NCBI RefSeq assembly: GCF_030696885.1
Contig: NZ_JAUYRI010000009.1
Location: 1-64,000 of the forward strand
DNA length: 64,000 bases
Reading direction: 5' to 3'
Source: Thiobacillus sp.
GTDB taxonomy: Bacteria; Pseudomonadota; Gammaproteobacteria; Burkholderiales; Thiobacillaceae
Shown: positions 1 to 64,000 of the stretch, piece by piece
How the letters are laid out: the number at the start of each line of letters is the position of its first letter
Numbering within the stretch: position 1 is the first letter of the stretch
The notes under the pieces: model-generated
Database searches by the model: none
What the model was told of the DNA's origin: nothing
Seen by the model: only the letters and a program-made list of their open reading frames with translations
Position numbers and translations under genes: made by a program

Positions 1-2
1 AC

Positions 3-515
3 AACGTGCGTGTGCCGGCCGAGAACCTGCTGGGTGGCGCGGCCTTCGAAGGCAGGGGCTTCATCTGCCTGATGGAGCAACTGCCCTGGGAGCGGCTGCA
101 GATCGCCATCGGCGCGGTGGCAGCCGCCCAGGCCGCGATTGACTGGACCGTGGCCTACGTGAAGGAACGCAAGGTGTTTGGCCAGCCGGTGGCGGCCTAC
201 CAGAACACCCGCTACACCCTGGCCGAATTGCAGACCGAGGTGCAGGTGGCGCGGGTGTTTGTGGACAAGTGCTGCGAGCTGGTGGCCATCGACAAGCTCG
301 ACACCGCCACCGCCAGCATGGCCAAGTACTGGTGCTCGGACCTGCAGTGCAAGGTCATGGACGAATGTGTGCAGCTCTTCGGCGGCTACGGCTACATGTG
401 GGAATACCCCATCACCCGGGCCTACGCCGATGCGCGTGTGCAGCGCATTTACGGCGGCACCAACGAGATCATGAAAGAGGTGATCACCCGTTCAATGGGC
501 CTTGGCGTCCGTTGA
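3..515 (+). CDS. acyl-CoA dehydrogenase, C-terminal part (truncated by window start)
   Basis: Translation contains typical ACAD C-terminal motifs (QLFGGYGYMWEYPITRAYADARVQRIYGGTNEIMKEVI); open at the left edge. Confidence 0.93.
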   Translation, partial: NVRVPAENLLGGAAFEGRGFICLMEQLPWERLQIAIGAVAAAQAAIDWTVAYVKERKVFGQPVAAYQNTRYTLAELQTEVQVARVFVDKCCELVAIDKLDTATASMAKYWCSDLQCKVMDECVQLFGGYGYMWEYPITRAYADARVQRIYGGTNEIMKEVITRSMGLGVR

Positions 516-784
516 GGTCTTGGTCTGTCCGCCGGCGGTTTTTGCGGTTGGCTGACCCGCTTGGGTGGGCGGTACCGCATCGAGCATGTAGCCCGCGCGC
601 TGGGCCGCGTTGATGGGCGAAATCGCGCGCGGGGCGCGCTTGGTTGTGATGCGCGGGCCAGCGTGGATGGACGGGTGTTGCATGGCGTTTGTGCCCGGCG
701 GGCAGCGTGGTTGCGAGGCTTTCATGCTAGGGCGGTGGCCCTGTTACCAGCGCGGCGCTTGCGCAAACCGGGTAAGCAATCGTT

Positions 785-1321
785 TCAGGCCGTGGGCGTG
801 GTCACGCGGGTGGTCGGCGTTGCCGGTGTATCCAGCAGGCCCACATCGCCACTGAGCTGGCCACCTTCGGCGATGCTGAGCTTGCCGTAGCGCACCGTGC
901 CCGTCACGCGGCCGGTGGGGTGGATGACCAGGCGATCGCGCACCGTGAGCGTGCCCTCGAAGTGGCCGTGGATCTCTGCGATGTCGATTTCGGCAGCGCC
1001 CTTGAAGCGCCCGGGCGGAGCGATTTCCATCACGCGCGAGTCCATGGTGGCTTCCACCGTGCCTTCGACGAACAGGGTGTCGCAGTCGGTGATCTCCACG
1101 CCTTTGAGGCGGATCAGCGGCCCGACCTTGAGCAGGCTGTCGGCGCCCGGGCGGGTGTTTTTGGACGGCTCAGCGGCAGGTGAGGCTTCGTTGGCTGCGG
1201 GGGGGCTTGGGGTGGATGCCATGGTCACGGGCACGGTGCGGCCGGTGGGTGTCGGAGGCATGGTGCGCGCCGCAGGCGTTTCGGGTTCGCGTTTGCCAAA
1301 AAAAGGGGATTGCAGTGCCAT
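785..1321 (-). CDS. bactofilin / polymer-forming cytoskeletal protein
   Basis: Central beta-helical repeats (GVEITDCDTLFVEGTVEATMDSRVMEIAPPGRFKGAAEIDIAEIHGHFEGTLTVRDRLVIHPTGRVTGTVRYGKLSIAEGGQLSGDV); start taken at MALQSPF. Confidence 0.85.
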   Translation of the reverse strand: MALQSPFFGKREPETPAARTMPPTPTGRTVPVTMASTPSPPAANEASPAAEPSKNTRPGADSLLKVGPLIRLKGVEITDCDTLFVEGTVEATMDSRVMEIAPPGRFKGAAEIDIAEIHGHFEGTLTVRDRLVIHPTGRVTGTVRYGKLSIAEGGQLSGDVGLLDTPATPTTRVTTPTA

Positions 1322-1459
1322 GGGGATGTGATCCTGGTGCTTGAGGGAGGGAACCCTCATGCTAGGCGCGCCCGCCACTTACATGTGATGCACCACCGCA
1401 AGACGCGTAAGCAATGATGTCGCGGCGGATTTAAATCGGCCGTGCTGAACCTGCCACAT

Positions 1460-2053
1460 TCAATCAGCCGTGTTCAACCAGCCCAGGCGCCCCTGGCCCG
1501 ATTCATTGAGCCGTTGCTGCAGCGTTGCCGCAGCGGATTCAGGCAGGCAGAAACGCAGCGTCACCAGGCTGGCGTGGTCAACCCCCAGCAGTGTGGCCCC
1601 GGCGGCGTCCAGCTCGCGGCGCACCAGGCCTTCCAGCGCGTAGGGCACACAACAGGCCAGGTGTTGCACGCGTTGCAGGGGGCGTTTGTCGGCGCCCAGC
1701 AGGGCCTGGGCCACGGCGTCGGTGTAGGCGCGCACCAGGCCGCCCGCGCCCAGCTTCACGCCGCCAAAGTAGCGCACCACCGTGGCCAACACACCGTCCA
1801 GGTCCTGGTGGCGCAACACCTCCAGCATGGGGCGCCCGGCGGTGCCACTGGGCTCGCCATCGTCCACCGCAGCCGACTGGCCACCGGCCAGCAAGGCCCA
1901 GCAGACGTGGGCCGCGCCCGGGTGCTGCGCGCGCAAGTCGGCCACGATGGCTTGCGCGGCCGCGCGGTCAGCCACCGGCGCCACACGGGCGATGAAGCGG
2001 CTTTTTTTGATGACAAGCTCGTGGTGGGCGGCAGAGGCCAGGGTGTGCGCCAT
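1460..2053 (-). CDS. YigZ/IMPACT family protein
   Basis: KKSRFIARVAP...HVCWA...DDGEPSGTAGRPMLEVL...VVRYFGGVKLGAGGLVRAY signature. Confidence 0.92.
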   Translation of the reverse strand: MAHTLASAAHHELVIKKSRFIARVAPVADRAAAQAIVADLRAQHPGAAHVCWALLAGGQSAAVDDGEPSGTAGRPMLEVLRHQDLDGVLATVVRYFGGVKLGAGGLVRAYTDAVAQALLGADKRPLQRVQHLACCVPYALEGLVRRELDAAGATLLGVDHASLVTLRFCLPESAAATLQQRLNESGQGRLGWLNTAD

Positions 2054-2084
2054 GGCGACCGAGCTTACCCGAGCGCACCGCGCA

Positions 2085-3677
2085 TCAGGCCGCCATGCGT
2101 TCCTCGGTGGGCAGTGCCTTGGCGTCGGCGTAGACGCCCATGATCTCGCGCACTTCGTCCAGGTGGTCGAGCAGGATGTCCACCAGCGCGGGGTCGAAAT
2201 GGCGGCCCTTTTCGCTGATCAGCAGCTCCAGCACTTTCTCCAGCGGCCAGGCCTCTTTGTAGCAGCGGCGGTTGACCAGGGCGTCGAACACGTCGGCCAC
2301 CGCCACGATGCGGCCGTAGATGTGGATGTTGTGGCCCAACAGCCCGTGCGGGTAGCCGCTGCCATCGAACTTCTCATGGTGCTGCGCGGCGATGATGGAC
2401 GCCGCCTGCAGCATGGGCCGCTTGGAGCGGCCGAACACTTCCGAGCCAATCATGGCGTGGCGTTTCATCACCTCCCACTCGTGTTTGTCCAGCGGGCCGT
2501 TCTTGAGCAGCACGCTGTCGGGGATGGCGACCTTGCCCACGTCGTGCATGGGCGCGGCGCTGAACAGGATCTGGCACTCGGTTTCGTCCAGGCCGCTGTG
2601 TTGCCCCAACAGACGGGCAATGTGCGCCACGCGCCGCACGTGGTTGGCCGACTCCTTGGACCGCGTCTCCACCACATCGCCCAGGGTGTCGATGATCTCG
2701 GTCTGTGTGTCGTAGATTTCCTGATCGAGGTAGAGGTTGTCGAAGGCGATGGAGATGTTGCGCGAGAACAGTTCGATCAGGCGCAGGTCGATCTCCTCGG
2801 AGTGGTTCAGGTTGTCCAGGTAGATGAGGTTGGCGGTGCCGTTCTGGCTGGGGAAATAGCCCACGAAGGCGTCGCCATCGAGGAGGGTGCGGCGCTCGTT
2901 GAGCGCGCGCTCGACCCGTGTCAGCACATGGGGTGGCAGCTGTTCGAGCCTGAAATCGGCGCCCGCGCTGAGGCTGCCCAGGCGCCCGATGGCGGCCATC
3001 AGCTCCAGCGTGTCGCCCGAGCGCGACAGCGACAGCCCGTTGCTGCGCAGCACCAGCGATTCGGCATCGACATGGAACAGGCTGGCGATCTGGTGCAGCA
3101 GGCCGTTGGCAAACTGGCGCAGCGAGCGGATCTCGAACAGGTTCATGGACGCCTTGATGACCTGCTCCAGCCCGTCGCGGTAGCGCTCCACCTGCTGTTT
3201 GGCGGTGTTGAGGTCCAGCAGCGCCTTGTACTGCTTGAGGGCGGTGTAGGTGGTGGTGTAGAGCTTGTCGGCGTCGAGTGCGGTTTTCTCTTTGTAGTCG
3301 TTGATGTCGTATTGCACGATCACGTTGCGCTCGGGCGCCTGGCCGGGTTGGCCGGTGCGCAGCACGATGCGCACCAGCTGGTTGCCCAACTGGTTGCGCA
3401 CATGGTCCACCACCTGCAGGCCGGCGTTGTCGGTTTCCATCACCACGTCCAGAAACACCAGTGCCACGTCGGGGTGCTGTTGCATCAGCTCGCACGCCTC
3501 GCGTCCCGAATAGGCGCTCATCAACTCCAGCCGGTGGCCGAGGAACTCACCGTCGCGCAGCGTCAGGCGGGTGATGGTGTGGACTTCCGGCTCGTCGTCA
3601 ACGATCAGGACTTTCCAGGTCGGGCGGGGCGTTGCTGCGGGGTCGGTGGCTGACGTGGGTGCGGGCTTTTTGAACAT
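2085..3677 (-). CDS. response regulator with HD-GYP domain (DUF3369-type)
   Basis: REC (VLIVDDEPEVHTITRLTL...VFLDVVMETDNAGL) plus HD-GYP (APMHDVGKVAIPDSVLLKNGPL...HHEKFDGSGYPHGL). Confidence 0.9.
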   Translation of the reverse strand: MFKKPAPTSATDPAATPRPTWKVLIVDDEPEVHTITRLTLRDGEFLGHRLELMSAYSGREACELMQQHPDVALVFLDVVMETDNAGLQVVDHVRNQLGNQLVRIVLRTGQPGQAPERNVIVQYDINDYKEKTALDADKLYTTTYTALKQYKALLDLNTAKQQVERYRDGLEQVIKASMNLFEIRSLRQFANGLLHQIASLFHVDAESLVLRSNGLSLSRSGDTLELMAAIGRLGSLSAGADFRLEQLPPHVLTRVERALNERRTLLDGDAFVGYFPSQNGTANLIYLDNLNHSEEIDLRLIELFSRNISIAFDNLYLDQEIYDTQTEIIDTLGDVVETRSKESANHVRRVAHIARLLGQHSGLDETECQILFSAAPMHDVGKVAIPDSVLLKNGPLDKHEWEVMKRHAMIGSEVFGRSKRPMLQAASIIAAQHHEKFDGSGYPHGLLGHNIHIYGRIVAVADVFDALVNRRCYKEAWPLEKVLELLISEKGRHFDPALVDILLDHLDEVREIMGVYADAKALPTEERMAA

Positions 3678-3694
3678 GGTGGGCCTCTTGTGTT

Positions 3695-5407
<1,713 letters not shown>

Positions 5408-5677
5408 GCGTCCACCCTGATGTTTTTCGTTGTTCTAGGGCAGCGCTGTGGGCCACTGCCTCCCTTTGTCAAATAGTGTCCCCAAAAAACTTTAATTAGT
5501 CAAACAATGAAAAGACTCAAATATTGCAAAGCGATCAGATAGGTGCCGACAGGCGGGGCATACCTTGGTGCCACTACAGCCGTGGCGCCATTGCCATGCC
5601 GCTGGGTGCTTGGTATGGTCGCGTACCGAATGGGGCGGGCCTCCCGGGCCGCCTCTCAGCGAAGTCCAGGGAGAGCC

Positions 5678-6490
5678 ATGAACCAAACGATGCCGTTTCG
5701 GCAGGGCCGCATGCTGGCCAGCGCGCTGGCGTTTGTGTGCCTGTTTCTCGCAAGCGCTCGGGCGGACGCGTCGTCCATGGGCGCTGCGGCCCCGGCGAAG
5801 GTGCCGCGCATCGATTTCGCCACCTACCTCATTCCGGTGCATGTGGAAAGCCCTCAGCAGGGCCTGTTCATCGAGCTCATGCGCGAGGTCGCCGCAGGCG
5901 CGCGATTCCAGAACTTCTCTATCGAGGTCATGCCCGCACCGCGTGCGCTGCGCAGCCTGATGACGGGCACCCACGACGCGGTGTTCCCGGCCCTCGACAT
6001 TTTTTTCGAACCCGGTCAGCCGGTGGTGCGCACCGCAGAAACCATCGACTGCAAAGAGGACTTCGTCTTCACCGCCCGCGGTGCGCCGCTGCTGCGAAGC
6101 CTCGCCGACCTGCGCGGCAAGGTGGTCGGCATCACCCACGGCTACCCGTACTCGCGCGAGGTCATGGCCGCCAGCGGCCACACGCTGGAGGTGGCGGTGT
6201 CGGACGAGCTCAACATCCGCAAGCTCGTGGCCGGGCGCATCGACGCCTTCGTGCTCGACGAAAAAACCGGCATCCAGGCGGCCAAGGCGCTGGGTCTGAG
6301 CGACGCCATCCAGTACGACAGCCTGGCACCGGTGTCGCGGCAGGACGTTTACGTGGCCTTCCAGCCCAACGAGCGCGGGCGCGAACTCGCTGGTCGCACC
6401 TCCGAGGCGCTGCGGCAGCTCAAGGCCAGTGGCCGCTACCAGGCCATCACCCACGGCATCACCTTTGCGCGGGGGTGTTCGGGGCGCTGA
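5678..6490 (+). CDS. extracellular solute-binding protein family 3-like protein
   Basis: Signal peptide; FxxxLxPALDIFFEPGQP, DLRGKVVGITHGYPYS, LVAGRIDAFVLDE pattern of SBP_bac_3. Confidence 0.75.
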   Translation: MNQTMPFRQGRMLASALAFVCLFLASARADASSMGAAAPAKVPRIDFATYLIPVHVESPQQGLFIELMREVAAGARFQNFSIEVMPAPRALRSLMTGTHDAVFPALDIFFEPGQPVVRTAETIDCKEDFVFTARGAPLLRSLADLRGKVVGITHGYPYSREVMAASGHTLEVAVSDELNIRKLVAGRIDAFVLDEKTGIQAAKALGLSDAIQYDSLAPVSRQDVYVAFQPNERGRELAGRTSEALRQLKASGRYQAITHGITFARGCSGR

Positions 6491-6567
6491 GGGCGCGGTC
6501 GTGTGCGGGTGTTTTACAGTGCGGCCTCGGGCGGGCCACGGTGGCGCCGCTTGCCACCGGAAAAGCC

Positions 6568-7581
6568 ATGCCCCAATCCGCCCCCGCTGATCACCCAAAC
6601 TTGCCCGCCCGCACCCTGGTGGTGCTGGGCACCGGCGGCACCATTGCCGGCCGCGCCAGCGCCGTTGGCGACAACGTGGGCTACACCGCTGGCGAAGTCG
6701 GCGTGGGCCACTTGCTGGCCGGCGTGCAAGGCATGGCCGCGCAGCTGCACACCTTGTCGGGATGGGTGTTCGAGGCCGAACAGGTGGCCCAGGTGGACAG
6801 CAAGGACATGGGCCCCGCCGTCTGGCGCAGCCTGCTGGCGCGTGTGGCGCATCACCTGGTCCGGCCTGAGGTGGCGGGCCTTGTGGTCACCCACGGCACC
6901 GATACCCTGGAAGAAACCGCCTGGCTGCTGCAGGCGGTGCTGGCGCCGGCCAAACCGGTGGTGATGGCCTGCGCCATGCGCCCGGCCACCGCCCTGGTGC
7001 CCGACGGCCCGCAGAACCTCATGGACGCCTTGTGTGTGGCGGCCACGCCCGGCGCGCGCGGTGTGGTGGCCGTGTGTGCCGGCCAGGTGCACCAGGCGGG
7101 CCATGTGCAGAAGGTGCACACCTACCGGCTCGACGCCTTCGACTCGGGCGACGCCGGTCCGCTGGGCTGTGTGGAAGAAGGCCGCCTTCGCGCATGGCAG
7201 CCTTGGCCCGAGGGCACGGCCGACCGCCCGTTGTTTCAGAGGCTGCTTGCCACCACCGCCTGGCCGCGCGTGGAACTGATCACCAGCCACGCCGGTGCCG
7301 ACGGTGCCGTGGTGCGGGCGCTGCTGGCTGCCTCCCTGCCCAGCGCGCCGTTGCGTGGCCTGGTGGTGGCGGGTACCGGCAACGGCACCTTGCACGCCGA
7401 CCTGTTGACCGCGCTGGCCGATGCGCAGGCTGCCGGGGTGGTGGTACGGCGCGGCACGCGCTGCGCCTATGGCCAGGTGGTGCCCGGGCCCCACGACGCG
7501 CTGGCCGACACCGGCGGCCTGTCACCGGTCAAGGCGCGCCTGGCCCTGGTGCTCGAACTGCTGGCCGCCGACCCGTGCTGA
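6568..7581 (+). CDS. L-asparaginase (type II-like)
   Basis: VVLGTGGTIAG and VVTHGTDTLEETAW motifs. Confidence 0.92.
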   Translation: MPQSAPADHPNLPARTLVVLGTGGTIAGRASAVGDNVGYTAGEVGVGHLLAGVQGMAAQLHTLSGWVFEAEQVAQVDSKDMGPAVWRSLLARVAHHLVRPEVAGLVVTHGTDTLEETAWLLQAVLAPAKPVVMACAMRPATALVPDGPQNLMDALCVAATPGARGVVAVCAGQVHQAGHVQKVHTYRLDAFDSGDAGPLGCVEEGRLRAWQPWPEGTADRPLFQRLLATTAWPRVELITSHAGADGAVVRALLAASLPSAPLRGLVVAGTGNGTLHADLLTALADAQAAGVVVRRGTRCAYGQVVPGPHDALADTGGLSPVKARLALVLELLAADPC

Positions 7582-7994
7582 CCGCGCTCGGCTCCCACCC
7601 CTGGGCCTACCCCATGCTGGAGGTGGTGCACCTGTTTGGCATCGCGCTGCTGCTGGGCAACCTGGTGTTGCTGGAACTTCGCGTGTTCGGCCTGGGCCCC
7701 ACCTTGCCGGTGGACGCGTTGGCCCGCCTGAGCCAGACCCTGGCGGGCCTGGGGTTTGTGCTGGCCGCCGTGTCGGGGCTGACGATGTTTGGCACCATGC
7801 CCGGGGAACTGTTGGCCAACCGCGTGTTCACAGCCAAGATGGCCCTGATCCTGCTGGCGGGCTGCAACGCGGGCTTGTTTCATGCGCGCGATTCGCTGCG
7901 CAAGCTCGATGCCACGGCGCGCGGCCTGATGGTCGTGTCCACCGTGATCTGGCTGCTGGTGCTGACCTGCGGCCGCTGGATTGGCTACACATGA
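7575..7994 (+). CDS. small integral membrane protein (DUF6644/DUF2214-like)
   Basis: Four predicted TM segments; GTG start overlaps upstream stop, ATGA overlap with next ORF. Confidence 0.6.
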   Translation: MLTALGSHPWAYPMLEVVHLFGIALLLGNLVLLELRVFGLGPTLPVDALARLSQTLAGLGFVLAAVSGLTMFGTMPGELLANRVFTAKMALILLAGCNAGLFHARDSLRKLDATARGLMVVSTVIWLLVLTCGRWIGYT

Positions 7995-8488
7995 CGAAGG
8001 AGAAAACCATGTTCAGACGCGATGTGTTGCGCACCGGGGGTGCGCTGGGGCTGATGTTTGGCGTGCCTGCCGCCTGGGCCCACCACGGCTGGAGCAGCTT
8101 CGACCAGGGCCGGCCCATCTATCTGGCCGGCCGCGCGGCCGAGGTGAAATGGCGCAACCCGCACGTGGAACTGGCGCTGGAGCTCCAGGCGCCGCTGGCC
8201 TTGCCGGCCGATCTGGGCCAGCGCAGCGTGCCCGCACAGGTGGCCCAGGTTGATGGCCGCGCCTTGCTGGCCAAGGCGGTGCTGCCCACCCGGCGCGACC
8301 GCCGCTGGGAGATCGAGCTTGCGCCGCTGTCGCGCGTGGGCCAATGGCAGGTGCCCGAGATCCAGTCCGGCGCCGAGCTGGCCCTGGTGGGGTTCACCTT
8401 CACTGGCGAACAAGGCGCTGCTGTGCTGCGCGCGGAGTACCTGTTTCTGGGCGGCAAGACCTACGGCATGCGCTCCGGCCCGGCATGA
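7991..8488 (+). CDS. DUF6152-like exported protein
   Basis: Signal peptide; HHGWSSFDQGRPIYLAGRAAEVKWRNPHVELAL pattern. Confidence 0.6.
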   Translation: MTKEKTMFRRDVLRTGGALGLMFGVPAAWAHHGWSSFDQGRPIYLAGRAAEVKWRNPHVELALELQAPLALPADLGQRSVPAQVAQVDGRALLAKAVLPTRRDRRWEIELAPLSRVGQWQVPEIQSGAELALVGFTFTGEQGAAVLRAEYLFLGGKTYGMRSGPA

Positions 8489-8542
8489 AAAAACCCGGCG
8501 CTTGGGCCGGGTTGTCTGTGATGCCTGCAGGGGCAGCGCGTT

Positions 8543-9265
<723 letters not shown>

Positions 9266-9324
9266 TCAACTTTTCGAGGATAGCATGGGCATGCCTGCGG
9301 GGCGCTTACAGCGCCGGCCGGCGC

Positions 9325-10098
9325 TCAGCCAGGTGCGGCCATCAGCGCACGCACCCGCGCCAGGTCTTCGGGCGTGTCCACGCCGGGGCCGGGGGCGCTG
9401 TCGGTCACGTGCACCGCGATCCGGTGGCCATGCCACAACACGCGCAACTGCTCCAGCGACTCAGTTTGTTCAATGGGTGCGGGCTCCAATGTGGGAAATT
9501 GCCGCAAAAAGCCAGCGCGATAGCCGTAGATGCCCACATGGCGCAGCGGCGCGGGCGAAGGCAGGGCGTTCAGACCCTGTTGCCAGGCGTCGGCCATGCC
9601 GTCGCGCCACCAGGCGATGGGTGCGCGGCTGAAGTACAGGGCCGTGCCCTGGCGGTCCAGCACCACCTTGACCACATTGGGGTTGGCAAACTCGGCCGCG
9701 CTGTGCAGCGCGTGGGCGGCGGTGGACATCACGCAGTCGGCGCGTTGCGCCAGCGCGGCGGCCACGGCATTGACCAGTTCGGGGTCCATCAGCGGCTCGT
9801 CGCCCTGCACGTTGACCACGGTGGCGCTGTCGGGCAGGCCCAGCAGGTCGCAGGCCTCGGCCAGCCGGTCGCTGCCGCTGGGGTGGTCGGCGCGGGTCAT
9901 CACGGCGCGCACCCCGTGTTGAGCGCAGGCGTCGAGCACGGCGGCGCTGTCGGTGGCCACCACCACCTGGGCGGCGTGCGAGCCCGCGGCGCGGCGCGCC
10001 ACATGCACGACCATGGGCAGGCCGGCGATGTCGGCCAGCGGTTTGTCGGGCAGGCGGGTGGAAGCCAGGCGTGCCGGGATCAGCACGGTGAAGCTCAC
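9325..10098 (-). CDS. kdsB: 3-deoxy-manno-octulosonate cytidylyltransferase
   Basis: [22 protein letters not shown]...[14 protein letters not shown]...[18 protein letters not shown] start. Confidence 0.97.
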
Positions 10099-10277
10099 GC
10101 TTCCAGCTCCTCGTCGCTCAGCGTGCGGGCCTCGTTTTCCAGCAGGATGGGGATGCCGTCGCGCACCGGGTAGGCCAGGCGCGCGCTGCGCGAGACCAGC
10201 TCTTGCTTCTCGCGGTCGTAGGTCAGCGGGCCCTTGGTCACGGGGCACACCAGCAGTTCAAGGAGTTTGGGGTCCAT
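10095..10277 (-). CDS. Trm112/YcaR family protein
   Basis: [51 protein letters not shown]. Confidence 0.95.
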
Positions 10278-11304
10278 GGCGGGATGATAGCCGGGCGTCC
10301 AGCGCGTGGAAGAAGGCGGGTTCGGGTGTCAGCATCAGCGGCACGGCCAGCACCTGAGGCGAGGTGCCGGTCAGCAGTGGCCAGAGTTTGACGGCGTCCT
10401 TTTCGGTGCACAACACGGTGGCGCCGGGCGGGCATTGGGCCAACAGGTCTGGCCACAGTGCCGCCAGGTCGGCATGGTCGGGCAGCGGCCATGCGTGCGC
10501 CAGGCGCAGGCCGCGTTCGGCCAGCATGTCAAAAAACACCTCGGGTCGGGCGATGCCAGCCAGCGCACACAGCGGCGCCGCGTTGTTGGCCAGCTCGGCC
10601 AGTGGCGTCGCGCGGCCCTGCGCGTTCACCGCTTCGTCGGCCAGCGCCCGCCGGGCCACAAACCCGGGGAAAAACGGTGGCGCGGGCTGCCGCTGCTGGT
10701 GCAGCACCAGGGCGGGTGCATCGCTGCGGCGCGGCCAGGGCTCGCGAAGCAGGCCGGCAGGCAGGCACCAGCCGTTGCCCAGGCCCCGGTCGTCGAACAC
10801 CACCACCTCCAGGTCGCGCGCCAGCGCCAGGTGCTGCAGGCCATCGTCGCAGACGATCACGTCGACGGCGGGGTGGGCTTTCAACAAGGCCAGGCCGGCG
10901 GTGGCCCGCTGTTTGGCCACCCACACCGGCACGCCGGTGGCGCGCTGGATCAGCAGGGGTTCGTCGCCGGTGTCGGCCGGATCGCTGCTGGCGCCGACGG
11001 CAAGCACCCCATCCTGCTGCCGCCCATGGCCGCGCGAGACCACGCCGGGGTGCCAGCCCTGGGCCAGCAGGTGGCGCACCACGGCGATGGTGGTGGGGGT
11101 TTTGCCGGCGCCGCCCACCACCACGTTGCCCACCACCACCACCGGCACCGGCAGGCGGGTGGCGCGGCGCCAACCCCAGGCGAACAACAGGCGCCGTGCG
11201 GCGAACAGCGCGCGGTACACCAGACTGAGCGGGTAGAGCAGCCGCGTCAGCGGGCCGCGCGCCAGCCAGGCCTGGCGCAGCGCGCTTTCGGTGGCAGCGT
11301 TCAC
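10258..11304 (-). CDS. lpxK: tetraacyldisaccharide 4'-kinase
   Basis: [46 protein letters not shown]; conserved neighbours Trm112-kdsB. Confidence 0.96.
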
Positions 11305-11328
11305 AGTGGGTGTGGGTGTTGGCCGCGG

Positions 11329-11760
11329 TCAGCGACCGGTGGCCGAGCTCTGGGTGGCAAAGGTGATCTGTGCCAGGCCGCTGCGCCGCGCGGCGTCCAT
11401 CACGTTGATCACCGACTGGTGGCTGGCGGTGGCGTCGGCGCTGATGATCACCACGGTGTCGGGTTTGCCATCCGCGGCGGCCTGCAGGGCAGCGGCCAGG
11501 CCGTCCACGCTGGTGTTGTCCAGGCCTTTGCGGTCCACCGCGTAGCGGCCATCGCGCCCCACCGCCACCACAATTTCGCGTGGCTGCTGGCGCTGCGCCT
11601 CGGCATCGGCCACCGGCAGGCGCACCTGCAGCTCGGTGAATTTGCTGTAGGTGGTGGTCAGCATCAGGAAGATCAGCACCACCAGCAGCACGTCGATGAA
11701 CGGGATCAGGTTGATCTCGGGCTCATCGCTGCCAAGGCGGGCCTGCGAGCGGAAGTTCAT
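11329..11760 (-). CDS. ExbD/TolR family biopolymer transporter
   Basis: MNFRSQ...PEINLIPFIDVLLVVLIFLM. Confidence 0.93.
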   Translation of the reverse strand: MNFRSQARLGSDEPEINLIPFIDVLLVVLIFLMLTTTYSKFTELQVRLPVADAEAQRQQPREIVVAVGRDGRYAVDRKGLDNTSVDGLAAALQAAADGKPDTVVIISADATASHQSVINVMDAARRSGLAQITFATQSSATGR

Positions 11761-12398
11761 GCCGACCTCCGCAACCCCAGCAGGTGCCGCACCAGTGCCT
11801 CGGCCGAGAGCTCGAACTGCAGCAGGTAGGCATCCACCCGGGCGCGGAAGTAGCGCCAGAAGATCAGCGCGGGGATGGCCACGATGAGGCCGAAGGCGGT
11901 GTTGTAGAGCGCGATCGAGATGCCGTGGGCCAGCTGCGCCGGGTTGCCGCCGCCGGGCACCAGGCCGCCGTCAGCGCCCTGCGAGCCGAAGATTTCAATC
12001 ATGCCGATGACCGTGCCCAGCAGGCCCAGCAGCGGCGCGGCCGAGGCGATGGTGGCCAGCGCGCCCAGGTAACGCTGCAGCTTGGCCGCGGCCTGGCGGC
12101 CGGCGCTCTCCAATTGGGCGCGCAGGTCGTCTTCGCTCAGGCGGGGGTTGCCCTGCAGGGCGCGAAAGCCGCTGGCCAGCACCTCGCCCAGCAGCGAGTT
12201 CTGCTCCAGCTGGTTCACCACCTCGGCGCCCGGCAGGCCGTTGCGCGACACCATGATGGCTTCGTCCAGCAGTTTGGCCGGCGCGATCTTGGCGGTTTTG
12301 AGCGAGAGGAAACGTTCAATGACCAGCGCCAGGCCCAGCACGGAGCAGGCAATCAGGGGCCAGATGGGCCAGCCGGCGGCTTGTATGATGTTCAGCAA
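11757..12398 (-). CDS. MotA/TolQ/ExbB proton channel family protein
   Basis: LATIASAAPLLGLLGTVIGMIEIF...LAHGISIALYNTAFGLIVAIPALIFWRYF; start approximate (TTG). Confidence 0.92.
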   Translation of the reverse strand: MLNIIQAAGWPIWPLIACSVLGLALVIERFLSLKTAKIAPAKLLDEAIMVSRNGLPGAEVVNQLEQNSLLGEVLASGFRALQGNPRLSEDDLRAQLESAGRQAAAKLQRYLGALATIASAAPLLGLLGTVIGMIEIFGSQGADGGLVPGGGNPAQLAHGISIALYNTAFGLIVAIPALIFWRYFRARVDAYLLQFELSAEALVRHLLGLRRSA

Positions 12399-12526
12399 TG
12401 CGGGCTCCAGAGCGTGAGGGCAAGCAGGAATGTCAGCGATTATGGCCCACCCCACGGCCCTGTCTGACGCTTGCCCCCGGACGCGCCGGCGCACCGCTGG
12501 TCGCCCTTCCACTCATCCACCGATTC

Positions 12527-12535
12527 TGTGGATAA
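12527..12535 (-). promoter_or_regulatory. single perfect DnaA-box-type 9-mer (TTATCCACA on minus strand)
   Basis: Plus-strand TGTGGATAA at 12527-12535 in the exbB-xseA spacer. Confidence 0.35.
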
Positions 12536-12729
12536 CTTTGTGAAGAACTGTCCCTACATGGCCCGCCAGCCCTGATGCTGCGCGGCGCCGATCAGAATGA
12601 ACGTTTTGTTGGCAGTGGAAAACGCTTTGAAATCAACATCTTGGCCACCTTGCCCTGGGCACATGCCGGTGTGGCCTGGCATGGCCAGCAATGGCGCCGT
12701 GTGTGGACAGCTTTCGGCCGGAGAGCCGC

Positions 12730-14037
12730 ATGAATGAAGGCTTTCGCGCGGAAATGCCCGCTGGCGGGGCCCGCGTGTGGCAGGTTGGCGCCCTGGTGCG
12801 CGCCATTGCTGACACCTTGCAGGCGCGTTTCAACCCGGCCGCGGTGCGGGGCGAAATCTCGGGCTTCTCGCGCGCAGCCAGCGGGCATTGCTACTTTTCG
12901 CTGAAGGACGCGCAGGGCCAGATCCGCTGCGCCATGTTCCGCCGCGCCGCGCAGGGGGTGGACTTCAACCCGGCCGAGGGCGACCTGGTGGAGGTCTCAG
13001 GCCGGCTCGACGTCTATGGCCCGCGCGGCGACCTGCAACTGATCGTGGAGAGCTTGCGCCGCGCCGGCCAGGGGGCCTTGTTCGAGCAGTTTCTCCGTCT
13101 TAAGGCGCAGCTGGAGGCCGAGGGCTGCTTTGATGAAGCACACAAACGCCCGCTGCCGCCGCTGCCCGCGTCCATAGCTGTGGTCACCTCGCTGGGCGCG
13201 GCGGCACTGCGCGACGTGGCCACCGCCTTGGCCCGGCGCGTGCCCCACCTGCCGGTGGCGCTGTTTCCGGCAGCGGTGCAGGGCGCGCAGGCACCGGCCG
13301 AGCTGTGTGCGGCGCTGGAGGCGGCCTACCGCCAACATGCCGCCACAGGCCAGCCCGCGGTGCTGCTGCTGGTGCGCGGCGGTGGTTCGCTGGAAGACCT
13401 CTGGGCCTTCAACGACCCGGCCGTGGTGCGAGCCGTCGCCCGCGCGCCCATGCCGGTGGTGTGTGGCGTCGGCCACGAAACCGATTTCACCCTGTGCGAC
13501 TTCGCGGCCGACCTGCGCGCCCCCACGCCCACCGCCGCCGCCGAGCTGTGTGCGCCGGCGCGCGCCGATCTGCTGGCCGTGCTCGACCTGCTGGAAGGGC
13601 GCCTGCAGCGTGCGGCACACGACGGCCTGGACCTGCGCGCGCAACAGCTCGACCGCCTGGGCCAGCGGCTGGGTCGCCCCTCCGGCCGGTTGACCCAGAG
13701 CCAGCGGCAACTGCAGCTGCTGCAGGGTCGGCTGGAACGGCTGGTGCACCTGGGCGCCGAGCGCCAGCGCCAAAGCCTGCAACGCCTGAGCGAGCGCCTG
13801 CCCCTCGGCGTGGGGCGGCAGCTGGTGGCCAGCCGCCAGCGGCTCGACCACGTGGGCCAGTCGCTGGCGTTGCTCGACCCCGCCCTGGTGCTGCAGCGCG
13901 GCTACGCCTGGCTCACCGACGACGCCGGCCAGGCCATCACCCGGGTGGCCCAGGCAGCGCCTGGCCAGGCCGTGCGTGCCGTGCTGGCCGATGGCGAACT
14001 GGACCTGACCGTGGAGCGATTGACCACAGGGCACTGA
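12730..14037 (+). CDS. xseA: exodeoxyribonuclease VII large subunit
   Basis: FNPAAVRGEISGFSRAASGHCYFSLKD, VVTSLGAAALRDV, RGGGSLEDLWAFND, ADLRAPTPTAAAEL. Confidence 0.97.
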   Translation: MNEGFRAEMPAGGARVWQVGALVRAIADTLQARFNPAAVRGEISGFSRAASGHCYFSLKDAQGQIRCAMFRRAAQGVDFNPAEGDLVEVSGRLDVYGPRGDLQLIVESLRRAGQGALFEQFLRLKAQLEAEGCFDEAHKRPLPPLPASIAVVTSLGAAALRDVATALARRVPHLPVALFPAAVQGAQAPAELCAALEAAYRQHAATGQPAVLLLVRGGGSLEDLWAFNDPAVVRAVARAPMPVVCGVGHETDFTLCDFAADLRAPTPTAAAELCAPARADLLAVLDLLEGRLQRAAHDGLDLRAQQLDRLGQRLGRPSGRLTQSQRQLQLLQGRLERLVHLGAERQRQSLQRLSERLPLGVGRQLVASRQRLDHVGQSLALLDPALVLQRGYAWLTDDAGQAITRVAQAAPGQAVRAVLADGELDLTVERLTTGH

Positions 14038-14098
14038 GGTCATGCGCTCTGCCTACAATGCGTTTTTTGCGACCACCACAACACGAGAGGATCACCCG

Positions 14099-14680
14099 AT
14101 GGAACACACCCTGCCCGCACTGCCCTACGCGATCGACGCCCTGGCCCCGCATTACTCCCAGGAAACCCTGGAGTTCCACCATGGCAAGCACCACAACGCC
14201 TACGTGGTCAACCTCAACAACCTGCAAAAGGGCACCGAGTTTGAAGGCATGGACCTGGAGTCCATCGTCAAGAAGTCCAGCGGCAGCATCTACAACAACT
14301 CGGTCCAGATCTGGAACCACACCTTCTTCTGGAACTGCATGAAGCCCAACGGTGGGGGTGAACCGTCTGGCGCGCTGGCCGCAGCCATCAACGCCAAGTT
14401 CGGCAGCTACGCCGCCTTCAAGGAAGCCTTCGTCAAGAGCGCCGTGGGCAACTTCGGTTCGGGCTGGACCTGGCTGGTGAAGAAGGCCGACGGTTCGGTG
14501 GACATCGTCAACATGGGCGCCGCCGGCACCCCGCTGACCACCGGCGACAAAGCGCTGCTGTGCATCGACGTGTGGGAGCACGCCTACTACATCGACTATC
14601 GCAACGCGCGTCCCAAGTTCGTCGAGACCTTCCTCGACAAGCTGGTGAACTGGAAGTTTGCGGAAGCGAATTTCGCTTGA
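14099..14680 (+). CDS. sodB: superoxide dismutase (Fe-type)
   Basis: ALPYAIDALAPHYSQETLEFHHGKHHNAYV ... DVWEHAYYIDYRNARPKF. Confidence 0.96.
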   Translation: MEHTLPALPYAIDALAPHYSQETLEFHHGKHHNAYVVNLNNLQKGTEFEGMDLESIVKKSSGSIYNNSVQIWNHTFFWNCMKPNGGGEPSGALAAAINAKFGSYAAFKEAFVKSAVGNFGSGWTWLVKKADGSVDIVNMGAAGTPLTTGDKALLCIDVWEHAYYIDYRNARPKFVETFLDKLVNWKFAEANFA

Positions 14681-14711
14681 TCCCTTCCACGCTGAGTAGA
14701 TCAGATTGATC

Positions 14712-14741
14712 AAAAGAGGCCGCAGTTCTGCGGCCTCTTTT
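14712..14741 (+). terminator. intrinsic terminator after sodB
   Basis: AAAAGAGGCCGCAG-TT-CTGCGGCCTCTTTT, perfect 14-bp stem. Confidence 0.88.
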
Positions 14742-14863
14742 ATTTCCTGCCGGCAGTTGTACCTGAGCAGGCAAGTGGGGTCGACCCCGAGCGGTTCGCC
14801 CCGGGTCGTTGTGGCAAAGAACGCAGGCATAATCCAGGACGCCGCCCCCGGAGTCCAGTCGCG

Positions 14864-15020
14864 ATGAAGCCTGACAAAGTCGAACGTGATCATGTACGTC
14901 AGTTGGAGACATGCCGAATGTCGGTCCAGCCTTGGCACAGGACCTCGAACGCATCGGCATCCACGCGCCGGATCAGCTTGCCGACATACTCATCTTCATC
15001 ACACGCTTCATGAATGAAGT
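14864..15020 (+). pseudogene. remnant of a Cdd1/helix-hairpin-helix ('pathogenicity locus') protein
   Basis: Frame 2 gives MKPDKVERDHVRQLE then frame 1 continues (D)MPNVGPALAQDLERIGIHAPDQLAD-ILIFITRFMNE; 1-nt frameshift near 14908 and apparent internal deletion. Confidence 0.6.
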
Positions 15021-15909
15021 GTCATTTACCCGTATCGTTGTCCTGACATCGCTCGCCATGATTGCATTCGCGGGCAATTCGCTGCTGTGCCGTGTCGCGC
15101 TGAAGGACACCGGCATCGACGCAGCGAGCTTCACGACCATCCGGCTGGTCTCCGGCGCGGTCATGCTGTGGCTGATCGTGCGAATGAGTCGTGGTGGACG
15201 ATCCGGCAGCGGCAACTGGTCATCGGCCTTTGCACTGTTTGCCTATGCGGCGTGCTTTTCTTTTGCGTACGTGAGCCTGCCCGCGGCAACCGGTGCACTG
15301 CTGCTTTTTGGCGCGGTCCAGGCAACGATGATTGGCCATGGGATCTGGGCAGGTGAACGCTTGCGAAAAATGCAGTTCGTCGGGCTTGTGCTGGCCCTCG
15401 GAGGACTGGTTGCCCTGTTGCTGCCGGGCCTTTCTGCGCCGCCTCTTGCCGCTTCCCTGTTGATGCTGGGCGCAGGGATCGCTTGGGGGGTTTATTCCTT
15501 GCGCGGGAAGGGCGGGGGTGATCCCACCCGGGTGACGGCGGGGAATTTCCTGCGCGCGGTTCCCATCGCGGCAGCATTGAGCCTGTTGCTGCATCAAGAC
15601 GCCGCTCTGGACAGCGCCGGATTCTGGTACGCGCTTGCATCGGGCGCGCTGGCTTCCGGAATCGGCTACGCCATTTGGTACACGGCATTACCCGCGTTGA
15701 AATCGGCCCATGCCGCGACCGTTCAACTCAGCGTTCCGGTCATTGCCGCCTTGGGGGGCGTCGTCCTTCTGGGCGAGCTTCTTACTCTGCGCCTGGTATT
15801 GGCGTCCGTAGCCATACTCGGTGGCATTGCGCTGGTCATTCTGGAGAAACAAAGGGCGCCAGATGTCCAACAAGCGACCCAAGCCGACACCACTTCGTTG
15901 CGGGGCTGA
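15010..15909 (+). CDS. DMT superfamily (EamA) permease
   Basis: About 10 TM segments with two EamA-like halves; start at MNEVSFTRIVVL instead of the longer ORF start at 14911. Confidence 0.85.
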   Translation: MNEVSFTRIVVLTSLAMIAFAGNSLLCRVALKDTGIDAASFTTIRLVSGAVMLWLIVRMSRGGRSGSGNWSSAFALFAYAACFSFAYVSLPAATGALLLFGAVQATMIGHGIWAGERLRKMQFVGLVLALGGLVALLLPGLSAPPLAASLLMLGAGIAWGVYSLRGKGGGDPTRVTAGNFLRAVPIAAALSLLLHQDAALDSAGFWYALASGALASGIGYAIWYTALPALKSAHAATVQLSVPVIAALGGVVLLGELLTLRLVLASVAILGGIALVILEKQRAPDVQQATQADTTSLRG

Positions 15910-15963
15910 GCTTGCACGGTGGTGATGCTGTTGCAGGCAGGCCAATGGGCAGGTGTCTTGATT

Positions 15964-16656
15964 TCAATCGGAGCCCGGGCTGGAGTCCGCCAGCCTCAGG
16001 ATCCCCAGATAGCCATCCCGCGCCATGGCCTTTGCCTCGTCCAGAAGGGGGGCATCTGTTTCGGCCACCTCTTCACCTGCGGCCTCGGCATCCAGCAGGC
16101 CCAGCAACTGCGTCCAGAGGGTGCGCTGGTTCGCCACGGTCTTCGGCGCGGCGAGTCCCTGCTGGCGCAGTTCGGCGGCGCGGCTGACGAGGCGGAATTT
16201 CGCGGCTTCGAGTTGCGGCGGCAGCGGCAGCGACAGGTCGAACGCGATATCGAAGCGATAGGGTGCATCTCTAGGAGCATCAGCATGCGGGGGCGGACGC
16301 CAGGACAGTTCGTCGGGGCCGGGCGCGATGTGGTCGGGGTCGAGCGGGAATTTGTGGAAGCCCCATTTGGCGCCCATCCAGCATTCGAGCAACACGCGGT
16401 CGTCGTCGACCGTGCACAGTTCGCCGCCGGGCGCGGCGAGTTCGGCGTCGCCGGGCAGCGGGCCGTAGGCGCGCGGATCCTGCTTCCACTTTGAAAAATC
16501 GCGATTCGGCGGGGCGCCGTAGTCAGCCTCGAGCGCACGCCAGATCACGATGAAGGCCTGGTAGTCGCGCCGGTAGTCGGGGTTGCGGCGCAGGAATTCC
16601 CAGGCCCACTGGTCGCGCGAAAGGGTGGCGCAGTGGGCGTAGGGATCGGCCATCAT
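15964..16656 (-). CDS. DUF6499-like / transcriptional-regulator-like domain protein
   Basis: N-terminus DPYAHCATLSRDQWAWEFLRRNPDYRRDY resembles DUF6499; C-terminal half unassigned. Confidence 0.55.
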   Translation of the reverse strand: MMADPYAHCATLSRDQWAWEFLRRNPDYRRDYQAFIVIWRALEADYGAPPNRDFSKWKQDPRAYGPLPGDAELAAPGGELCTVDDDRVLLECWMGAKWGFHKFPLDPDHIAPGPDELSWRPPPHADAPRDAPYRFDIAFDLSLPLPPQLEAAKFRLVSRAAELRQQGLAAPKTVANQRTLWTQLLGLLDAEAAGEEVAETDAPLLDEAKAMARDGYLGILRLADSSPGSD

Positions 16657-16658
16657 GG

Positions 16659-17381
16659 TCAGATCGGCAGGAACACCATGCTGGCGACGTTGACGACGCC
16701 GAAGCGGATCGCGCGGTTGCTCTTGTCCTCGATGATCTTTGCCAGCGTGTCCTGGATGCCGATCAGCTTGCCGAATTCGCGCTCGAAGCTGAGGTTGGCG
16801 ACGCTGTTGCCGTCGATGCCGTTGGAGAGCAGCACGGGATCACCCTGCGGATTTTTAGCGCTGGAGAGTTTCCATACCACGGCCTCGGTGTTGCGCGCGG
16901 CGTTGTACAGCTTCTGCGCGTCCACTTCGGTCAGCAGATAGAACTCGGATTTGTGGTCGAAGGCCGCCATGTGCATAACCAGGAGGCCGCTCATCAGGGC
17001 CTTCACCCGGTCGCCGGCGAAGTCGGCACGCCAGGGCTCGAGCAGCACGGTTTCCCAGGGCAGGTTTTTCTGTGGCGCCAGATGCCAGTGGTCGAGCGGC
17101 TTGAATACGGCGGCGGCGGCTTCGTTGGCGCTGGCAAAGCCGGATTTGCGCCACTCGTTGGGATTGCGGCGATAGAGCTTGAGGGTGAGCGTCTTCAGGA
17201 TTGCGATGACTTCCTGCTGGTGGATTTCGATCACCGTGTCGACATCGCCCTTGGCCAGCTCCTTCATGCTGAAGCTGCGTACGCTGCTGCTGCCGTCCTT
17301 GCGCGCTATCGGTTGGCCGCTGCAGGCAGCGAGCAGCGCAGCGGTCAACAGGCAGGCGAGCAGGGCGGAGGCGCGATTCAC
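16659..17381 (-). CDS. putative lipoprotein of unknown function
   Basis: Lipobox LLAACSG at N-terminus; overlaps selO stop. Confidence 0.7.
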   Translation of the reverse strand: MNRASALLACLLTAALLAACSGQPIARKDGSSSVRSFSMKELAKGDVDTVIEIHQQEVIAILKTLTLKLYRRNPNEWRKSGFASANEAAAAVFKPLDHWHLAPQKNLPWETVLLEPWRADFAGDRVKALMSGLLVMHMAAFDHKSEFYLLTEVDAQKLYNAARNTEAVVWKLSSAKNPQGDPVLLSNGIDGNSVANLSFEREFGKLIGIQDTLAKIIEDKSNRAIRFGVVNVASMVFLPI

Positions 17382-18844
17382 GAAGAGCAGCTTACCTCAA
17401 TCTTCCTCGCCCAGTCAGGCGGTTCGGCCGCGTAGGATTCAAATTCCGGCTGTTCGTCGAATGGATGCATCAGCAGCGCGTGCAGGCGGTTCACCTCGCC
17501 GTAGTCGCGCTCGTCCGCGGCGCGGCGGATCGCGATTTCGGCCAGATGGTTGCGTAGGATGTACTTGGGATTGACCGCGCGCATCGCCGCAGCGCGTTCG
17601 GCGTCATTGGAACCCTGCTGGCGCAGTGCGGCGGCGTAGCGCGCGGCCCAGGCGTCGAAGGCCGCGCGGTCGAGGACGAGGTCGCGCAGCGGCGCGTTGA
17701 GCGCGCCTTCGCGGCTGTCGAAGTCGCACAGCCGGCGCAGGAAGATCGTGTAGTCGACGTGGTTCTGCGCCATCAGCTGCAGTGCATCCATGATGAGGCC
17801 GGACGCCTCGCTGCCGGGAGGCAGGCCGAACTTGGCGGCCATGCGCTCGAGATACGATTTGCCGAACACCTGCGGATATTCGCCAATCGCCTGCGACGCG
17901 GTTTCCACCGACATCAGCGGCACCAGCGTCTGCGCCAGCTTGGTGAGGTTCCACGCCGCCACGTCGGGCTGCTGATCGAAGGCGTAGCGGCCGCCGGTGT
18001 CGGAATGGTTGCAGACGTAGCCGGGATCCAAGGCGTCGAGGAAGCCGAACGGGCCGTAGTCGAGCGTGAGGCCGAGGATCGACATGTTGTCGGTGTTCAT
18101 CACGCCGTGCGAGAAACCGACCGCCTGCCAGTGCGCCATCAGCTCAGCGGTGCGTAGCGCAACCTGGCGCAGGAATTCCGGGTAGGGGTCGGCGAGGGTT
18201 TTCAGGTCCGGGTAGTAGCGCGCAATGACGTAGTCGGCCAGCTGCTTGATCGGCTCGATCTGGTTGCGGTAGTAAAAAACTTCAAATGAGCCGAAGCGCA
18301 CGAAACTCGGCGCCAGGCGCGTCACCAGCGCGGCGGTCTCTTCATCTTCACGGTAGACCGGGCGGTCGCTGCCGACGATGCACAAGGCGCGCGTGGTGGG
18401 GATGCCGAGCGCGTGCATCGCTTCCGAGCACAAAAACTCGCGGATGCTCGAGCGCAGCACCGCACGGCCGTCGCCGCCGCGCGAGTAGGGGGTGCGTCCG
18501 GCCCCCTTCAACTGGACTTCCCAGCCTTGGCCCGCGGCATTCTTCACTTCGCCCAGCAGGATCGCGCGGCCGTCGCCGAGCTGGGGCACGTAATGACCGA
18601 ACTGGTGGCCGGCATAGAGCGCGGCGATCGCGTCCATACCTGGCAGCAGCTGGTTGCCGGCCAGCGTCTCGATCAGTTCCGGGCGCGTCATTTCGCCCTC
18701 GTCGAGGTCGAGCAAGGCCAGCGCTTCCGGGCTGTAGCAGACCAGATAAGGATCGGGAACGGGGGTCGGGCAGACGCGCGAGTAATAGGCTTCGGGCAGG
18801 CGCGCGAAGCCGTTGTCGAAGACGAGCGATTCAAGTGTGGCCAT
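17378..18844 (-). CDS. selO: protein adenylyltransferase SelO (YdiU/UPF0061)
   Basis: YAGHQFGHYVPQLGDGRAILLGE, LKGAGRTPYSRGGDGRAVLRSSIREFLCSEAMHALGIPTTRAL, C-terminal CSS. Confidence 0.95.
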   Translation of the reverse strand: MATLESLVFDNGFARLPEAYYSRVCPTPVPDPYLVCYSPEALALLDLDEGEMTRPELIETLAGNQLLPGMDAIAALYAGHQFGHYVPQLGDGRAILLGEVKNAAGQGWEVQLKGAGRTPYSRGGDGRAVLRSSIREFLCSEAMHALGIPTTRALCIVGSDRPVYREDEETAALVTRLAPSFVRFGSFEVFYYRNQIEPIKQLADYVIARYYPDLKTLADPYPEFLRQVALRTAELMAHWQAVGFSHGVMNTDNMSILGLTLDYGPFGFLDALDPGYVCNHSDTGGRYAFDQQPDVAAWNLTKLAQTLVPLMSVETASQAIGEYPQVFGKSYLERMAAKFGLPPGSEASGLIMDALQLMAQNHVDYTIFLRRLCDFDSREGALNAPLRDLVLDRAAFDAWAARYAAALRQQGSNDAERAAAMRAVNPKYILRNHLAEIAIRRAADERDYGEVNRLHALLMHPFDEQPEFESYAAEPPDWARKIEVSCSS

Positions 18845-18920
18845 GGGCCGATTTTAAGGCCTTGTAAGGTTTCAACGACCCGCCCGACTTCAGGGTTACC
18901 CCTCAACAACGGAACCCGCC

Positions 18921-19385
18921 ATGAATCGTCTATCCCCTTGCATTGCACGCGGACTTCACACCCTGGACCTGGGCGGCGCCTGGATCGGCCTGCTCGGCAT
19001 CCGCCTGCTGCTGGCATATGAATTCGGCATCGCCGGCCTGGAAAAGCTGCGCGGCGAAAACTGGTTCGCCGACATCCAGGGCGACTTCCCGTTTCCGTTC
19101 AGCATCGTGCCGGTCGAGCTCAGCTGGTTTCTGGCGACCTGGACCGAGCTGATCAGTGCTGCGGCGCTGGTGATCGGTCTGGGCACGCGTTTCTGGGCGG
19201 TGTCGCTCTTGATTCTGGACATCGTCGCCTGGGCGTCGGTGCATGGCGCCAATGGCTACAACGTCTGCGACAACGGCTACAAATTGCCGCTGATCTATGC
19301 GCTGATGCTGCTGCCGCTGGTGTTGTCGGGGCCGGGCCGTCTGTCGATCGACCACTGGATTCGCACCCGCTTCGGGCGTGTTTGA
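18921..19385 (+). CDS. DoxX family membrane protein
   Basis: LLGIRLLLAYEFGIAGLEKLRGENWF ... TELISAAALVIGLGTRFWA. Confidence 0.85.
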   Translation: MNRLSPCIARGLHTLDLGGAWIGLLGIRLLLAYEFGIAGLEKLRGENWFADIQGDFPFPFSIVPVELSWFLATWTELISAAALVIGLGTRFWAVSLLILDIVAWASVHGANGYNVCDNGYKLPLIYALMLLPLVLSGPGRLSIDHWIRTRFGRV

Positions 19386-19397
19386 ACAAGCCGGCGT

Positions 19398-20339
19398 TTA
19401 GCCGTAGAGCTGGACCGCGAAGCCGTCGTGTTCCCACGCGGCTTTGAGCGTCCAGCCGGCGATTTGCGCCAGCGCGCTGAATTCGTCGCCGCGGAACTTG
19501 TAGGAATGCTCGGTGTGCAGCGTTTCGCCCAGCGCGAAGTGAACGCGTTGTCCCGCGATGTGGATGTCCTGTTCGGCGAGGCTCACCAGATGCATTTCGA
19601 TACGGCCGGCGACCGGGTTGTAGAACGCGTAATGCCGGAAGCGGGTCAGGTCGAAATCGGCGCCCAGTTCGCGGTTCAGCCGTGCCAGCAGATTGAGATT
19701 GAAAGCGGCGGTGACACCGGCTGCATCGTTGTAGGCCGCATGCAGCCGCTGCGGATCCTTCTTGAGGTCGAAGCCGATCAGCAGCTGGCCTTGTGCACTG
19801 GCCAGTTGGCGAAAGCGCGCGAGCAGCGCGCTGGCTTCGTCGGGCGCAAAATTGCCGATGCTGGAGCCGGGGTAGTAGACGAGCCGACGGCCGGCTGGCA
19901 GATAAGGGGTGGCGGCTTCGAGGTCGTGGATGAAGTCCATGCCCAACGCGGTGACGGCAAGCGCCGGGTAGTCGCGGGAGAGCGGTTCCGCCGCCGCCGC
20001 CAGCGGCGCGCCTGCAATGTCCATCACGACGAGATTTGCCGGGTGCAGCGTGTCGAGCAGGCGGCGCACCTTCACGCAGTCGCCTGCGCCCGGCTCGATG
20101 ATGCAGTCCACCGGGCCGAGGGCGGCGGCGATGTCGGGCAGGTGGGCGGCCATCAAGGATTGTTCGGTGCGGCACAGCACGTATTCGGGCTGCGCACAGA
20201 TCGCCTCGAACAGGCGGCAGCCTGCCTCATCGTAGAAATACTTGGGCGGAATGGATTTGGGGCTGGCTGCCAGCCCCGTCAGCACGTCGTCGCGCAGATC
20301 GTCGCGATCGACGGAAAGGTCGGTGTACGCGAACCCCAC
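19398..20339 (-). CDS. egtD: L-histidine N(alpha)-methyltransferase (EgtD-like)
   Basis: LTGLAASPKSIPPKYFYDEAGCRLFEAICAQPEYVLCRTEQSLM, EPGAGDCVKVRRLL, YYPGSSIGNF, LIGFDLKKDPQRLHAAYNDA; GTG start abuts selD stop. Confidence 0.93.
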   Translation of the reverse strand: MGFAYTDLSVDRDDLRDDVLTGLAASPKSIPPKYFYDEAGCRLFEAICAQPEYVLCRTEQSLMAAHLPDIAAALGPVDCIIEPGAGDCVKVRRLLDTLHPANLVVMDIAGAPLAAAAEPLSRDYPALAVTALGMDFIHDLEAATPYLPAGRRLVYYPGSSIGNFAPDEASALLARFRQLASAQGQLLIGFDLKKDPQRLHAAYNDAAGVTAAFNLNLLARLNRELGADFDLTRFRHYAFYNPVAGRIEMHLVSLAEQDIHIAGQRVHFALGETLHTEHSYKFRGDEFSALAQIAGWTLKAAWEHDGFAVQLYG

Positions 20340-21407
20340 TCAGGCCACGATCGTCACGTCATTGCCGGCCTGCAGCCGGCCGATTTCCGTCGCCTGCGCA
20401 AAGCCGTGGCGGTGGAAGGCGTCCAGCACCGCGTCCCGCGATTCGGACGTGCAGCTCACCAGCAGGCCGCCGCTGGTTTGCGGGTCGGTCAGCAGTGCAC
20501 GTTGCCAGTCGGCGATGCCGGGCAGACGGGCTTCGCTCCCGTAGCTCGCCCAGTTGCGCTCGCTGGCGCCGGTGATGTGGCCCGCCTGCGCCAGGGCCGC
20601 CACGCCCGGCAGCAGGGGCAGGTGGGCGAGATCGACCTGCGCGGCCACGTTCGAGGCACGGGTGATTTCGAGCAGATGGCCGAGCAGGCCGAAGCCGGTG
20701 ATGTCGGTCATCGCATGCACGCCGTCGATCGCGGCCAGATCGGCGCCGGGCGTATTGAGCTGGGTGGTGGCGGCGATCATCGCCGCATACTGGTCCGGGC
20801 TCAGCAGGCCTTTTTTCAGCGCCGCGCTGTAGATGCCCACGCCCAGCGGCTTGCCGAGGATGAGGTGGTCGCCGGCCTCGCCGCCGCTGTTCTGCTTGAC
20901 GCGGCGCGGATCGACCACGCCGATGCCGACGAGGCCGTAGATCGGTTCCGGCGCGTCGATCGAATGGCCGCCGGCGATGGGTATGCCGGCGGCCTTGCAG
21001 ACCGATTCGCCGCCGGCGAGGATCTGCCGGATGACGCTGTTGGGCAGCTTGCCGATCGGCATGCCGACGATGGCCAGCGCGAACAGCGGCTGCCCGCCCA
21101 TGGCGTAGACGTCGGACAGCGCGTTGGTCGCGGCGATGCGGCCGAATTCGAACGGGTCATCGACGATGGGCATGAAGAAATCGGTGGTCGCGACGATCGC
21201 CTGCGTCTCGTTGAGCTTGTACACCGCGGCGTCGTCGCCGTGCTCGATGCCGACTAGCAGATCGGGAAACGCGGCGGAAACATGCGAGGCGAAGGGCGTG
21301 TCGGACAGGATGTCGCGCAGCACCGAGGGGGCGATCTTGCAGCCACAGCCGCCGCCGTGGGAGAACTGGGTCAGGCGGATGGGTGCGTCGAGTTGGGGAT
21401 CGTTCAT
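20340..21407 (-). CDS. selD: selenide, water dikinase
   Basis: RLTQFSHGGGCGCKIAP catalytic-loop Cys, DDAAVYKLNETQAIVATTDFFMPIVDDPFEFGRIAATNALSDVYAMGG, DPQTSGGLL. Confidence 0.96.
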   Translation of the reverse strand: MNDPQLDAPIRLTQFSHGGGCGCKIAPSVLRDILSDTPFASHVSAAFPDLLVGIEHGDDAAVYKLNETQAIVATTDFFMPIVDDPFEFGRIAATNALSDVYAMGGQPLFALAIVGMPIGKLPNSVIRQILAGGESVCKAAGIPIAGGHSIDAPEPIYGLVGIGVVDPRRVKQNSGGEAGDHLILGKPLGVGIYSAALKKGLLSPDQYAAMIAATTQLNTPGADLAAIDGVHAMTDITGFGLLGHLLEITRASNVAAQVDLAHLPLLPGVAALAQAGHITGASERNWASYGSEARLPGIADWQRALLTDPQTSGGLLVSCTSESRDAVLDAFHRHGFAQATEIGRLQAGNDVTIVA

Positions 21408-21501
21408 GGTCCGGATTCGTCTATTGGAGTGGGCGCCTGCAGCGTGAAAAATGCGGGTTAACGCGCGCTGGTTACTTGGGCTACAGTGCTTTATATAACA
21501 C

Positions 21502-22659
21502 ATGAATATCAATCGACCTGTCAGCGGCCTTTCTCCTGCATCCCTCATCGACCGCCTTGCAGCGGTGCGCAGCCGCCTGCGCGCGCTGATCGGGTGCCTG
21601 CCTGCCGACGGCTGGCTGGGGCCGCGCGCCGGCCATCTGAACCCGCCGTTGTGGGAGGTTGGGCATCTCGTCTGGTTCCAGGAACGCTGGTGCCTGCGCG
21701 AACGTGCCGACGGCGCGCGCGCGCCCAGCCTGCTGGCGGGCGCCGATGCCTTGTACGACTCTTCGGCCGTGCCGCACGACACGCGCTGGGATCTGCCCTT
21801 GCTGGACCCTGCCGCAGTCGACGACTACGCGCGCCGGGTGGCCGATGCCGTGGCTGCCCGCCTGCGCAACGAATTCGACGGGGACATCGCCTACTTCGCC
21901 GAGCTGTGTGTTTATCACGAGCTGATGCACATCGAAGCCTGGTGGATGGCGTTTCAGGATCTGGGCTATGCGCCCCCCGTCTGGCCGGAAATCGGCGGCG
22001 TGCAGTCGGCGCCGCGGCTGGGGTTTGCCAAAGGCGAGGTGGCGCTGGGCAGCGGAGCCGACGTGGGCTTCATTTTCGACAATGAAAAATGGCGTCACAC
22101 GGTGCCGGTCGCCGCGTTTGATATCGACGCGAGCCCGGTGTCGGAGACGGCCTTCGCCGGATTCGTCGAGGCGGGTGGCTATCAGAATAAGTCAATGTGG
22201 TCGGCGGAGGGCTGGAACTGGCGCCAGCGCACCGACGCCCATCATCCGGTGTACTGGCGGCAAACAGACGATAGCTGGCAGGTGCGGCGCTTCGACCGCT
22301 GGCTGCCGTTGAATGCCGAGACGCCGATGCTGCATGTGAACCGCTTCGAGGCCGAAGCCTTCGCCGCGTGGCAGGGCCGACAGTTGCCGACCGCCGCGCA
22401 GTGGCTGCGCGCGACGGCGCATCCGGATTTTCAGTGGGGCAGGGCGTGGGAGTGGCTGCGCGACCCGTTCGCGCCGTATCCGGGCTTTGCGCCCGATCCG
22501 TATCACGATTATTCCGAGCCCTGGTTCCATACCCACGGCGAATTGCGCGGCGGCGGGCCGGTGACCGACCTTTCGCTCAAACGCGCCGGCTTCCGCAATT
22601 TCTACCTGCCCGAGCGGCGCGATCCGTTCGCGGGTTTCCGGACGGTGAGTCCGGCTTAG
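21502..22659 (+). CDS. EgtB/SenA-like sulfoxide (selenoxide) synthase
   Basis: DinB-like N-term (PPLWEVGHLVWFQERW, YHELMHIEAWWMA) plus FGE-sulfatase domain (PVSETAFAGFVEAGGY, MLHVNRFEAEAFAAWQGRQLPTAAQWLRAT, GFRNFYLPERRDPFAGFRT). Confidence 0.88.
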   Translation: MNINRPVSGLSPASLIDRLAAVRSRLRALIGCLPADGWLGPRAGHLNPPLWEVGHLVWFQERWCLRERADGARAPSLLAGADALYDSSAVPHDTRWDLPLLDPAAVDDYARRVADAVAARLRNEFDGDIAYFAELCVYHELMHIEAWWMAFQDLGYAPPVWPEIGGVQSAPRLGFAKGEVALGSGADVGFIFDNEKWRHTVPVAAFDIDASPVSETAFAGFVEAGGYQNKSMWSAEGWNWRQRTDAHHPVYWRQTDDSWQVRRFDRWLPLNAETPMLHVNRFEAEAFAAWQGRQLPTAAQWLRATAHPDFQWGRAWEWLRDPFAPYPGFAPDPYHDYSEPWFHTHGELRGGGPVTDLSLKRAGFRNFYLPERRDPFAGFRTVSPA

Positions 22660-23636
22660 CCGCCGGTCATCGACATGAAGCGCAGGATCTTGTGCGGCGC
22701 TTCACGGAACTCGTGGCGCTCGGGCTTGAGGTTGATGGCGTGGACGATCGCCGCTTCCAGCTCGGCGTCGCTGCAGCCGCCGCGCAGCAGCGGGCGGAAC
22801 TCGAATTTCTCGTCCTGCCCCAGGCACATGTATGCGGTGCCGTCGACCGCGACACGCACGCGGTTGCAGGTCTCGCAGAAGTGTTGCGAGATCGGCGTGA
22901 TGAAACCGACGTTGAAACGGCCGTCGGCGCTGCCGAGATAGCGCGCGGGGCCGGCGCCGGGCAGCGTGGTTTCCATCAGATTGAACTGCCGGCGCAGGCG
23001 TTCCTTCACCGGCTGCAGGTCGAGGTATTCGGCGTTCTGCCCGGTGCTTCCCATCGGCATCGATTCGATCAGCCGCAGCACGAAGCCGCGCTGCATGCAG
23101 AACGCGACCATCTCGTCGATCTCGTCGTCGTTGCTGCCGGCGAGCGCGACCATGTTGAGCTTGATCGGCGAAAAGCCCGCTTCCTGTGCGGCGGCGAGGC
23201 CGGCCATCACCTTGGCCAGCACGTCGCGGCCGTTGATCTTTTCCACCCGCGCCTGCTGCAGCGAATCGAGGCTGACGTTGAGCCGTGTCACACCGGCGGC
23301 CTTCAAGGCCTCGGCGTGCTTGTCGAGCTGGGTGGCATTGGTCGACAGCGACAGGTCCTCGACGCCGGGCAGGGCAGCGATGCGCCTGGCCAGACCCGAA
23401 ATGTCGCGTCGCAACAGCGGCTCGCCGCCGGTCAGGCGGATGCGGCTGACCCCGAGCCGGGCAAACGCGCCGACCAGGCGTTCGATCTCGTCGAAGTCGA
23501 GCCAGTGCTCGGGCTCCTCGAAACCCTGGAAGCCTTCCGGCATGCAGTAGCTGCAGCGCAGGTCGCAGCGGTCGGTGACCGACAGGCGCACGTAATCGAT
23601 GCGGCGTCCGAACTGATCCTGAAGCGTGGCTGACAT
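22656..23636 (-). CDS. moaA: GTP 3',8-cyclase
   Basis: RRIDYVRLSVTDRCDLRCSYCMP, RLTGGEPLLRRDI, C-terminal CETCNRVRVAVDG; C-terminal GG. Confidence 0.97.
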   Translation of the reverse strand: MSATLQDQFGRRIDYVRLSVTDRCDLRCSYCMPEGFQGFEEPEHWLDFDEIERLVGAFARLGVSRIRLTGGEPLLRRDISGLARRIAALPGVEDLSLSTNATQLDKHAEALKAAGVTRLNVSLDSLQQARVEKINGRDVLAKVMAGLAAAQEAGFSPIKLNMVALAGSNDDEIDEMVAFCMQRGFVLRLIESMPMGSTGQNAEYLDLQPVKERLRRQFNLMETTLPGAGPARYLGSADGRFNVGFITPISQHFCETCNRVRVAVDGTAYMCLGQDEKFEFRPLLRGGCSDAELEAAIVHAINLKPERHEFREAPHKILRFMSMTGG

Positions 23637-23664
23637 GATGGGCGTGGTGGATTGCCAGGGTGGG

Positions 23665-23686
23665 GTTATATATGAAAAAATATAAC
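23665..23686. promoter_or_regulatory. ModE-box-like palindrome
   Basis: GTTATAT-ATGAAAAA-ATATAAC, perfect 7-bp arms, 8-bp spacer, in divergent moaA/tauE spacer. Confidence 0.6.
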
Positions 23687-23723
23687 ACAAGTCGGGATAA
23701 CACAAATCAATGGGTCCGGATTC

Positions 23724-24470
23724 ATGACAGGATTTGAACTTGCGCTATGGCTGATTCCTGCGTTTTTTGCAGGCGCGCTGCTGTACGCCACCGTCGGCCA
23801 TGGGGGCGCGTCGGCTTATCTCGCGATCATGGCGCTGGCCGGCTTTGCGCCCGCCGAAATGAAGCCGGTCGCGCTGATGCTCAATGTCGTCGTCGCCGGC
23901 ATCGGCACCTGGAAATATGTGCGGGCGGGCTGCTTCGATGTGCGGCTGCTTGGCTGGTTCGCGCTGTTTTCACTGCCGATGGCCTTCTGGGGCGGCGGTC
24001 TCAGCCTGCCGGACGCCTGGTTCAAGCCGGTGGTTGGCGTGGTGCTGCTGTTTGCCGCCTGGCGCATGCTGTCGCCCGCGATGGCGGTGCATGACAGCCA
24101 GGTCAAACGCGCGCCGCTGTTGGGTATCGCGCTGTCCGGCGGCGCGATGGGTTTTCTGTCGGGGCTGACCGGCGTCGGCGGCGGCATTTTCCTCAGCCCG
24201 CTGGTGCTGCTGCTGGGCTGGGCCAGCACGCGCGTGACCTCGGGGGTCGCGGCGGCCTTCATCCTGCTCAATTCGATCGCGGGTCTGGCCGGTTTTCTGG
24301 GGCAGGGCGCGCTGCCGCAAACCGAAGCGCTGCCGCTGTGGGCGCTTGCGGTGGCGGCAGGCGGTTGGCTCGGCGCGGAAATCGGCAGCCGCCGCATCCC
24401 ACCGGCCTGGATCCGCAAAGCGCTTGCGCTGGTGCTGGCGATTGCCGGCAGCAAGCTCGCCTTTCTATGA
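23724..24470 (+). CDS. TauE/SafE family sulfite exporter
   Basis: Multi-TM; ATVGHGGASAYLAIMALAGF, GFLSGLTGVGGGIFLSPLVLLLGWASTRVTSGVAAAFILLNS. Confidence 0.92.
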   Translation: MTGFELALWLIPAFFAGALLYATVGHGGASAYLAIMALAGFAPAEMKPVALMLNVVVAGIGTWKYVRAGCFDVRLLGWFALFSLPMAFWGGGLSLPDAWFKPVVGVVLLFAAWRMLSPAMAVHDSQVKRAPLLGIALSGGAMGFLSGLTGVGGGIFLSPLVLLLGWASTRVTSGVAAAFILLNSIAGLAGFLGQGALPQTEALPLWALAVAAGGWLGAEIGSRRIPPAWIRKALALVLAIAGSKLAFL

Positions 24471-24967
24471 AAGACTTCGGCATCGCAGGCTACAGCGGCA
24501 GCGGCAAGACCACGCTGATCGAACGCGTGCTGCCGCTGCTGATCGCGCGTGGGCTCAGGGTGGCGGTGATCAAGCACACCCACCACGACTTCGACATCGA
24601 TCGCCCCGGCAAGGACAGCTGGCGCGCGCGCGAGGCAGGGGGGGCGGCGGTGCTGCTGGCGTCCGACCATCGCACGGCGCTGCTGACCGAACACCGCAAC
24701 ACGCCGCCTGAATTGAGCGCACTGCTGGACCAGCTGCCGCCGTGCGACCTGGTGCTGGTCGAAGGCTACAAGCGCTGCGCCATCCCCAAGCTCGAAGTGC
24801 ACCGCGCCGAGACCGGCAAACCCTGGCTGTTCCCGGATGACCCGTCTATTCTGGCAGCGGCGTCTGACGTTGATCCGCCGCAGCCGATTCCCCGCATCGA
24901 CCTCAATGCGCTTTCCCAACTCACGGACTTTATTGTTGACCATGCTCACAGCCACCCAACTGCTTGA
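24467..24967 (+). CDS. mobB: molybdopterin-guanine dinucleotide biosynthesis protein MobB
   Basis: GIAGYSGSGKTTLIERVLPLL, VIKHTHHDFDIDRPGKDSWRAREAG, LVLVEGYK; ATGA overlap with tauE. Confidence 0.95.
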   Translation: MKDFGIAGYSGSGKTTLIERVLPLLIARGLRVAVIKHTHHDFDIDRPGKDSWRAREAGGAAVLLASDHRTALLTEHRNTPPELSALLDQLPPCDLVLVEGYKRCAIPKLEVHRAETGKPWLFPDDPSILAAASDVDPPQPIPRIDLNALSQLTDFIVDHAHSHPTA

Positions 24968-26135
24968 TGCCCTGCTCGAACGCGCCCGCGGCGCGACGGC
25001 AAGCGAAACCGTGTCGGTCACCGATGCGCTCGGACGCGTGCTCGCCGCACCGCAGACGTCTGCCATTACCGTGCCGCCGCTCGACAACAGCGCGATGGAT
25101 GGCTACGCCGTGCGGGTGGCCGACGTGGCGGTCGCCGGCGTGCGCCTGCCGGTGTCACAGCGCATCCAGGCCGGTGCGGTCGGTGCGCCGCTGCAAGCCG
25201 GCACCGCCGCGCGCATCTTTACCGGCGCAGCGGTGCCGGCGGGCGCGGATGCGGTCTTGATGCAGGAATACTGCGGTCTCGAAGGCGACGAGGTCGTCAT
25301 CCACGCGCAGCCGCACCCCGGCGAGAACATCCGCCGCGCCGGAGAAGACATCCAGGCCGGCGCGCAGATCCTCGCTGCCGGCACCCGCATCGGCGCAGCG
25401 GAGATGGGACTGGCGGCCTCGGTCGGGCTGGCCGAATTGCCGGTGTTCAGAAAACTCAAGGTCGCCTGCTTCTTCACCGGCGACGAACTGGTGACGCCGG
25501 GCGCGCCCCTGCTGCCCGGCCAGATCTACAACTCCAACCGCTATACGCTGACCGGACTAGTGAACGACCTCGGCTGCGAACTGATCGATCTCGGCATCGT
25601 GCCGGATACGCTCGAAGCCACCGAGTCCGCGCTGCTGCGTGCCGCCAGCCTGGCCGATGTCATCGTGACCAGCGGCGGGGTGTCGGTGGGCGAGGCGGAT
25701 TATGTGAAGGCGGCTGTCGAGAAACTCGGCCGCGTCGAGATGTGGAAAGTCGCGATGAAACCCGGCAAGCCGCTCGTCTACGGGCGCGTGAAGAAGGCCG
25801 ACTTCATCGGGTTGCCCGGCAACCCGGTATCGGCCTTCGTCACCTTCTGCCTGTTCGTGCGGCCCTTCCTGCTGAAGCGCATGGGCGCGGCCAATGTGCT
25901 GTACCGCGCGTTCGCCGCGCAGGCGGATTTCACCTGGCGCAAGCCGGGCGCGCGGCGCGAATTCCTGCGTGCGCAGTTGCAGGCCAACGGCAGGCTGGCG
26001 CTGTTCCCCAACCAGAGCTCGGGGGTGCTGACCTCGTGTGCCTGGGCCGACGGCCTGGTCGATCTCGAAATCGGCCAGACCATTCAGCCAGGAGATTGGG
26101 TACGTTTCATTCCCTTCTCGGAATTGCTGTCATGA
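24942..26135 (+). CDS. moeA: molybdopterin molybdenumtransferase
   Basis: PPLDNSAMDGYAVR, IFTGAAVPAGADAVLMQE, TSGGVSVGEADYVK, GLPGNPVSAFVTF. Confidence 0.97.
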   Translation: MLTATQLLDALLERARGATASETVSVTDALGRVLAAPQTSAITVPPLDNSAMDGYAVRVADVAVAGVRLPVSQRIQAGAVGAPLQAGTAARIFTGAAVPAGADAVLMQEYCGLEGDEVVIHAQPHPGENIRRAGEDIQAGAQILAAGTRIGAAEMGLAASVGLAELPVFRKLKVACFFTGDELVTPGAPLLPGQIYNSNRYTLTGLVNDLGCELIDLGIVPDTLEATESALLRAASLADVIVTSGGVSVGEADYVKAAVEKLGRVEMWKVAMKPGKPLVYGRVKKADFIGLPGNPVSAFVTFCLFVRPFLLKRMGAANVLYRAFAAQADFTWRKPGARREFLRAQLQANGRLALFPNQSSGVLTSCAWADGLVDLEIGQTIQPGDWVRFIPFSELLS

Positions 26136-26383
26136 CCCTGCGCATTATTTACTTTGCCCGCCTGCGCGAACGCTTCGGCATGGCCGAGGAAAGCCTCGAT
26201 TTCGCCGGCGTCACCGCCGCCGATCTGGTGGCGGCGCTGCAGGTGCGCGGCGGCGCGTGGGCGGAAGAACTGGCGGCGGGGCGGGCGTTCCGGGTCGCGG
26301 TCAACCAGGACATCGTTGCGCTCGACGCGGCGCTGCCGGACGGTGCCGAAGTTGCGATCTTCCCGCCGGTGACTGGAGGCTAG
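26132..26383 (+). CDS. moaD: molybdopterin synthase sulfur carrier subunit
   Basis: 83 aa, MTLRIIYFARLRERFG...EVAIFPPVTGG C-terminal GG; overlaps moeA stop. Confidence 0.94.
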   Translation: MTLRIIYFARLRERFGMAEESLDFAGVTAADLVAALQVRGGAWAEELAAGRAFRVAVNQDIVALDAALPDGAEVAIFPPVTGG

Positions 26384-26387
26384 CCTG

Positions 26388-26843
26388 ATGAAGATCGTCG
26401 TGCAAAGCGAGCCCTTCGACCTTGGCGCCGAAGTCGACGCGATGCGTGCCGGCCGCACCGACATCGGCGCCATCGCCAGCTTCGTCGGCCTTGCGCGCGA
26501 CATGAACGCCGGCAGCGGGGTCGCGGCGATGACGCTGGAGCACTATCCGGGCATGACCGAGAAGGCGCTTGCCCGGCTGGTCGACGACGCCAACGCACGC
26601 TGGGCACTGCTCGATATCACCGTGATCCACCGCATCGGCCGCCTGCTGCCGGGCGACCCCATCGTGCTGGTGGCGGTAGCAAGCCCGCACCGCGGCGAAG
26701 CCTTCGCCGCCTGCGAATTCATCAAGGATTTCCTCAAGACCCAGGCGCCGTTCTGGAAGAAGGAAGAAACGCCCGAGGGCACGCGCTGGGTCGAAGCGCG
26801 CGCGAGCGACGACGCAGCGGCGGCACGCTGGTCGCGCGACTGA
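26388..26843 (+). CDS. moaE: molybdopterin synthase catalytic subunit
   Basis: GAIASFVGLARDMN, LEHYPGMTEKAL, HRIGRLLPGDPIVLVAVASPHRGEAFAACEFIKDFLKTQAPFWKKE. Confidence 0.97.
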   Translation: MKIVVQSEPFDLGAEVDAMRAGRTDIGAIASFVGLARDMNAGSGVAAMTLEHYPGMTEKALARLVDDANARWALLDITVIHRIGRLLPGDPIVLVAVASPHRGEAFAACEFIKDFLKTQAPFWKKEETPEGTRWVEARASDDAAAARWSRD

Positions 26844-26994
26844 TCGGCACCACGCCAGTACACGACAACCGTCCGGCGCACTAAGTCAGTGCCGCTTCCG
26901 ATGCCTGTGCGCGGGCATCGTGTCAACGCGTCGATTCCCCGCAATCCCTTTATTCATCAGGCCTGAGCGGGCACGCACACGCGTTGCCCGGAAG

Positions 26995-27011
26995 TTGGCA
27001 CGCGCGTTGCT
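26995..27011 (+). promoter_or_regulatory. sigma-54 (-24/-12) promoter upstream of gntR operon
   Basis: TTGGCACG-CGCG-TTGCT; GG and GC dinucleotides separated by exactly 10 nt; matches TGGCACG-N4-TTGCW. Confidence 0.8.
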
Positions 27012-27053
27012 ACGTCATTACTCGTCATAACAAGTTCTGGAGTCTGACGCGAA

Positions 27054-27815
27054 ATGGTGAAGCCACGGAAAACCCCCTCGCAACTGCTGCACGTGTCGCC
27101 GGTGCCGCTCTACACGCAAATCAAGGAGATCCTGCGCGACCGGATTCTCGACGGCAGCTACCAGGCGCACGAACAGATGCCGTCGGAAAGCGAGTTGATG
27201 AGCACCTTCGGCGTCTCCCGAATCACGGTGCGGCAGGCCCTGGGCGACCTGCAGAAGGAAGGCCTGATTTTCAAGATCCACGGCAAGGGCACCTACGTGT
27301 CCAAGCCGAAGGCGTTTCAGAACATCGCCGAACTGCAGGGCTTCGGCGAGGCGATGTCGAGCATGGGCTATGAGACCTTCTCGCGCGTGGTGAGCATCAA
27401 ATCGATGCCCGCCGGTGCGACGGTCGGTGCCAGGCTGAACGCGGCGGACAGCGAGGAAATCGTCGAATTGCGCCGGGTGCGCTACCTCAATCGCGCGCCG
27501 ATCTCGCTCGACGTGACCTATGTGCCCAAATCGATCGGCGAGCGCCTGGCGAAGGAAGACCTGGCGCATCGCGACATCTTCCTCATCCTCGAAAACGACT
27601 ACGGCATTGCGCTCGGCGCGGCCGAGCTGCAGATCGAATCCATGCTGGCGGACGATTATCTGGCGCGCCAGTTGAAAGTGGAGGAGGGCGCGCCGGTCCT
27701 GCGGATCGAGCGCCTCACCCTCACCGCAGACGGTCGTCCGATCGATTTCGAATACCTCTATTACCGCGGCGATGCCTTCCAGTACCGGATGCGCATCGAG
27801 CGTTCCCACGTCTAG
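27054..27815 (+). CDS. GntR family (HutC/UTRA-type) transcriptional regulator
   Basis: VPLYTQIKEILRDRILDGSYQAHEQMPSESELMSTFGVSRITVRQALGDLQKEGLIFKIHGKGTYV; UTRA-like C-terminal domain. Confidence 0.95.
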   Translation: MVKPRKTPSQLLHVSPVPLYTQIKEILRDRILDGSYQAHEQMPSESELMSTFGVSRITVRQALGDLQKEGLIFKIHGKGTYVSKPKAFQNIAELQGFGEAMSSMGYETFSRVVSIKSMPAGATVGARLNAADSEEIVELRRVRYLNRAPISLDVTYVPKSIGERLAKEDLAHRDIFLILENDYGIALGAAELQIESMLADDYLARQLKVEEGAPVLRIERLTLTADGRPIDFEYLYYRGDAFQYRMRIERSHV

Positions 27816-27824
27816 GAGATTTTC

Positions 27825-29555
27825 ATGAGCGACATGTTTGCGGAAGTGGATGTGCTGGTGATTGGCGGCGGGACCGCGGGTCCGATGGCGGCCGTCAAGG
27901 CCAAGGAAAAAAATCCGGCGTTGAAGGTGATGCTGCTGGAAAAAGCCAACGTGAAGCGCAGCGGCGCGATCTCGATGGGCATGGACGGCCTCAACAACGC
28001 GGTGATTCCAGGGCACGCTACGCCCGAGCAGTACGTCAAGGAAATCACCGTCGCCAATGACGGCATCGTCAACCAGAAGACGGTGATGGCCTACGCGCAG
28101 GAAAGCTTCAACATGATCAACCAGCTCGACCGCTGGGGGGTGAAGTTCGAGAAGGACGAGACCGGCGACTACGCAGTGAAGAAGGTGCACCACATCGGCA
28201 CCTACGTGCTGCCGATGCCGGAAGGCCATCACATGAAGAAGGTGCTGTATCGCCAGCTGAAGAAGGCGCGCGTCGAGATCACCAACCGCTACATGGCCAC
28301 GCGCCTGCTGCTGGATGCAAACGGCGCGATCGCCGGCGCGATGGTGCTCGACACCCGCGAAGGCACGTTCGGCGTGATCCGTGCCAAGTCGGTGATCCTC
28401 TGCACCGGTGCGGCCGGCCGGCTCGGCCTGCCGTCCTCCGGCTATCTGTTTGGCACCTACGAGAATCCGACCAACGCCGGCGACGGCTATGCGCTGGCCT
28501 ATCACGCCGGCGCAGAGCTCTCGGGCATCGAGTGCTACCAGATCAACCCGCTGATCAAGGACTACAACGGCCCGTCGTGCGCCTACGTCACCGGTCCCTT
28601 CGGCGGCTACACCGCAAACTCCAAGGGCGAGCGCTTCATCGAGTGCGACTACTGGAGCGGCCAGATGATGATGGAGTTCTACAAGGAACTCGAAGGCGGC
28701 AACGGCCCGGTTTTCCTCAAGATGGACCATCTGGCCGAGGAGACGATCGGCACCATCGAGCACATCCTGCACAGCAACGAGCGTCCGAGCCGGGGCCGTT
28801 TCCACGAAGGGCGGCATCTCGACTACCGCCAGGGCATGGTGGAAATGCACATCTCCGAAATCGGCCTGTGCAGCGGCCACTCGGCTTCCGGTGTGTGGGT
28901 GGATGAGCATGCGGCGACCACCGTGCCGGGCCTCTACGCCGCCGGAGACCTTGCCTGCGTGCCGCACAACTACATGCTGGGCGCCTTCGTCTACGGCCAG
29001 TTCGCAGGGCAGAGCGCGGCCGAGTACGCCATGTCGCATGAACTGCCGGCGGTCGATGACGTGCAGGTCGAGGCCGAGCGCAAGCGCGTGCTGGCGCCGC
29101 TGTCGGTGGTCGACGGCCTGCCGCCGGCCCAGGTCGAGTACAAGTTGCGCCGCTTCGTCAACGACTATCTGCAGCCGCCCAAGGTGACGAAGAAGATGGA
29201 AATCGGCCTCGACCGCTTCGCGGAAATTCGTGCCGACCTGGATTCCATGTCGGCAGCGAATCCGCACGAACTGATGCGGGCGATGGAAGTGCATTTCATC
29301 CTCGACTGCGCGGAGATGGCTGCCCACGCTTCCCTCTACCGCACCGAGTCGCGCTGGGGCCTCTATCACTACCGTGTCGAGCATCCAGAAAAGGACGACG
29401 CCGACTGGTTCTGCCACGCCCAGCTGAAGAAAAACGAGGCGGGTGAAATGACCTGCTTCAAGCGCCCCATCGAACCCTACATCGTCGAACTCGACGATGA
29501 GGAGAAGGATGCCTACAACCGCCTGCGTGTCGTCAAGCAGGCCGAAGCCGCCTAA
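27825..29555 (+). CDS. AprA-like / fumarate-reductase-type FAD flavoprotein
   Basis: DVLVIGGGTAGPMAAVKAKEKNP, SMGMDGLNNAVIPGHATPEQYVKEITVANDGIVNQ, PGLYAAGDLACVPHNYMLGAFVYGQFAGQSA. Confidence 0.85.
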   Translation: MSDMFAEVDVLVIGGGTAGPMAAVKAKEKNPALKVMLLEKANVKRSGAISMGMDGLNNAVIPGHATPEQYVKEITVANDGIVNQKTVMAYAQESFNMINQLDRWGVKFEKDETGDYAVKKVHHIGTYVLPMPEGHHMKKVLYRQLKKARVEITNRYMATRLLLDANGAIAGAMVLDTREGTFGVIRAKSVILCTGAAGRLGLPSSGYLFGTYENPTNAGDGYALAYHAGAELSGIECYQINPLIKDYNGPSCAYVTGPFGGYTANSKGERFIECDYWSGQMMMEFYKELEGGNGPVFLKMDHLAEETIGTIEHILHSNERPSRGRFHEGRHLDYRQGMVEMHISEIGLCSGHSASGVWVDEHAATTVPGLYAAGDLACVPHNYMLGAFVYGQFAGQSAAEYAMSHELPAVDDVQVEAERKRVLAPLSVVDGLPPAQVEYKLRRFVNDYLQPPKVTKKMEIGLDRFAEIRADLDSMSAANPHELMRAMEVHFILDCAEMAAHASLYRTESRWGLYHYRVEHPEKDDADWFCHAQLKKNEAGEMTCFKRPIEPYIVELDDEEKDAYNRLRVVKQAEAA

Positions 29556-29566
29556 GGAGAATTTTC

Positions 29567-29800
29567 ATGCCCATGACCCTGAACCGGGTATCCGTGCCCG
29601 TGACCGTGGACGAGGACGCCTGCATCGCCGACAAGGGCTGCACGGTCTGCGTCGAATCCTGCCCGCTGGATCTGCTCGCCATCGATCTGTTGAAGAAGAA
29701 GGCGTTCATGAAATTCGACGAGTGCTGGTACTGCCTGCCGTGCGAGAAGGATTGCCCGACCCAGGCCATCCGCGTCGACATCCCCTACCTGCTGCGCTAG
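29567..29800 (+). CDS. AprB-like short 2[4Fe-4S] ferredoxin
   Basis: CIADKGCTVCVESCPLDLLAID and CWYCLPCEKDCPTQAI; resembles N-terminal part of AprB but only 77 aa. Confidence 0.88.
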   Translation: MPMTLNRVSVPVTVDEDACIADKGCTVCVESCPLDLLAIDLLKKKAFMKFDECWYCLPCEKDCPTQAIRVDIPYLLR

Positions 29801-29809
29801 GAGCCCCGC

Positions 29810-30760
29810 ATGATGCCTGCAACCTACCCCGCTGATCTGAAAAGCCGCCTGGCGAGCACCGACCCCGAGGTCCGACGCATTGCAGTCATGGATCTTCTGG
29901 ACAGCGATGAGGACTCCATCGACCAGTACCTGCTCGATGCGCTGAAGGATACCGACGCCCAGGTGCGCGCCGAGGCGGCGCGCCTGCTCGAAGGCTACGA
30001 GACGCCCAAGGTGGTCGAGGGGCTGATCGGCGTGCTGGGTGACGACAGCGCCGAGGTGCGCGAAGCCGCTGCGATTTCGCTTTCCGAGCTGAAGGACGCC
30101 GCGATGGGGGACGAACTGTTGTCCGCGCTGCCCGCGTCATCGTCGCCCTACATGCTTGCGTCCCTGTTTCGTGCCCTGCGTGAACTGCGCCGACCGGAAG
30201 CCTTCGCGCCGGCACTGGCTGCGCTGGCCTCGGACGCGGCCGATGTCCGCTGTGCCGCGCTCGGCGTGCTGGGCTATCTGAAAAATCCGGCTGCGTTGCC
30301 GGAGATCGCGCGCATTGCCGGCAGCGATCCGGACGTGGAAGCCCGCCGCATCGCGGTTGGGGCGCTCGGCTTTGCCACTGAATCCGCTGCGGTGGTTCCG
30401 GCGATGACGCAGGCACTGGTGGATACCTCGTGGCAGGTGCGCGAGGAGGCGGCCGCCACGCTTGGCAAATTGCTCGCCGCCGAGGCCATCGACGATCTGA
30501 TTGCCGCGATGGCCGATCCCTACTGGCAGGTGCGGATCAAGGCCGCGCGCAGCCTGGGGCGCCTGAAGGCGAAGCCGGCCCTGCCGGTGCTGATCGACGC
30601 GCTCGGCCACGAGATCAGCAACCTGCGCAAGGAAGCGGCCGTCGCCCTCGGCGAAGTCGGCGACAAGGCCGCCATTCCCGCGCTGGAAAAGGCGCTCGAC
30701 GACAGCGATCCGGACGTGCGCAAGCTCGCGCGCCTGGCCCTGGCCCAACTCACGAAATGA
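29810..30760 (+). CDS. HEAT-repeat (PBS-lyase-like) protein
   Basis: About nine helical repeats such as DPEVRRIAVMDLL, DAQVRAEAARLL, SAEVREAAAISL, SWQVREEAAATLGKL, YWQVRIKAARSLGRL, DPDVRKLARLAL. Confidence 0.88.
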   Translation: MMPATYPADLKSRLASTDPEVRRIAVMDLLDSDEDSIDQYLLDALKDTDAQVRAEAARLLEGYETPKVVEGLIGVLGDDSAEVREAAAISLSELKDAAMGDELLSALPASSSPYMLASLFRALRELRRPEAFAPALAALASDAADVRCAALGVLGYLKNPAALPEIARIAGSDPDVEARRIAVGALGFATESAAVVPAMTQALVDTSWQVREEAAATLGKLLAAEAIDDLIAAMADPYWQVRIKAARSLGRLKAKPALPVLIDALGHEISNLRKEAAVALGEVGDKAAIPALEKALDDSDPDVRKLARLALAQLTK

Positions 30761-30770
30761 GGAGCACGAC

Positions 30771-31106
30771 ATGACCTACGTTGTTGCGGAACCCTGCATC
30801 AAGTGCAAATACGGCGACTGTGTCCCGGTGTGCCCGGTGGATGCATTCCACGAGGGTCCGAATTTCATGGTGATCGACCCGGAGGAGTGTATCGACTGTT
30901 CGCTGTGCGTCGACGAGTGTCCGGCCGGTGCGATTTTTGACGAGGCCAAGTTGCCGGAGGCGTACGCGCGCTACGTCGCGCTGAACGCCGAACTGACGCA
31001 GGTGTGGCCGCTGATCAAGGACAAACCGGAGCCGCTTCCCGATGCGGATGCGTGGGTCGATACGCAGGACAAGTTTCAGTATCTGGAGAAGATGCAAGCC
31101 GCCTGA
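30771..31106 (+). CDS. FdxA-like ferredoxin
   Basis: TYVVAEPCIKCKYGDCVPVCPVDAFHEGPNFMVIDPEECIDCSLCVDECPAGAIFDE. Confidence 0.92.
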   Translation: MTYVVAEPCIKCKYGDCVPVCPVDAFHEGPNFMVIDPEECIDCSLCVDECPAGAIFDEAKLPEAYARYVALNAELTQVWPLIKDKPEPLPDADAWVDTQDKFQYLEKMQAA

Positions 31107-31203
31107 CGCACGCGTCTGGTGCGCACGACGGCTGGCATGCACTGCCGTGGCCGGGGTTCGGCAGGCAGACCGATGCAAGAGTTTAAATAACGTGGTTTTC
31201 GGA

Positions 31204-31219
31204 TGGCATAGAGATTGCT
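31204..31219 (+). promoter_or_regulatory. sigma-54 (-24/-12) promoter upstream of ABC transporter genes
   Basis: TGGCATA-GAGA-TTGCT; GG and GC separated by exactly 10 nt. Confidence 0.7.
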
Positions 31220-31283
31220 GAATAGCGTTGGATAACAAGTTGCAGTGAGCTCTCAATCAATTCAACAGGAAGGCAGGCACGAC

Positions 31284-32744
31284 ATGAACAGAACGCGCAG
31301 TTTCCCCACCCGAACGACACCCCCCCGAAAGATAACTGCCGCGCTGGCCTTGGTCGGCGTGCTGCTCGCGCCAGCCGCGTACGCGGACACCGTGACCGTC
31401 GGCATCGGCACGCAGAACACGACGACCAATACCGTGACCGCCGGCATCGTCATCGACAAGCTCGGCCTGCTGGACAAGTACCTGGCCGAACTGAAAAAGA
31501 CGCCGAAGTACAAGGACATCGATTTCAAGCTCGACTGGCAGAACTTCACCTCGGGTCCGCCGGTGACCAACGGCATGGTGGCGAACAAGCTGCAGATCGG
31601 CATGATGGGCGACTACCCGCTGCTGGTGAATGGCGCGACCTTCCAGGCCGGCACCGAAACCAAGAGCGAGCTGATCGCACTGATTGCCTACAACAAGGAT
31701 GGCGCCGGCAACGGCATGGTTGTGCACAAGGACTCGCCGTACTACGAACTGGCTGATCTCAAGGGCAAGAAGGTGTCGGTGCCGTTCGGCTCGGCTGCAC
31801 ACGGCATGCTGCTGAAGGCGATGGAGGACCGCGGCTGGAAGGAGGATTTCTGGGACCTCGCCAGCCAGAGCCCGGAAGTGGGGACCACTAACCTGCAGGA
31901 GCGCAAGCTCGACGGCCATGCCGACTTTGTGCCCTTCGCCGAACTGCTGCCCTACCGCGGTTTTGCGCGCAAGATCTTCGACGGCGTCGAGACCAAGGTG
32001 CCGACCTTCCATGGCATCGTGGTGCGCAAGGACTTCGCCGACAAGTATCCCGAGTTCGTGGTGGCCTACCTGAAGTCGCTGCTCGACGCGAATGACTGGG
32101 TGCGCAAGAACCCGGCCATGGCCGCGACCAAGATCGAGGAGTGGACCAAGATCGAGAAGGAAGTCGCCTACATGTTCCTCGGCCCCAGCGGCGTGCATAC
32201 GCTCGACCCGACCATCAAGCCGAAGTGGATCGAGACCGTCAAGATCGGCCATGGCGTGCTGCAGCGCATGGGCCGGGTGAAGGACTTCAACGCCGGGATC
32301 TGGGGCAACGAGATCTTCATCCGGCAGGCGTTCAAGGAAAAGGGTCTCGACTACGACAAGCAGAAGGCGAGCTTTGCCGGCTATGAGATCAGCGGCACCG
32401 ACCCGCTGTGCAAGAAACCAATCAGGAACCCGCGTGAAGGCGGCGAAGTCTGGGTCGAAGGCGGCGCCATCACGGCCTACAGCTCCACTTCCTGCACGCT
32501 CGCCGGGGTGAAGAAGGCGTTGTCCGAAGGCAAGAAGATCGGCGTGGCCTTCGTGTTCGACAAGACCACGGGGATCAAGCTGTTCGCGGACAAGGCGTTC
32601 TACGCGCTCAACGCCAAGGATCCGAAAAAGATCGAGATCGTGCCCTTCCTGCTGAAGAAAGATGCCGAAGCCTGGGCAGCCAAGGGCGGCGGCCGGCTTG
32701 CCACCTACACGGAAGTGTTGGCTGTCGCGAAAGTCGGGGGGTAA
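31284..32744 (+). CDS. NitT/TauT-type ABC substrate-binding protein with C-terminal NosL-like domain
   Basis: Signal peptide; SBP core; C-terminus VAFVFDKTTGIKLFADKAFYALNAKDPKKIEIVPFLLKKDAEAWAAKGGGRLATYTEVLAVA resembles NosL. AGGAAGG precedes ATG at 31284; the ORF track GTG start is 31245. Confidence 0.8.
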   Translation: MNRTRSFPTRTTPPRKITAALALVGVLLAPAAYADTVTVGIGTQNTTTNTVTAGIVIDKLGLLDKYLAELKKTPKYKDIDFKLDWQNFTSGPPVTNGMVANKLQIGMMGDYPLLVNGATFQAGTETKSELIALIAYNKDGAGNGMVVHKDSPYYELADLKGKKVSVPFGSAAHGMLLKAMEDRGWKEDFWDLASQSPEVGTTNLQERKLDGHADFVPFAELLPYRGFARKIFDGVETKVPTFHGIVVRKDFADKYPEFVVAYLKSLLDANDWVRKNPAMAATKIEEWTKIEKEVAYMFLGPSGVHTLDPTIKPKWIETVKIGHGVLQRMGRVKDFNAGIWGNEIFIRQAFKEKGLDYDKQKASFAGYEISGTDPLCKKPIRNPREGGEVWVEGGAITAYSSTSCTLAGVKKALSEGKKIGVAFVFDKTTGIKLFADKAFYALNAKDPKKIEIVPFLLKKDAEAWAAKGGGRLATYTEVLAVAKVGG

Positions 32745-32747
32745 ATC

Positions 32748-33695
32748 ATGCGACCCGCAACCAGCCTGAACATCGTGACCGATCCAGCCGCTGACGCAGC
32801 GGAAGGGCCGAACCTGGCACTTGCACCCAAGCCCGGCGTCCTGCCGAAGGCCATCCTCGCGCCAGCGCAGGCGGCCGAGGTGCCGGCCCGGCGCGTCGCA
32901 GCCTGGTTGCGGAGCGCACTTCCAAAATTGCTGATGACGACGCTGTCGCTGGGAATGTTCATCGCCTTCTGGTACTTCGCCACCAAGTACAAGCTGGATT
33001 TCTACATCCGCTTCAACAATATCCCGAGCCCTGGCGAGGTATGGGAGAACGCGGCCTATCTGGCGCAAAGCGACAAGTTCTACAACAACATGTACGTCAG
33101 TCTGCGGCGGATTCTGATCGGCTTCGGCATCGCCACCGTGCTGGGCGTGGCGCTGGGGCTGCTGATCGGCCAGTACCGTCTCGCACGCGGCCTGCTGTTC
33201 CCGCTGTTCGAGACCCTGCGGCCGATCCCGGCGATCGCCTGGGTGCCGATGGCCATCATGCTGTGGCCCACCAACGAAACCAGCATCGTGTTCATCACCT
33301 TTCTGGGTTCGTTCTTTCCGATCCTGCTCAACACCATTCACGGCGTGAACAGTGTCGACCCGGTACTGTTGCGTGCGGCGCGCTGCCTGGGCACGTCCGA
33401 ATTCGGCCTGCTGCGCCAGGTCGTCCTGCCGGCTTCCCTGCCGCACATCTTCACCGGACTCGCCATCGGCATGGGCGTGGCCTGGGTGTCGCTGATCGCC
33501 GCCGAGATGATCTCGGGCCAGTTCGGCATCGGCTATTTCACCTGGGAAGCCTATTCGCTGATCGAATACGCCGACATCGCCATTGGCATGATCGTAATCG
33601 GCGTGCTCGGCCTGCTGTGCAGCGGCGCCATCCGCATCCTGGGCAACATGCTGATGCCCTGGATGGCGGGTTCCCAACATGGAGGACAGAAATGA
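32748..33695 (+). CDS. ABC transporter permease (NitT/TauT type)
   Basis: EAA-loop-like AARCLGTSEFGLLRQVVLPASLPHIFTGLAIGMGVAWVSLIAAEM. Confidence 0.92.
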   Translation: MRPATSLNIVTDPAADAAEGPNLALAPKPGVLPKAILAPAQAAEVPARRVAAWLRSALPKLLMTTLSLGMFIAFWYFATKYKLDFYIRFNNIPSPGEVWENAAYLAQSDKFYNNMYVSLRRILIGFGIATVLGVALGLLIGQYRLARGLLFPLFETLRPIPAIAWVPMAIMLWPTNETSIVFITFLGSFFPILLNTIHGVNSVDPVLLRAARCLGTSEFGLLRQVVLPASLPHIFTGLAIGMGVAWVSLIAAEMISGQFGIGYFTWEAYSLIEYADIAIGMIVIGVLGLLCSGAIRILGNMLMPWMAGSQHGGQK

Positions 33696-34570
33696 TGAGC
33701 CCAACCGACGACACCCCCAGTGCCACCGGCCATATCCTGATCGATCATCTGCGTGTCCGCTTCGGCAGCAAGGCGGCCGCGGTGGAGGCGGTGAGCGATG
33801 TCTCGATGGAAGTGAAGCCAGGCGAATTCGTCTCCATCATCGGCCCCTCGGGCTGCGGCAAGTCGACCCTGCTCAACGTGGTGGCCGGCTTCGTCCAGCC
33901 GAGCGAGGGCACGGTGAGCATGGACGGCAAGCCGACCGACAAGCCGAGTGCCGACCGCGGCATGGTGTTCCAGCAGTACTCGCTGTTCCCCTGGCTCACC
34001 GTGCGCAAGAACGTCGAGTTCGGTCTCAAGCAGAAGGGGCTGGACGCCAATCACCGCGAGGAGGCGGCGCGCACGCTGCTCGGCCTGGCCGGCCTGCTCG
34101 CGTTCGAGAACCACTATCCGGACCAGCTCTCCGGTGGCATGAAGCAGCGCGTCGGCATCGTCCGCGCGCTGGCCACCAGTCCGCAGGTGCTGCTGATGGA
34201 CGAGCCCTTCGGCGCGCTCGACGCACAGACCCGGGTGGTGATGCAGCAGATTCTCACCAACATGTGGCAGCGCTTCCGCATCTCGGTGCTGTTCATCACG
34301 CACGACATCGACGAGAGCATTTTCCTGTCGGATCGGGTTTATGTGATGACCGCACGCCCAGGGATGATCAAGGCCGAGATCCCGATTCCGCTGCCGCGGC
34401 CGCGTACGCCTGACATGGCGCTGAGCCCGGAGTATCTGCAGATCAAGCAGCAGTTGCGGGAGCTGATCACCGAGGAAAGTCTCAAGGCGATGGGCGGCGA
34501 GCTGAAGGACAGCGGGCTGGCGGGCTTCGACATCGAGGTCGGACCGAAGGGCGTCGCGGAACTGGTCTGA
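33692..34570 (+). CDS. ABC transporter ATP-binding protein (NitT/TauT type)
   Basis: Walker A GPSGCGKSTL, signature LSGGMKQR, Walker B VLLMDEPFGALD; overlaps permease stop. Confidence 0.95.
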   Translation: MMSPTDDTPSATGHILIDHLRVRFGSKAAAVEAVSDVSMEVKPGEFVSIIGPSGCGKSTLLNVVAGFVQPSEGTVSMDGKPTDKPSADRGMVFQQYSLFPWLTVRKNVEFGLKQKGLDANHREEAARTLLGLAGLLAFENHYPDQLSGGMKQRVGIVRALATSPQVLLMDEPFGALDAQTRVVMQQILTNMWQRFRISVLFITHDIDESIFLSDRVYVMTARPGMIKAEIPIPLPRPRTPDMALSPEYLQIKQQLRELITEESLKAMGGELKDSGLAGFDIEVGPKGVAELV

Positions 34571-34646
34571 ACATCGGGCCGGCATGCCGGCCTGTTGTTC
34601 TCCCCATCTTGTTATGACATGTACTGCAATGTGGAAAGGATGCGCC

Positions 34647-37600
34647 ATGACGTCGACCCTGAAACTGGATCTTGAGGGATTCGATTACGCGGATATCTAC
34701 CAGGCGGCGCAGCTCCCGCTTCTGGATGCACGCTTCGACGCCTGGCTTGCAGGACGCGACGACGCACTCGCAGCGCGCTACCGCGACTACCGCAAGGGCG
34801 GGGCGCTGGCCGGCCCCGAGGAATCGAGCCTGCTGATTGCCGTGGCGCGCGAACTGGAGGATTTCCTGGTGGCGGCGTTCGGTGTCGGCCCTTCGCGTGA
34901 CAGCCTGCGCGCCGAACAGGAACGCGACGCGGTCGTGCATGCCTTCAAGCGCGAATTCGTCAAGCGCCGCATCCGCAAAAAACGCAGCGCGCCGACACGG
35001 GATTTTGCCGAACTCGACGCCCTGATCCCGGCGCAGCCGCAGGCCGACCGCGAGTGGTGCGTCGCCCGCTTCTGGGCCGAGACTTCGCAGGCCGGCAACG
35101 CTGAGCAGCTGGCGCTGCTGGAGGAATGGCTGCATGCCGCCTGCCACAGCGACGCCGGCCGGGCGGCCACGTCAGGCTGGGTCAGCCTCGCCCTGCCGCA
35201 GACCACCGATTACTTCAAGCTGGTGCCGATCGTGGCGGTCCCGGCTGACAATACGGGCCGCGTGCAGGGGGCCGCCGACGCACGCCGACGCGACGGCTTC
35301 GATCTCACCGACACCCGTCCGGGCCTGCGCCACGCGATGGATCAGGTGGATTACTGCGTGTACTGCCATGACCATTCGGGCGACTTTTGTTCGCGTGGAT
35401 TTCCTGCGAAGGAGGGTGAAGGCTTTCGCAGCAATCCGCTGGAGGTTCCACTGACCGGCTGCCCGCTGGAAGAGCGCATTTCGGAAGCCCATGTGCTGAA
35501 GCGCGACGGCTACTCCCTGGGCGCGCTGGCGATGATCATGCTGGACAATCCGCTGCTGCCCGCCACCGGGCACCGCATCTGCAACGACTGCATGAAAAGC
35601 TGCATCTACCAGAAGCAGGATGCGGTGAACATTCCCGAAATCGAGACGCGCATCCTCACCGACGTGCTGGACTGGCGCTGGGGCTTCGAGCTCTATTTCA
35701 CGCTGACGCAATGGAATCCGCTCAACCGCGCGCGGCCGTACCGCCTGCCATACAACGGCCGCAATACGCTGTGCGTCGGTGCCGGGCCGGCCGGCTTCAA
35801 TCTCGCGCACCATCTTTTGCAGGAAGGCTTCGGCGTGGTCATCGTCGACGGCCTCAAGATCGAACCGCTGCCCCCCGAACTGTTTGAAGCCAATGGACGG
35901 CCGACGCGTCCGGTGGAACACGTCACCGACCTGTACCAACCGCTCGACTCGCGCATCAATTCTGGCTTCGGCGGCGTTGCGGAATACGGCATCACGGTGC
36001 GCTGGGACAAGAATTTCCTGACGCTGATCCGGCTGGTGCTCGAGCGCCAGCCCGCCTTCCGCGTCTACGGCGGCATCCGCCTCGGCGGCACGATCATGCT
36101 GGAAGACGTGCCTGCGCTCGGCTTCGATCACGTAACGCTTGCGACCGGCGCCGGTCGCCCCACGGTACTGCCGGTGCGCAACAACATGGCACGCGGCATG
36201 CGCCAGGCGAGCGATTTCCTGATGGCGCTGCAGCTTACCGGCGCGGCCAAGCGCGATAGCCTCGCCAACCTGCAGGTGCGCCTGCCGGCAGTGGTGATCG
36301 GCGGCGGCCTCACCTCGATCGACACCGCTACCGAAGTGCAAGCCTATTACGTCCGCCAGGTGGAGAAGGTGCTGGCGCGCTGGGAAGCAGTCGGCGAAGC
36401 CCGTGCTGGTCTGTTCGACGCCTACGAGCGGGGCGTGCTGGATGAATTCCTGGCGCACGGCCGGGCGGTGCGTGCCGAGCGCGAACGCGCGCTGGCCGTC
36501 GGCGAATTGCCCGATTTCACGCCGCTGATCCGCGCCTGGGGCGGCGTCACCGTCGTCTACCGCCGCTCCATGGCCGACTCTCCGGCCTACCTGCGCAACC
36601 ACGAAGAAATCATCAAGGCACTGGAGGAGGGCATCTTCTACGCTGAACGGCTGGAGCCGAGCGAGGCCGTGCTCGACGAACACGACCACGTGCAGCAGCT
36701 GCGCTGCGTGCACACCGACAGCGGCGAGACGGTCACGCTGCCGGCGCGCGCAGTGCTGGTGGCCGCCGGCAGCATCCCCAACACCGTGTACGAGCGCGAG
36801 CATCCGGGCACCTTCGAAATGGATGGCAAGTATTTCGCCGCCTATCGCATCGACGCCGCCGGGAGCATGGTGCGGGTGCCCACGACGGGGCATTGCAAGG
36901 GGGAGCAGCCGGGCTTCTTTACTTCGTATAGTGCGGGCGAGCTCAAGGTGTCCTTCGTTGGCGACAACCACCCCTGGTACCACGGCAGCGTGGTGAAGGC
37001 GATGGCGTCGAGCAAGCATGCGGCGCGCGATATCACCGCGCTGCTGCTGGGGCGCGATTCGCAAGCGGCGTCCGCAACCGATCAACGCACATTCGATGTC
37101 TTCGCGGCGTCACTCGATGCGGCACTGTGTCCCGAAGTGGTCGCGGTCGAGCGCCTGGCGCCGCATCTCACCAGCCTGACCGTGCGCGCGCCGCAGGCGA
37201 CGAAGCACTGGCTGCCGGGGCAGGTGTACCGGCTGCAGAATTTCGAACAGCACGCGGAACACGTGGCGGGGCAGATGCTGGCAATGGAGGGCATGGCCAT
37301 CGATGGCGTGCATGTGGACAAGGCGCGCGGCGAGGTGCAGCTGCTGATCAACAGCGTCGGTGTGTCGAGCCGGATCGCCGCGTCGCTCAAGCCCGGCACG
37401 CGCGTGATCCTGATGGGTCCGACCGGGACTGGCCTGCCGGTGCCGGAAAACGCGACCGTGACGGTGGCGGGCGGGCACTCCGCCGTGACCAGCACCGTGG
37501 ACGGCGCGGCGGTGTGGCGCGCGGCCGGCAACCGCATCGTGTTCATCGGGCACTTCCGCAACACCGAGCGGGCGCGGGCCGTGCAGCGCGTCATCGAGAT

Positions 37601-38174
37601 CCTCACGGACCAGGCGATCTGGGTGCTGGACGAAGGCCCGGCGCTGACCCTGCGGCGGCAGCAGGACGCCTGCTTCGTGCATGGACTGGACGAGTTTCTG
37701 CAGTCCTGCGCCGAGATGGACGCGCCCTTTACCGACTGGGTGCGTCAGACCGACCAGTTCATTCTGTCGGATCATCCGGAATCGATGGAGACCTTCCGCA
37801 GGCGCCTGCGTGCCGAGCTGAAACCTTCTTTGAAACCCGGCTTCAATGCGATCGCGGCGGTGAACAGTCCGATGCAATGCATGATGAAGGAAGTGTGCGC
37901 GCAGTGCCTGTGCCGGCACGTGGACAGCACGACCGGCGAGCCGTCCAAATTTGTCTTTTCCTGCTTCAACCAGCATCAACCCCTGTTCGAACTCGACTTC
38001 GCGAACCTGCAGGCGCGCCAGGGACAAAACAGCGTTCAGGAGAAAATATCCAATGCCTGGCTGGGGTATCTGATGGATGGAAAGCGGGAGGCCATGGTGT
38101 CGGACACCGATCCGGCGTGCGCGGGATGCTGTGAAGCGGCCGGTGCGCCTGTGGGGGAAGGCGAAGCAACATGA
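34647..38174 (+). CDS. large multidomain Fe-S/flavin pyridine-nucleotide oxidoreductase (GltD-like plus DHODB electron-transfer-like C-terminus)
   Basis: Cys-rich block (CVYCHDHSGDFC...GCPLEERI...CNDCMKSC), two dinucleotide folds (LCVGAGPAGFNLAHHLLQEGFGVVIVDG; VVIGGGLTSIDTATE), FNR/DHODB-like C-terminus and CMMKEVCAQCLC. Confidence 0.85.
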   Translation: MTSTLKLDLEGFDYADIYQAAQLPLLDARFDAWLAGRDDALAARYRDYRKGGALAGPEESSLLIAVARELEDFLVAAFGVGPSRDSLRAEQERDAVVHAFKREFVKRRIRKKRSAPTRDFAELDALIPAQPQADREWCVARFWAETSQAGNAEQLALLEEWLHAACHSDAGRAATSGWVSLALPQTTDYFKLVPIVAVPADNTGRVQGAADARRRDGFDLTDTRPGLRHAMDQVDYCVYCHDHSGDFCSRGFPAKEGEGFRSNPLEVPLTGCPLEERISEAHVLKRDGYSLGALAMIMLDNPLLPATGHRICNDCMKSCIYQKQDAVNIPEIETRILTDVLDWRWGFELYFTLTQWNPLNRARPYRLPYNGRNTLCVGAGPAGFNLAHHLLQEGFGVVIVDGLKIEPLPPELFEANGRPTRPVEHVTDLYQPLDSRINSGFGGVAEYGITVRWDKNFLTLIRLVLERQPAFRVYGGIRLGGTIMLEDVPALGFDHVTLATGAGRPTVLPVRNNMARGMRQASDFLMALQLTGAAKRDSLANLQVRLPAVVIGGGLTSIDTATEVQAYYVRQVEKVLARWEAVGEARAGLFDAYERGVLDEFLAHGRAVRAERERALAVGELPDFTPLIRAWGGVTVVYRRSMADSPAYLRNHEEIIKALEEGIFYAERLEPSEAVLDEHDHVQQLRCVHTDSGETVTLPARAVLVAAGSIPNTVYEREHPGTFEMDGKYFAAYRIDAAGSMVRVPTTGHCKGEQPGFFTSYSAGELKVSFVGDNHPWYHGSVVKAMASSKHAARDITALLLGRDSQAASATDQRTFDVFAASLDAALCPEVVAVERLAPHLTSLTVRAPQATKHWLPGQVYRLQNFEQHAEHVAGQMLAMEGMAIDGVHVDKARGEVQLLINSVGVSSRIAASLKPGTRVILMGPTGTGLPVPENATVTVAGGHSAVTSTVDGAAVWRAAGNRIVFIGHFRNTERARAVQRVIEILTDQAIWVLDEGPALTLRRQQDACFVHGLDEFLQSCAEMDAPFTDWVRQTDQFILSDHPESMETFRRRLRAELKPSLKPGFNAIAAVNSPMQCMMKEVCAQCLCRHVDSTTGEPSKFVFSCFNQHQPLFELDFANLQARQGQNSVQEKISNAWLGYLMDGKREAMVSDTDPACAGCCEAAGAPVGEGEAT

Positions 38175-38215
38175 ATGCTGAAGCCTCCGGGGCCGCCCAT
38201 CCCCGGAGGGCTGCC

Positions 38216-38620
38216 TTATTTGAACCGGGTGTTGTCTGGCAGCGGACAGGCGTCCGCGTTCCGTCGCCATAGACGGCGCACCTTCAGAAACCCGCGGTAG
38301 CCCCCTTCTAGTCCGTGCACGATCCCCGGCAGCGCAGCCACGCGGCCCGCGAGGCGAAACGCCGGAAGCGTCTGCCACAGCGCGGCGAACGCACGCGCCC
38401 CCGACACCAGCAGGCCATCCGACCTGCGTGCGTGCAGGCGGGCCGTGGCTGCCGCGCGGCTCAAATCCGTTCCCAGATCCTCATCAGTGCAGTGCGCCAG
38501 ATTGACCCAGCGGATGCGCCCGGCGCCGCGCCGGCGCTGGTAGAAGCCGATCTCGCGCGTGCATACCGGGCAGCCGCCGTCGTAATACACGGTGAGCAGG
38601 GATGGGGTCTCTGAATTCAT
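38216..38620 (-). CDS. DCC/DUF393 family thiol-disulfide oxidoreductase-like protein
   Basis: LLTVYYDGGCPVCTREIGFYQRR. Confidence 0.9.
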   Translation of the reverse strand: MNSETPSLLTVYYDGGCPVCTREIGFYQRRRGAGRIRWVNLAHCTDEDLGTDLSRAAATARLHARRSDGLLVSGARAFAALWQTLPAFRLAGRVAALPGIVHGLEGGYRGFLKVRRLWRRNADACPLPDNTRFK

Positions 38621-38695
38621 GAGGGGAGGGGCGCCTGACTGTCGAGGATGTCTGTTCGAGTCGGCAGGTTGGGATTGGGTTCATTCGCAACGCGC

Positions 38696-38742
38696 TTGAC
38701 AATGGTTCTAACACGAACTATATTTGGTTCGTGTTAGAACCA
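38696..38742 (+). promoter_or_regulatory. sigma-70 promoter with embedded perfect 16-bp inverted-repeat operator (marR operon)
   Basis: TTGACA (38696-38701)-N17-TATATT (38719-38724); TGGTTCTAACACGAAC (38703-38718)-N8-GTTCGTGTTAGAACCA (38727-38742). Confidence 0.85.
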
Positions 38743-38754
38743 AGTGAGCGCGTG

Positions 38755-39195
38755 ATGAGCCAGTCAGCCGACTTCCTGCCGACCATGCAAGCCCTGGTGA
38801 AGTGCTATCAGGCCTTCGAGGCCTATTCTGCTGCGGACATCCGTGCGCTGGGCCTGACGCCGCCGCAGTTCGACGTGATTGCCACGCTCGGCAACACGCC
38901 GGGCATGACATCGACCGAACTGGGCGAAAAGACGTTGATCACCAAGGGCACGCTGACCGGCGTGGTCGACCGTCTGGCCGATCGCGGCTGGGTTAAACGC
39001 ACCGCGCATGAAAGCGACCGCCGCTGCCAGATCGTCCGTCTGACGAAGGCGGGCGAGGCCTTGTTTGCCAAAGTGTTTCCTGCGCACATGGCGCATCTCG
39101 ACGCCTGCTTTGCCGGCGCGAGCGCCGCCGAGCACACGCGCTGGCAGGCCGCGTTGCGTAGCCTGGAACAGGTGTTCAGGAAGGAGACGACATGA
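38755..39195 (+). CDS. MarR family transcriptional regulator
   Basis: LGLTPPQFDVIATLGNTPGMTSTELGEKTLITKGTLTGVVDRLADRGWVKRTAHESDRRCQIVRLTKAG. Confidence 0.95.
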   Translation: MSQSADFLPTMQALVKCYQAFEAYSAADIRALGLTPPQFDVIATLGNTPGMTSTELGEKTLITKGTLTGVVDRLADRGWVKRTAHESDRRCQIVRLTKAGEALFAKVFPAHMAHLDACFAGASAAEHTRWQAALRSLEQVFRKETT

Positions 39196-39740
39196 GCGCT
39201 TCGAATCGCTATTCGACGACCGCGATCCTGCTGCACTGGCTGATGGCACTGCTGATTTTTACCACGTTCCCGCTGGGCCTCTACATGGTCGACCTGCCGC
39301 TGTCGCCCGACAAGCTCAAGCTCTACAGCTATCACAAATGGATCGGCGTCACGGTCTTTCTGCTGATCGCGATCCGCCTGGCGTGGCGGGCGACGCACAC
39401 GCCGCCGCCGCTGCCGGACGGCATCGTCGTCTGGCAGCGCCGCGCCAGCCGCATCGCGCATGGCCTGCTGTATGTGCTGATGATCGCGATTCCACTGTCG
39501 GGCTGGCTGATGAGTTCGGCCAAGGGTTTCCAGACCGTATGGTTCGGCGTGCTGCCGCTGCCCGACCTGCTCGACAGGAACCGCGAGCTGGGCGACCTGC
39601 TTGCAGGGGTGCACAAGGCGCTGAACTTTAGCTTGCTGGCGCTGGTCATCCTGCACGTGGGCGCGGCACTCAAACACCATTTCATCGAACGCCAGCCCTT
39701 CCTGCAACGCATGGGCTGGAGCAGAAAGGAGCGCACATGA
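39192..39740 (+). CDS. cytochrome b561
   Basis: Four TM segments; STTAILLHWLMALLIF, LYSYHKWIGVTVFLLIAIRLAWR, LHVGAALKHHFIERQPFLQRM. Confidence 0.93.
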   Translation: MSASNRYSTTAILLHWLMALLIFTTFPLGLYMVDLPLSPDKLKLYSYHKWIGVTVFLLIAIRLAWRATHTPPPLPDGIVVWQRRASRIAHGLLYVLMIAIPLSGWLMSSAKGFQTVWFGVLPLPDLLDRNRELGDLLAGVHKALNFSLLALVILHVGAALKHHFIERQPFLQRMGWSRKERT

Positions 39741-40291
39741 AACTCAACGCAATGATCGTGCTGGCCGCACTGGCTACGCCGATGGCACACGCGGTGGAAT
39801 ACCGCACGGTGCTGCCGAAGCAGAGCGCGGTCCAGTTCGAATTCCGCCAGATGGGCGTGCCGGTGAAGGGGCACTTCAAGCGCTTTGCCACCGAGATGGC
39901 GTTCGACCCGGCCAAGCCTGAGGCCGCGCGCGCGCGAATCGAGATCGACCTTGCCAGCATCGACGCCGGCTCGGCCGAAGCCGACGAGGAGTCCGCCGGC
40001 AAGCTGTGGTTCAACCGCAGCGTGTACCCCAAGGCCGTGTTCGTCTCCAGCGCAGTGCGCGCGCTCGGCAACAACCGTTTCGAATTGCGCGGCACGCTGA
40101 CGCTTAAGGGCACCACCCGCGACATGACGATCCCGGTCAGCTACACCCCCGGCGCAAACGCCGCCACCTTCGACGGCGGCTTCGCGCTCAGGCGCCTCGA
40201 CTTCGGCATCGGCGAAGGCATGTGGACGGACGTCAGTGCCGTCGCCAACGAAGTCCAGGTCAAATTCCGCATTGCCGCCACCGGCAACTAA
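39737..40291 (+). CDS. YceI family protein (copy 1)
   Basis: Signal peptide; QSAVQFEFRQMGVPVKGHFKRFATEMAFDP, TRDMTIPV. Confidence 0.9.
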   Translation: MKLNAMIVLAALATPMAHAVEYRTVLPKQSAVQFEFRQMGVPVKGHFKRFATEMAFDPAKPEAARARIEIDLASIDAGSAEADEESAGKLWFNRSVYPKAVFVSSAVRALGNNRFELRGTLTLKGTTRDMTIPVSYTPGANAATFDGGFALRRLDFGIGEGMWTDVSAVANEVQVKFRIAATGN

Positions 40292-40320
40292 CCCACTGTT
40301 CATTCCTAAAGGAGTCACAT

Positions 40321-40902
40321 ATGAAACGTCTCGCCCTTGTCACCGCCCTGGCCGCCCTGGCCGTGACCGCCCACGCTGCGCCGGTGACCTACACCATCGA
40401 CAACAGCCACACCTATCCGCATTTCACCTACAACCACCTGGGCTTCTCCAACCAGACCCACAAATTCGACAAGACCACCGGCACCGTGGTGCTCGATCGC
40501 GCCGAGCAAGTCGGCTCGGCCATCGTGACCATCGACGCCAACTCGGTCAACACCGGCTATGCGCTGTTCAACGAACACCTGCGGGCCGCCGATTTTTTCG
40601 ACACGGAAAAGTACCCGACGATCACGTTCAAATCGGACAAGATGGCGTTTCGCGGTGACCAGCCGATCTACATGGTGGGCGACCTGACGATCAAGGGGGT
40701 GACCAAACAGGTGACGCTCGAGATCACCCACTTCAAGTGCCAGCCGCATCCGATGAAGAAGGTAGAGGCCTGCGGTGCCAACGCGACCACCCAGATCAAG
40801 CGCTCGGAATTCAACATGGGCAAAAACGCGCCTTTCGTCAGTGACGACGTCACGCTGACCATCGCGATCGAGGCGGTCAGGGAACAGTCGACCGCCCAAT
40901 AA
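40321..40902 (+). CDS. YceI family protein (copy 2)
   Basis: Signal peptide; YTIDNSHTYPHFTYNHLGFSNQTHKFDKTTGTVVLDR, FFDTEKYPTITFKSDKM, GDLTIKGVTKQVTLEI. Confidence 0.93.
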   Translation: MKRLALVTALAALAVTAHAAPVTYTIDNSHTYPHFTYNHLGFSNQTHKFDKTTGTVVLDRAEQVGSAIVTIDANSVNTGYALFNEHLRAADFFDTEKYPTITFKSDKMAFRGDQPIYMVGDLTIKGVTKQVTLEITHFKCQPHPMKKVEACGANATTQIKRSEFNMGKNAPFVSDDVTLTIAIEAVREQSTAQ

Positions 40903-41258
40903 CCCGACGCCGAAAGCGGGGCCGGACGTGCGCGCGTGATCGCGGCATGTTCGGCCTTTTTTGTGTTTTGCGGACCTGGCATGGCCTGGTCGGGGCTTGC
41001 CGAAAGGTCGCCCCGTTCGACGCAGCGTGTTGGATTTACATCGATTTGCGCCTGTTTCCGGAAAAAACCAGGACCCTCGTAAACACACAACCCATTGTTT
41101 TATTTAAATATTGCGTGTTTGCGCCTGAGTTGAACGGCGTGGCATGGCAGTTGCAGGAAATCTGCACTGCTCCTTGAAGTAGCGACATCCCAGGAGTGGC
41201 ATGGCGGCATCGCCGCCAGAGAGAAGTATCCGGGTGTTCATTCACACAAGGAGCTCAG

Positions 41259-41861
41259 ATGAAACGTCTTGCCACGTTGACCGCGCTTGTTGCCTTTGCC
41301 GCCGCCGCCCAGGCTGCGCCTGAAACCTATGTCATCGATAACAGCCAGACCTCGTCCCTGTTCAGCTATCGCGCGCTGGGGCTGTCGAACCAGACGCACC
41401 GCTTCGAAAAGATCAGCGGCAAAGTGGTGTTCGATCATGCCGCCAGGACCGGTTCGGCCGATGTGATGATCGATGCGACCTCGGTGAACACCGGCAATTC
41501 CCTGTTGGACGAGCATATCCAGGCCGCGGATTTCTTCGACACCGCCAATCATCCGGCAATCATTTTCAAGTCCACCCGAATGACGCTGGATGGCGAGCAA
41601 CCGAGCATGTCGGGCAACTTGACGATCAAGGGCGTGACCCGTCCGGTGACGCTTGCCGTCAGCAACTTCCAGTGCATGCAGGATCCCAGCTTCAAGCTGG
41701 AGTCCTGCGGCGCCCAGGCAACCGTCACGATCAGGCGTTCGGATTTCAATATGGGCAAGCACGCGTTCCTGGTCAGCAACGACATCACGCTGAATCTGGC
41801 AATCAAGGCGGTCAAGCCGCAGCCTGTCCTGCAGGTGGCAAGCCGCGATCCAGGCCGGTAA
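41259..41861 (+). CDS. YceI family protein (copy 3)
   Basis: Paralogous to copy 2: YVIDNSQTSSLFSYRALGLSNQTHRFEKISGKVVFDH, FFDTANHPAIIFKSTRM, GNLTIKGVTRPVTLAV. Confidence 0.93.
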   Translation: MKRLATLTALVAFAAAAQAAPETYVIDNSQTSSLFSYRALGLSNQTHRFEKISGKVVFDHAARTGSADVMIDATSVNTGNSLLDEHIQAADFFDTANHPAIIFKSTRMTLDGEQPSMSGNLTIKGVTRPVTLAVSNFQCMQDPSFKLESCGAQATVTIRRSDFNMGKHAFLVSNDITLNLAIKAVKPQPVLQVASRDPGR

Positions 41862-41899
41862 AAGGACTAAAATGGCGTTTTGCTGGTCGGAACGCCATC

Positions 41900-43843
41900 T
41901 TGCAACCCCATCAACTTGAACTGCTCGCGCCCGCGCGCGACGCCGATATCGGCATGGAAGCTGTCAACCACGGCGCCGATGCGGTGTACATCGGCGGGCC
42001 GTCGTTCGGCGCGCGCGCGGCCGCCTCCAACGACATCGCCGATATTGCGCGACTGGTCCAGCACGCACGCCGCTTCAACGCGCGCGTGTTTGTTACCCTC
42101 AACACCATCCTCACCGACGACGAACTGGAACCGGCACGCCAGCAGATTTGGCAGCTGTACGATGCAGGCGTCGACGCGCTGATCATCCAGGACATGGGTC
42201 TGCTGGAACTCGACCTGCCGCCGATCCAGCTGCATGCGAGCACCCAGACCGACATCCGCACGCCGGAAAAGGCCGTGTTCCTGCAGGACGTGGGCCTGAA
42301 CCAGATCGTGCTCGCGCGCGAGCTCGACCTTGAGCAGATCGCCGCGATCCGTGCCGCCACGCGGCCAGAAACGACCCTGGAATTCTTTGTCCACGGCGCG
42401 CTGTGCGTCGCCTACAGCGGTCAGTGCTACATCAGCCACGCCCACACCGGGCGCAGCGCCAACAGGGGCGACTGCTCGCAGGCCTGCCGCCTGCCGTACC
42501 AGGTCACTGACATGGAAGGCCGCATCGTCGCGCACGACAAGCATGTGCTGTCGATGAAGGACAACAACCAGAGCGACAACATCGAGGCGCTGATCGACGC
42601 CGGCATCCGCAGCTTCAAGATCGAGGGGCGCTACAAGGACATGGGCTATGTGAAGAACATCACCGCCCATTACCGCACGCTGCTCGACGAACTCATCGAG
42701 CGCCGCCCCGAGTTCGCGCGCGCCTCCAGTGGCCGCACCACATTTGCCTTCACCCCCGACCCCAACCAGAACTTCAACCGCGAATTCACCGACTATTTTG
42801 TCGGCGGACGCAAGGACGACATCGGCGCCTTCGACACGCCGAAGAACCCCGGTCTGCAGGTCGGCTACGTCAGCAAGGTCGGCGACAAATGGGTCGAGCT
42901 GCAGACTGACTCGCCTGACATCATGCTGAACAACGGCGATGGCCTCTGCTACTACACCCTGCAGAAGGACCTGGCCGGCCTCGCGATTAACCGCGCCGAG
43001 AAGGTGGGCGAGGGCATCTGGCGCGTGTTCCCGAAGGACCCGATGGCAAGTTTTCGCGACCTGCGCGCCGGTACGCTGGTGAACCGCAACCGCGACATGA
43101 ACTGGACCCGTCTGCTCGACAAGGCGTCGAGCGAACGCCGCATCGGCGTGTGGCTGCGGCTGGACGAAACCGCCGGGGGGTTCGCACTGACGCTGACCGA
43201 CGAGGACGGCAACACGGCGACCGCAGAAGCCGCGCACGCGAAGGAAGCGGCGAAAGACGCCGCCAAGGCCGAGGCCACGCTGCGCGAGCATCTGGGCAAG
43301 CTCGGCACCACGCCGTTTGCGGCGATGGGCATTGCGCTGGAGCTGACCCAGCCCTGGTTTGTGCCGGCGTCCTTCCTCAATGCGCTACGCCGCGATGCCG
43401 TCGCCGCGCTGGAAGCCGTGCGTACCGCCGCGTACCTGCGCCCACCGCGCGCGCAACCGGCCGAGCCGCCGGCGATCTACCCCGAGGACACGCTGAGTTA
43501 TCTCGCCAACGTCTACAACCACAAGGCGCGCGACTTCTACGCGAAGCACGGCGTGCAGGTGATCGCCGCCGCCTACGAAAGCCACGAGGAAACCGGCGAA
43601 GTCTCGCTGATGATCACCAAGCACTGCGTGAGGTTTTCGTTGAGCCTGTGCCCCAAGCAGGCCAAGGGCGTCACCGGCGTGCAGGGCACCGTGCGTGCGG
43701 CGCCGCTGACGCTGATCAACGGCAGCGAAAAGCTGACCCTGCGCTTCGACTGCAAGCCCTGCGAGATGCATGTGATGGGGAAACTGAAACCGGCGGTCGT
43801 CAAGGCCAGCGCGCCGCTGAACTTCTACAAGTCGCGTCCTTAA
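41900..43843 (+). CDS. U32 family peptidase (RlhA-like, long form)
   Basis: LELLAPARDADIGMEAVNHGADAVYIGGPSFGAR, FVHGALCVAYSGQCYISHAHTGRSANRGDCSQACRLPY, SFKIEGRYK; TTG start approximate. Confidence 0.92.
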   Translation: MQPHQLELLAPARDADIGMEAVNHGADAVYIGGPSFGARAAASNDIADIARLVQHARRFNARVFVTLNTILTDDELEPARQQIWQLYDAGVDALIIQDMGLLELDLPPIQLHASTQTDIRTPEKAVFLQDVGLNQIVLARELDLEQIAAIRAATRPETTLEFFVHGALCVAYSGQCYISHAHTGRSANRGDCSQACRLPYQVTDMEGRIVAHDKHVLSMKDNNQSDNIEALIDAGIRSFKIEGRYKDMGYVKNITAHYRTLLDELIERRPEFARASSGRTTFAFTPDPNQNFNREFTDYFVGGRKDDIGAFDTPKNPGLQVGYVSKVGDKWVELQTDSPDIMLNNGDGLCYYTLQKDLAGLAINRAEKVGEGIWRVFPKDPMASFRDLRAGTLVNRNRDMNWTRLLDKASSERRIGVWLRLDETAGGFALTLTDEDGNTATAEAAHAKEAAKDAAKAEATLREHLGKLGTTPFAAMGIALELTQPWFVPASFLNALRRDAVAALEAVRTAAYLRPPRAQPAEPPAIYPEDTLSYLANVYNHKARDFYAKHGVQVIAAAYESHEETGEVSLMITKHCVRFSLSLCPKQAKGVTGVQGTVRAAPLTLINGSEKLTLRFDCKPCEMHVMGKLKPAVVKASAPLNFYKSRP

Positions 43844-44175
43844 AGACTGTCGGCGAGTTTTTCCATGAAGGCGGTGTGCTTGGTCTCGGCCTTGTGAAAC
43901 GCCGCGATCAGGCGTTCCGCATCGTCGGTCAGGCGGCTGCCGGAGGGCCCGCTTTCCACCAGCGGCGACTGCCAGGCGGTATTCATCGCATCCACCGCAT
44001 CCCATGCGGCCTTGTAGCTCATTTTCATCGCCTTGGCGGCTTTCGAAATGGAGCCGGTTTCGCGGATGCGGTGCAGCAGTTCCACGCGGCCGCGGCCGAG
44101 AAAATTCCTGCCGTCGAGCGTCAGCCAGAAACGGCCGTCTGCCTTGAGTTGCGCTGTCTTGTGAGGTTTGACCAT
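43840..44175 (-). CDS. ModE-type HTH regulator without molybdate-binding domains
   Basis: LTLDGRNFLGRGRVELLHRIRETGSISKAAKAMKMSYKAAWDAVDAMN, ESGPSGSRLTDDAERLI; about 111 aa. Confidence 0.92.
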   Translation of the reverse strand: MVKPHKTAQLKADGRFWLTLDGRNFLGRGRVELLHRIRETGSISKAAKAMKMSYKAAWDAVDAMNTAWQSPLVESGPSGSRLTDDAERLIAAFHKAETKHTAFMEKLADSL

Positions 44176-44245
44176 GCGGCGAGTGTAGCAAAAGCCCATT
44201 GCCGTTTGACGGCGAGCGGTTGAAAATCAGGCTTTGCCATTCCGG

Positions 44246-44713
44246 ATGACCGACATGAAAAAATTCATTGCCGCATGCGCGCTGCTGTGTCTGCCCTTTG
44301 CCGCACTGGCCGGCGAGAAATATGCCGTGACCTTCAAGTCCCAGGGCGCCTACCAGGACGTGCGGGACAACCTGCAGATGGCGATCGAGGGCAAGGGCCT
44401 GAAGATTACCAACACCAACCACATTGCCGACATGCTGAACCGCACCGGCAAGGACATCGGCGAAACCAAAGTGGTGTACGAGAACGCAGAGCAGTTCGAA
44501 TTCTGTAGCGCCACCGTATCGCGCCACATGATGGAAGCCGATCCGCATTCGATCGTCATGTGTCCGTACAGCATCGTGGTCTACAAGGTGCCGGGCGACA
44601 AAAACGTCTACCTGTCCTATCGCAAGCCGGCCGCCACTCGCAATGCCGCGCTGAAGAAGTCGCTGGACGAGCTGGAAAAGCTGCTCGGCGACATCATCAA
44701 GGACGCGATGTAG
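44246..44713 (+). CDS. DUF302-like exported protein
   Basis: Signal peptide; FKSQGAYQDVRDNLQMAIEGKGLKITNTNHIADML...EQFEFCSATVSRHMMEADPHSIVMCPYSIVVYKV. Confidence 0.8.
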   Translation: MTDMKKFIAACALLCLPFAALAGEKYAVTFKSQGAYQDVRDNLQMAIEGKGLKITNTNHIADMLNRTGKDIGETKVVYENAEQFEFCSATVSRHMMEADPHSIVMCPYSIVVYKVPGDKNVYLSYRKPAATRNAALKKSLDELEKLLGDIIKDAM

Positions 44714-44789
44714 GTCTGGTCGGCTCGTCGCTGAACCCGGCGCCCCCGCAATTCACTCCGGAGGGATTGAAGGCATGACGGGTGAATCG

Positions 44790-46313
44790 ATGAAGCGATC
44801 CCGTTCCACACCCCTGGCCGTCCTGTTAGGCCTGCTTTCGCTGCTGCTCGGTGCGTCCGATGCGGCGGCCTTCGCGCGTGAAGCGTGGGAACGCGAGGGC
44901 TGGATCACCGAATTCGATACGGGTTTGCAGCGGGCGCGCGCGACCCGCACACCCGCCTTCGTTTACTTCGATGCTCAATGGTGCAGCTGGTGCCAGCAGT
45001 ACAAGCGCGACAGCCTCGACCAACCCGCAGTACGCACGGCACTGGCGCGCGGTTTCATCCGCATCGCGGTGGATTCCGACGCCCGTCCGGATCTGATGCG
45101 CCGCTTTGGCGCCAAGGGTCTGCCGTTTACCTTGGTGCTGGCACCGGACGGCCGCGTGCTCAAGCATTTTGTCGGCGTGATGCCGACGCGCGATCTGGTG
45201 AGTCTGCTGGGCAGCGTGGTGCAGTCCGCGCAGCCGCCCGCCGCGGGAGTGCCAGCACCCGCTGAAATCCTGCATCAGGTGAAGACGATCGATCGCCGCG
45301 GCTACGCGGCGTTTCGTGCCGCCTATCTGCAGCACCTGGAGTCCCTTTACGACCCTGCGCGCGAAACGCTGTTCGGCCAGTTCGACAGCGGCGTGACCTT
45401 CCGGCGCACTGCCGTGCTGGCGTGGATCGATCTGCTGGAGCAGGGCCGCTGGCGCGAACGGGTCCGGCACGCGGCGCGGGCGGATCGCGATCGGCTGTGG
45501 GACCCGGTTGACGGCGGCTTTTTCAATTTCATCGATCCGACGCGCGACGAGTATCTCGAAACCTCCAAGCTGCTCGAGCTCAATGCCTGGATGGCCGCCT
45601 GGCAGGCGCAGGTCGGGGTGCACGATCCGCAGGCGCGGCAGCGTGCCCTGCTGGCCTGGCGCTACCTGCGCGAGGTGCTGTGGGACAGGCGGGACGGAGG
45701 ATTCTTCCAGGCGCAACAGGCGGACAACGCGTACTACGCGCTCGCGCCCGCCGAGCGCGCGCGTCGGCATGCGCCGCCGGTCGATCGCGCCAAGCGTGCC
45801 GACACCAACGCGCAGGCGGTGTGGGCGCTGCTGTGTCTGGCGCATTTCAGCGGCGAACGGGAAGCGGTCGATTACGCCGCACAGACCATGGATTTCCTGC
45901 TGCGCGAACTGTGGCACGACGGCCGCCTGTATCACTTCTGGCGCGACGGGCAGCGGTCCGCGCCGGACCAGCCGCACAGCTGGTTCTGGGTGCTCGCGGC
46001 AGGCGCCGAGATCGAGCGGGTGCGGCCGGACCGCACGCGCCGCGATCGACTCGCCGCCGTTGCCGGCATGGCCGGGCGCTGGCTTGAAGCGCGCATGCGC
46101 GACGCGTCCGCATTCCCGCTCGACAACGAACTGGCCGGCCTGATTGCCCGCACCGCCGGCCAGACGGCGCTGTATCCGAAGCTTCCGGCCGGCGCGCGCG
46201 GATGGGCGCTGAGGCAGCTGCGCATCGAGGTGGAGACGCCACCGGATGAACCGGTCGTCGGACTGTGGGCATGGCAAATGGGCCTCGACAGTGGGCGTGT
46301 GCGTCCCGATTGA
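44790..46313 (+). CDS. exported thioredoxin-fold protein with YyaL-like helical C-terminal region
   Basis: FVYFDAQWCSWCQQYKRDSLDQPAV, GLPFTLVLAPDGRVLKHFVG; C-terminal helical repeats with DPVDGGFF, DRRDGGFFQAQQADNAYYAL. Confidence 0.75.
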   Translation: MKRSRSTPLAVLLGLLSLLLGASDAAAFAREAWEREGWITEFDTGLQRARATRTPAFVYFDAQWCSWCQQYKRDSLDQPAVRTALARGFIRIAVDSDARPDLMRRFGAKGLPFTLVLAPDGRVLKHFVGVMPTRDLVSLLGSVVQSAQPPAAGVPAPAEILHQVKTIDRRGYAAFRAAYLQHLESLYDPARETLFGQFDSGVTFRRTAVLAWIDLLEQGRWRERVRHAARADRDRLWDPVDGGFFNFIDPTRDEYLETSKLLELNAWMAAWQAQVGVHDPQARQRALLAWRYLREVLWDRRDGGFFQAQQADNAYYALAPAERARRHAPPVDRAKRADTNAQAVWALLCLAHFSGEREAVDYAAQTMDFLLRELWHDGRLYHFWRDGQRSAPDQPHSWFWVLAAGAEIERVRPDRTRRDRLAAVAGMAGRWLEARMRDASAFPLDNELAGLIARTAGQTALYPKLPAGARGWALRQLRIEVETPPDEPVVGLWAWQMGLDSGRVRPD

Positions 46314-46400
46314 AACGGCGGGGCGGGTGCTGCGTGGCTGCGCACATCGCGCGGCCCTCGGCTAGAATCTGCGCATGACATCCGCCGCCTGCTGCCCACC

Positions 46401-46775
46401 ATGACTGCCTTCCTTGCCATTGGCGTGGGCGCCGCCATCGGCGCCTGGCTGCGCTGGGGACTGGGACTCTGGCTCAACCCGCTGTTTCCCTCGCTGCCGC
46501 TCGGCACGCTGGCCGCCAATCTGGTCGGCGGCTATTTCGTCGGCCTCGTCATCGCCTGGTTTGCCGAGCATCCGGGAGTGCCGCCGGAAGCGCGGCTGTT
46601 CCTGATCACCGGCCTCTTGGGCGGGCTGACCACCTTTTCCACCTTCTCCGCCGAAGTCGTCACTGCGCTGATGCGCGGTCTGTGGCTTTCCGGCGGCCTG
46701 ATTGCCGCCGCGCACATGACGGGTTCGTTTCTCGCCACCGGGCTGGGCTTTTATTCGATGAGGCTTTTCAAATGA
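46401..46775 (+). CDS. crcB: fluoride exporter CrcB/Fluc
   Basis: [46 protein letters not shown]. Confidence 0.95.
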
Positions 46776-47086
46776 ACGCGGTCTGTCTGCAGGTGTTTGT
46801 GTCCGAAGCCAGCCGCCATCACGGCAAGCTGAGCTACGAATGGCTGCTCGATGCCGCGCAGACGCTCGGCGTCAGCGGCGGCTCGGTGTTTCGCGCGATT
46901 GCGGGCTTTGGCCGTCACGGGCGGCATGACGCGGGATTCTTCGAACTGGCGGGCGAGCTGCCGGTGGTGGTGGAGTTTTTCGTCGAGGTGGAAATGGCCG
47001 ACCGGCTGCTGCAGGTCATTGCCGACGCCGATCTGAAACTGGTCTACGCAAAACTGCCGGCGGACATCGGCGTCACGGCCCGCTAG
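46772..47086 (+). CDS. DUF190 family protein
   Basis: [33 protein letters not shown]-type overlap with crcB. Confidence 0.88.
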
Positions 47087-47088
47087 GC

Positions 47089-47838
47089 GTGCTCGAGCAG
47101 CTGATCCTGTTCGTCGCCGCGCTGGCGGCGAATTTTTTTTCGGCGCTGTCCGGCGGCGGCGCCGGACTGATCCAGTTGCCCATCCTGATTTTTCTCGGGC
47201 TGCCGTTTGCGGTGGCGCTCGCCACCCACAAGGTCGCCAGCGTCGCGCTCGGGCTGGGCGCGACACTCAGGCACCTGAAGGAATCGCATCTCGAACGCCG
47301 CTTTTCACTGATCATCCTGGGCGCCGGTCTGCCGGGCGTGGTGCTGGGGGCGGTGACTATCCTGCAGATTCCCGAGCGCGTCGCTACGCTGGCGCTGGGT
47401 GTGCTGACGCTGGGCCTCGGGCTGTATTCGGTGTTCAAGCCCCGACTCGGCATGGAGCATGCTCCGCTCAACCGACAGGGTTGGGGACTGGCCGGCGGCA
47501 TGGCGGGGCTGTTCGTGGTCGGCTTTCTCAACGGCTCGATCGCCAGCGGCACGGGCCTCTTTCTGACGCTGTGGCTGATCCGCTGGTTCGGCCTCGACTA
47601 CACCCGTGCGGTGGCCTATACGCTGATCCTGTGCGGGCTGGTGTGGAACGGCACCGGCGCGCTGGTGCTGGGCGTGATCGGCACGGTGGCGTGGGACTGG
47701 ATGCCGGCGCTGCTGGCCGGCTCGATCATCGGCGGCTATCTGGGCAGCCACCTGGCGATCAAGAAGGGCAATCTGTGGGTCAAGCGGGCGTTTGAAATCG
47801 TGACCATCCTGATCGGCATCAAGCTGATTGCGGGTTGA
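47089..47838 (+). CDS. TauE/SafE family sulfite exporter (second copy)
   Basis: NFFSALSGGGAGLIQLPILIFLGLPFAVALATHKVASVALG; multi-TM. Confidence 0.92.
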   Translation: MLEQLILFVAALAANFFSALSGGGAGLIQLPILIFLGLPFAVALATHKVASVALGLGATLRHLKESHLERRFSLIILGAGLPGVVLGAVTILQIPERVATLALGVLTLGLGLYSVFKPRLGMEHAPLNRQGWGLAGGMAGLFVVGFLNGSIASGTGLFLTLWLIRWFGLDYTRAVAYTLILCGLVWNGTGALVLGVIGTVAWDWMPALLAGSIIGGYLGSHLAIKKGNLWVKRAFEIVTILIGIKLIAG

Positions 47839-47844
47839 TCCGGT

Positions 47845-49449
47845 TCAGAACTCGTCGGCGTGGATGCAGTTGCGGCTGGTGCGCTTGGCCAGATAGAGCG
47901 CCTCGTCGGCGGCCTTGATCAGCGAATCGCTGTTCTGATAAAGCGGGTAGGTGGCGATGCCGCCGCTGACGGTGGCGGAAAAATGGCCGCCGCTGTGCGG
48001 GTGACGAATCTGTGAAAAATCCTGGCGGATGCGATCCATGATGACGAAGGCCTGCTCGGCATCGGTGTGCGGCAGGGCGATCAGGAATTCCTCGCCGCCG
48101 TAGCGGCAGATCACATCCTGTTTTCGCAGCCGCTGCTTAAGCAGCCACGACAGGCTACGGATGACCTGGTCGCCCACCGGGTGGCCATAGCTGTCGTTCA
48201 CTTGCTTGAAGTGATCGATGTCCATCATCACCACCGACAGAAAACCGCCTTCGTGCGCAACGTGGGAAAGCAGCATGTCGAGCGTGTTCTTGCCGCTGGA
48301 ATGGTTGAGCAGGCCGGTCAGGCTGTCGTTGTACATGGTGCGGCGCAGGGCCCGGTAGCGCTCGATCTTGCTCTTGACGATCGCGTTGAGGAACACCGGG
48401 TTGAAAGGCTTGGTGAGGAAATGGTCGCCGCCCAGCCGCATCGCATCCACCTGCAGCGCCACGTTGGTTTCGCCGGACAGGTAGACAATCGGCGTGCTGA
48501 GGAATTCGTCGTGCTGGCGGATGATGCGCGCAGCCTCCACGCCGGTGCAGTTCGGCATGTACATGTCCATCAGGATCAGGTCCGGGTTGAAATGCTTGAG
48601 CGCATTCAGGGTCTGGCGCGGGTCGTTGACGATTTCGGAAACGATCTGATTTTCCTGCAGGGTGCGGTGAATAAGATGGCTGGCCGTCTTCGAGTCTTCC
48701 ACGATCAGCACGCGGAAGGCCTCCTGTTCGTGCCGCTCGTTGAGCTCCAGGATGTGTTCGACGATGGCGTGCGTGGGCATGCCTTCGAGCAGGCAGCTGT
48801 CGCATCCGCCGCGCAGCGCCTGTTGCAGCCGTTCGAAGTCGGAGGGCATGCACAGGCTGATCAATTGCCCCATCGCGAAGCGCTGCCGCAGCGCCTGGAT
48901 GCGGCCGCACCATTCGGCCTCGGGCAGGCTGCGCAGGTCGAGCAGCAGCAGGGGGGCGACACCCGCGGTGTCCGGCAGGGTTTCGCCCCAGGTGGCAAAC
49001 GACGCCTGCATGCCGAAATAGCCGAGCTGCGCCTTCAAATCAGCCCAGGCCGAAGGGTCGTGTCCGATCAGCCAGGCCTGGCCCGACTGCAGGGCCCCGG
49101 TGGTGATGTGGTCCAGGTTCTGGCGCCGGTCGGCCATACCGGCCGTGACTGCGGCGTGGGTCTCTGCCATGCGTGACAGCGCCAGGACGCGCTCGTTCAG
49201 ATCGTTCAGCGCATCCTGCGGCAGCGGGTGTCCGACATCCTTGTTGAACAGCGTCAGCGTCACCTGTTCCAGCTGATGGCTGGCGTGGTGCAGGGCGGTG
49301 ATGCCCTTGTCGATCAGAAACTCGGTAAAGCTGTTGATCGAAACCGCCAGTTCGACAAAGCTCTCGAAAGTCGGTGTGGCCCGATAGCGCTCCCAGGCAT
49401 TCGACAGCGCCTGGTTCTTTTGCAGGAGTTCTTCCGGGGAGCACAGCAT
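47845..49449 (-). CDS. response regulator-diguanylate cyclase
   Basis: REC domain (VLIVEDSKTASHLIHRTL...LILMDMYMPNCTGVEAARII) and GGDEF variant RYGGEEFLIALPHTD. Confidence 0.93.
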   Translation of the reverse strand: MLCSPEELLQKNQALSNAWERYRATPTFESFVELAVSINSFTEFLIDKGITALHHASHQLEQVTLTLFNKDVGHPLPQDALNDLNERVLALSRMAETHAAVTAGMADRRQNLDHITTGALQSGQAWLIGHDPSAWADLKAQLGYFGMQASFATWGETLPDTAGVAPLLLLDLRSLPEAEWCGRIQALRQRFAMGQLISLCMPSDFERLQQALRGGCDSCLLEGMPTHAIVEHILELNERHEQEAFRVLIVEDSKTASHLIHRTLQENQIVSEIVNDPRQTLNALKHFNPDLILMDMYMPNCTGVEAARIIRQHDEFLSTPIVYLSGETNVALQVDAMRLGGDHFLTKPFNPVFLNAIVKSKIERYRALRRTMYNDSLTGLLNHSSGKNTLDMLLSHVAHEGGFLSVVMMDIDHFKQVNDSYGHPVGDQVIRSLSWLLKQRLRKQDVICRYGGEEFLIALPHTDAEQAFVIMDRIRQDFSQIRHPHSGGHFSATVSGGIATYPLYQNSDSLIKAADEALYLAKRTSRNCIHADEF

Positions 49450-49524
49450 GGTGTGTGTGGGCGGGGGACTTTTAGCGTGTCAGGAAAATGTACAGTCGAG
49501 CATCATCATGGCAGAGCGTTCCAT

Positions 49525-50487
49525 TCAGTTTCCGCCTTCGAGTTCCAGCCGCAGATACTGGTTGTAGGCATTCAGCCGGTTGGCTTCGTTGAATGCCGGC
49601 ATGTTGCGGTATTTCGACCAGTCCACTTTTTCGTAGGCTTCCTCGAAGGGAACCAGATTGCGCGCAGGCGGGCCCATCTGGTCGCGCAAAAACTTCAGAT
49701 AGTCACGGGTGAAGACAAGGTCGGCACGCGGCGTCCGCGAGTGCGCGCCGTGGCCCGGCACCAGCACCTTGGGGTTGAGCGCGATCAGCTTGTCGAGCGC
49801 GGCAATCCAGGCCTGGCCGTCGGCGTCGCCGACGAAAGGCACGCGTCCGCGGAATACCAGGTCGCCGGCAAACAGCACGCCGTCCGGCTTGACCATCAGT
49901 GCGAGATCCTCGCTGGAGTGTGCAGGCCCCACATCACGCAGGGCGAAGCGCACGCCGCCCATCTCGAAATCGAGGTCGCCTGCAATAAAGCGATCGGCCT
50001 CTAGCAGCTGCGTGTCCTCATCCACCCAGGGAAAGAGCGCTTCCTTGCGCTGAACCAGACGCTCGGCCGCCCCCTCGGTGCGAGTGGCGCCTTCGGTCGC
50101 CTGGTGCGCCCAGATTTCGGCGCCCAGCGCCTTGAAAACCTGCAGGCCGTAGAAATGGTCGGCATGGTAATGGCTGACGATCACGAGCTTGATCGGCTTC
50201 GAGGTGATCTTGCGGATCAGGCCGACCAGTTTTTCGGCCAGCGGCGGCGAGGCCAGCGTGTCGAACACCACCACGCTGTCGCGCGTGAGGACAAAGCCCG
50301 CGTTCGACATGAACCCTTGGTTCTCGCTGCTGGCCGCGCCCGGCTGGCCCTGCACGAAATAGCTGTGCGTGCCCAGCCGCACCGCTTCCATCGGCACGGT
50401 CGCCTCATTGATCCGGGCGGACGCAGACGCGTGGGCGACGGGCAGCAACGACAGCAGCAGTAGCGTGAACAACAGGCGTAAAGTCAC
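49525..50487 (-). CDS. exported MBL-fold metallo-hydrolase (SoxH-like)
   Basis: VIVSHYHADHFYGLQ, VGPAHSSEDLALMV, LVPGHGAHS; signal peptide. Confidence 0.88.
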   Translation of the reverse strand: MTLRLLFTLLLLSLLPVAHASASARINEATVPMEAVRLGTHSYFVQGQPGAASSENQGFMSNAGFVLTRDSVVVFDTLASPPLAEKLVGLIRKITSKPIKLVIVSHYHADHFYGLQVFKALGAEIWAHQATEGATRTEGAAERLVQRKEALFPWVDEDTQLLEADRFIAGDLDFEMGGVRFALRDVGPAHSSEDLALMVKPDGVLFAGDLVFRGRVPFVGDADGQAWIAALDKLIALNPKVLVPGHGAHSRTPRADLVFTRDYLKFLRDQMGPPARNLVPFEEAYEKVDWSKYRNMPAFNEANRLNAYNQYLRLELEGGN

Positions 50488-50633
50488 AAGGCGGCTCCAG
50501 AATCACCCGCAATTATAACCGTTCGGCATGCAGGGCCCGGAACCGCCGCTGTATCGAGCGCATCCGCCGCACGGCACCGTCGAGGCCGACGCCCGGCTGT
50601 GGTATCTTCGCCGCTGGAAGAAGGGGGTCATGC

Positions 50634-51161
50634 GTGCTCAAGAAACAGTGGCCGGCGTTCGTGCTGGCGTTCATCCTTCCGCTGCTGGCGGTGTACTGGT
50701 GGTGGGGCGGCTTCAATGCTGTCAGCGTGAGCGAAACCGAAGCCGGACCCTACCGTTACGCCTACCTCGAATACGAGGGACCGATCAACAACGCCCGCAA
50801 GACGCAGCGCAAGGCGCTGGATGAATTCAATGCGGCCAAAGTGACGGCGGGCGACACCTTCAGCGTGATCCTCACGGATCCGCGTGCTGCCAACGGCAGC
50901 GTGCGTGCGCAGCTGGGCTACATGCTGGCGGAGGACGCCCCGCTTCCGGATGGCCTCAAGGAAGGGCGTATCGAACGTCGCCCGGTGTACGCCGTCGAAG
51001 TGAATGCAGCGGTTCTGCTGGCGCCGTCCCGGGCCTACCAGGCCTTGTCCGACAATCTGCAAACGCGCGGACAGGACATCGTCATGCCGACGATGGAGCG
51101 TTATCGGCCATCAGGGAAAATTGGCCGGGTCGGCACCTTTACCCTGGAGATGAATCGCTGA
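50634..51161 (+). CDS. membrane-anchored GyrI-like small-molecule-binding domain protein
   Basis: N-terminal TM; AGPYRYAYLEYEGPINNARKTQ...RIERRPVYAVEVN. Confidence 0.6.
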   Translation: MLKKQWPAFVLAFILPLLAVYWWWGGFNAVSVSETEAGPYRYAYLEYEGPINNARKTQRKALDEFNAAKVTAGDTFSVILTDPRAANGSVRAQLGYMLAEDAPLPDGLKEGRIERRPVYAVEVNAAVLLAPSRAYQALSDNLQTRGQDIVMPTMERYRPSGKIGRVGTFTLEMNR

Positions 51162-52075
51162 TGGCTTTCTTTTCCGTTCTGACCGCAGTGGCCCTCGAGC
51201 ACCTGCGTCCGCTGCGGCAGCCGCTGCCGCATTACCAGCACTATTCCCGCTTCACCCAGTTCCTCGAACGCCGCTTCAATGCCGGCGAATACAGCCACGG
51301 CGCCATCGCCTGGGCGCTGGCCATGCTGCCGCTGCTGGCCGTCGTGTGGGGAGTGTTTGCCCTGCTCGAGGGCATCAGCCCGGTGCTGGGCTGGATATGG
51401 AATGTGGCGGTGCTGTATTTCACCCTCGGCTTCAAGTATTTCAGCGACTCCGCCGAGCAGATTGCGCGCCAGCTGCGCGCCGGCGAGCTCGACGCCGCGC
51501 GCGAAAAACTGGCGGCCTGGCGCGGCGGCGATACGCAACAGTTCAGCGTCGACGACCTGACGCGCGTCACCATCGAGCAGGTGATGGCGGCAAGCCACCG
51601 GCAGATGTTCGGCGTGCTGTTCTGGTTTGTGCTGCTGGCGTCGCTCGGTCCGGTCGGCGCCGTGCTGTTTCGTGCCGCGTCGATCCTGTCGCGCCGCTGG
51701 ACGGTCAGTCGTGGTCGTTTCGGTGCGTTTGCGCAGCGGGCGTTTCATGTCATCAACTGGGTGCCGGCGCGGCTGACGGCGCTGACCTACGCCATTGCCG
51801 GCAACTTCGAAGACGCGACCTTCTGCTGGCGCACCCAGGCGGATGCCTGGCCGGAAACGGAAGAGGGCGTGGTGATTGCCGCCGGTGCCGGCGCCATGGG
51901 CGTCAAGCTGGGGCAAAGCGTCAGCGTCGGCGACGAGACGGTATGGCGTCCCGACCTCGGCACCGGCCAGGCACCGGATCACGATTGCATCGATAGCGCC
52001 GTCAGCATGATCTGGCGTGGCCTGGTGATCTGGCTCGCGGCCGGACTGCTGATCGTTGTCGCCGGCTGGATCTGA
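51161..52075 (+). CDS. CobD/CbiB (AmpE-like) family membrane protein
   Basis: TM topology; FTQFLERRFNAGEYSHGAIAW, FRAASILSRRW, VPARLTALTYAIAGNFEDATFCWRTQA. Confidence 0.8.
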   Translation: MAFFSVLTAVALEHLRPLRQPLPHYQHYSRFTQFLERRFNAGEYSHGAIAWALAMLPLLAVVWGVFALLEGISPVLGWIWNVAVLYFTLGFKYFSDSAEQIARQLRAGELDAAREKLAAWRGGDTQQFSVDDLTRVTIEQVMAASHRQMFGVLFWFVLLASLGPVGAVLFRAASILSRRWTVSRGRFGAFAQRAFHVINWVPARLTALTYAIAGNFEDATFCWRTQADAWPETEEGVVIAAGAGAMGVKLGQSVSVGDETVWRPDLGTGQAPDHDCIDSAVSMIWRGLVIWLAAGLLIVVAGWI

Positions 52076-52084
52076 TTTTTCTTC

Positions 52085-53323
52085 ATGCTCAACGCGCTGT
52101 GGATCGGCTTCATCCTTGTCGCCTTCCTGATCGCGTCCTTCAAGCTGCTGGTCCTCGGCGATGCCGACATTTTCGCCGCGTTGGTCAGGGCGCTGTTCGA
52201 CAGCAGCAAGACCGCATTTGAAATCGCGCTCGGCCTTACCGGCGTGATGGCGCTGTGGCTGGGGGTGATGAAAATCGGTGAGCGCGCCGGCATGCTGGAC
52301 ATCCTCACCCGCGGCCTGGCGCCGCTGTTCCGCCGCCTGTTTCCAGACGTGCCGCCCAACCATCCCGCGCTCGGCGCGATGACCATGAACATGGGCGCCA
52401 ACATGCTGGGGCTCGATAACGCCGCGACCCCGCTTGGCATCAAGGCGATGCAGGAACTGCAGACGCTCAATCCTTCGAAGGACACCGCGAGCGACGCGCA
52501 AATCCTCTTTCTGGTCATCAACACCGCGTCGGTCACGCTGCTGCCGGTCACCATTTTCACCTACCGCGCGCAGCTCGGCGCGGCCGACCCGACCGACGTG
52601 TTCATACCGCTGCTGATCACCACCTATATCGGCACCCTGGTCGGCCTGTTCGTCACCGGATTTTTCCAGAAGCTGCACCTGTGGAACCGCGTCACGCTGG
52701 CCTATCTCGGCGGCGCCACGCTGCTGGTCGGCGGCATGGTGGTGTATTTCGGCAGCCTCGATGCCGCCGAGATGACGCGGCAGTCGTCGATACTCAGCAA
52801 CGTGCTGCTGTTCGGCATCGTCGCCACCTTTCTGCTGATGGCGGTGCGGCGGCGGGTGAATGCCTACGAGGCCTTCATCGAAGGGGCGAAGGACGGCTTT
52901 CACACGGCCGTCACCATCATTCCGTATCTTGTCGCGATGCTGGTGGCGATCGCGGTGTTCCGCGCCAGCGGCGCGCTTGAGCTGCTGATGGGTGCGGCGC
53001 GCAGCGCGGTGCTGGGGCTGGGTTTCGACGCGCGCTGGATCGACGGCCTGCCGACCGCACTGATGAAACCGTTTTCCGGAAGCGGCGCGCGTGCCATGAT
53101 GATCGACACCATGCAGACGCACGGCGCGGACTCGTTCGCCGGACGGCTGGCGTCGATCGTGCAGGGCAGCACCGAGACGACTTTCTACGTGCTGGCGGTG
53201 TATTTTGGCGCGGTCGGCATCAAGCGCGTGCGTCACGCCGTCGCCTGCGGACTGATCGCCGACGTCGCCGGCATTTTGGCAGCCATCGGCATGGCCTATC
53301 TGTTTTTTGGTGCAATCGCATGA
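52085..53323 (+). CDS. nucleoside-recognition (SpmA-SpmB fused) membrane protein
   Basis: GLTGVMALWLGVMKIGERAGMLDILTRGLAPLFRRLFPDVPPNHPALGAMTMNMGANMLGLDNAATPLGIKAMQELQ ... QGSTETTFYVLAVYFGAVGIKRVRHAVACGLIADVAG. Confidence 0.93.
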   Translation: MLNALWIGFILVAFLIASFKLLVLGDADIFAALVRALFDSSKTAFEIALGLTGVMALWLGVMKIGERAGMLDILTRGLAPLFRRLFPDVPPNHPALGAMTMNMGANMLGLDNAATPLGIKAMQELQTLNPSKDTASDAQILFLVINTASVTLLPVTIFTYRAQLGAADPTDVFIPLLITTYIGTLVGLFVTGFFQKLHLWNRVTLAYLGGATLLVGGMVVYFGSLDAAEMTRQSSILSNVLLFGIVATFLLMAVRRRVNAYEAFIEGAKDGFHTAVTIIPYLVAMLVAIAVFRASGALELLMGAARSAVLGLGFDARWIDGLPTALMKPFSGSGARAMMIDTMQTHGADSFAGRLASIVQGSTETTFYVLAVYFGAVGIKRVRHAVACGLIADVAGILAAIGMAYLFFGAIA

Positions 53324-54789
53324 AGACGTACGACACACTCGCCGCCGTTGACCTGGGCTCCAACTCCTTTCGCCTCGAGGTTGCGAGGGTGGCGGGCGAC
53401 CAGCTGTATCCGCTCGATTCGCTGAAGGAAACCGTGCGCCTGGCCGGTGGATTGGACGACGACAAGAAACTCGACGACGACACGCAGGAGCGCGCGCTGG
53501 CCTGCCTGCAGCGTTTCGGCGAACGCCTGCGCGGTCTGTCTCCCGAGGCGATCCGCTGCGTCGGTACCTCGGCGCTGCGTATTGCCCGCAATGCCGATGC
53601 CTTCCTGCGCAAGGCCGAGGCCGCGCTCGGCCACCCGATCGAGATCGTCGCCGGGCGCGAAGAGGCGCGGCTGATCTATCTCGGCGTTGCACATTCGTTG
53701 CCGGCCTCGCCCGACCGCCGGTTGGTGGTCGACATCGGCGGCGGCTCGACCGAATGCATCATCGGCCATGGCCTGAAGCCGCACGAACGCGAAAGCCTGC
53801 ACATGGGCTGCGTCAATTTTTCCAAACGCTTCTTCGCCGACGGCGTCATCGACAAGGCCGCGCTGAAGGCCGCCGAGATGAGCGCGCGGGTCGAAGTCGA
53901 AGCCGTCGCGCGCGCGTTTTCCAAAGCCAACTGGCAGCAGGCGGTGGGTTCCAGCGGCACCGCGCGGGCATTGCGCGAAATCCTCGAACAGAACGGCTGG
54001 TCGGCGCGCGGCATCACTGCCGACGGCCTGGCCCAGCTGCGCAGCCAGATGATCAAGGCCGGACACATTGATGCACTGGAGCTTGCCGGCCTTGCGCGCG
54101 ACCGCCGCCCGGTCATCGCCGGCGGTTTCGCCATCATGGCCGGCCTGTTCGCCGAGCTCGGCATCGAGCAGATGGACGTTGCCGAAACCGCGATGCGGGA
54201 GGGCATCCTCTACGATCTGCTCGGCCGTTTCCATCGGGAAGACATGCGCGAGGCGACGGTGGATGAATTCATGCGCCGCTACCATATCGACAGCCAGCAG
54301 GCCGTGCGCGTCAAACGTGTCGCGCTGACGCTACTGGCCGCGGCCGGCGGCGGCGACGAGCACGACGAACGCTTTCTCGACTGGGCCGCGCGGCTGCATG
54401 AAATCGGGCTCATGGTGTCGCACGGCGGCTACCATCGCCACTCCGGCTACATCCTGGAAAACGCCGACATGCCCGGCTTCTCGCGCACCGAGCAGGCGCG
54501 TCTGGCGCTGCTGGCGCGCGCCCAGCGCGGCGCGCTGACCAAGCTGTCGAGCTTTGATGGGGTGGCGGACCCCGACCGCCGCCTGGTGTGGCTGCTACGG
54601 CAGGCCGTCATTTTCTGCCGCAACCGTGCCGAGCCCAAACTGCCCGAGATGAAGACGGAAATCGGTACCAAGCGTTTTCGCCTGACGCTGCCCGAAGGCT
54701 GGCTCGAAAGCCACCCGCTCACCCAGCGGGCGCTGGAGGAGGAGGCTGTGTATTGGCATGCGGTGGGGGTGAAGTACAGCTTCGGCTAG
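53320..54789 (+). CDS. ppx: exopolyphosphatase
   Basis: AAVDLGSNSFRLEVARV, VGTSALRIARNADAFL, VVDIGGGSTECIIG. Confidence 0.95.
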   Translation: MKTYDTLAAVDLGSNSFRLEVARVAGDQLYPLDSLKETVRLAGGLDDDKKLDDDTQERALACLQRFGERLRGLSPEAIRCVGTSALRIARNADAFLRKAEAALGHPIEIVAGREEARLIYLGVAHSLPASPDRRLVVDIGGGSTECIIGHGLKPHERESLHMGCVNFSKRFFADGVIDKAALKAAEMSARVEVEAVARAFSKANWQQAVGSSGTARALREILEQNGWSARGITADGLAQLRSQMIKAGHIDALELAGLARDRRPVIAGGFAIMAGLFAELGIEQMDVAETAMREGILYDLLGRFHREDMREATVDEFMRRYHIDSQQAVRVKRVALTLLAAAGGGDEHDERFLDWAARLHEIGLMVSHGGYHRHSGYILENADMPGFSRTEQARLALLARAQRGALTKLSSFDGVADPDRRLVWLLRQAVIFCRNRAEPKLPEMKTEIGTKRFRLTLPEGWLESHPLTQRALEEEAVYWHAVGVKYSFG

Positions 54790-54965
54790 TGTCGCGAATC
54801 AGAAATAGCGGGACAAATAAAACGGATGGATTTTTTCGCAGGGCAAGGCGCGAGGAGGCGACATAGCCCGGTCTATGGCAACGACGCGTAACGCCGCCAT
54901 ATGGAATAAGATGGCGGAAAAAGACACCGTTTTATGTTTCGATATTTCTGATTCGCGACACTAGC
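54785..54965. mobile_element. MITE-like nonautonomous element
   Basis: 23-bp perfect terminal inverted repeats GCTAGTGTCGCGAATCAGAAATA (54785-54807) and TATTTCTGATTCGCGACACTAGC (54943-54965), CTAG at both ends, about 180 bp, no ORF. Confidence 0.75.
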
Positions 54966-54980
54966 GTGCCGGGCTGAAGC

Positions 54981-55922
54981 CTACTTGTTGTAGGTGCTGA
55001 TGCAGTCCTTCAATGCGTCGACGTTGCGCGTATCGAGCGTGCAGTTGCGCGGCTTGGGGGCGCTGCCGTCGCTGCGGCGGCTTGCGGCGGGTCCGTCTTT
55101 TGGCGCACTGGGCGCGGCCGCCTCGACCTGGCGTGCGGCCACCTGTTTTTCCTCCGCCATGCCCACCTGTCTTTGGGTGCTGGCGGGACCGACGTGCTCG
55201 ACCAGCGTGGCCGCCAGCTTTTCCTCGGCTTCGATGCGTGCGGCCTGTGCTTCGTCCAGTGCCTTGCGGGCTTCGGCATGCGATTGGGCGTTCTCCGTCA
55301 GTGACGATTCCAGGCGCCGGCCTTCGGCAACTTGCTGTCCGACCAGGCTTTCGAGCAGGGCATAGGATTCGGCGGTGGACGTCGTGTATTCGATGAAAGC
55401 GGCGGCGAGCTTTTTTTCCGTCTCGACGCGGCGGGCCTGTTCGGCCTCGAACGCCTTCACGATTTCGGCGCTGGGCCGGCTTTTTTCCGCAAGCGCTGTA
55501 TCCAGGCGCTGGCTTTCCTGAAGCAAGGCACCGAGTTGTTTCTGGAACTGGGTATAGGCGAGCGCACCGCCCGCGAGACCGCCCATCAACACCAGGCTGA
55601 GGTAGACCAGGGCTGCTCGCAGGCGGCGCTTGGGCTTGGGTGGTGCTTCGGCCGCCGCTGCGGCCGGCTCCTCGCGATCCCGCGTCCGGTCACGCCGTGC
55701 GCCGGCACGGTCGTCATCCTGCGCCTCGGCCGGCGCGCCGCAGACTTTGGTGCGCAGTCGCTGCAGCCGTGCAATTTTCGCGTCGAGCACAGCCGCAACC
55801 CTGACACGCACCCGGGTCATCAGGGCGCGCTTGGCATGGGCCGCCACGGATTCTTCCGTGGTCTGCGCACCGTCCGGTGTTCGGGAGGATGGGCGCGTTT
55901 CGGGCTGGGGCGACGTGTTCAA
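54981..55922 (-). CDS. single-TM coiled-coil protein with internal repeat
   Basis: RAALVYLSLVLMGGLAGGALAYTQF TM followed by duplicated coiled-coil segments. Confidence 0.65.
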   Translation of the reverse strand: MNTSPQPETRPSSRTPDGAQTTEESVAAHAKRALMTRVRVRVAAVLDAKIARLQRLRTKVCGAPAEAQDDDRAGARRDRTRDREEPAAAAAEAPPKPKRRLRAALVYLSLVLMGGLAGGALAYTQFQKQLGALLQESQRLDTALAEKSRPSAEIVKAFEAEQARRVETEKKLAAAFIEYTTSTAESYALLESLVGQQVAEGRRLESSLTENAQSHAEARKALDEAQAARIEAEEKLAATLVEHVGPASTQRQVGMAEEKQVAARQVEAAAPSAPKDGPAASRRSDGSAPKPRNCTLDTRNVDALKDCISTYNK

Positions 55923-56127
55923 ACGGTTCTCACGGGATAGGCACTTACAGGTGATATCGGCCCGTGCGCCGAATAGTTAATGGCAAAACCGCATGCAGGC
56001 GAGCTTTTCCGCTGATTTGGCCCGGTTTTGGCGCGCGCCGCAGTCATTTGACGTGGCCCCATGCCCAGGACCACACGTCAAAATGCCGCGGTCCGCCGAA
56101 GGGCGCACGCAGGGCGGTCTGTGCGAC

Positions 56128-57231
56128 TTACGCTTCAGGCGCCGCCGCGGGCGCGTCGGGGATCGAGTCGATATGCAGCGTCTGCGTTGGGAAGGCGATC
56201 TCGGCACCGTGGCCACGGATGATGTCGGCGATTTTCAGCAGCACGTCCTGCTTGACTTCGTGGTAGTGCACCCATTGCACGGTGCGGGTAAAGGTGTAGA
56301 TGAAGAAATTCAGCGAGGAGACCCCGAATTCGTTGAAATTGACGATCAGCGTGGCGTCGGCATCGATCTCGGGATGCGCCTGCAGCATGGTCTTCACGTC
56401 CTCGACGATGACGGGCAGTTTGTCGAGGTCGGCGTAGCGGATGCCGATGGTTTCCCGGATGCGCCGGTTGGTCATGCGGGTGGGGTTTTCCACCACGATG
56501 GTGGTGAACAGCGCATTCGGCACATAGATCGGATTCTTGTTGAAGGCGCGCACGCGGGTGTGGCGCCAGCCGATGTATTCGACTGTGCCCTCGATCTCCT
56601 TGTCGGGCGAACGGATCCATTCGCCCACCACGAACGGTCGATCCAGGTAAATGGTCAGGCCGCCGAAGAAGTTGGCCAGCATGTCCTTGGCGGCAAAGCC
56701 CACCGCGATGCCGCCGATGCCGCCGAAGGCGAGCACGCCGGCGATGCTGAACCCCAGGTTCTGGACAATCACGAGGAAAGCCAGCACCAGGACGATGACC
56801 CGCCCCAGCTTGGACAGCGCATCCACCGTGGTGAAGTCGATGCCCTGGCCGACGGCTTCGGTGCGCGCCAGCAGGCCGTGCGAGGCGTTGCGTATCAGCC
56901 GCAGCAGGAACCAGGCGAACGCGAGGATGATCAGCGTGTCGCGCACCGGATCGACGTAGGTGGGCAGTTCCACGCCGCGGTGCTGGTAGATGATCGTGAG
57001 GGCATAGGCCGTGCCAGCCACCCACAGGATGAAGGTGAGCGGCTTGCGCATCGCCTTGAAAAGCGCGTCGTCCCAGACCGCCGCAGTGCGCGAGGCCAGT
57101 TTTTCGATATGGCGCAGCAGGTAGTAGGCGCCAATATTCAGCGCGATGACGGCGGCGATGATCGCCATCACTTCGGGGATCCAGGGATGGGCCAGCGAGG
57201 GCAGGCCTAGATGTTGCGCGAGTTCTTTCAT
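56128..57231 (-). CDS. MscS family mechanosensitive ion channel
   Basis: VLAFGGIGGIAVGFAAKDMLANFFGGLTIYLDRPFVVGEWI, GTVEYIGWRHTRVRAFNKNPIYVPNALF. Confidence 0.95.
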   Translation of the reverse strand: MKELAQHLGLPSLAHPWIPEVMAIIAAVIALNIGAYYLLRHIEKLASRTAAVWDDALFKAMRKPLTFILWVAGTAYALTIIYQHRGVELPTYVDPVRDTLIILAFAWFLLRLIRNASHGLLARTEAVGQGIDFTTVDALSKLGRVIVLVLAFLVIVQNLGFSIAGVLAFGGIGGIAVGFAAKDMLANFFGGLTIYLDRPFVVGEWIRSPDKEIEGTVEYIGWRHTRVRAFNKNPIYVPNALFTTIVVENPTRMTNRRIRETIGIRYADLDKLPVIVEDVKTMLQAHPEIDADATLIVNFNEFGVSSLNFFIYTFTRTVQWVHYHEVKQDVLLKIADIIRGHGAEIAFPTQTLHIDSIPDAPAAAPEA

Positions 57232-57459
57232 GGGTGAATGCGGACAGAAATTCGGGGGCGGTGTGCCCCGATTCTAAGCGCAAAGCCGCTGGGCGCCGAT
57301 TTGACGCCGTGTTTCAGTAGCCGACGATCCGGCGCATCCAGGAACAGGCTGCCCGTGCCACAGTAACAAGACAGCGCGCATCGATGTCTCCGGGAGGAAA
57401 CAGCCAATTGCGCCGGGGCGGGCAGGCTTGCAACGCGGAAACGCGCGGGTGCCGCGCGT

Positions 57460-57945
57460 CTATTTCAGGACGCGCGCGCGACGCCCGATCTGGGTTCCAT
57501 TCGGTGTGACCGGGCTTTCCGGGATCGACAGGAAGTGCGGCCTCGTGCTGCTCGCCATGGCCGGAATCATGGCCTGCGCGTGCACGGCAAAACGAGTCAG
57601 CGCCGCGCATTTTTCGAGGCAGGCACAGCGTCGGTCGTCGATCAGCCGGGATACCGTGACCGCGAGGGCATCGCATGCATTGGTCAGCCGCTCGAAGCCG
57701 GCTGCGCAAGCACACTCGCGCAAGCGGATCAGCGTCAGGGCATAGTCGGTAATCGCGTCCTGGGTCAGCGCGGCGGGATGCGCAAAACAGGGACTGGCAG
57801 CGGTACGGGTCAGTGCGGCCAGGGCATCGTTCACCGCCGCTGCAGCCCAGTTTTCAGGCGCACCGGGTGCCGGTTTTCGCCCCGGCGTTCTGGCGATCGT
57901 CGTGCGGATGTGCGGCTGGGGCTGCGGAACGTTCATGCTGCGCAT
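57460..57945 (-). CDS. hypothetical protein
   Basis: Open frame with AT-rich promoter-like region upstream; no family recognised. Confidence 0.45.
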   Translation of the reverse strand: MRSMNVPQPQPHIRTTIARTPGRKPAPGAPENWAAAAVNDALAALTRTAASPCFAHPAALTQDAITDYALTLIRLRECACAAGFERLTNACDALAVTVSRLIDDRRCACLEKCAALTRFAVHAQAMIPAMASSTRPHFLSIPESPVTPNGTQIGRRARVLK

Positions 57946-58185
57946 GGGTTTGCCTCCTTATCTTATGGCCGGCGGGTATGTGGTCCCGAGCGGGCTGTTC
58001 TATATCGATCTATATCGACCAGAACAAGCGAATCTTTAATATATGTACTAGAAAAAAATAGTACAAATGTACCTGACGCGTTGCGCCCAGCCAGGTTGCA
58101 GTGCTGCAAGCGATCCGGACGGGCGGGCGGCCGGAGGGCTTATCTGGACGCACCGGCCTGAGCGGCCGGGCTCGGAGGACGAGCC

Positions 58186-59484
58186 TTACATCTGCGACCG
58201 CAGCAAGGCCATGGTGTGCTCGAGCAGCTTTTCACTCCAGGGACGGTTGCGCCATTCGGCGTAGGTAATCTGCCGTGATTTTTTCAGGTCGCCCTCGATG
58301 ATATCGATCTGGCGCTGTGCGAATGCGTGGTCGTAGATATTGAGGTTGGCTTCGTCATTGAGCCGGAACGAGCGTGAATCGAAGTTGGTCGAGCCGACCG
58401 ACACCCACACATCATCGACAACCATCACCTTGCAGTGAAACATGGTCGGCTGATATTCGTAGATTTCGGCGCCGGCCTCGAGCAGATCGCCCCAGCGTGC
58501 GCGCGAGGCGCGCCGCACCGGTTCCGAGTCGATGCGCTTGCCAGGCAAAATGATTTTGACTTTCACGCCGCGCTTCAGCGCGCGCACGAGGGTTTCGACC
58601 GACAGGTCGTCGGGGACGAAATAGGCATTGGCGATATAGATCGTCTTGCGCGCCGAGGCGATCGACAGCAGATACATCAGGCGCACGCTTTCGCTGCCCT
58701 CGCCCGACGAACTCTTGAACACTTGCGCGTGGTGCTCGCCGACTGGCTGCAGCGGCGGGAAATAGTCTTCGCCGTGCAGCACCTCACCGCTGGTCTTCAT
58801 CCAGTTATCAAGGAACGCCGCCTGCATGTGCGCCACTGCCGGCCCTTCGATCCGGAAATGGGAATCGCGCCAGTGATCGGCATCCTGCGCATCGCCCAGC
58901 CAGTTGTCGGCGATGCCGACGCCGCCGGTGAAGCCCACCGTGCCGTCGATCACCAGCAGCTTGCGGTGGGTGCGGTTGTTCATCCGGGCCAGGTGGTACC
59001 AGTGCAGCGGATGGTATTTGTGGAGCTCGACTCCGGCGTCCTCCATCAGCTTCAATAGTTCTTCATCCATCTTCACACTGCCGACCCAGTCGACCAGCAC
59101 ATGGACCTTGACGCCGGCCTGTGCGCGTTCGGCGAGCGCCTCGGCAAATTCCCGGCCGATGTCGCCCGACCAGTAAATATAGGTTTCAAACGTGATGGTT
59201 TTTTGGGCTGCGCGAATGGCCGCCAGCATCGGCGGAAAAATCTCGTCGCCGTTGATCAGTTCCTGCACATGGTTGCCCGCCACCAGTGGAGGGCCGAGCA
59301 GGTGGCTCATCGTGCGCAGAAACTGGGGTTCCTGTACCGCATACAGTTCGCTGATCCGGGTCTGGACCTTTTTTTCGCCGGGGATGAAATTCAGCGCGAG
59401 GATGGTGGCGAGAATCGAAGCGACGACGATCCAGAAAACGAACATTTTTCGGCTTTTTATGAACGTTGTTAATTGCATGGGCAT
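58186..59484 (-). CDS. cardiolipin synthase / phospholipase D-like protein
   Basis: Two HKD motifs: HRKLLVIDGTVGFTGGVGIAD and HCKVMVVDDVWVSVGSTNFDSRSF; N-terminal TM. Confidence 0.92.
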   Translation of the reverse strand: MPMQLTTFIKSRKMFVFWIVVASILATILALNFIPGEKKVQTRISELYAVQEPQFLRTMSHLLGPPLVAGNHVQELINGDEIFPPMLAAIRAAQKTITFETYIYWSGDIGREFAEALAERAQAGVKVHVLVDWVGSVKMDEELLKLMEDAGVELHKYHPLHWYHLARMNNRTHRKLLVIDGTVGFTGGVGIADNWLGDAQDADHWRDSHFRIEGPAVAHMQAAFLDNWMKTSGEVLHGEDYFPPLQPVGEHHAQVFKSSSGEGSESVRLMYLLSIASARKTIYIANAYFVPDDLSVETLVRALKRGVKVKIILPGKRIDSEPVRRASRARWGDLLEAGAEIYEYQPTMFHCKVMVVDDVWVSVGSTNFDSRSFRLNDEANLNIYDHAFAQRQIDIIEGDLKKSRQITYAEWRNRPWSEKLLEHTMALLRSQM

Positions 59485-59563
59485 GATTACGACCCCGGAA
59501 AACCGGGGCCGCCATTCAGTCGTTACTTCGATGGCCTGCCGGGCGAGCCGGCAGGCAGGCGTA

Positions 59564-60022
59564 TTACGGCACCACGCGGGCGTTTTCTCCGCTGCCTTCC
59601 ACAATGACCTGCATGCCGGTGCGCAGGCGCGCGTCCACCGGCTGCACAATGGTCACGCGGCCACCGGTGCGCATGTCGACGCTCACCTGCTGCACCGTCT
59701 TGTCCCTGACCTTGGTTTCGCCGTAGGTCCCTGCGGCGCCGCCGAGGACGGCGCCCACCGCGGTGGCCATCTTGCTGTCACCCACAGCCGAGCCGAGGAT
59801 GCCGCCAGCTACAGCGCCCACCGCGGTGCCTACGCCAAGTTTGTAATCGGCGTCCACCTCGACGTTTTCCAGCGAGGCGATCGTTCCGCGCCGGTCCGTC
59901 TGGGTTGCAACGCTGCCAGTGGTGGTCCCGTATGTGGTCGTGTCCTTGGTGGGCATGTCAGAACAGCCGGCGGCCAGGACCGCGCCCAACAGGACAGGCA
60001 GCACGCGTTTGAGTGTGTTCAT
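59564..60022 (-). CDS. glycine-zipper outer-membrane lipoprotein (SlyB/17-kDa antigen-like)
   Basis: Lipobox VLAAGCSD; LGVGTAVGAVAGGILGSAVGDSKMATAVGAVLGGAAGTYGE. Confidence 0.85.
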   Translation of the reverse strand: MNTLKRVLPVLLGAVLAAGCSDMPTKDTTTYGTTTGSVATQTDRRGTIASLENVEVDADYKLGVGTAVGAVAGGILGSAVGDSKMATAVGAVLGGAAGTYGETKVRDKTVQQVSVDMRTGGRVTIVQPVDARLRTGMQVIVEGSGENARVVP

Positions 60023-60195
60023 GATTCGCCCCTCAGTGTGAGAAGACTTCAGTATCAGTAAGCCGCCCTGATTCGACTATCCGGGTTCGCCTTGTTCCGG
60101 GGACAGAAAACAGGACTCGAACGCGTAGGAAAAAGCCGCGTCCCATTACCGCCGTTTGTCTCCCGGCGGGTGGGCCGTGCATCCCGAAACAAGAC

Positions 60196-60237
60196 CGCCG
60201 CCTCATCCGGAAACCGGGTTCCGGATGAGGCGGCGGC
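60196..60237 (-). terminator. strong hairpin downstream of OmpA-family gene, possible terminator
   Basis: CCGCCGCCTCATCCGGAA-ACCGGG-TTCCGGATGAGGCGGCGG, perfect 18-bp stem; only weak T-richness. Confidence 0.55.
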
Positions 60238-60258
60238 ATGCGCGGGATGACTTCCTCC

Positions 60259-60924
60259 TTACTTCATCGGATGCAGTTCAACCCGACGGTTCTGGAAGCG
60301 GCCTTCGTCGGTTGCGTTGTCCGCGACCGGCTGGGACTCGCCATATCCCTTGATCACCAGGCGATCCGACGGGATGCCCTTGGTGACGAGATAATCGCGA
60401 ACCGATTCGGCACGGCGCAGCGACAGATCCATGTTGTAGGCGTCACTGCCGCGACTGTCGGTGTGGCCTGCCACTTCGACCTTGCCGTCGCCCCACTCTT
60501 TCAGGCTTTCTGCCGCTGCGTCAAGCTTGGGATAGGCTTGCGGCCGCAAGCTGGCCTTGTCGAAGTCGAAGTTCACATCATCCAGTACCAGGCGGAGGGG
60601 TGCCGGGGCGGGTGCCGGGGCGGGGGTCGGCGCGGGTGCGGCAGCCGGGGCAAGTGCAGCCGGCTCGGGTGCAGGCGCGGGGGGCGGGCTCTCGACGACA
60701 GGTTCAGGGGCCTTTTCCGGCGGAACCGGGCAGGGCGTATCGAGCAAGGCACGTCCGGGGCAGCCGATGGTCCTGAAAAGCTCGTAACCGGTGGTTTTCC
60801 CGGTGGGGCTGGCCGCATTGCTGGGGTCATAGAACACGCCAAGTGCGGAATGCTGTGACGCAATGGCGCTACCGGACATGAGGGTCGCCGCACTGGCGCA
60901 AATCAGCAAATGGGTGGTTCGCAT
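60259..60924 (-). CDS. OmpA family protein with Pro/Ala-rich linker
   Basis: DDVNFDFDKASLRPQAYPKLDAAAESL, VAGHTDSRGSDAYNMDLSLRRAESVRDYLV, NRRVELHP. Confidence 0.93.
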   Translation of the reverse strand: MRTTHLLICASAATLMSGSAIASQHSALGVFYDPSNAASPTGKTTGYELFRTIGCPGRALLDTPCPVPPEKAPEPVVESPPPAPAPEPAALAPAAAPAPTPAPAPAPAPLRLVLDDVNFDFDKASLRPQAYPKLDAAAESLKEWGDGKVEVAGHTDSRGSDAYNMDLSLRRAESVRDYLVTKGIPSDRLVIKGYGESQPVADNATDEGRFQNRRVELHPMK

Positions 60925-61318
60925 TTTCAGGCTCCTTTGATTATTGAATCGAAATCGCTTTCCCTGGAAGTTCACCTTGCCGCGCCTTCGGTCAAGCCAC
61001 AGGGGCATGGCCTGGGTCGGATCAGCGGCATCGGATAATTTAAATTTAGCGCATTCATGCGTTTTTGCTTGTCAGCGGACAGATTCACTCTTTGTCAGAA
61101 GAATCCTTCAATTGTCAGGCCGGCGGAGGGTGCCCGATGGGCAGATTGGGGCCCAGGGCCAGCAGGGATGCGGGCTGAGCAGCCGTGATCTGCCTGCTTG
61201 TCTGGGCGGCTGTTTCGGGGTTACAACGCGGTTCAGGCAGGAAGCGGGTTATAGGGGCCGCAGAAAAAAATTGCTTAATTCCTATACTTGTTCCTGATGG
61301 AGAATTTTCGGAGGGGCC

Positions 61319-61705
61319 ATGTCAAGAACAACCGAACTGGTGAAACTGCCCGGCGCGGTGGCTGCTGCGCTCTATTCCAGAAAGGGTTACCTGGAAGAAA
61401 CCGATGGCGAATTGACCCCAGCCGAGGCTGCGGAAATGGCAAGCCTGTGCGCCGCCATCACCATGACACTGGAGATGCAGTGCAGCCTGCTGGGTCGCCT
61501 GGCCGGCAAGCCGGGCTGGGACAGCTCTTATGGCTGGATGACCTGGGGTCCCGACATGTCCCTCGTCACGGTTCACGACAGCACCTGCATCGTGCAGGCG
61601 CAGTTCACCTCATTCAATGACGTGTTCAGGGCGATGACGGAAGCGGCAGTCACCGAGCCGATCAAACCGGGTGGTAAAGGAGAGCCAAATGCCAACATTG
61701 GATGA
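61319..61705 (+). CDS. DUF2173-like small protein (copy 1)
   Basis: LVKLPGAVAAALYSRKGYLEETDGELTPAEAAEMASLCAAITMTL...GWMTWGPDMSLVTVHDSTCIVQAQFTSFNDVFRAMTEA. Confidence 0.7.
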   Translation: MSRTTELVKLPGAVAAALYSRKGYLEETDGELTPAEAAEMASLCAAITMTLEMQCSLLGRLAGKPGWDSSYGWMTWGPDMSLVTVHDSTCIVQAQFTSFNDVFRAMTEAAVTEPIKPGGKGEPNANIG

Positions 61706-62021
61706 ATTGATGCGCTTGCCGGGGGTGTACGGCGCGATCGAGTTTTCCTGCAAGGGCGAACTCGGCCAGGTGCGGGGCGAGCTGAAGCAGGATTTTGCAG
61801 AAATCGTTGCCCAGATGTGTGCCGCCAACATGGCGATCTACCGCATGCAGGCCACAGGCTGGACCAAACTGACCGGCCAGCAGGGCTTTCTGCCCGAACG
61901 CGGCTTTGCCTTTGTGACCCTGGATTACGTGGTGATGGGCATGGACGGCACGGCGATCCTGGCGGACAGCAAACTGTTTGATTACGACGCGGCGTACCGG
62001 CGCTTCACCGCCGCGGCCTGA
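61689..62021 (+). CDS. DUF2173-like small protein (copy 2)
   Basis: LMRLPGVYGAIEFSCKGELGQVRGELKQDFAEIVAQMCAANMAIYRM...RGFAFVTLDYVVMGMDGTAILADSKLFDYDAAYRRF. Confidence 0.7.
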   Translation: MPTLDELMRLPGVYGAIEFSCKGELGQVRGELKQDFAEIVAQMCAANMAIYRMQATGWTKLTGQQGFLPERGFAFVTLDYVVMGMDGTAILADSKLFDYDAAYRRFTAAA

Positions 62022-62050
62022 ACCGGGCATCCACGGAAGGAGCGTGCACC

Positions 62051-62386
62051 ATGCAAAATCTGGAGAGCCTGTCTCAGCTCAAGGGGGTCGTCGCCACCTT
62101 GCGTTTTCTGGACGACGGCAGCCTGGCCGCCGCGGCGGGAGACCTGGACCCGATCGATCCGCAACTGGCCGCCGAGTTGTGCTACGCGAACGGCCGCATC
62201 ATGCAGCACAACAGCGACATGCTGATGACGCTGTCCGGCGCCGACGGCTGGCCGTCCCGCGGCTGGATGATGGTGGGCGATGAGCTGTCGATCTGCGCCG
62301 TGGCCGAAGTGGCCTGCCTGGTGCGCAATCGCGACGTTTCATTTAATGACGTGTTTCGCAGCCTGAAGGAAATTGCCCATAACTAG
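62051..62386 (+). CDS. DUF2173-like small protein (copy 3)
   Basis: LSQLKGVVATLRFLDDGSLAAAAGDLDPIDPQLAAELCYANGRIM...RGWMMVGDELSICAVAEVACLVRNRDVSFNDVFRSLKEI. Confidence 0.7.
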   Translation: MQNLESLSQLKGVVATLRFLDDGSLAAAAGDLDPIDPQLAAELCYANGRIMQHNSDMLMTLSGADGWPSRGWMMVGDELSICAVAEVACLVRNRDVSFNDVFRSLKEIAHN

Positions 62387-62524
62387 CCGGATCGGGGGGA
62401 CTCACGCAGACGCCCGCGGTGCAGCCGATGGCATGGATGTTGAGCGGGATCATCCAGGTGACGCGGCCCCGCTCTGCGGTATTCTGTGCGGCCGGATCAC
62501 ACGAAAACCCAAGGACAGTGCCTG

Positions 62525-63370
62525 ATGCAGAAACCGATCGTGCACGCTGCGCGCACAGCCATTTTTATTGCGAGCGTGCTGGCCATGCCGGCGGCCCATG
62601 CCGAGATGCGTCCGCTGTGGGAAGTGGGCGCCGGGCTGGCGGTCCTCAACTTGCCCAACTATCGCGGCTCGGATGCAAGGCAGACTACAGTGTTGCCGAT
62701 GCCCTATCTGATCTATCGGGGTGAAGTGCTGAGAGCGGACAGCGACGGCCTGCGCGGTCTGCTGTTCGACAGCGAGTGGCTGGAGGTCAACGTCAGCCTC
62801 AACGGCAGCCTGCCGGTCAGCAGCGACGACGATCCGGTGCGCCAGGGCATGGCCGACCTCGACCCCGCCGTCGAACTGGGCCCCACCGTCAACGCCCGCC
62901 TGTGGCAATCGGCCGATCGCAGAATGCGGCTGGACGTGCGGGCGCCGGTGCGCACCGCCATCACCGTCGCGTCCGGCCCCGAGCAGATCGGCTGGCTGTT
63001 CTCACCCAACCTGCTGCTGCAGATCCGCGACCCGGCCGGCCACGCCGGTTGGAATCTTGGCATGCAGGCCGGCCCCTATTTCAATGACCGTGAATACAAC
63101 GCGTATTTCTATGGCGTGCGCCCCGCCGAAGCCCTCGCAGGCCGTCCCGCTTATGACGCGTCGGGCGGCTATTCCGGTGCGCAGGTCACGCTCACCCTGA
63201 CCAGGCGCTTTCCGCGCTGGTGGGTCGGCGGCTTCCTGCGCTACGACACGCTGGCCGGATCGGTGATCGAGGACAGCCCGCTGGTGAAGCAATCCGACGC
63301 CGTCTCGGTCGGGCTTGCGCTGAGCTGGGTGTTCAAGGAATCGACCCGGCGGGTCGACGCCGAGGAATAA
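62525..63370 (+). CDS. MipA/OmpV family outer-membrane protein
   Basis: Signal peptide; WEVGAGLAVLNLPNYRGSDARQTTVLPMPYLIYRGEVLRADSDGLRGLLFDSEWLEVNVSLNGSLPV. Confidence 0.9.
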   Translation: MQKPIVHAARTAIFIASVLAMPAAHAEMRPLWEVGAGLAVLNLPNYRGSDARQTTVLPMPYLIYRGEVLRADSDGLRGLLFDSEWLEVNVSLNGSLPVSSDDDPVRQGMADLDPAVELGPTVNARLWQSADRRMRLDVRAPVRTAITVASGPEQIGWLFSPNLLLQIRDPAGHAGWNLGMQAGPYFNDREYNAYFYGVRPAEALAGRPAYDASGGYSGAQVTLTLTRRFPRWWVGGFLRYDTLAGSVIEDSPLVKQSDAVSVGLALSWVFKESTRRVDAEE

Positions 63371-63383
63371 GGCGGCGCCGAGA

Positions 63384-64000
63384 CTAGATGGCCTGCGTCT
63401 GGCTGCGCCCCAGTTTTTTGGACTGGTAGAGGGCCTGGTCTCCGCGCGTCAGCAGGTCGTCCAGCGTGTCGTCATTGCCCCGCCATTCCGACATGCCGAT
63501 GCTGACCGACCAGGCAATGGGCTCGCTTTCGCTGGCCGCTTCATGAAAGCGCCGTGCCACCAGCTGGGCGTGTTCGAGATCGGTGTCGGGCAGGATGGCC
63601 ATGAATTCATCCCCGCCAAACCGGGTGAGCCGGTCGGTTGCCCGCAATGCCTTTTTGGCGCGTTCCGCAAAATCCACCAGCACCCTGTCGCCCGCAAGGT
63701 GGCCGTGGGTATCGTTGATGTCCTTGAACTTGTCGAGGTCGATCAGCATGATGGTCAGCTTGTTTCCATGGCGCCGGACGCGGGCGATTTCGCGCTCGAG
63801 TTCGTCGACCGCCGCCTTCTTGTTGAGGCACTGAGTCAGGTCGTCATGGCGGCTCATGTATTCCAGGTCCTGGCGCAGCCTTTCGGACGCCAGCATGATG
63901 AAGCTGATCGTCCCGATCGGAATCATCACGGACGGCAGCGCCATGTAGAAAAGCTGCGAGGTCGATTCATCCAGCAGACTGGTGGGCGCCTCGAAGCCCA
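63384..64000 (-). CDS. diguanylate cyclase (GGDEF) protein, truncated by window end
   Basis: RHDDLTQCLNKKAAVDELEREI...RFGGDEFMAILPDTDLEHAQ; frame appears to continue past 64000. Confidence 0.9.
   Translation of the reverse strand, partial: GFEAPTSLLDESTSQLFYMALPSVMIPIGTISFIMLASERLRQDLEYMSRHDDLTQCLNKKAAVDELEREIARVRRHGNKLTIMLIDLDKFKDINDTHGHLAGDRVLVDFAERAKKALRATDRLTRFGGDEFMAILPDTDLEHAQLVARRFHEAASESEPIAWSVSIGMSEWRGNDDTLDDLLTRGDQALYQSKKLGRSQTQAI

Follow-up and report, generated by a model that had tools for sequence, protein, structure and literature searches.

The locus considered here raises the question of what a single polypeptide that joins a GltD-like and a DHODB-like module does beside an importer and an AprA-like gene in Thiobacillus sp., and to which partners it may pass electrons. 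The window, i.e., the whole stretch of DNA analysed, comprises 64,000 nucleotides, and the following features of it concern the fused protein itself:

34647..38174, + strand: fused NfnB-NfnA-type Fe-S flavoprotein, 1175 aa (NCBIfam, profile, AlphaFold model, fold search)
34647..35291, + strand: predicted N-terminal all-helical domain, residues 1-215 (AlphaFold model, fold search)
35355..35645, + strand: two-4Fe-4S site, C237, C240, C248, C272, C312, C315, C319, E333 (conservation; NfnB motif)
35763..37046, + strand: GltD-like FAD/NADPH domains, with Arg452 at flavin N5 and Arg639/Arg640 for NADPH (Pfam, profile, fold, alignment)
37122..37766, + strand: DHODB/NfnA-like FAD and NAD domains (profile, fold search, alignment)
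37845..37982, + strand: 2Fe-2S site, C1078, C1084, C1087, C1106 (invariant in 126/126 sequences)

The frame is open from the ATG at 34647, with GAAAGGA upstream of it, through the stop at 38174, and all the motifs quoted in the first-pass annotation are found in the translation; the length of about 1176 aa given there includes the stop and is corrected to 1175 aa. Of the Pfam domains named there for the search, Pyr_redox_2 alone passed, Fer4_20, NAD_binding_1 and DHODB_Fe-S falling below the pass level, and the relatives of the fusion showed Fer4_20 and NAD_binding_1 weakly. Pfam alone was, for this protein, insufficient as proof of the modules, and a profile together with a structure model was needed. 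Among the NCBIfam models PRK06567 ranked first (5e-158), with 527.8 bits that lie below the curated cut-off of 1072 (four relatives score 582-676 bits), followed by the DHODB-GltD fusion PRK12778 and, lower, by the DHODB-like PRK06222 over residues 830-998. In a PDB search, the profile built from 44 relatives gave E-values of 1e-20 to 1e-21 for the NfnL and NfnS of P. furiosus, the span for NfnL, NfnS and T. maritima NfnAB together being 1e-14 to 1e-21, and matched PyrK more weakly. The predicted structure, an AlphaFold2 model of pLDDT 88.1 and pTM 0.89, was aligned by Foldseek with Pyrococcus NfnL (target TM 0.81, about 615 columns) and with NfnS, 5jca_S (TM 0.87, rmsd 3.2, 325 columns). The presence of GltD and DHODB modules in one chain, as first proposed, is thus borne out by NCBIfam, the profile and the fold search, and, because of the matches to NfnL and NfnS, the chain is read as containing the whole of NfnB and, after it, the whole of NfnA.

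The single-chain form had been presented at first as unusual, which did not hold: such Nfn homologs are already on record as patterns B and C in the sections of PMC6405883 drawn on here, NCBIfam has the families PRK06567, PRK12778 and PRK12779 for them, and the fusion is present in 52/274 genomes sampled from the class, a count that rests, as do the other genome counts, on samples and partly incomplete genomes. Being known and common, the fusion itself is therefore not unusual. Across the GTDB genomes 583 stretches encode a relative, and the best 80 of the 583 include Acidobacteriota, Myxococcota, Ignavibacteriota, Planctomycetota, Nitrospirota, and methanotrophs; clustering of the neighbours at about 90 fusion loci gave no universal partner, most of the relatives standing alone. 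The architecture agrees with Pattern C and PRK06567 in having the GltD module first and the DHODB module last, C-terminal in one chain, the M. curtisii type protein itself being left out of this comparison, and differs from PRK06567 in the below-cut-off score. The same sections of the 2019 review (PMC6405883) record fused homologs of the B-then-A order as never characterised and, unlike the locus studied here, describe for Pattern C no GntR regulon or AprA-like link. The literature search gave nothing directly on the operon, SaoP or the PRK06567 name. In comparison with NfnAB, the protein is one chain of B-then-A order with a 215-aa N-terminal domain; a fold search of the PDB with this domain gave no match. 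The unmatched domain is counted among the novelties, and it is paralleled by about 207 residues that precede the GltD part in PRK06567.

The likeness to NfnAB extends to both modules and both folds, to the seven Cys and the Glu for two 4Fe-4S clusters, to the Arg at b-FAD N5, and to the 2Fe-2S site at the C-terminus. The NfnB-type GltD fold of the fusion carries two 4Fe-4S sites whose seven cysteines and Glu333 are invariant in 126/126 sequences, and the NfnB motifs found are among those tabulated in the cited part of PMC6405883, with the cysteine spacing of C-x2-C-x7-C and C-x2-C-x3-C that differs from Nfn. Equally invariant (126/126) are Arg452, which aligns within the YGI..R segment of NfnL with the Arg at b-FAD N5, and Arg639 for the NADPH phosphate, while position 640, Arg in the fusion, is Lys in many relatives. 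Since StnC keeps the N5 Arg yet is non-bifurcating (PMC10482914), the conservation of this residue leaves bifurcation unsettled.

The NfnA arm has the expected FNR fold, as the match to 5jca_S indicates, and departs from Nfn in its motifs. The motifs ERxPxT (a-FAD) and DGTGMCGxCRx10CV (Asp-ligated 2Fe-2S), listed as those of Nfn in the part of PMC6405883 used, are replaced in the fusion by E-G-M-A-I-D (37287-37304; EGLALT in most relatives) and by C-x5-C-x2-C...C, with four Cys, the first of them standing where NfnAB has its Asp ligand. In the NAD site, GGHSAVTS (within 37458-37508) stands for the glycine motif GGGLGNA, which in the alignment of the fusion relatives is retained in 79/126 rows and altered in 47/126. 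On the subfamily tree, computed without the GGGLGNA columns, the loss is a single change with a support of 100, the fusion of the window falls into the altered 47-row subfamily, and the named members of the latter are all Pseudomonadota (Acidithiobacillus, Sulfuriferula, Chromatiales, and others). This subfamily with the lost NAD motif is counted as new. Purifying selection on the NfnA-type regions is strong, the dN/dS of the FAD, NAD and 2Fe-2S regions between the members of the genus being about 0.0 to 0.2, i.e., about as low as in the catalytic GltD parts; a decaying NAD arm is ruled out by these values. Because of this low dN/dS the arm is probably in use, and its use with NAD in the usual way appears improbable.

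The latter bears directly on the classical Nfn function, in which flavin-based bifurcation or confurcation would couple NADH, NADPH and ferredoxin and the NfnA arm would be the place of NAD. Every b-FAD-side element and the 2Fe-2S ligands are retained, the fold matches NfnAB, and GGGLGNA persists in the larger part of the alignment; however, that motif is missing from the fusion and from its whole subfamily, ERxPxT is altered, and the N5 Arg alone is no proof of bifurcation. Judged by these residues, classical NADH/NADPH bifurcation is the less likely function and should be held unlikely, though it survives better than the other alternatives discussed below, and a second acceptor docking at the changed NfnA arm could still allow bifurcation.

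The partners of the fusion were sought in the neighbouring genes, with the following features upstream of it:

27020..27035, - strand: predicted GntR operator before gntR, ACTTGTTATGACGAGT (motif search)
27054..27815, + strand: GntR/UTRA regulator (Pfam)
27825..29555, + strand: AprA-like flavoprotein, PRK08275, best PDB match PAPS reductase alpha 8a8o (NCBIfam, PDB profile match)
29567..29800, + strand: AprB-like 2x4Fe-4S ferredoxin, 77 aa (Pfam)
29810..30760, + strand: HEAT-repeat protein (Pfam)
30771..31106, + strand: FdxA ferredoxin, NF045490, above cut-off (NCBIfam)
31245..32744, + strand: SsuA/TauA-type substrate-binding protein with a NosL-like C-terminus (NCBIfam and other matches)
32748..33695, + strand: ABC permease (NCBIfam, Pfam)
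33692..34570, + strand: ABC ATPase (Pfam)
34575..34594, + strand: strong GC-rich hairpin downstream of the ATPase gene and ahead of the fusion (conservation within the genus)
34607..34622, + strand: predicted GntR operator before the fusion, TCTTGTTATGACATGT (motif search)

The fusion had been described as standing next to two ferredoxins; both lie in the same cluster, but FdxA is separated from the fusion by 3.5 kb, on the upstream side, and by three ABC genes. The NosL-like part of the substrate-binding protein (32370-32741) matches Pfam NosL at E 7e-4, below the cut-off, and such an importer-NosL fusion is an unusual arrangement.

The AprA-like protein matches the M. thermolithotrophicus PAPS reductase alpha in the PDB at 5e-64, ahead of AprA at 1e-44. 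The position of the APS-binding Arg265 (numbering counted from the 2fja alignment) is taken by an invariant Leu in 14/14 AprA-like sequences, and the genome has elsewhere two genuine aprA genes, both of which keep Arg265. Because of this Leu the protein is not classed as an APS reductase, and that identity was rejected. Its closest solved relative is the enzyme MtPAPSR of Methanothermococcus thermolithotrophicus (PDB 8a8o), a likeness that bears on the neighbour, not on the fusion, and from which the AprA-like family is set apart by the Leu at the APS site; for MtPAPSR either reduced ferredoxin, or NAD(P)H via an unidentified partner, was proposed as the donor (PMC10322725). The AprA-like/AprB-like pair (27825-29800) is widespread on plasmids of soil bacteria under the label 'fumarate reductase/succinate dehydrogenase flavoprotein'. 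The same cluster, on pTcM1, corresponds to the 'ferredoxin/APS reductase/GntR' cargo with a TauT-type transporter of the F. caldus plasmids in the sections of PMC12375680 cited here, where two of the operons on these plasmids are predicted to function in the uptake and assimilation of organosulfonates, and where neither the fusion nor its role is discussed. The operon beside the fusion probably takes up a sulfur compound and reduces it. In Acinetobacter, the AprA-like operon has a DUF971 gene with it (L153:15159-15440), and such a gene appears, by its sequence, to follow the ATPase gene and precede the fusion in one further locus (L021).

The fusion is tied to this operon by a shared sequence. 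Sites resembling ACTTGTTATGACATGT precede both gntR, at a distance of 18 bp, and the fusion, at 24 bp, with a chance expectation of 0.12 in the window. As the pattern was taken from the fusion-side site, the genome-wide rarity is the stronger argument: with no more than one mismatch to ACTTGTNATNACAWGT, the 3.0-Mb genome contains two sites, the one before gntR and the one before the fusion. Other members of the genus have both sites as well, as do Sulfuriferula (L030) and genomes of two other genera, G298 (L144) and G085 (L145), and in fusion-free operons such a site precedes gntR or the AprA-like gene (L147, L148, L152, L153). The function of these sites as operators is inferred from their predicted sequence. 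Since the conserved hairpin divides the ATPase gene from the operator of the fusion, the latter looks like a transcription unit of its own, the second in a GntR regulon, and this predicted regulon that ties the fusion to the operon is counted as new. Its other members would be the AprA-like/AprB-like pair, the HEAT-repeat protein, FdxA, and the sulfonate-type importer. The counterpart of the hairpin stem in L015 and L016 is 17 bp long, with paired changes.

The gene distribution shows the same connection. Within the genus the fusion occurs in 7/7 genomes with the AprA-like gene, and one further genome has the fusion only, there cut by the contig end. In G002, a member of the genus (L029, around 7503), a scar joins GntR residues 1-76 out of frame to fusion residues 885-1157, the block from gntR to the fusion being lost by one deletion. 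The fusion meets the AprA-like operon in three parts of the tree, namely, the clade of the window, the A. caldus plasmid pTcM1 (L154), and G040 (L021); G040 and G085 each have one copy within the operon and a second copy outside it. As for the NAD(P)H:ferredoxin exchange or bifurcation suggested by the first-pass annotation, the ferredoxin link gained support, as FdxA directly precedes the fusion on pTcM1 and also in L026 and L028, where the operon is absent, and belongs here to the same predicted regulon. The AprA-like operon is also found with no adjoining fusion in G147, G306, Cupriavidus, and Acinetobacter; therefore, the fusion is not obligatory for it.

The reading that we prefer, with a probability of about 0.58, is the NADPH-driven reduction of FdxA that feeds the AprBA-like enzyme acting on an imported, probably organosulfur, substrate, with the NfnA arm not serving NAD+/NADH. 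The fusion would be a single-chain Nfn-family oxidoreductase, NfnB then NfnA, of the PRK06567-like kind. NADPH would be oxidised at its GltD-like FAD, this direction of the electrons being the presumed one, and single electrons would pass via the two 4Fe-4S clusters to FdxA as the putative partner. FdxA may then supply the AprB-like ferredoxin and the AprA-like flavoprotein of the same GntR regulon, which would reduce the compound imported by the SsuABC-like system. The NfnA arm of this subfamily, with the 2Fe-2S site kept and the nicotinamide site changed, may serve another partner or tune the flavin. The Leu at the APS-binding position of the AprA-like protein counts, from its sequence, against this explanation, as do the fusion-free operons and the stand-alone fusions. 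Its extension to the subfamily, by which sulfur-oxidising proteobacteria gave up the NAD arm and hold a dedicated NADPH-to-ferredoxin donor of an AprBA-like reductase for an imported organosulfur compound, is tentative and rather doubtful as a whole.

The electrons might also run in reverse; the fusion would then take up those released in an AprA-like oxidation and, as a ferredoxin:NADP+ reductase, regenerate NADPH with them. In sulfur oxidisers genuine AprA operates oxidatively, and the genome has two genes for it. The Nfn reaction goes towards NADPH in vivo, according to the part of PMC6405883 used; however, the closest characterised relative of the AprA-like protein, MtPAPSR, is a reductase (PMC10322725), and an importer controlled by a separate regulator points to the uptake of a scarce nutrient more than to a main energy pathway, which makes the reverse direction quite improbable. 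Still less credit is due to the fusion itself as the substrate reductase, e.g., of a sulfur compound, with the AprBA-like pair doing something else: the P. furiosus NfnI also has a sulfide dehydrogenase activity (PMC6405883, in the part cited), but the recognised features of the fusion are all those of electron transfer, with no added substrate domain besides the unmatched N-terminal helices. A general redox enzyme placed beside the operon by chance, as the many stand-alone homologs might suggest, is very improbable against the predicted operator that gntR and the fusion share and that has no third occurrence in the genome, the co-loss and co-occurrence with the operon in the genus, and the three separate linkages on the tree.

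If NADPH does drive the AprBA-like enzyme through FdxA, the locus would represent a new way of acquiring sulfur that is driven by ferredoxin and for which the electron donor, the importer and the regulator are identified together. The MtPAPSR paper leaves the NAD(P)H partner of its enzyme open (PMC10322725), and for the related AprBA-like enzyme of this locus the fusion is a candidate for that part. The locus gives a fused Nfn homolog a probable set of partners and a single regulator, which makes its function directly testable.

Elsewhere in the window, two further gene groups were noticed on inspection of the sequence: EgtD-like and EgtB-like ORFs of the ergothioneine pathway with a SelD-like ORF between them (19398-22659), and two or three tandem YceI-like ORFs beside a cytochrome b561-like ORF (39737-41861).
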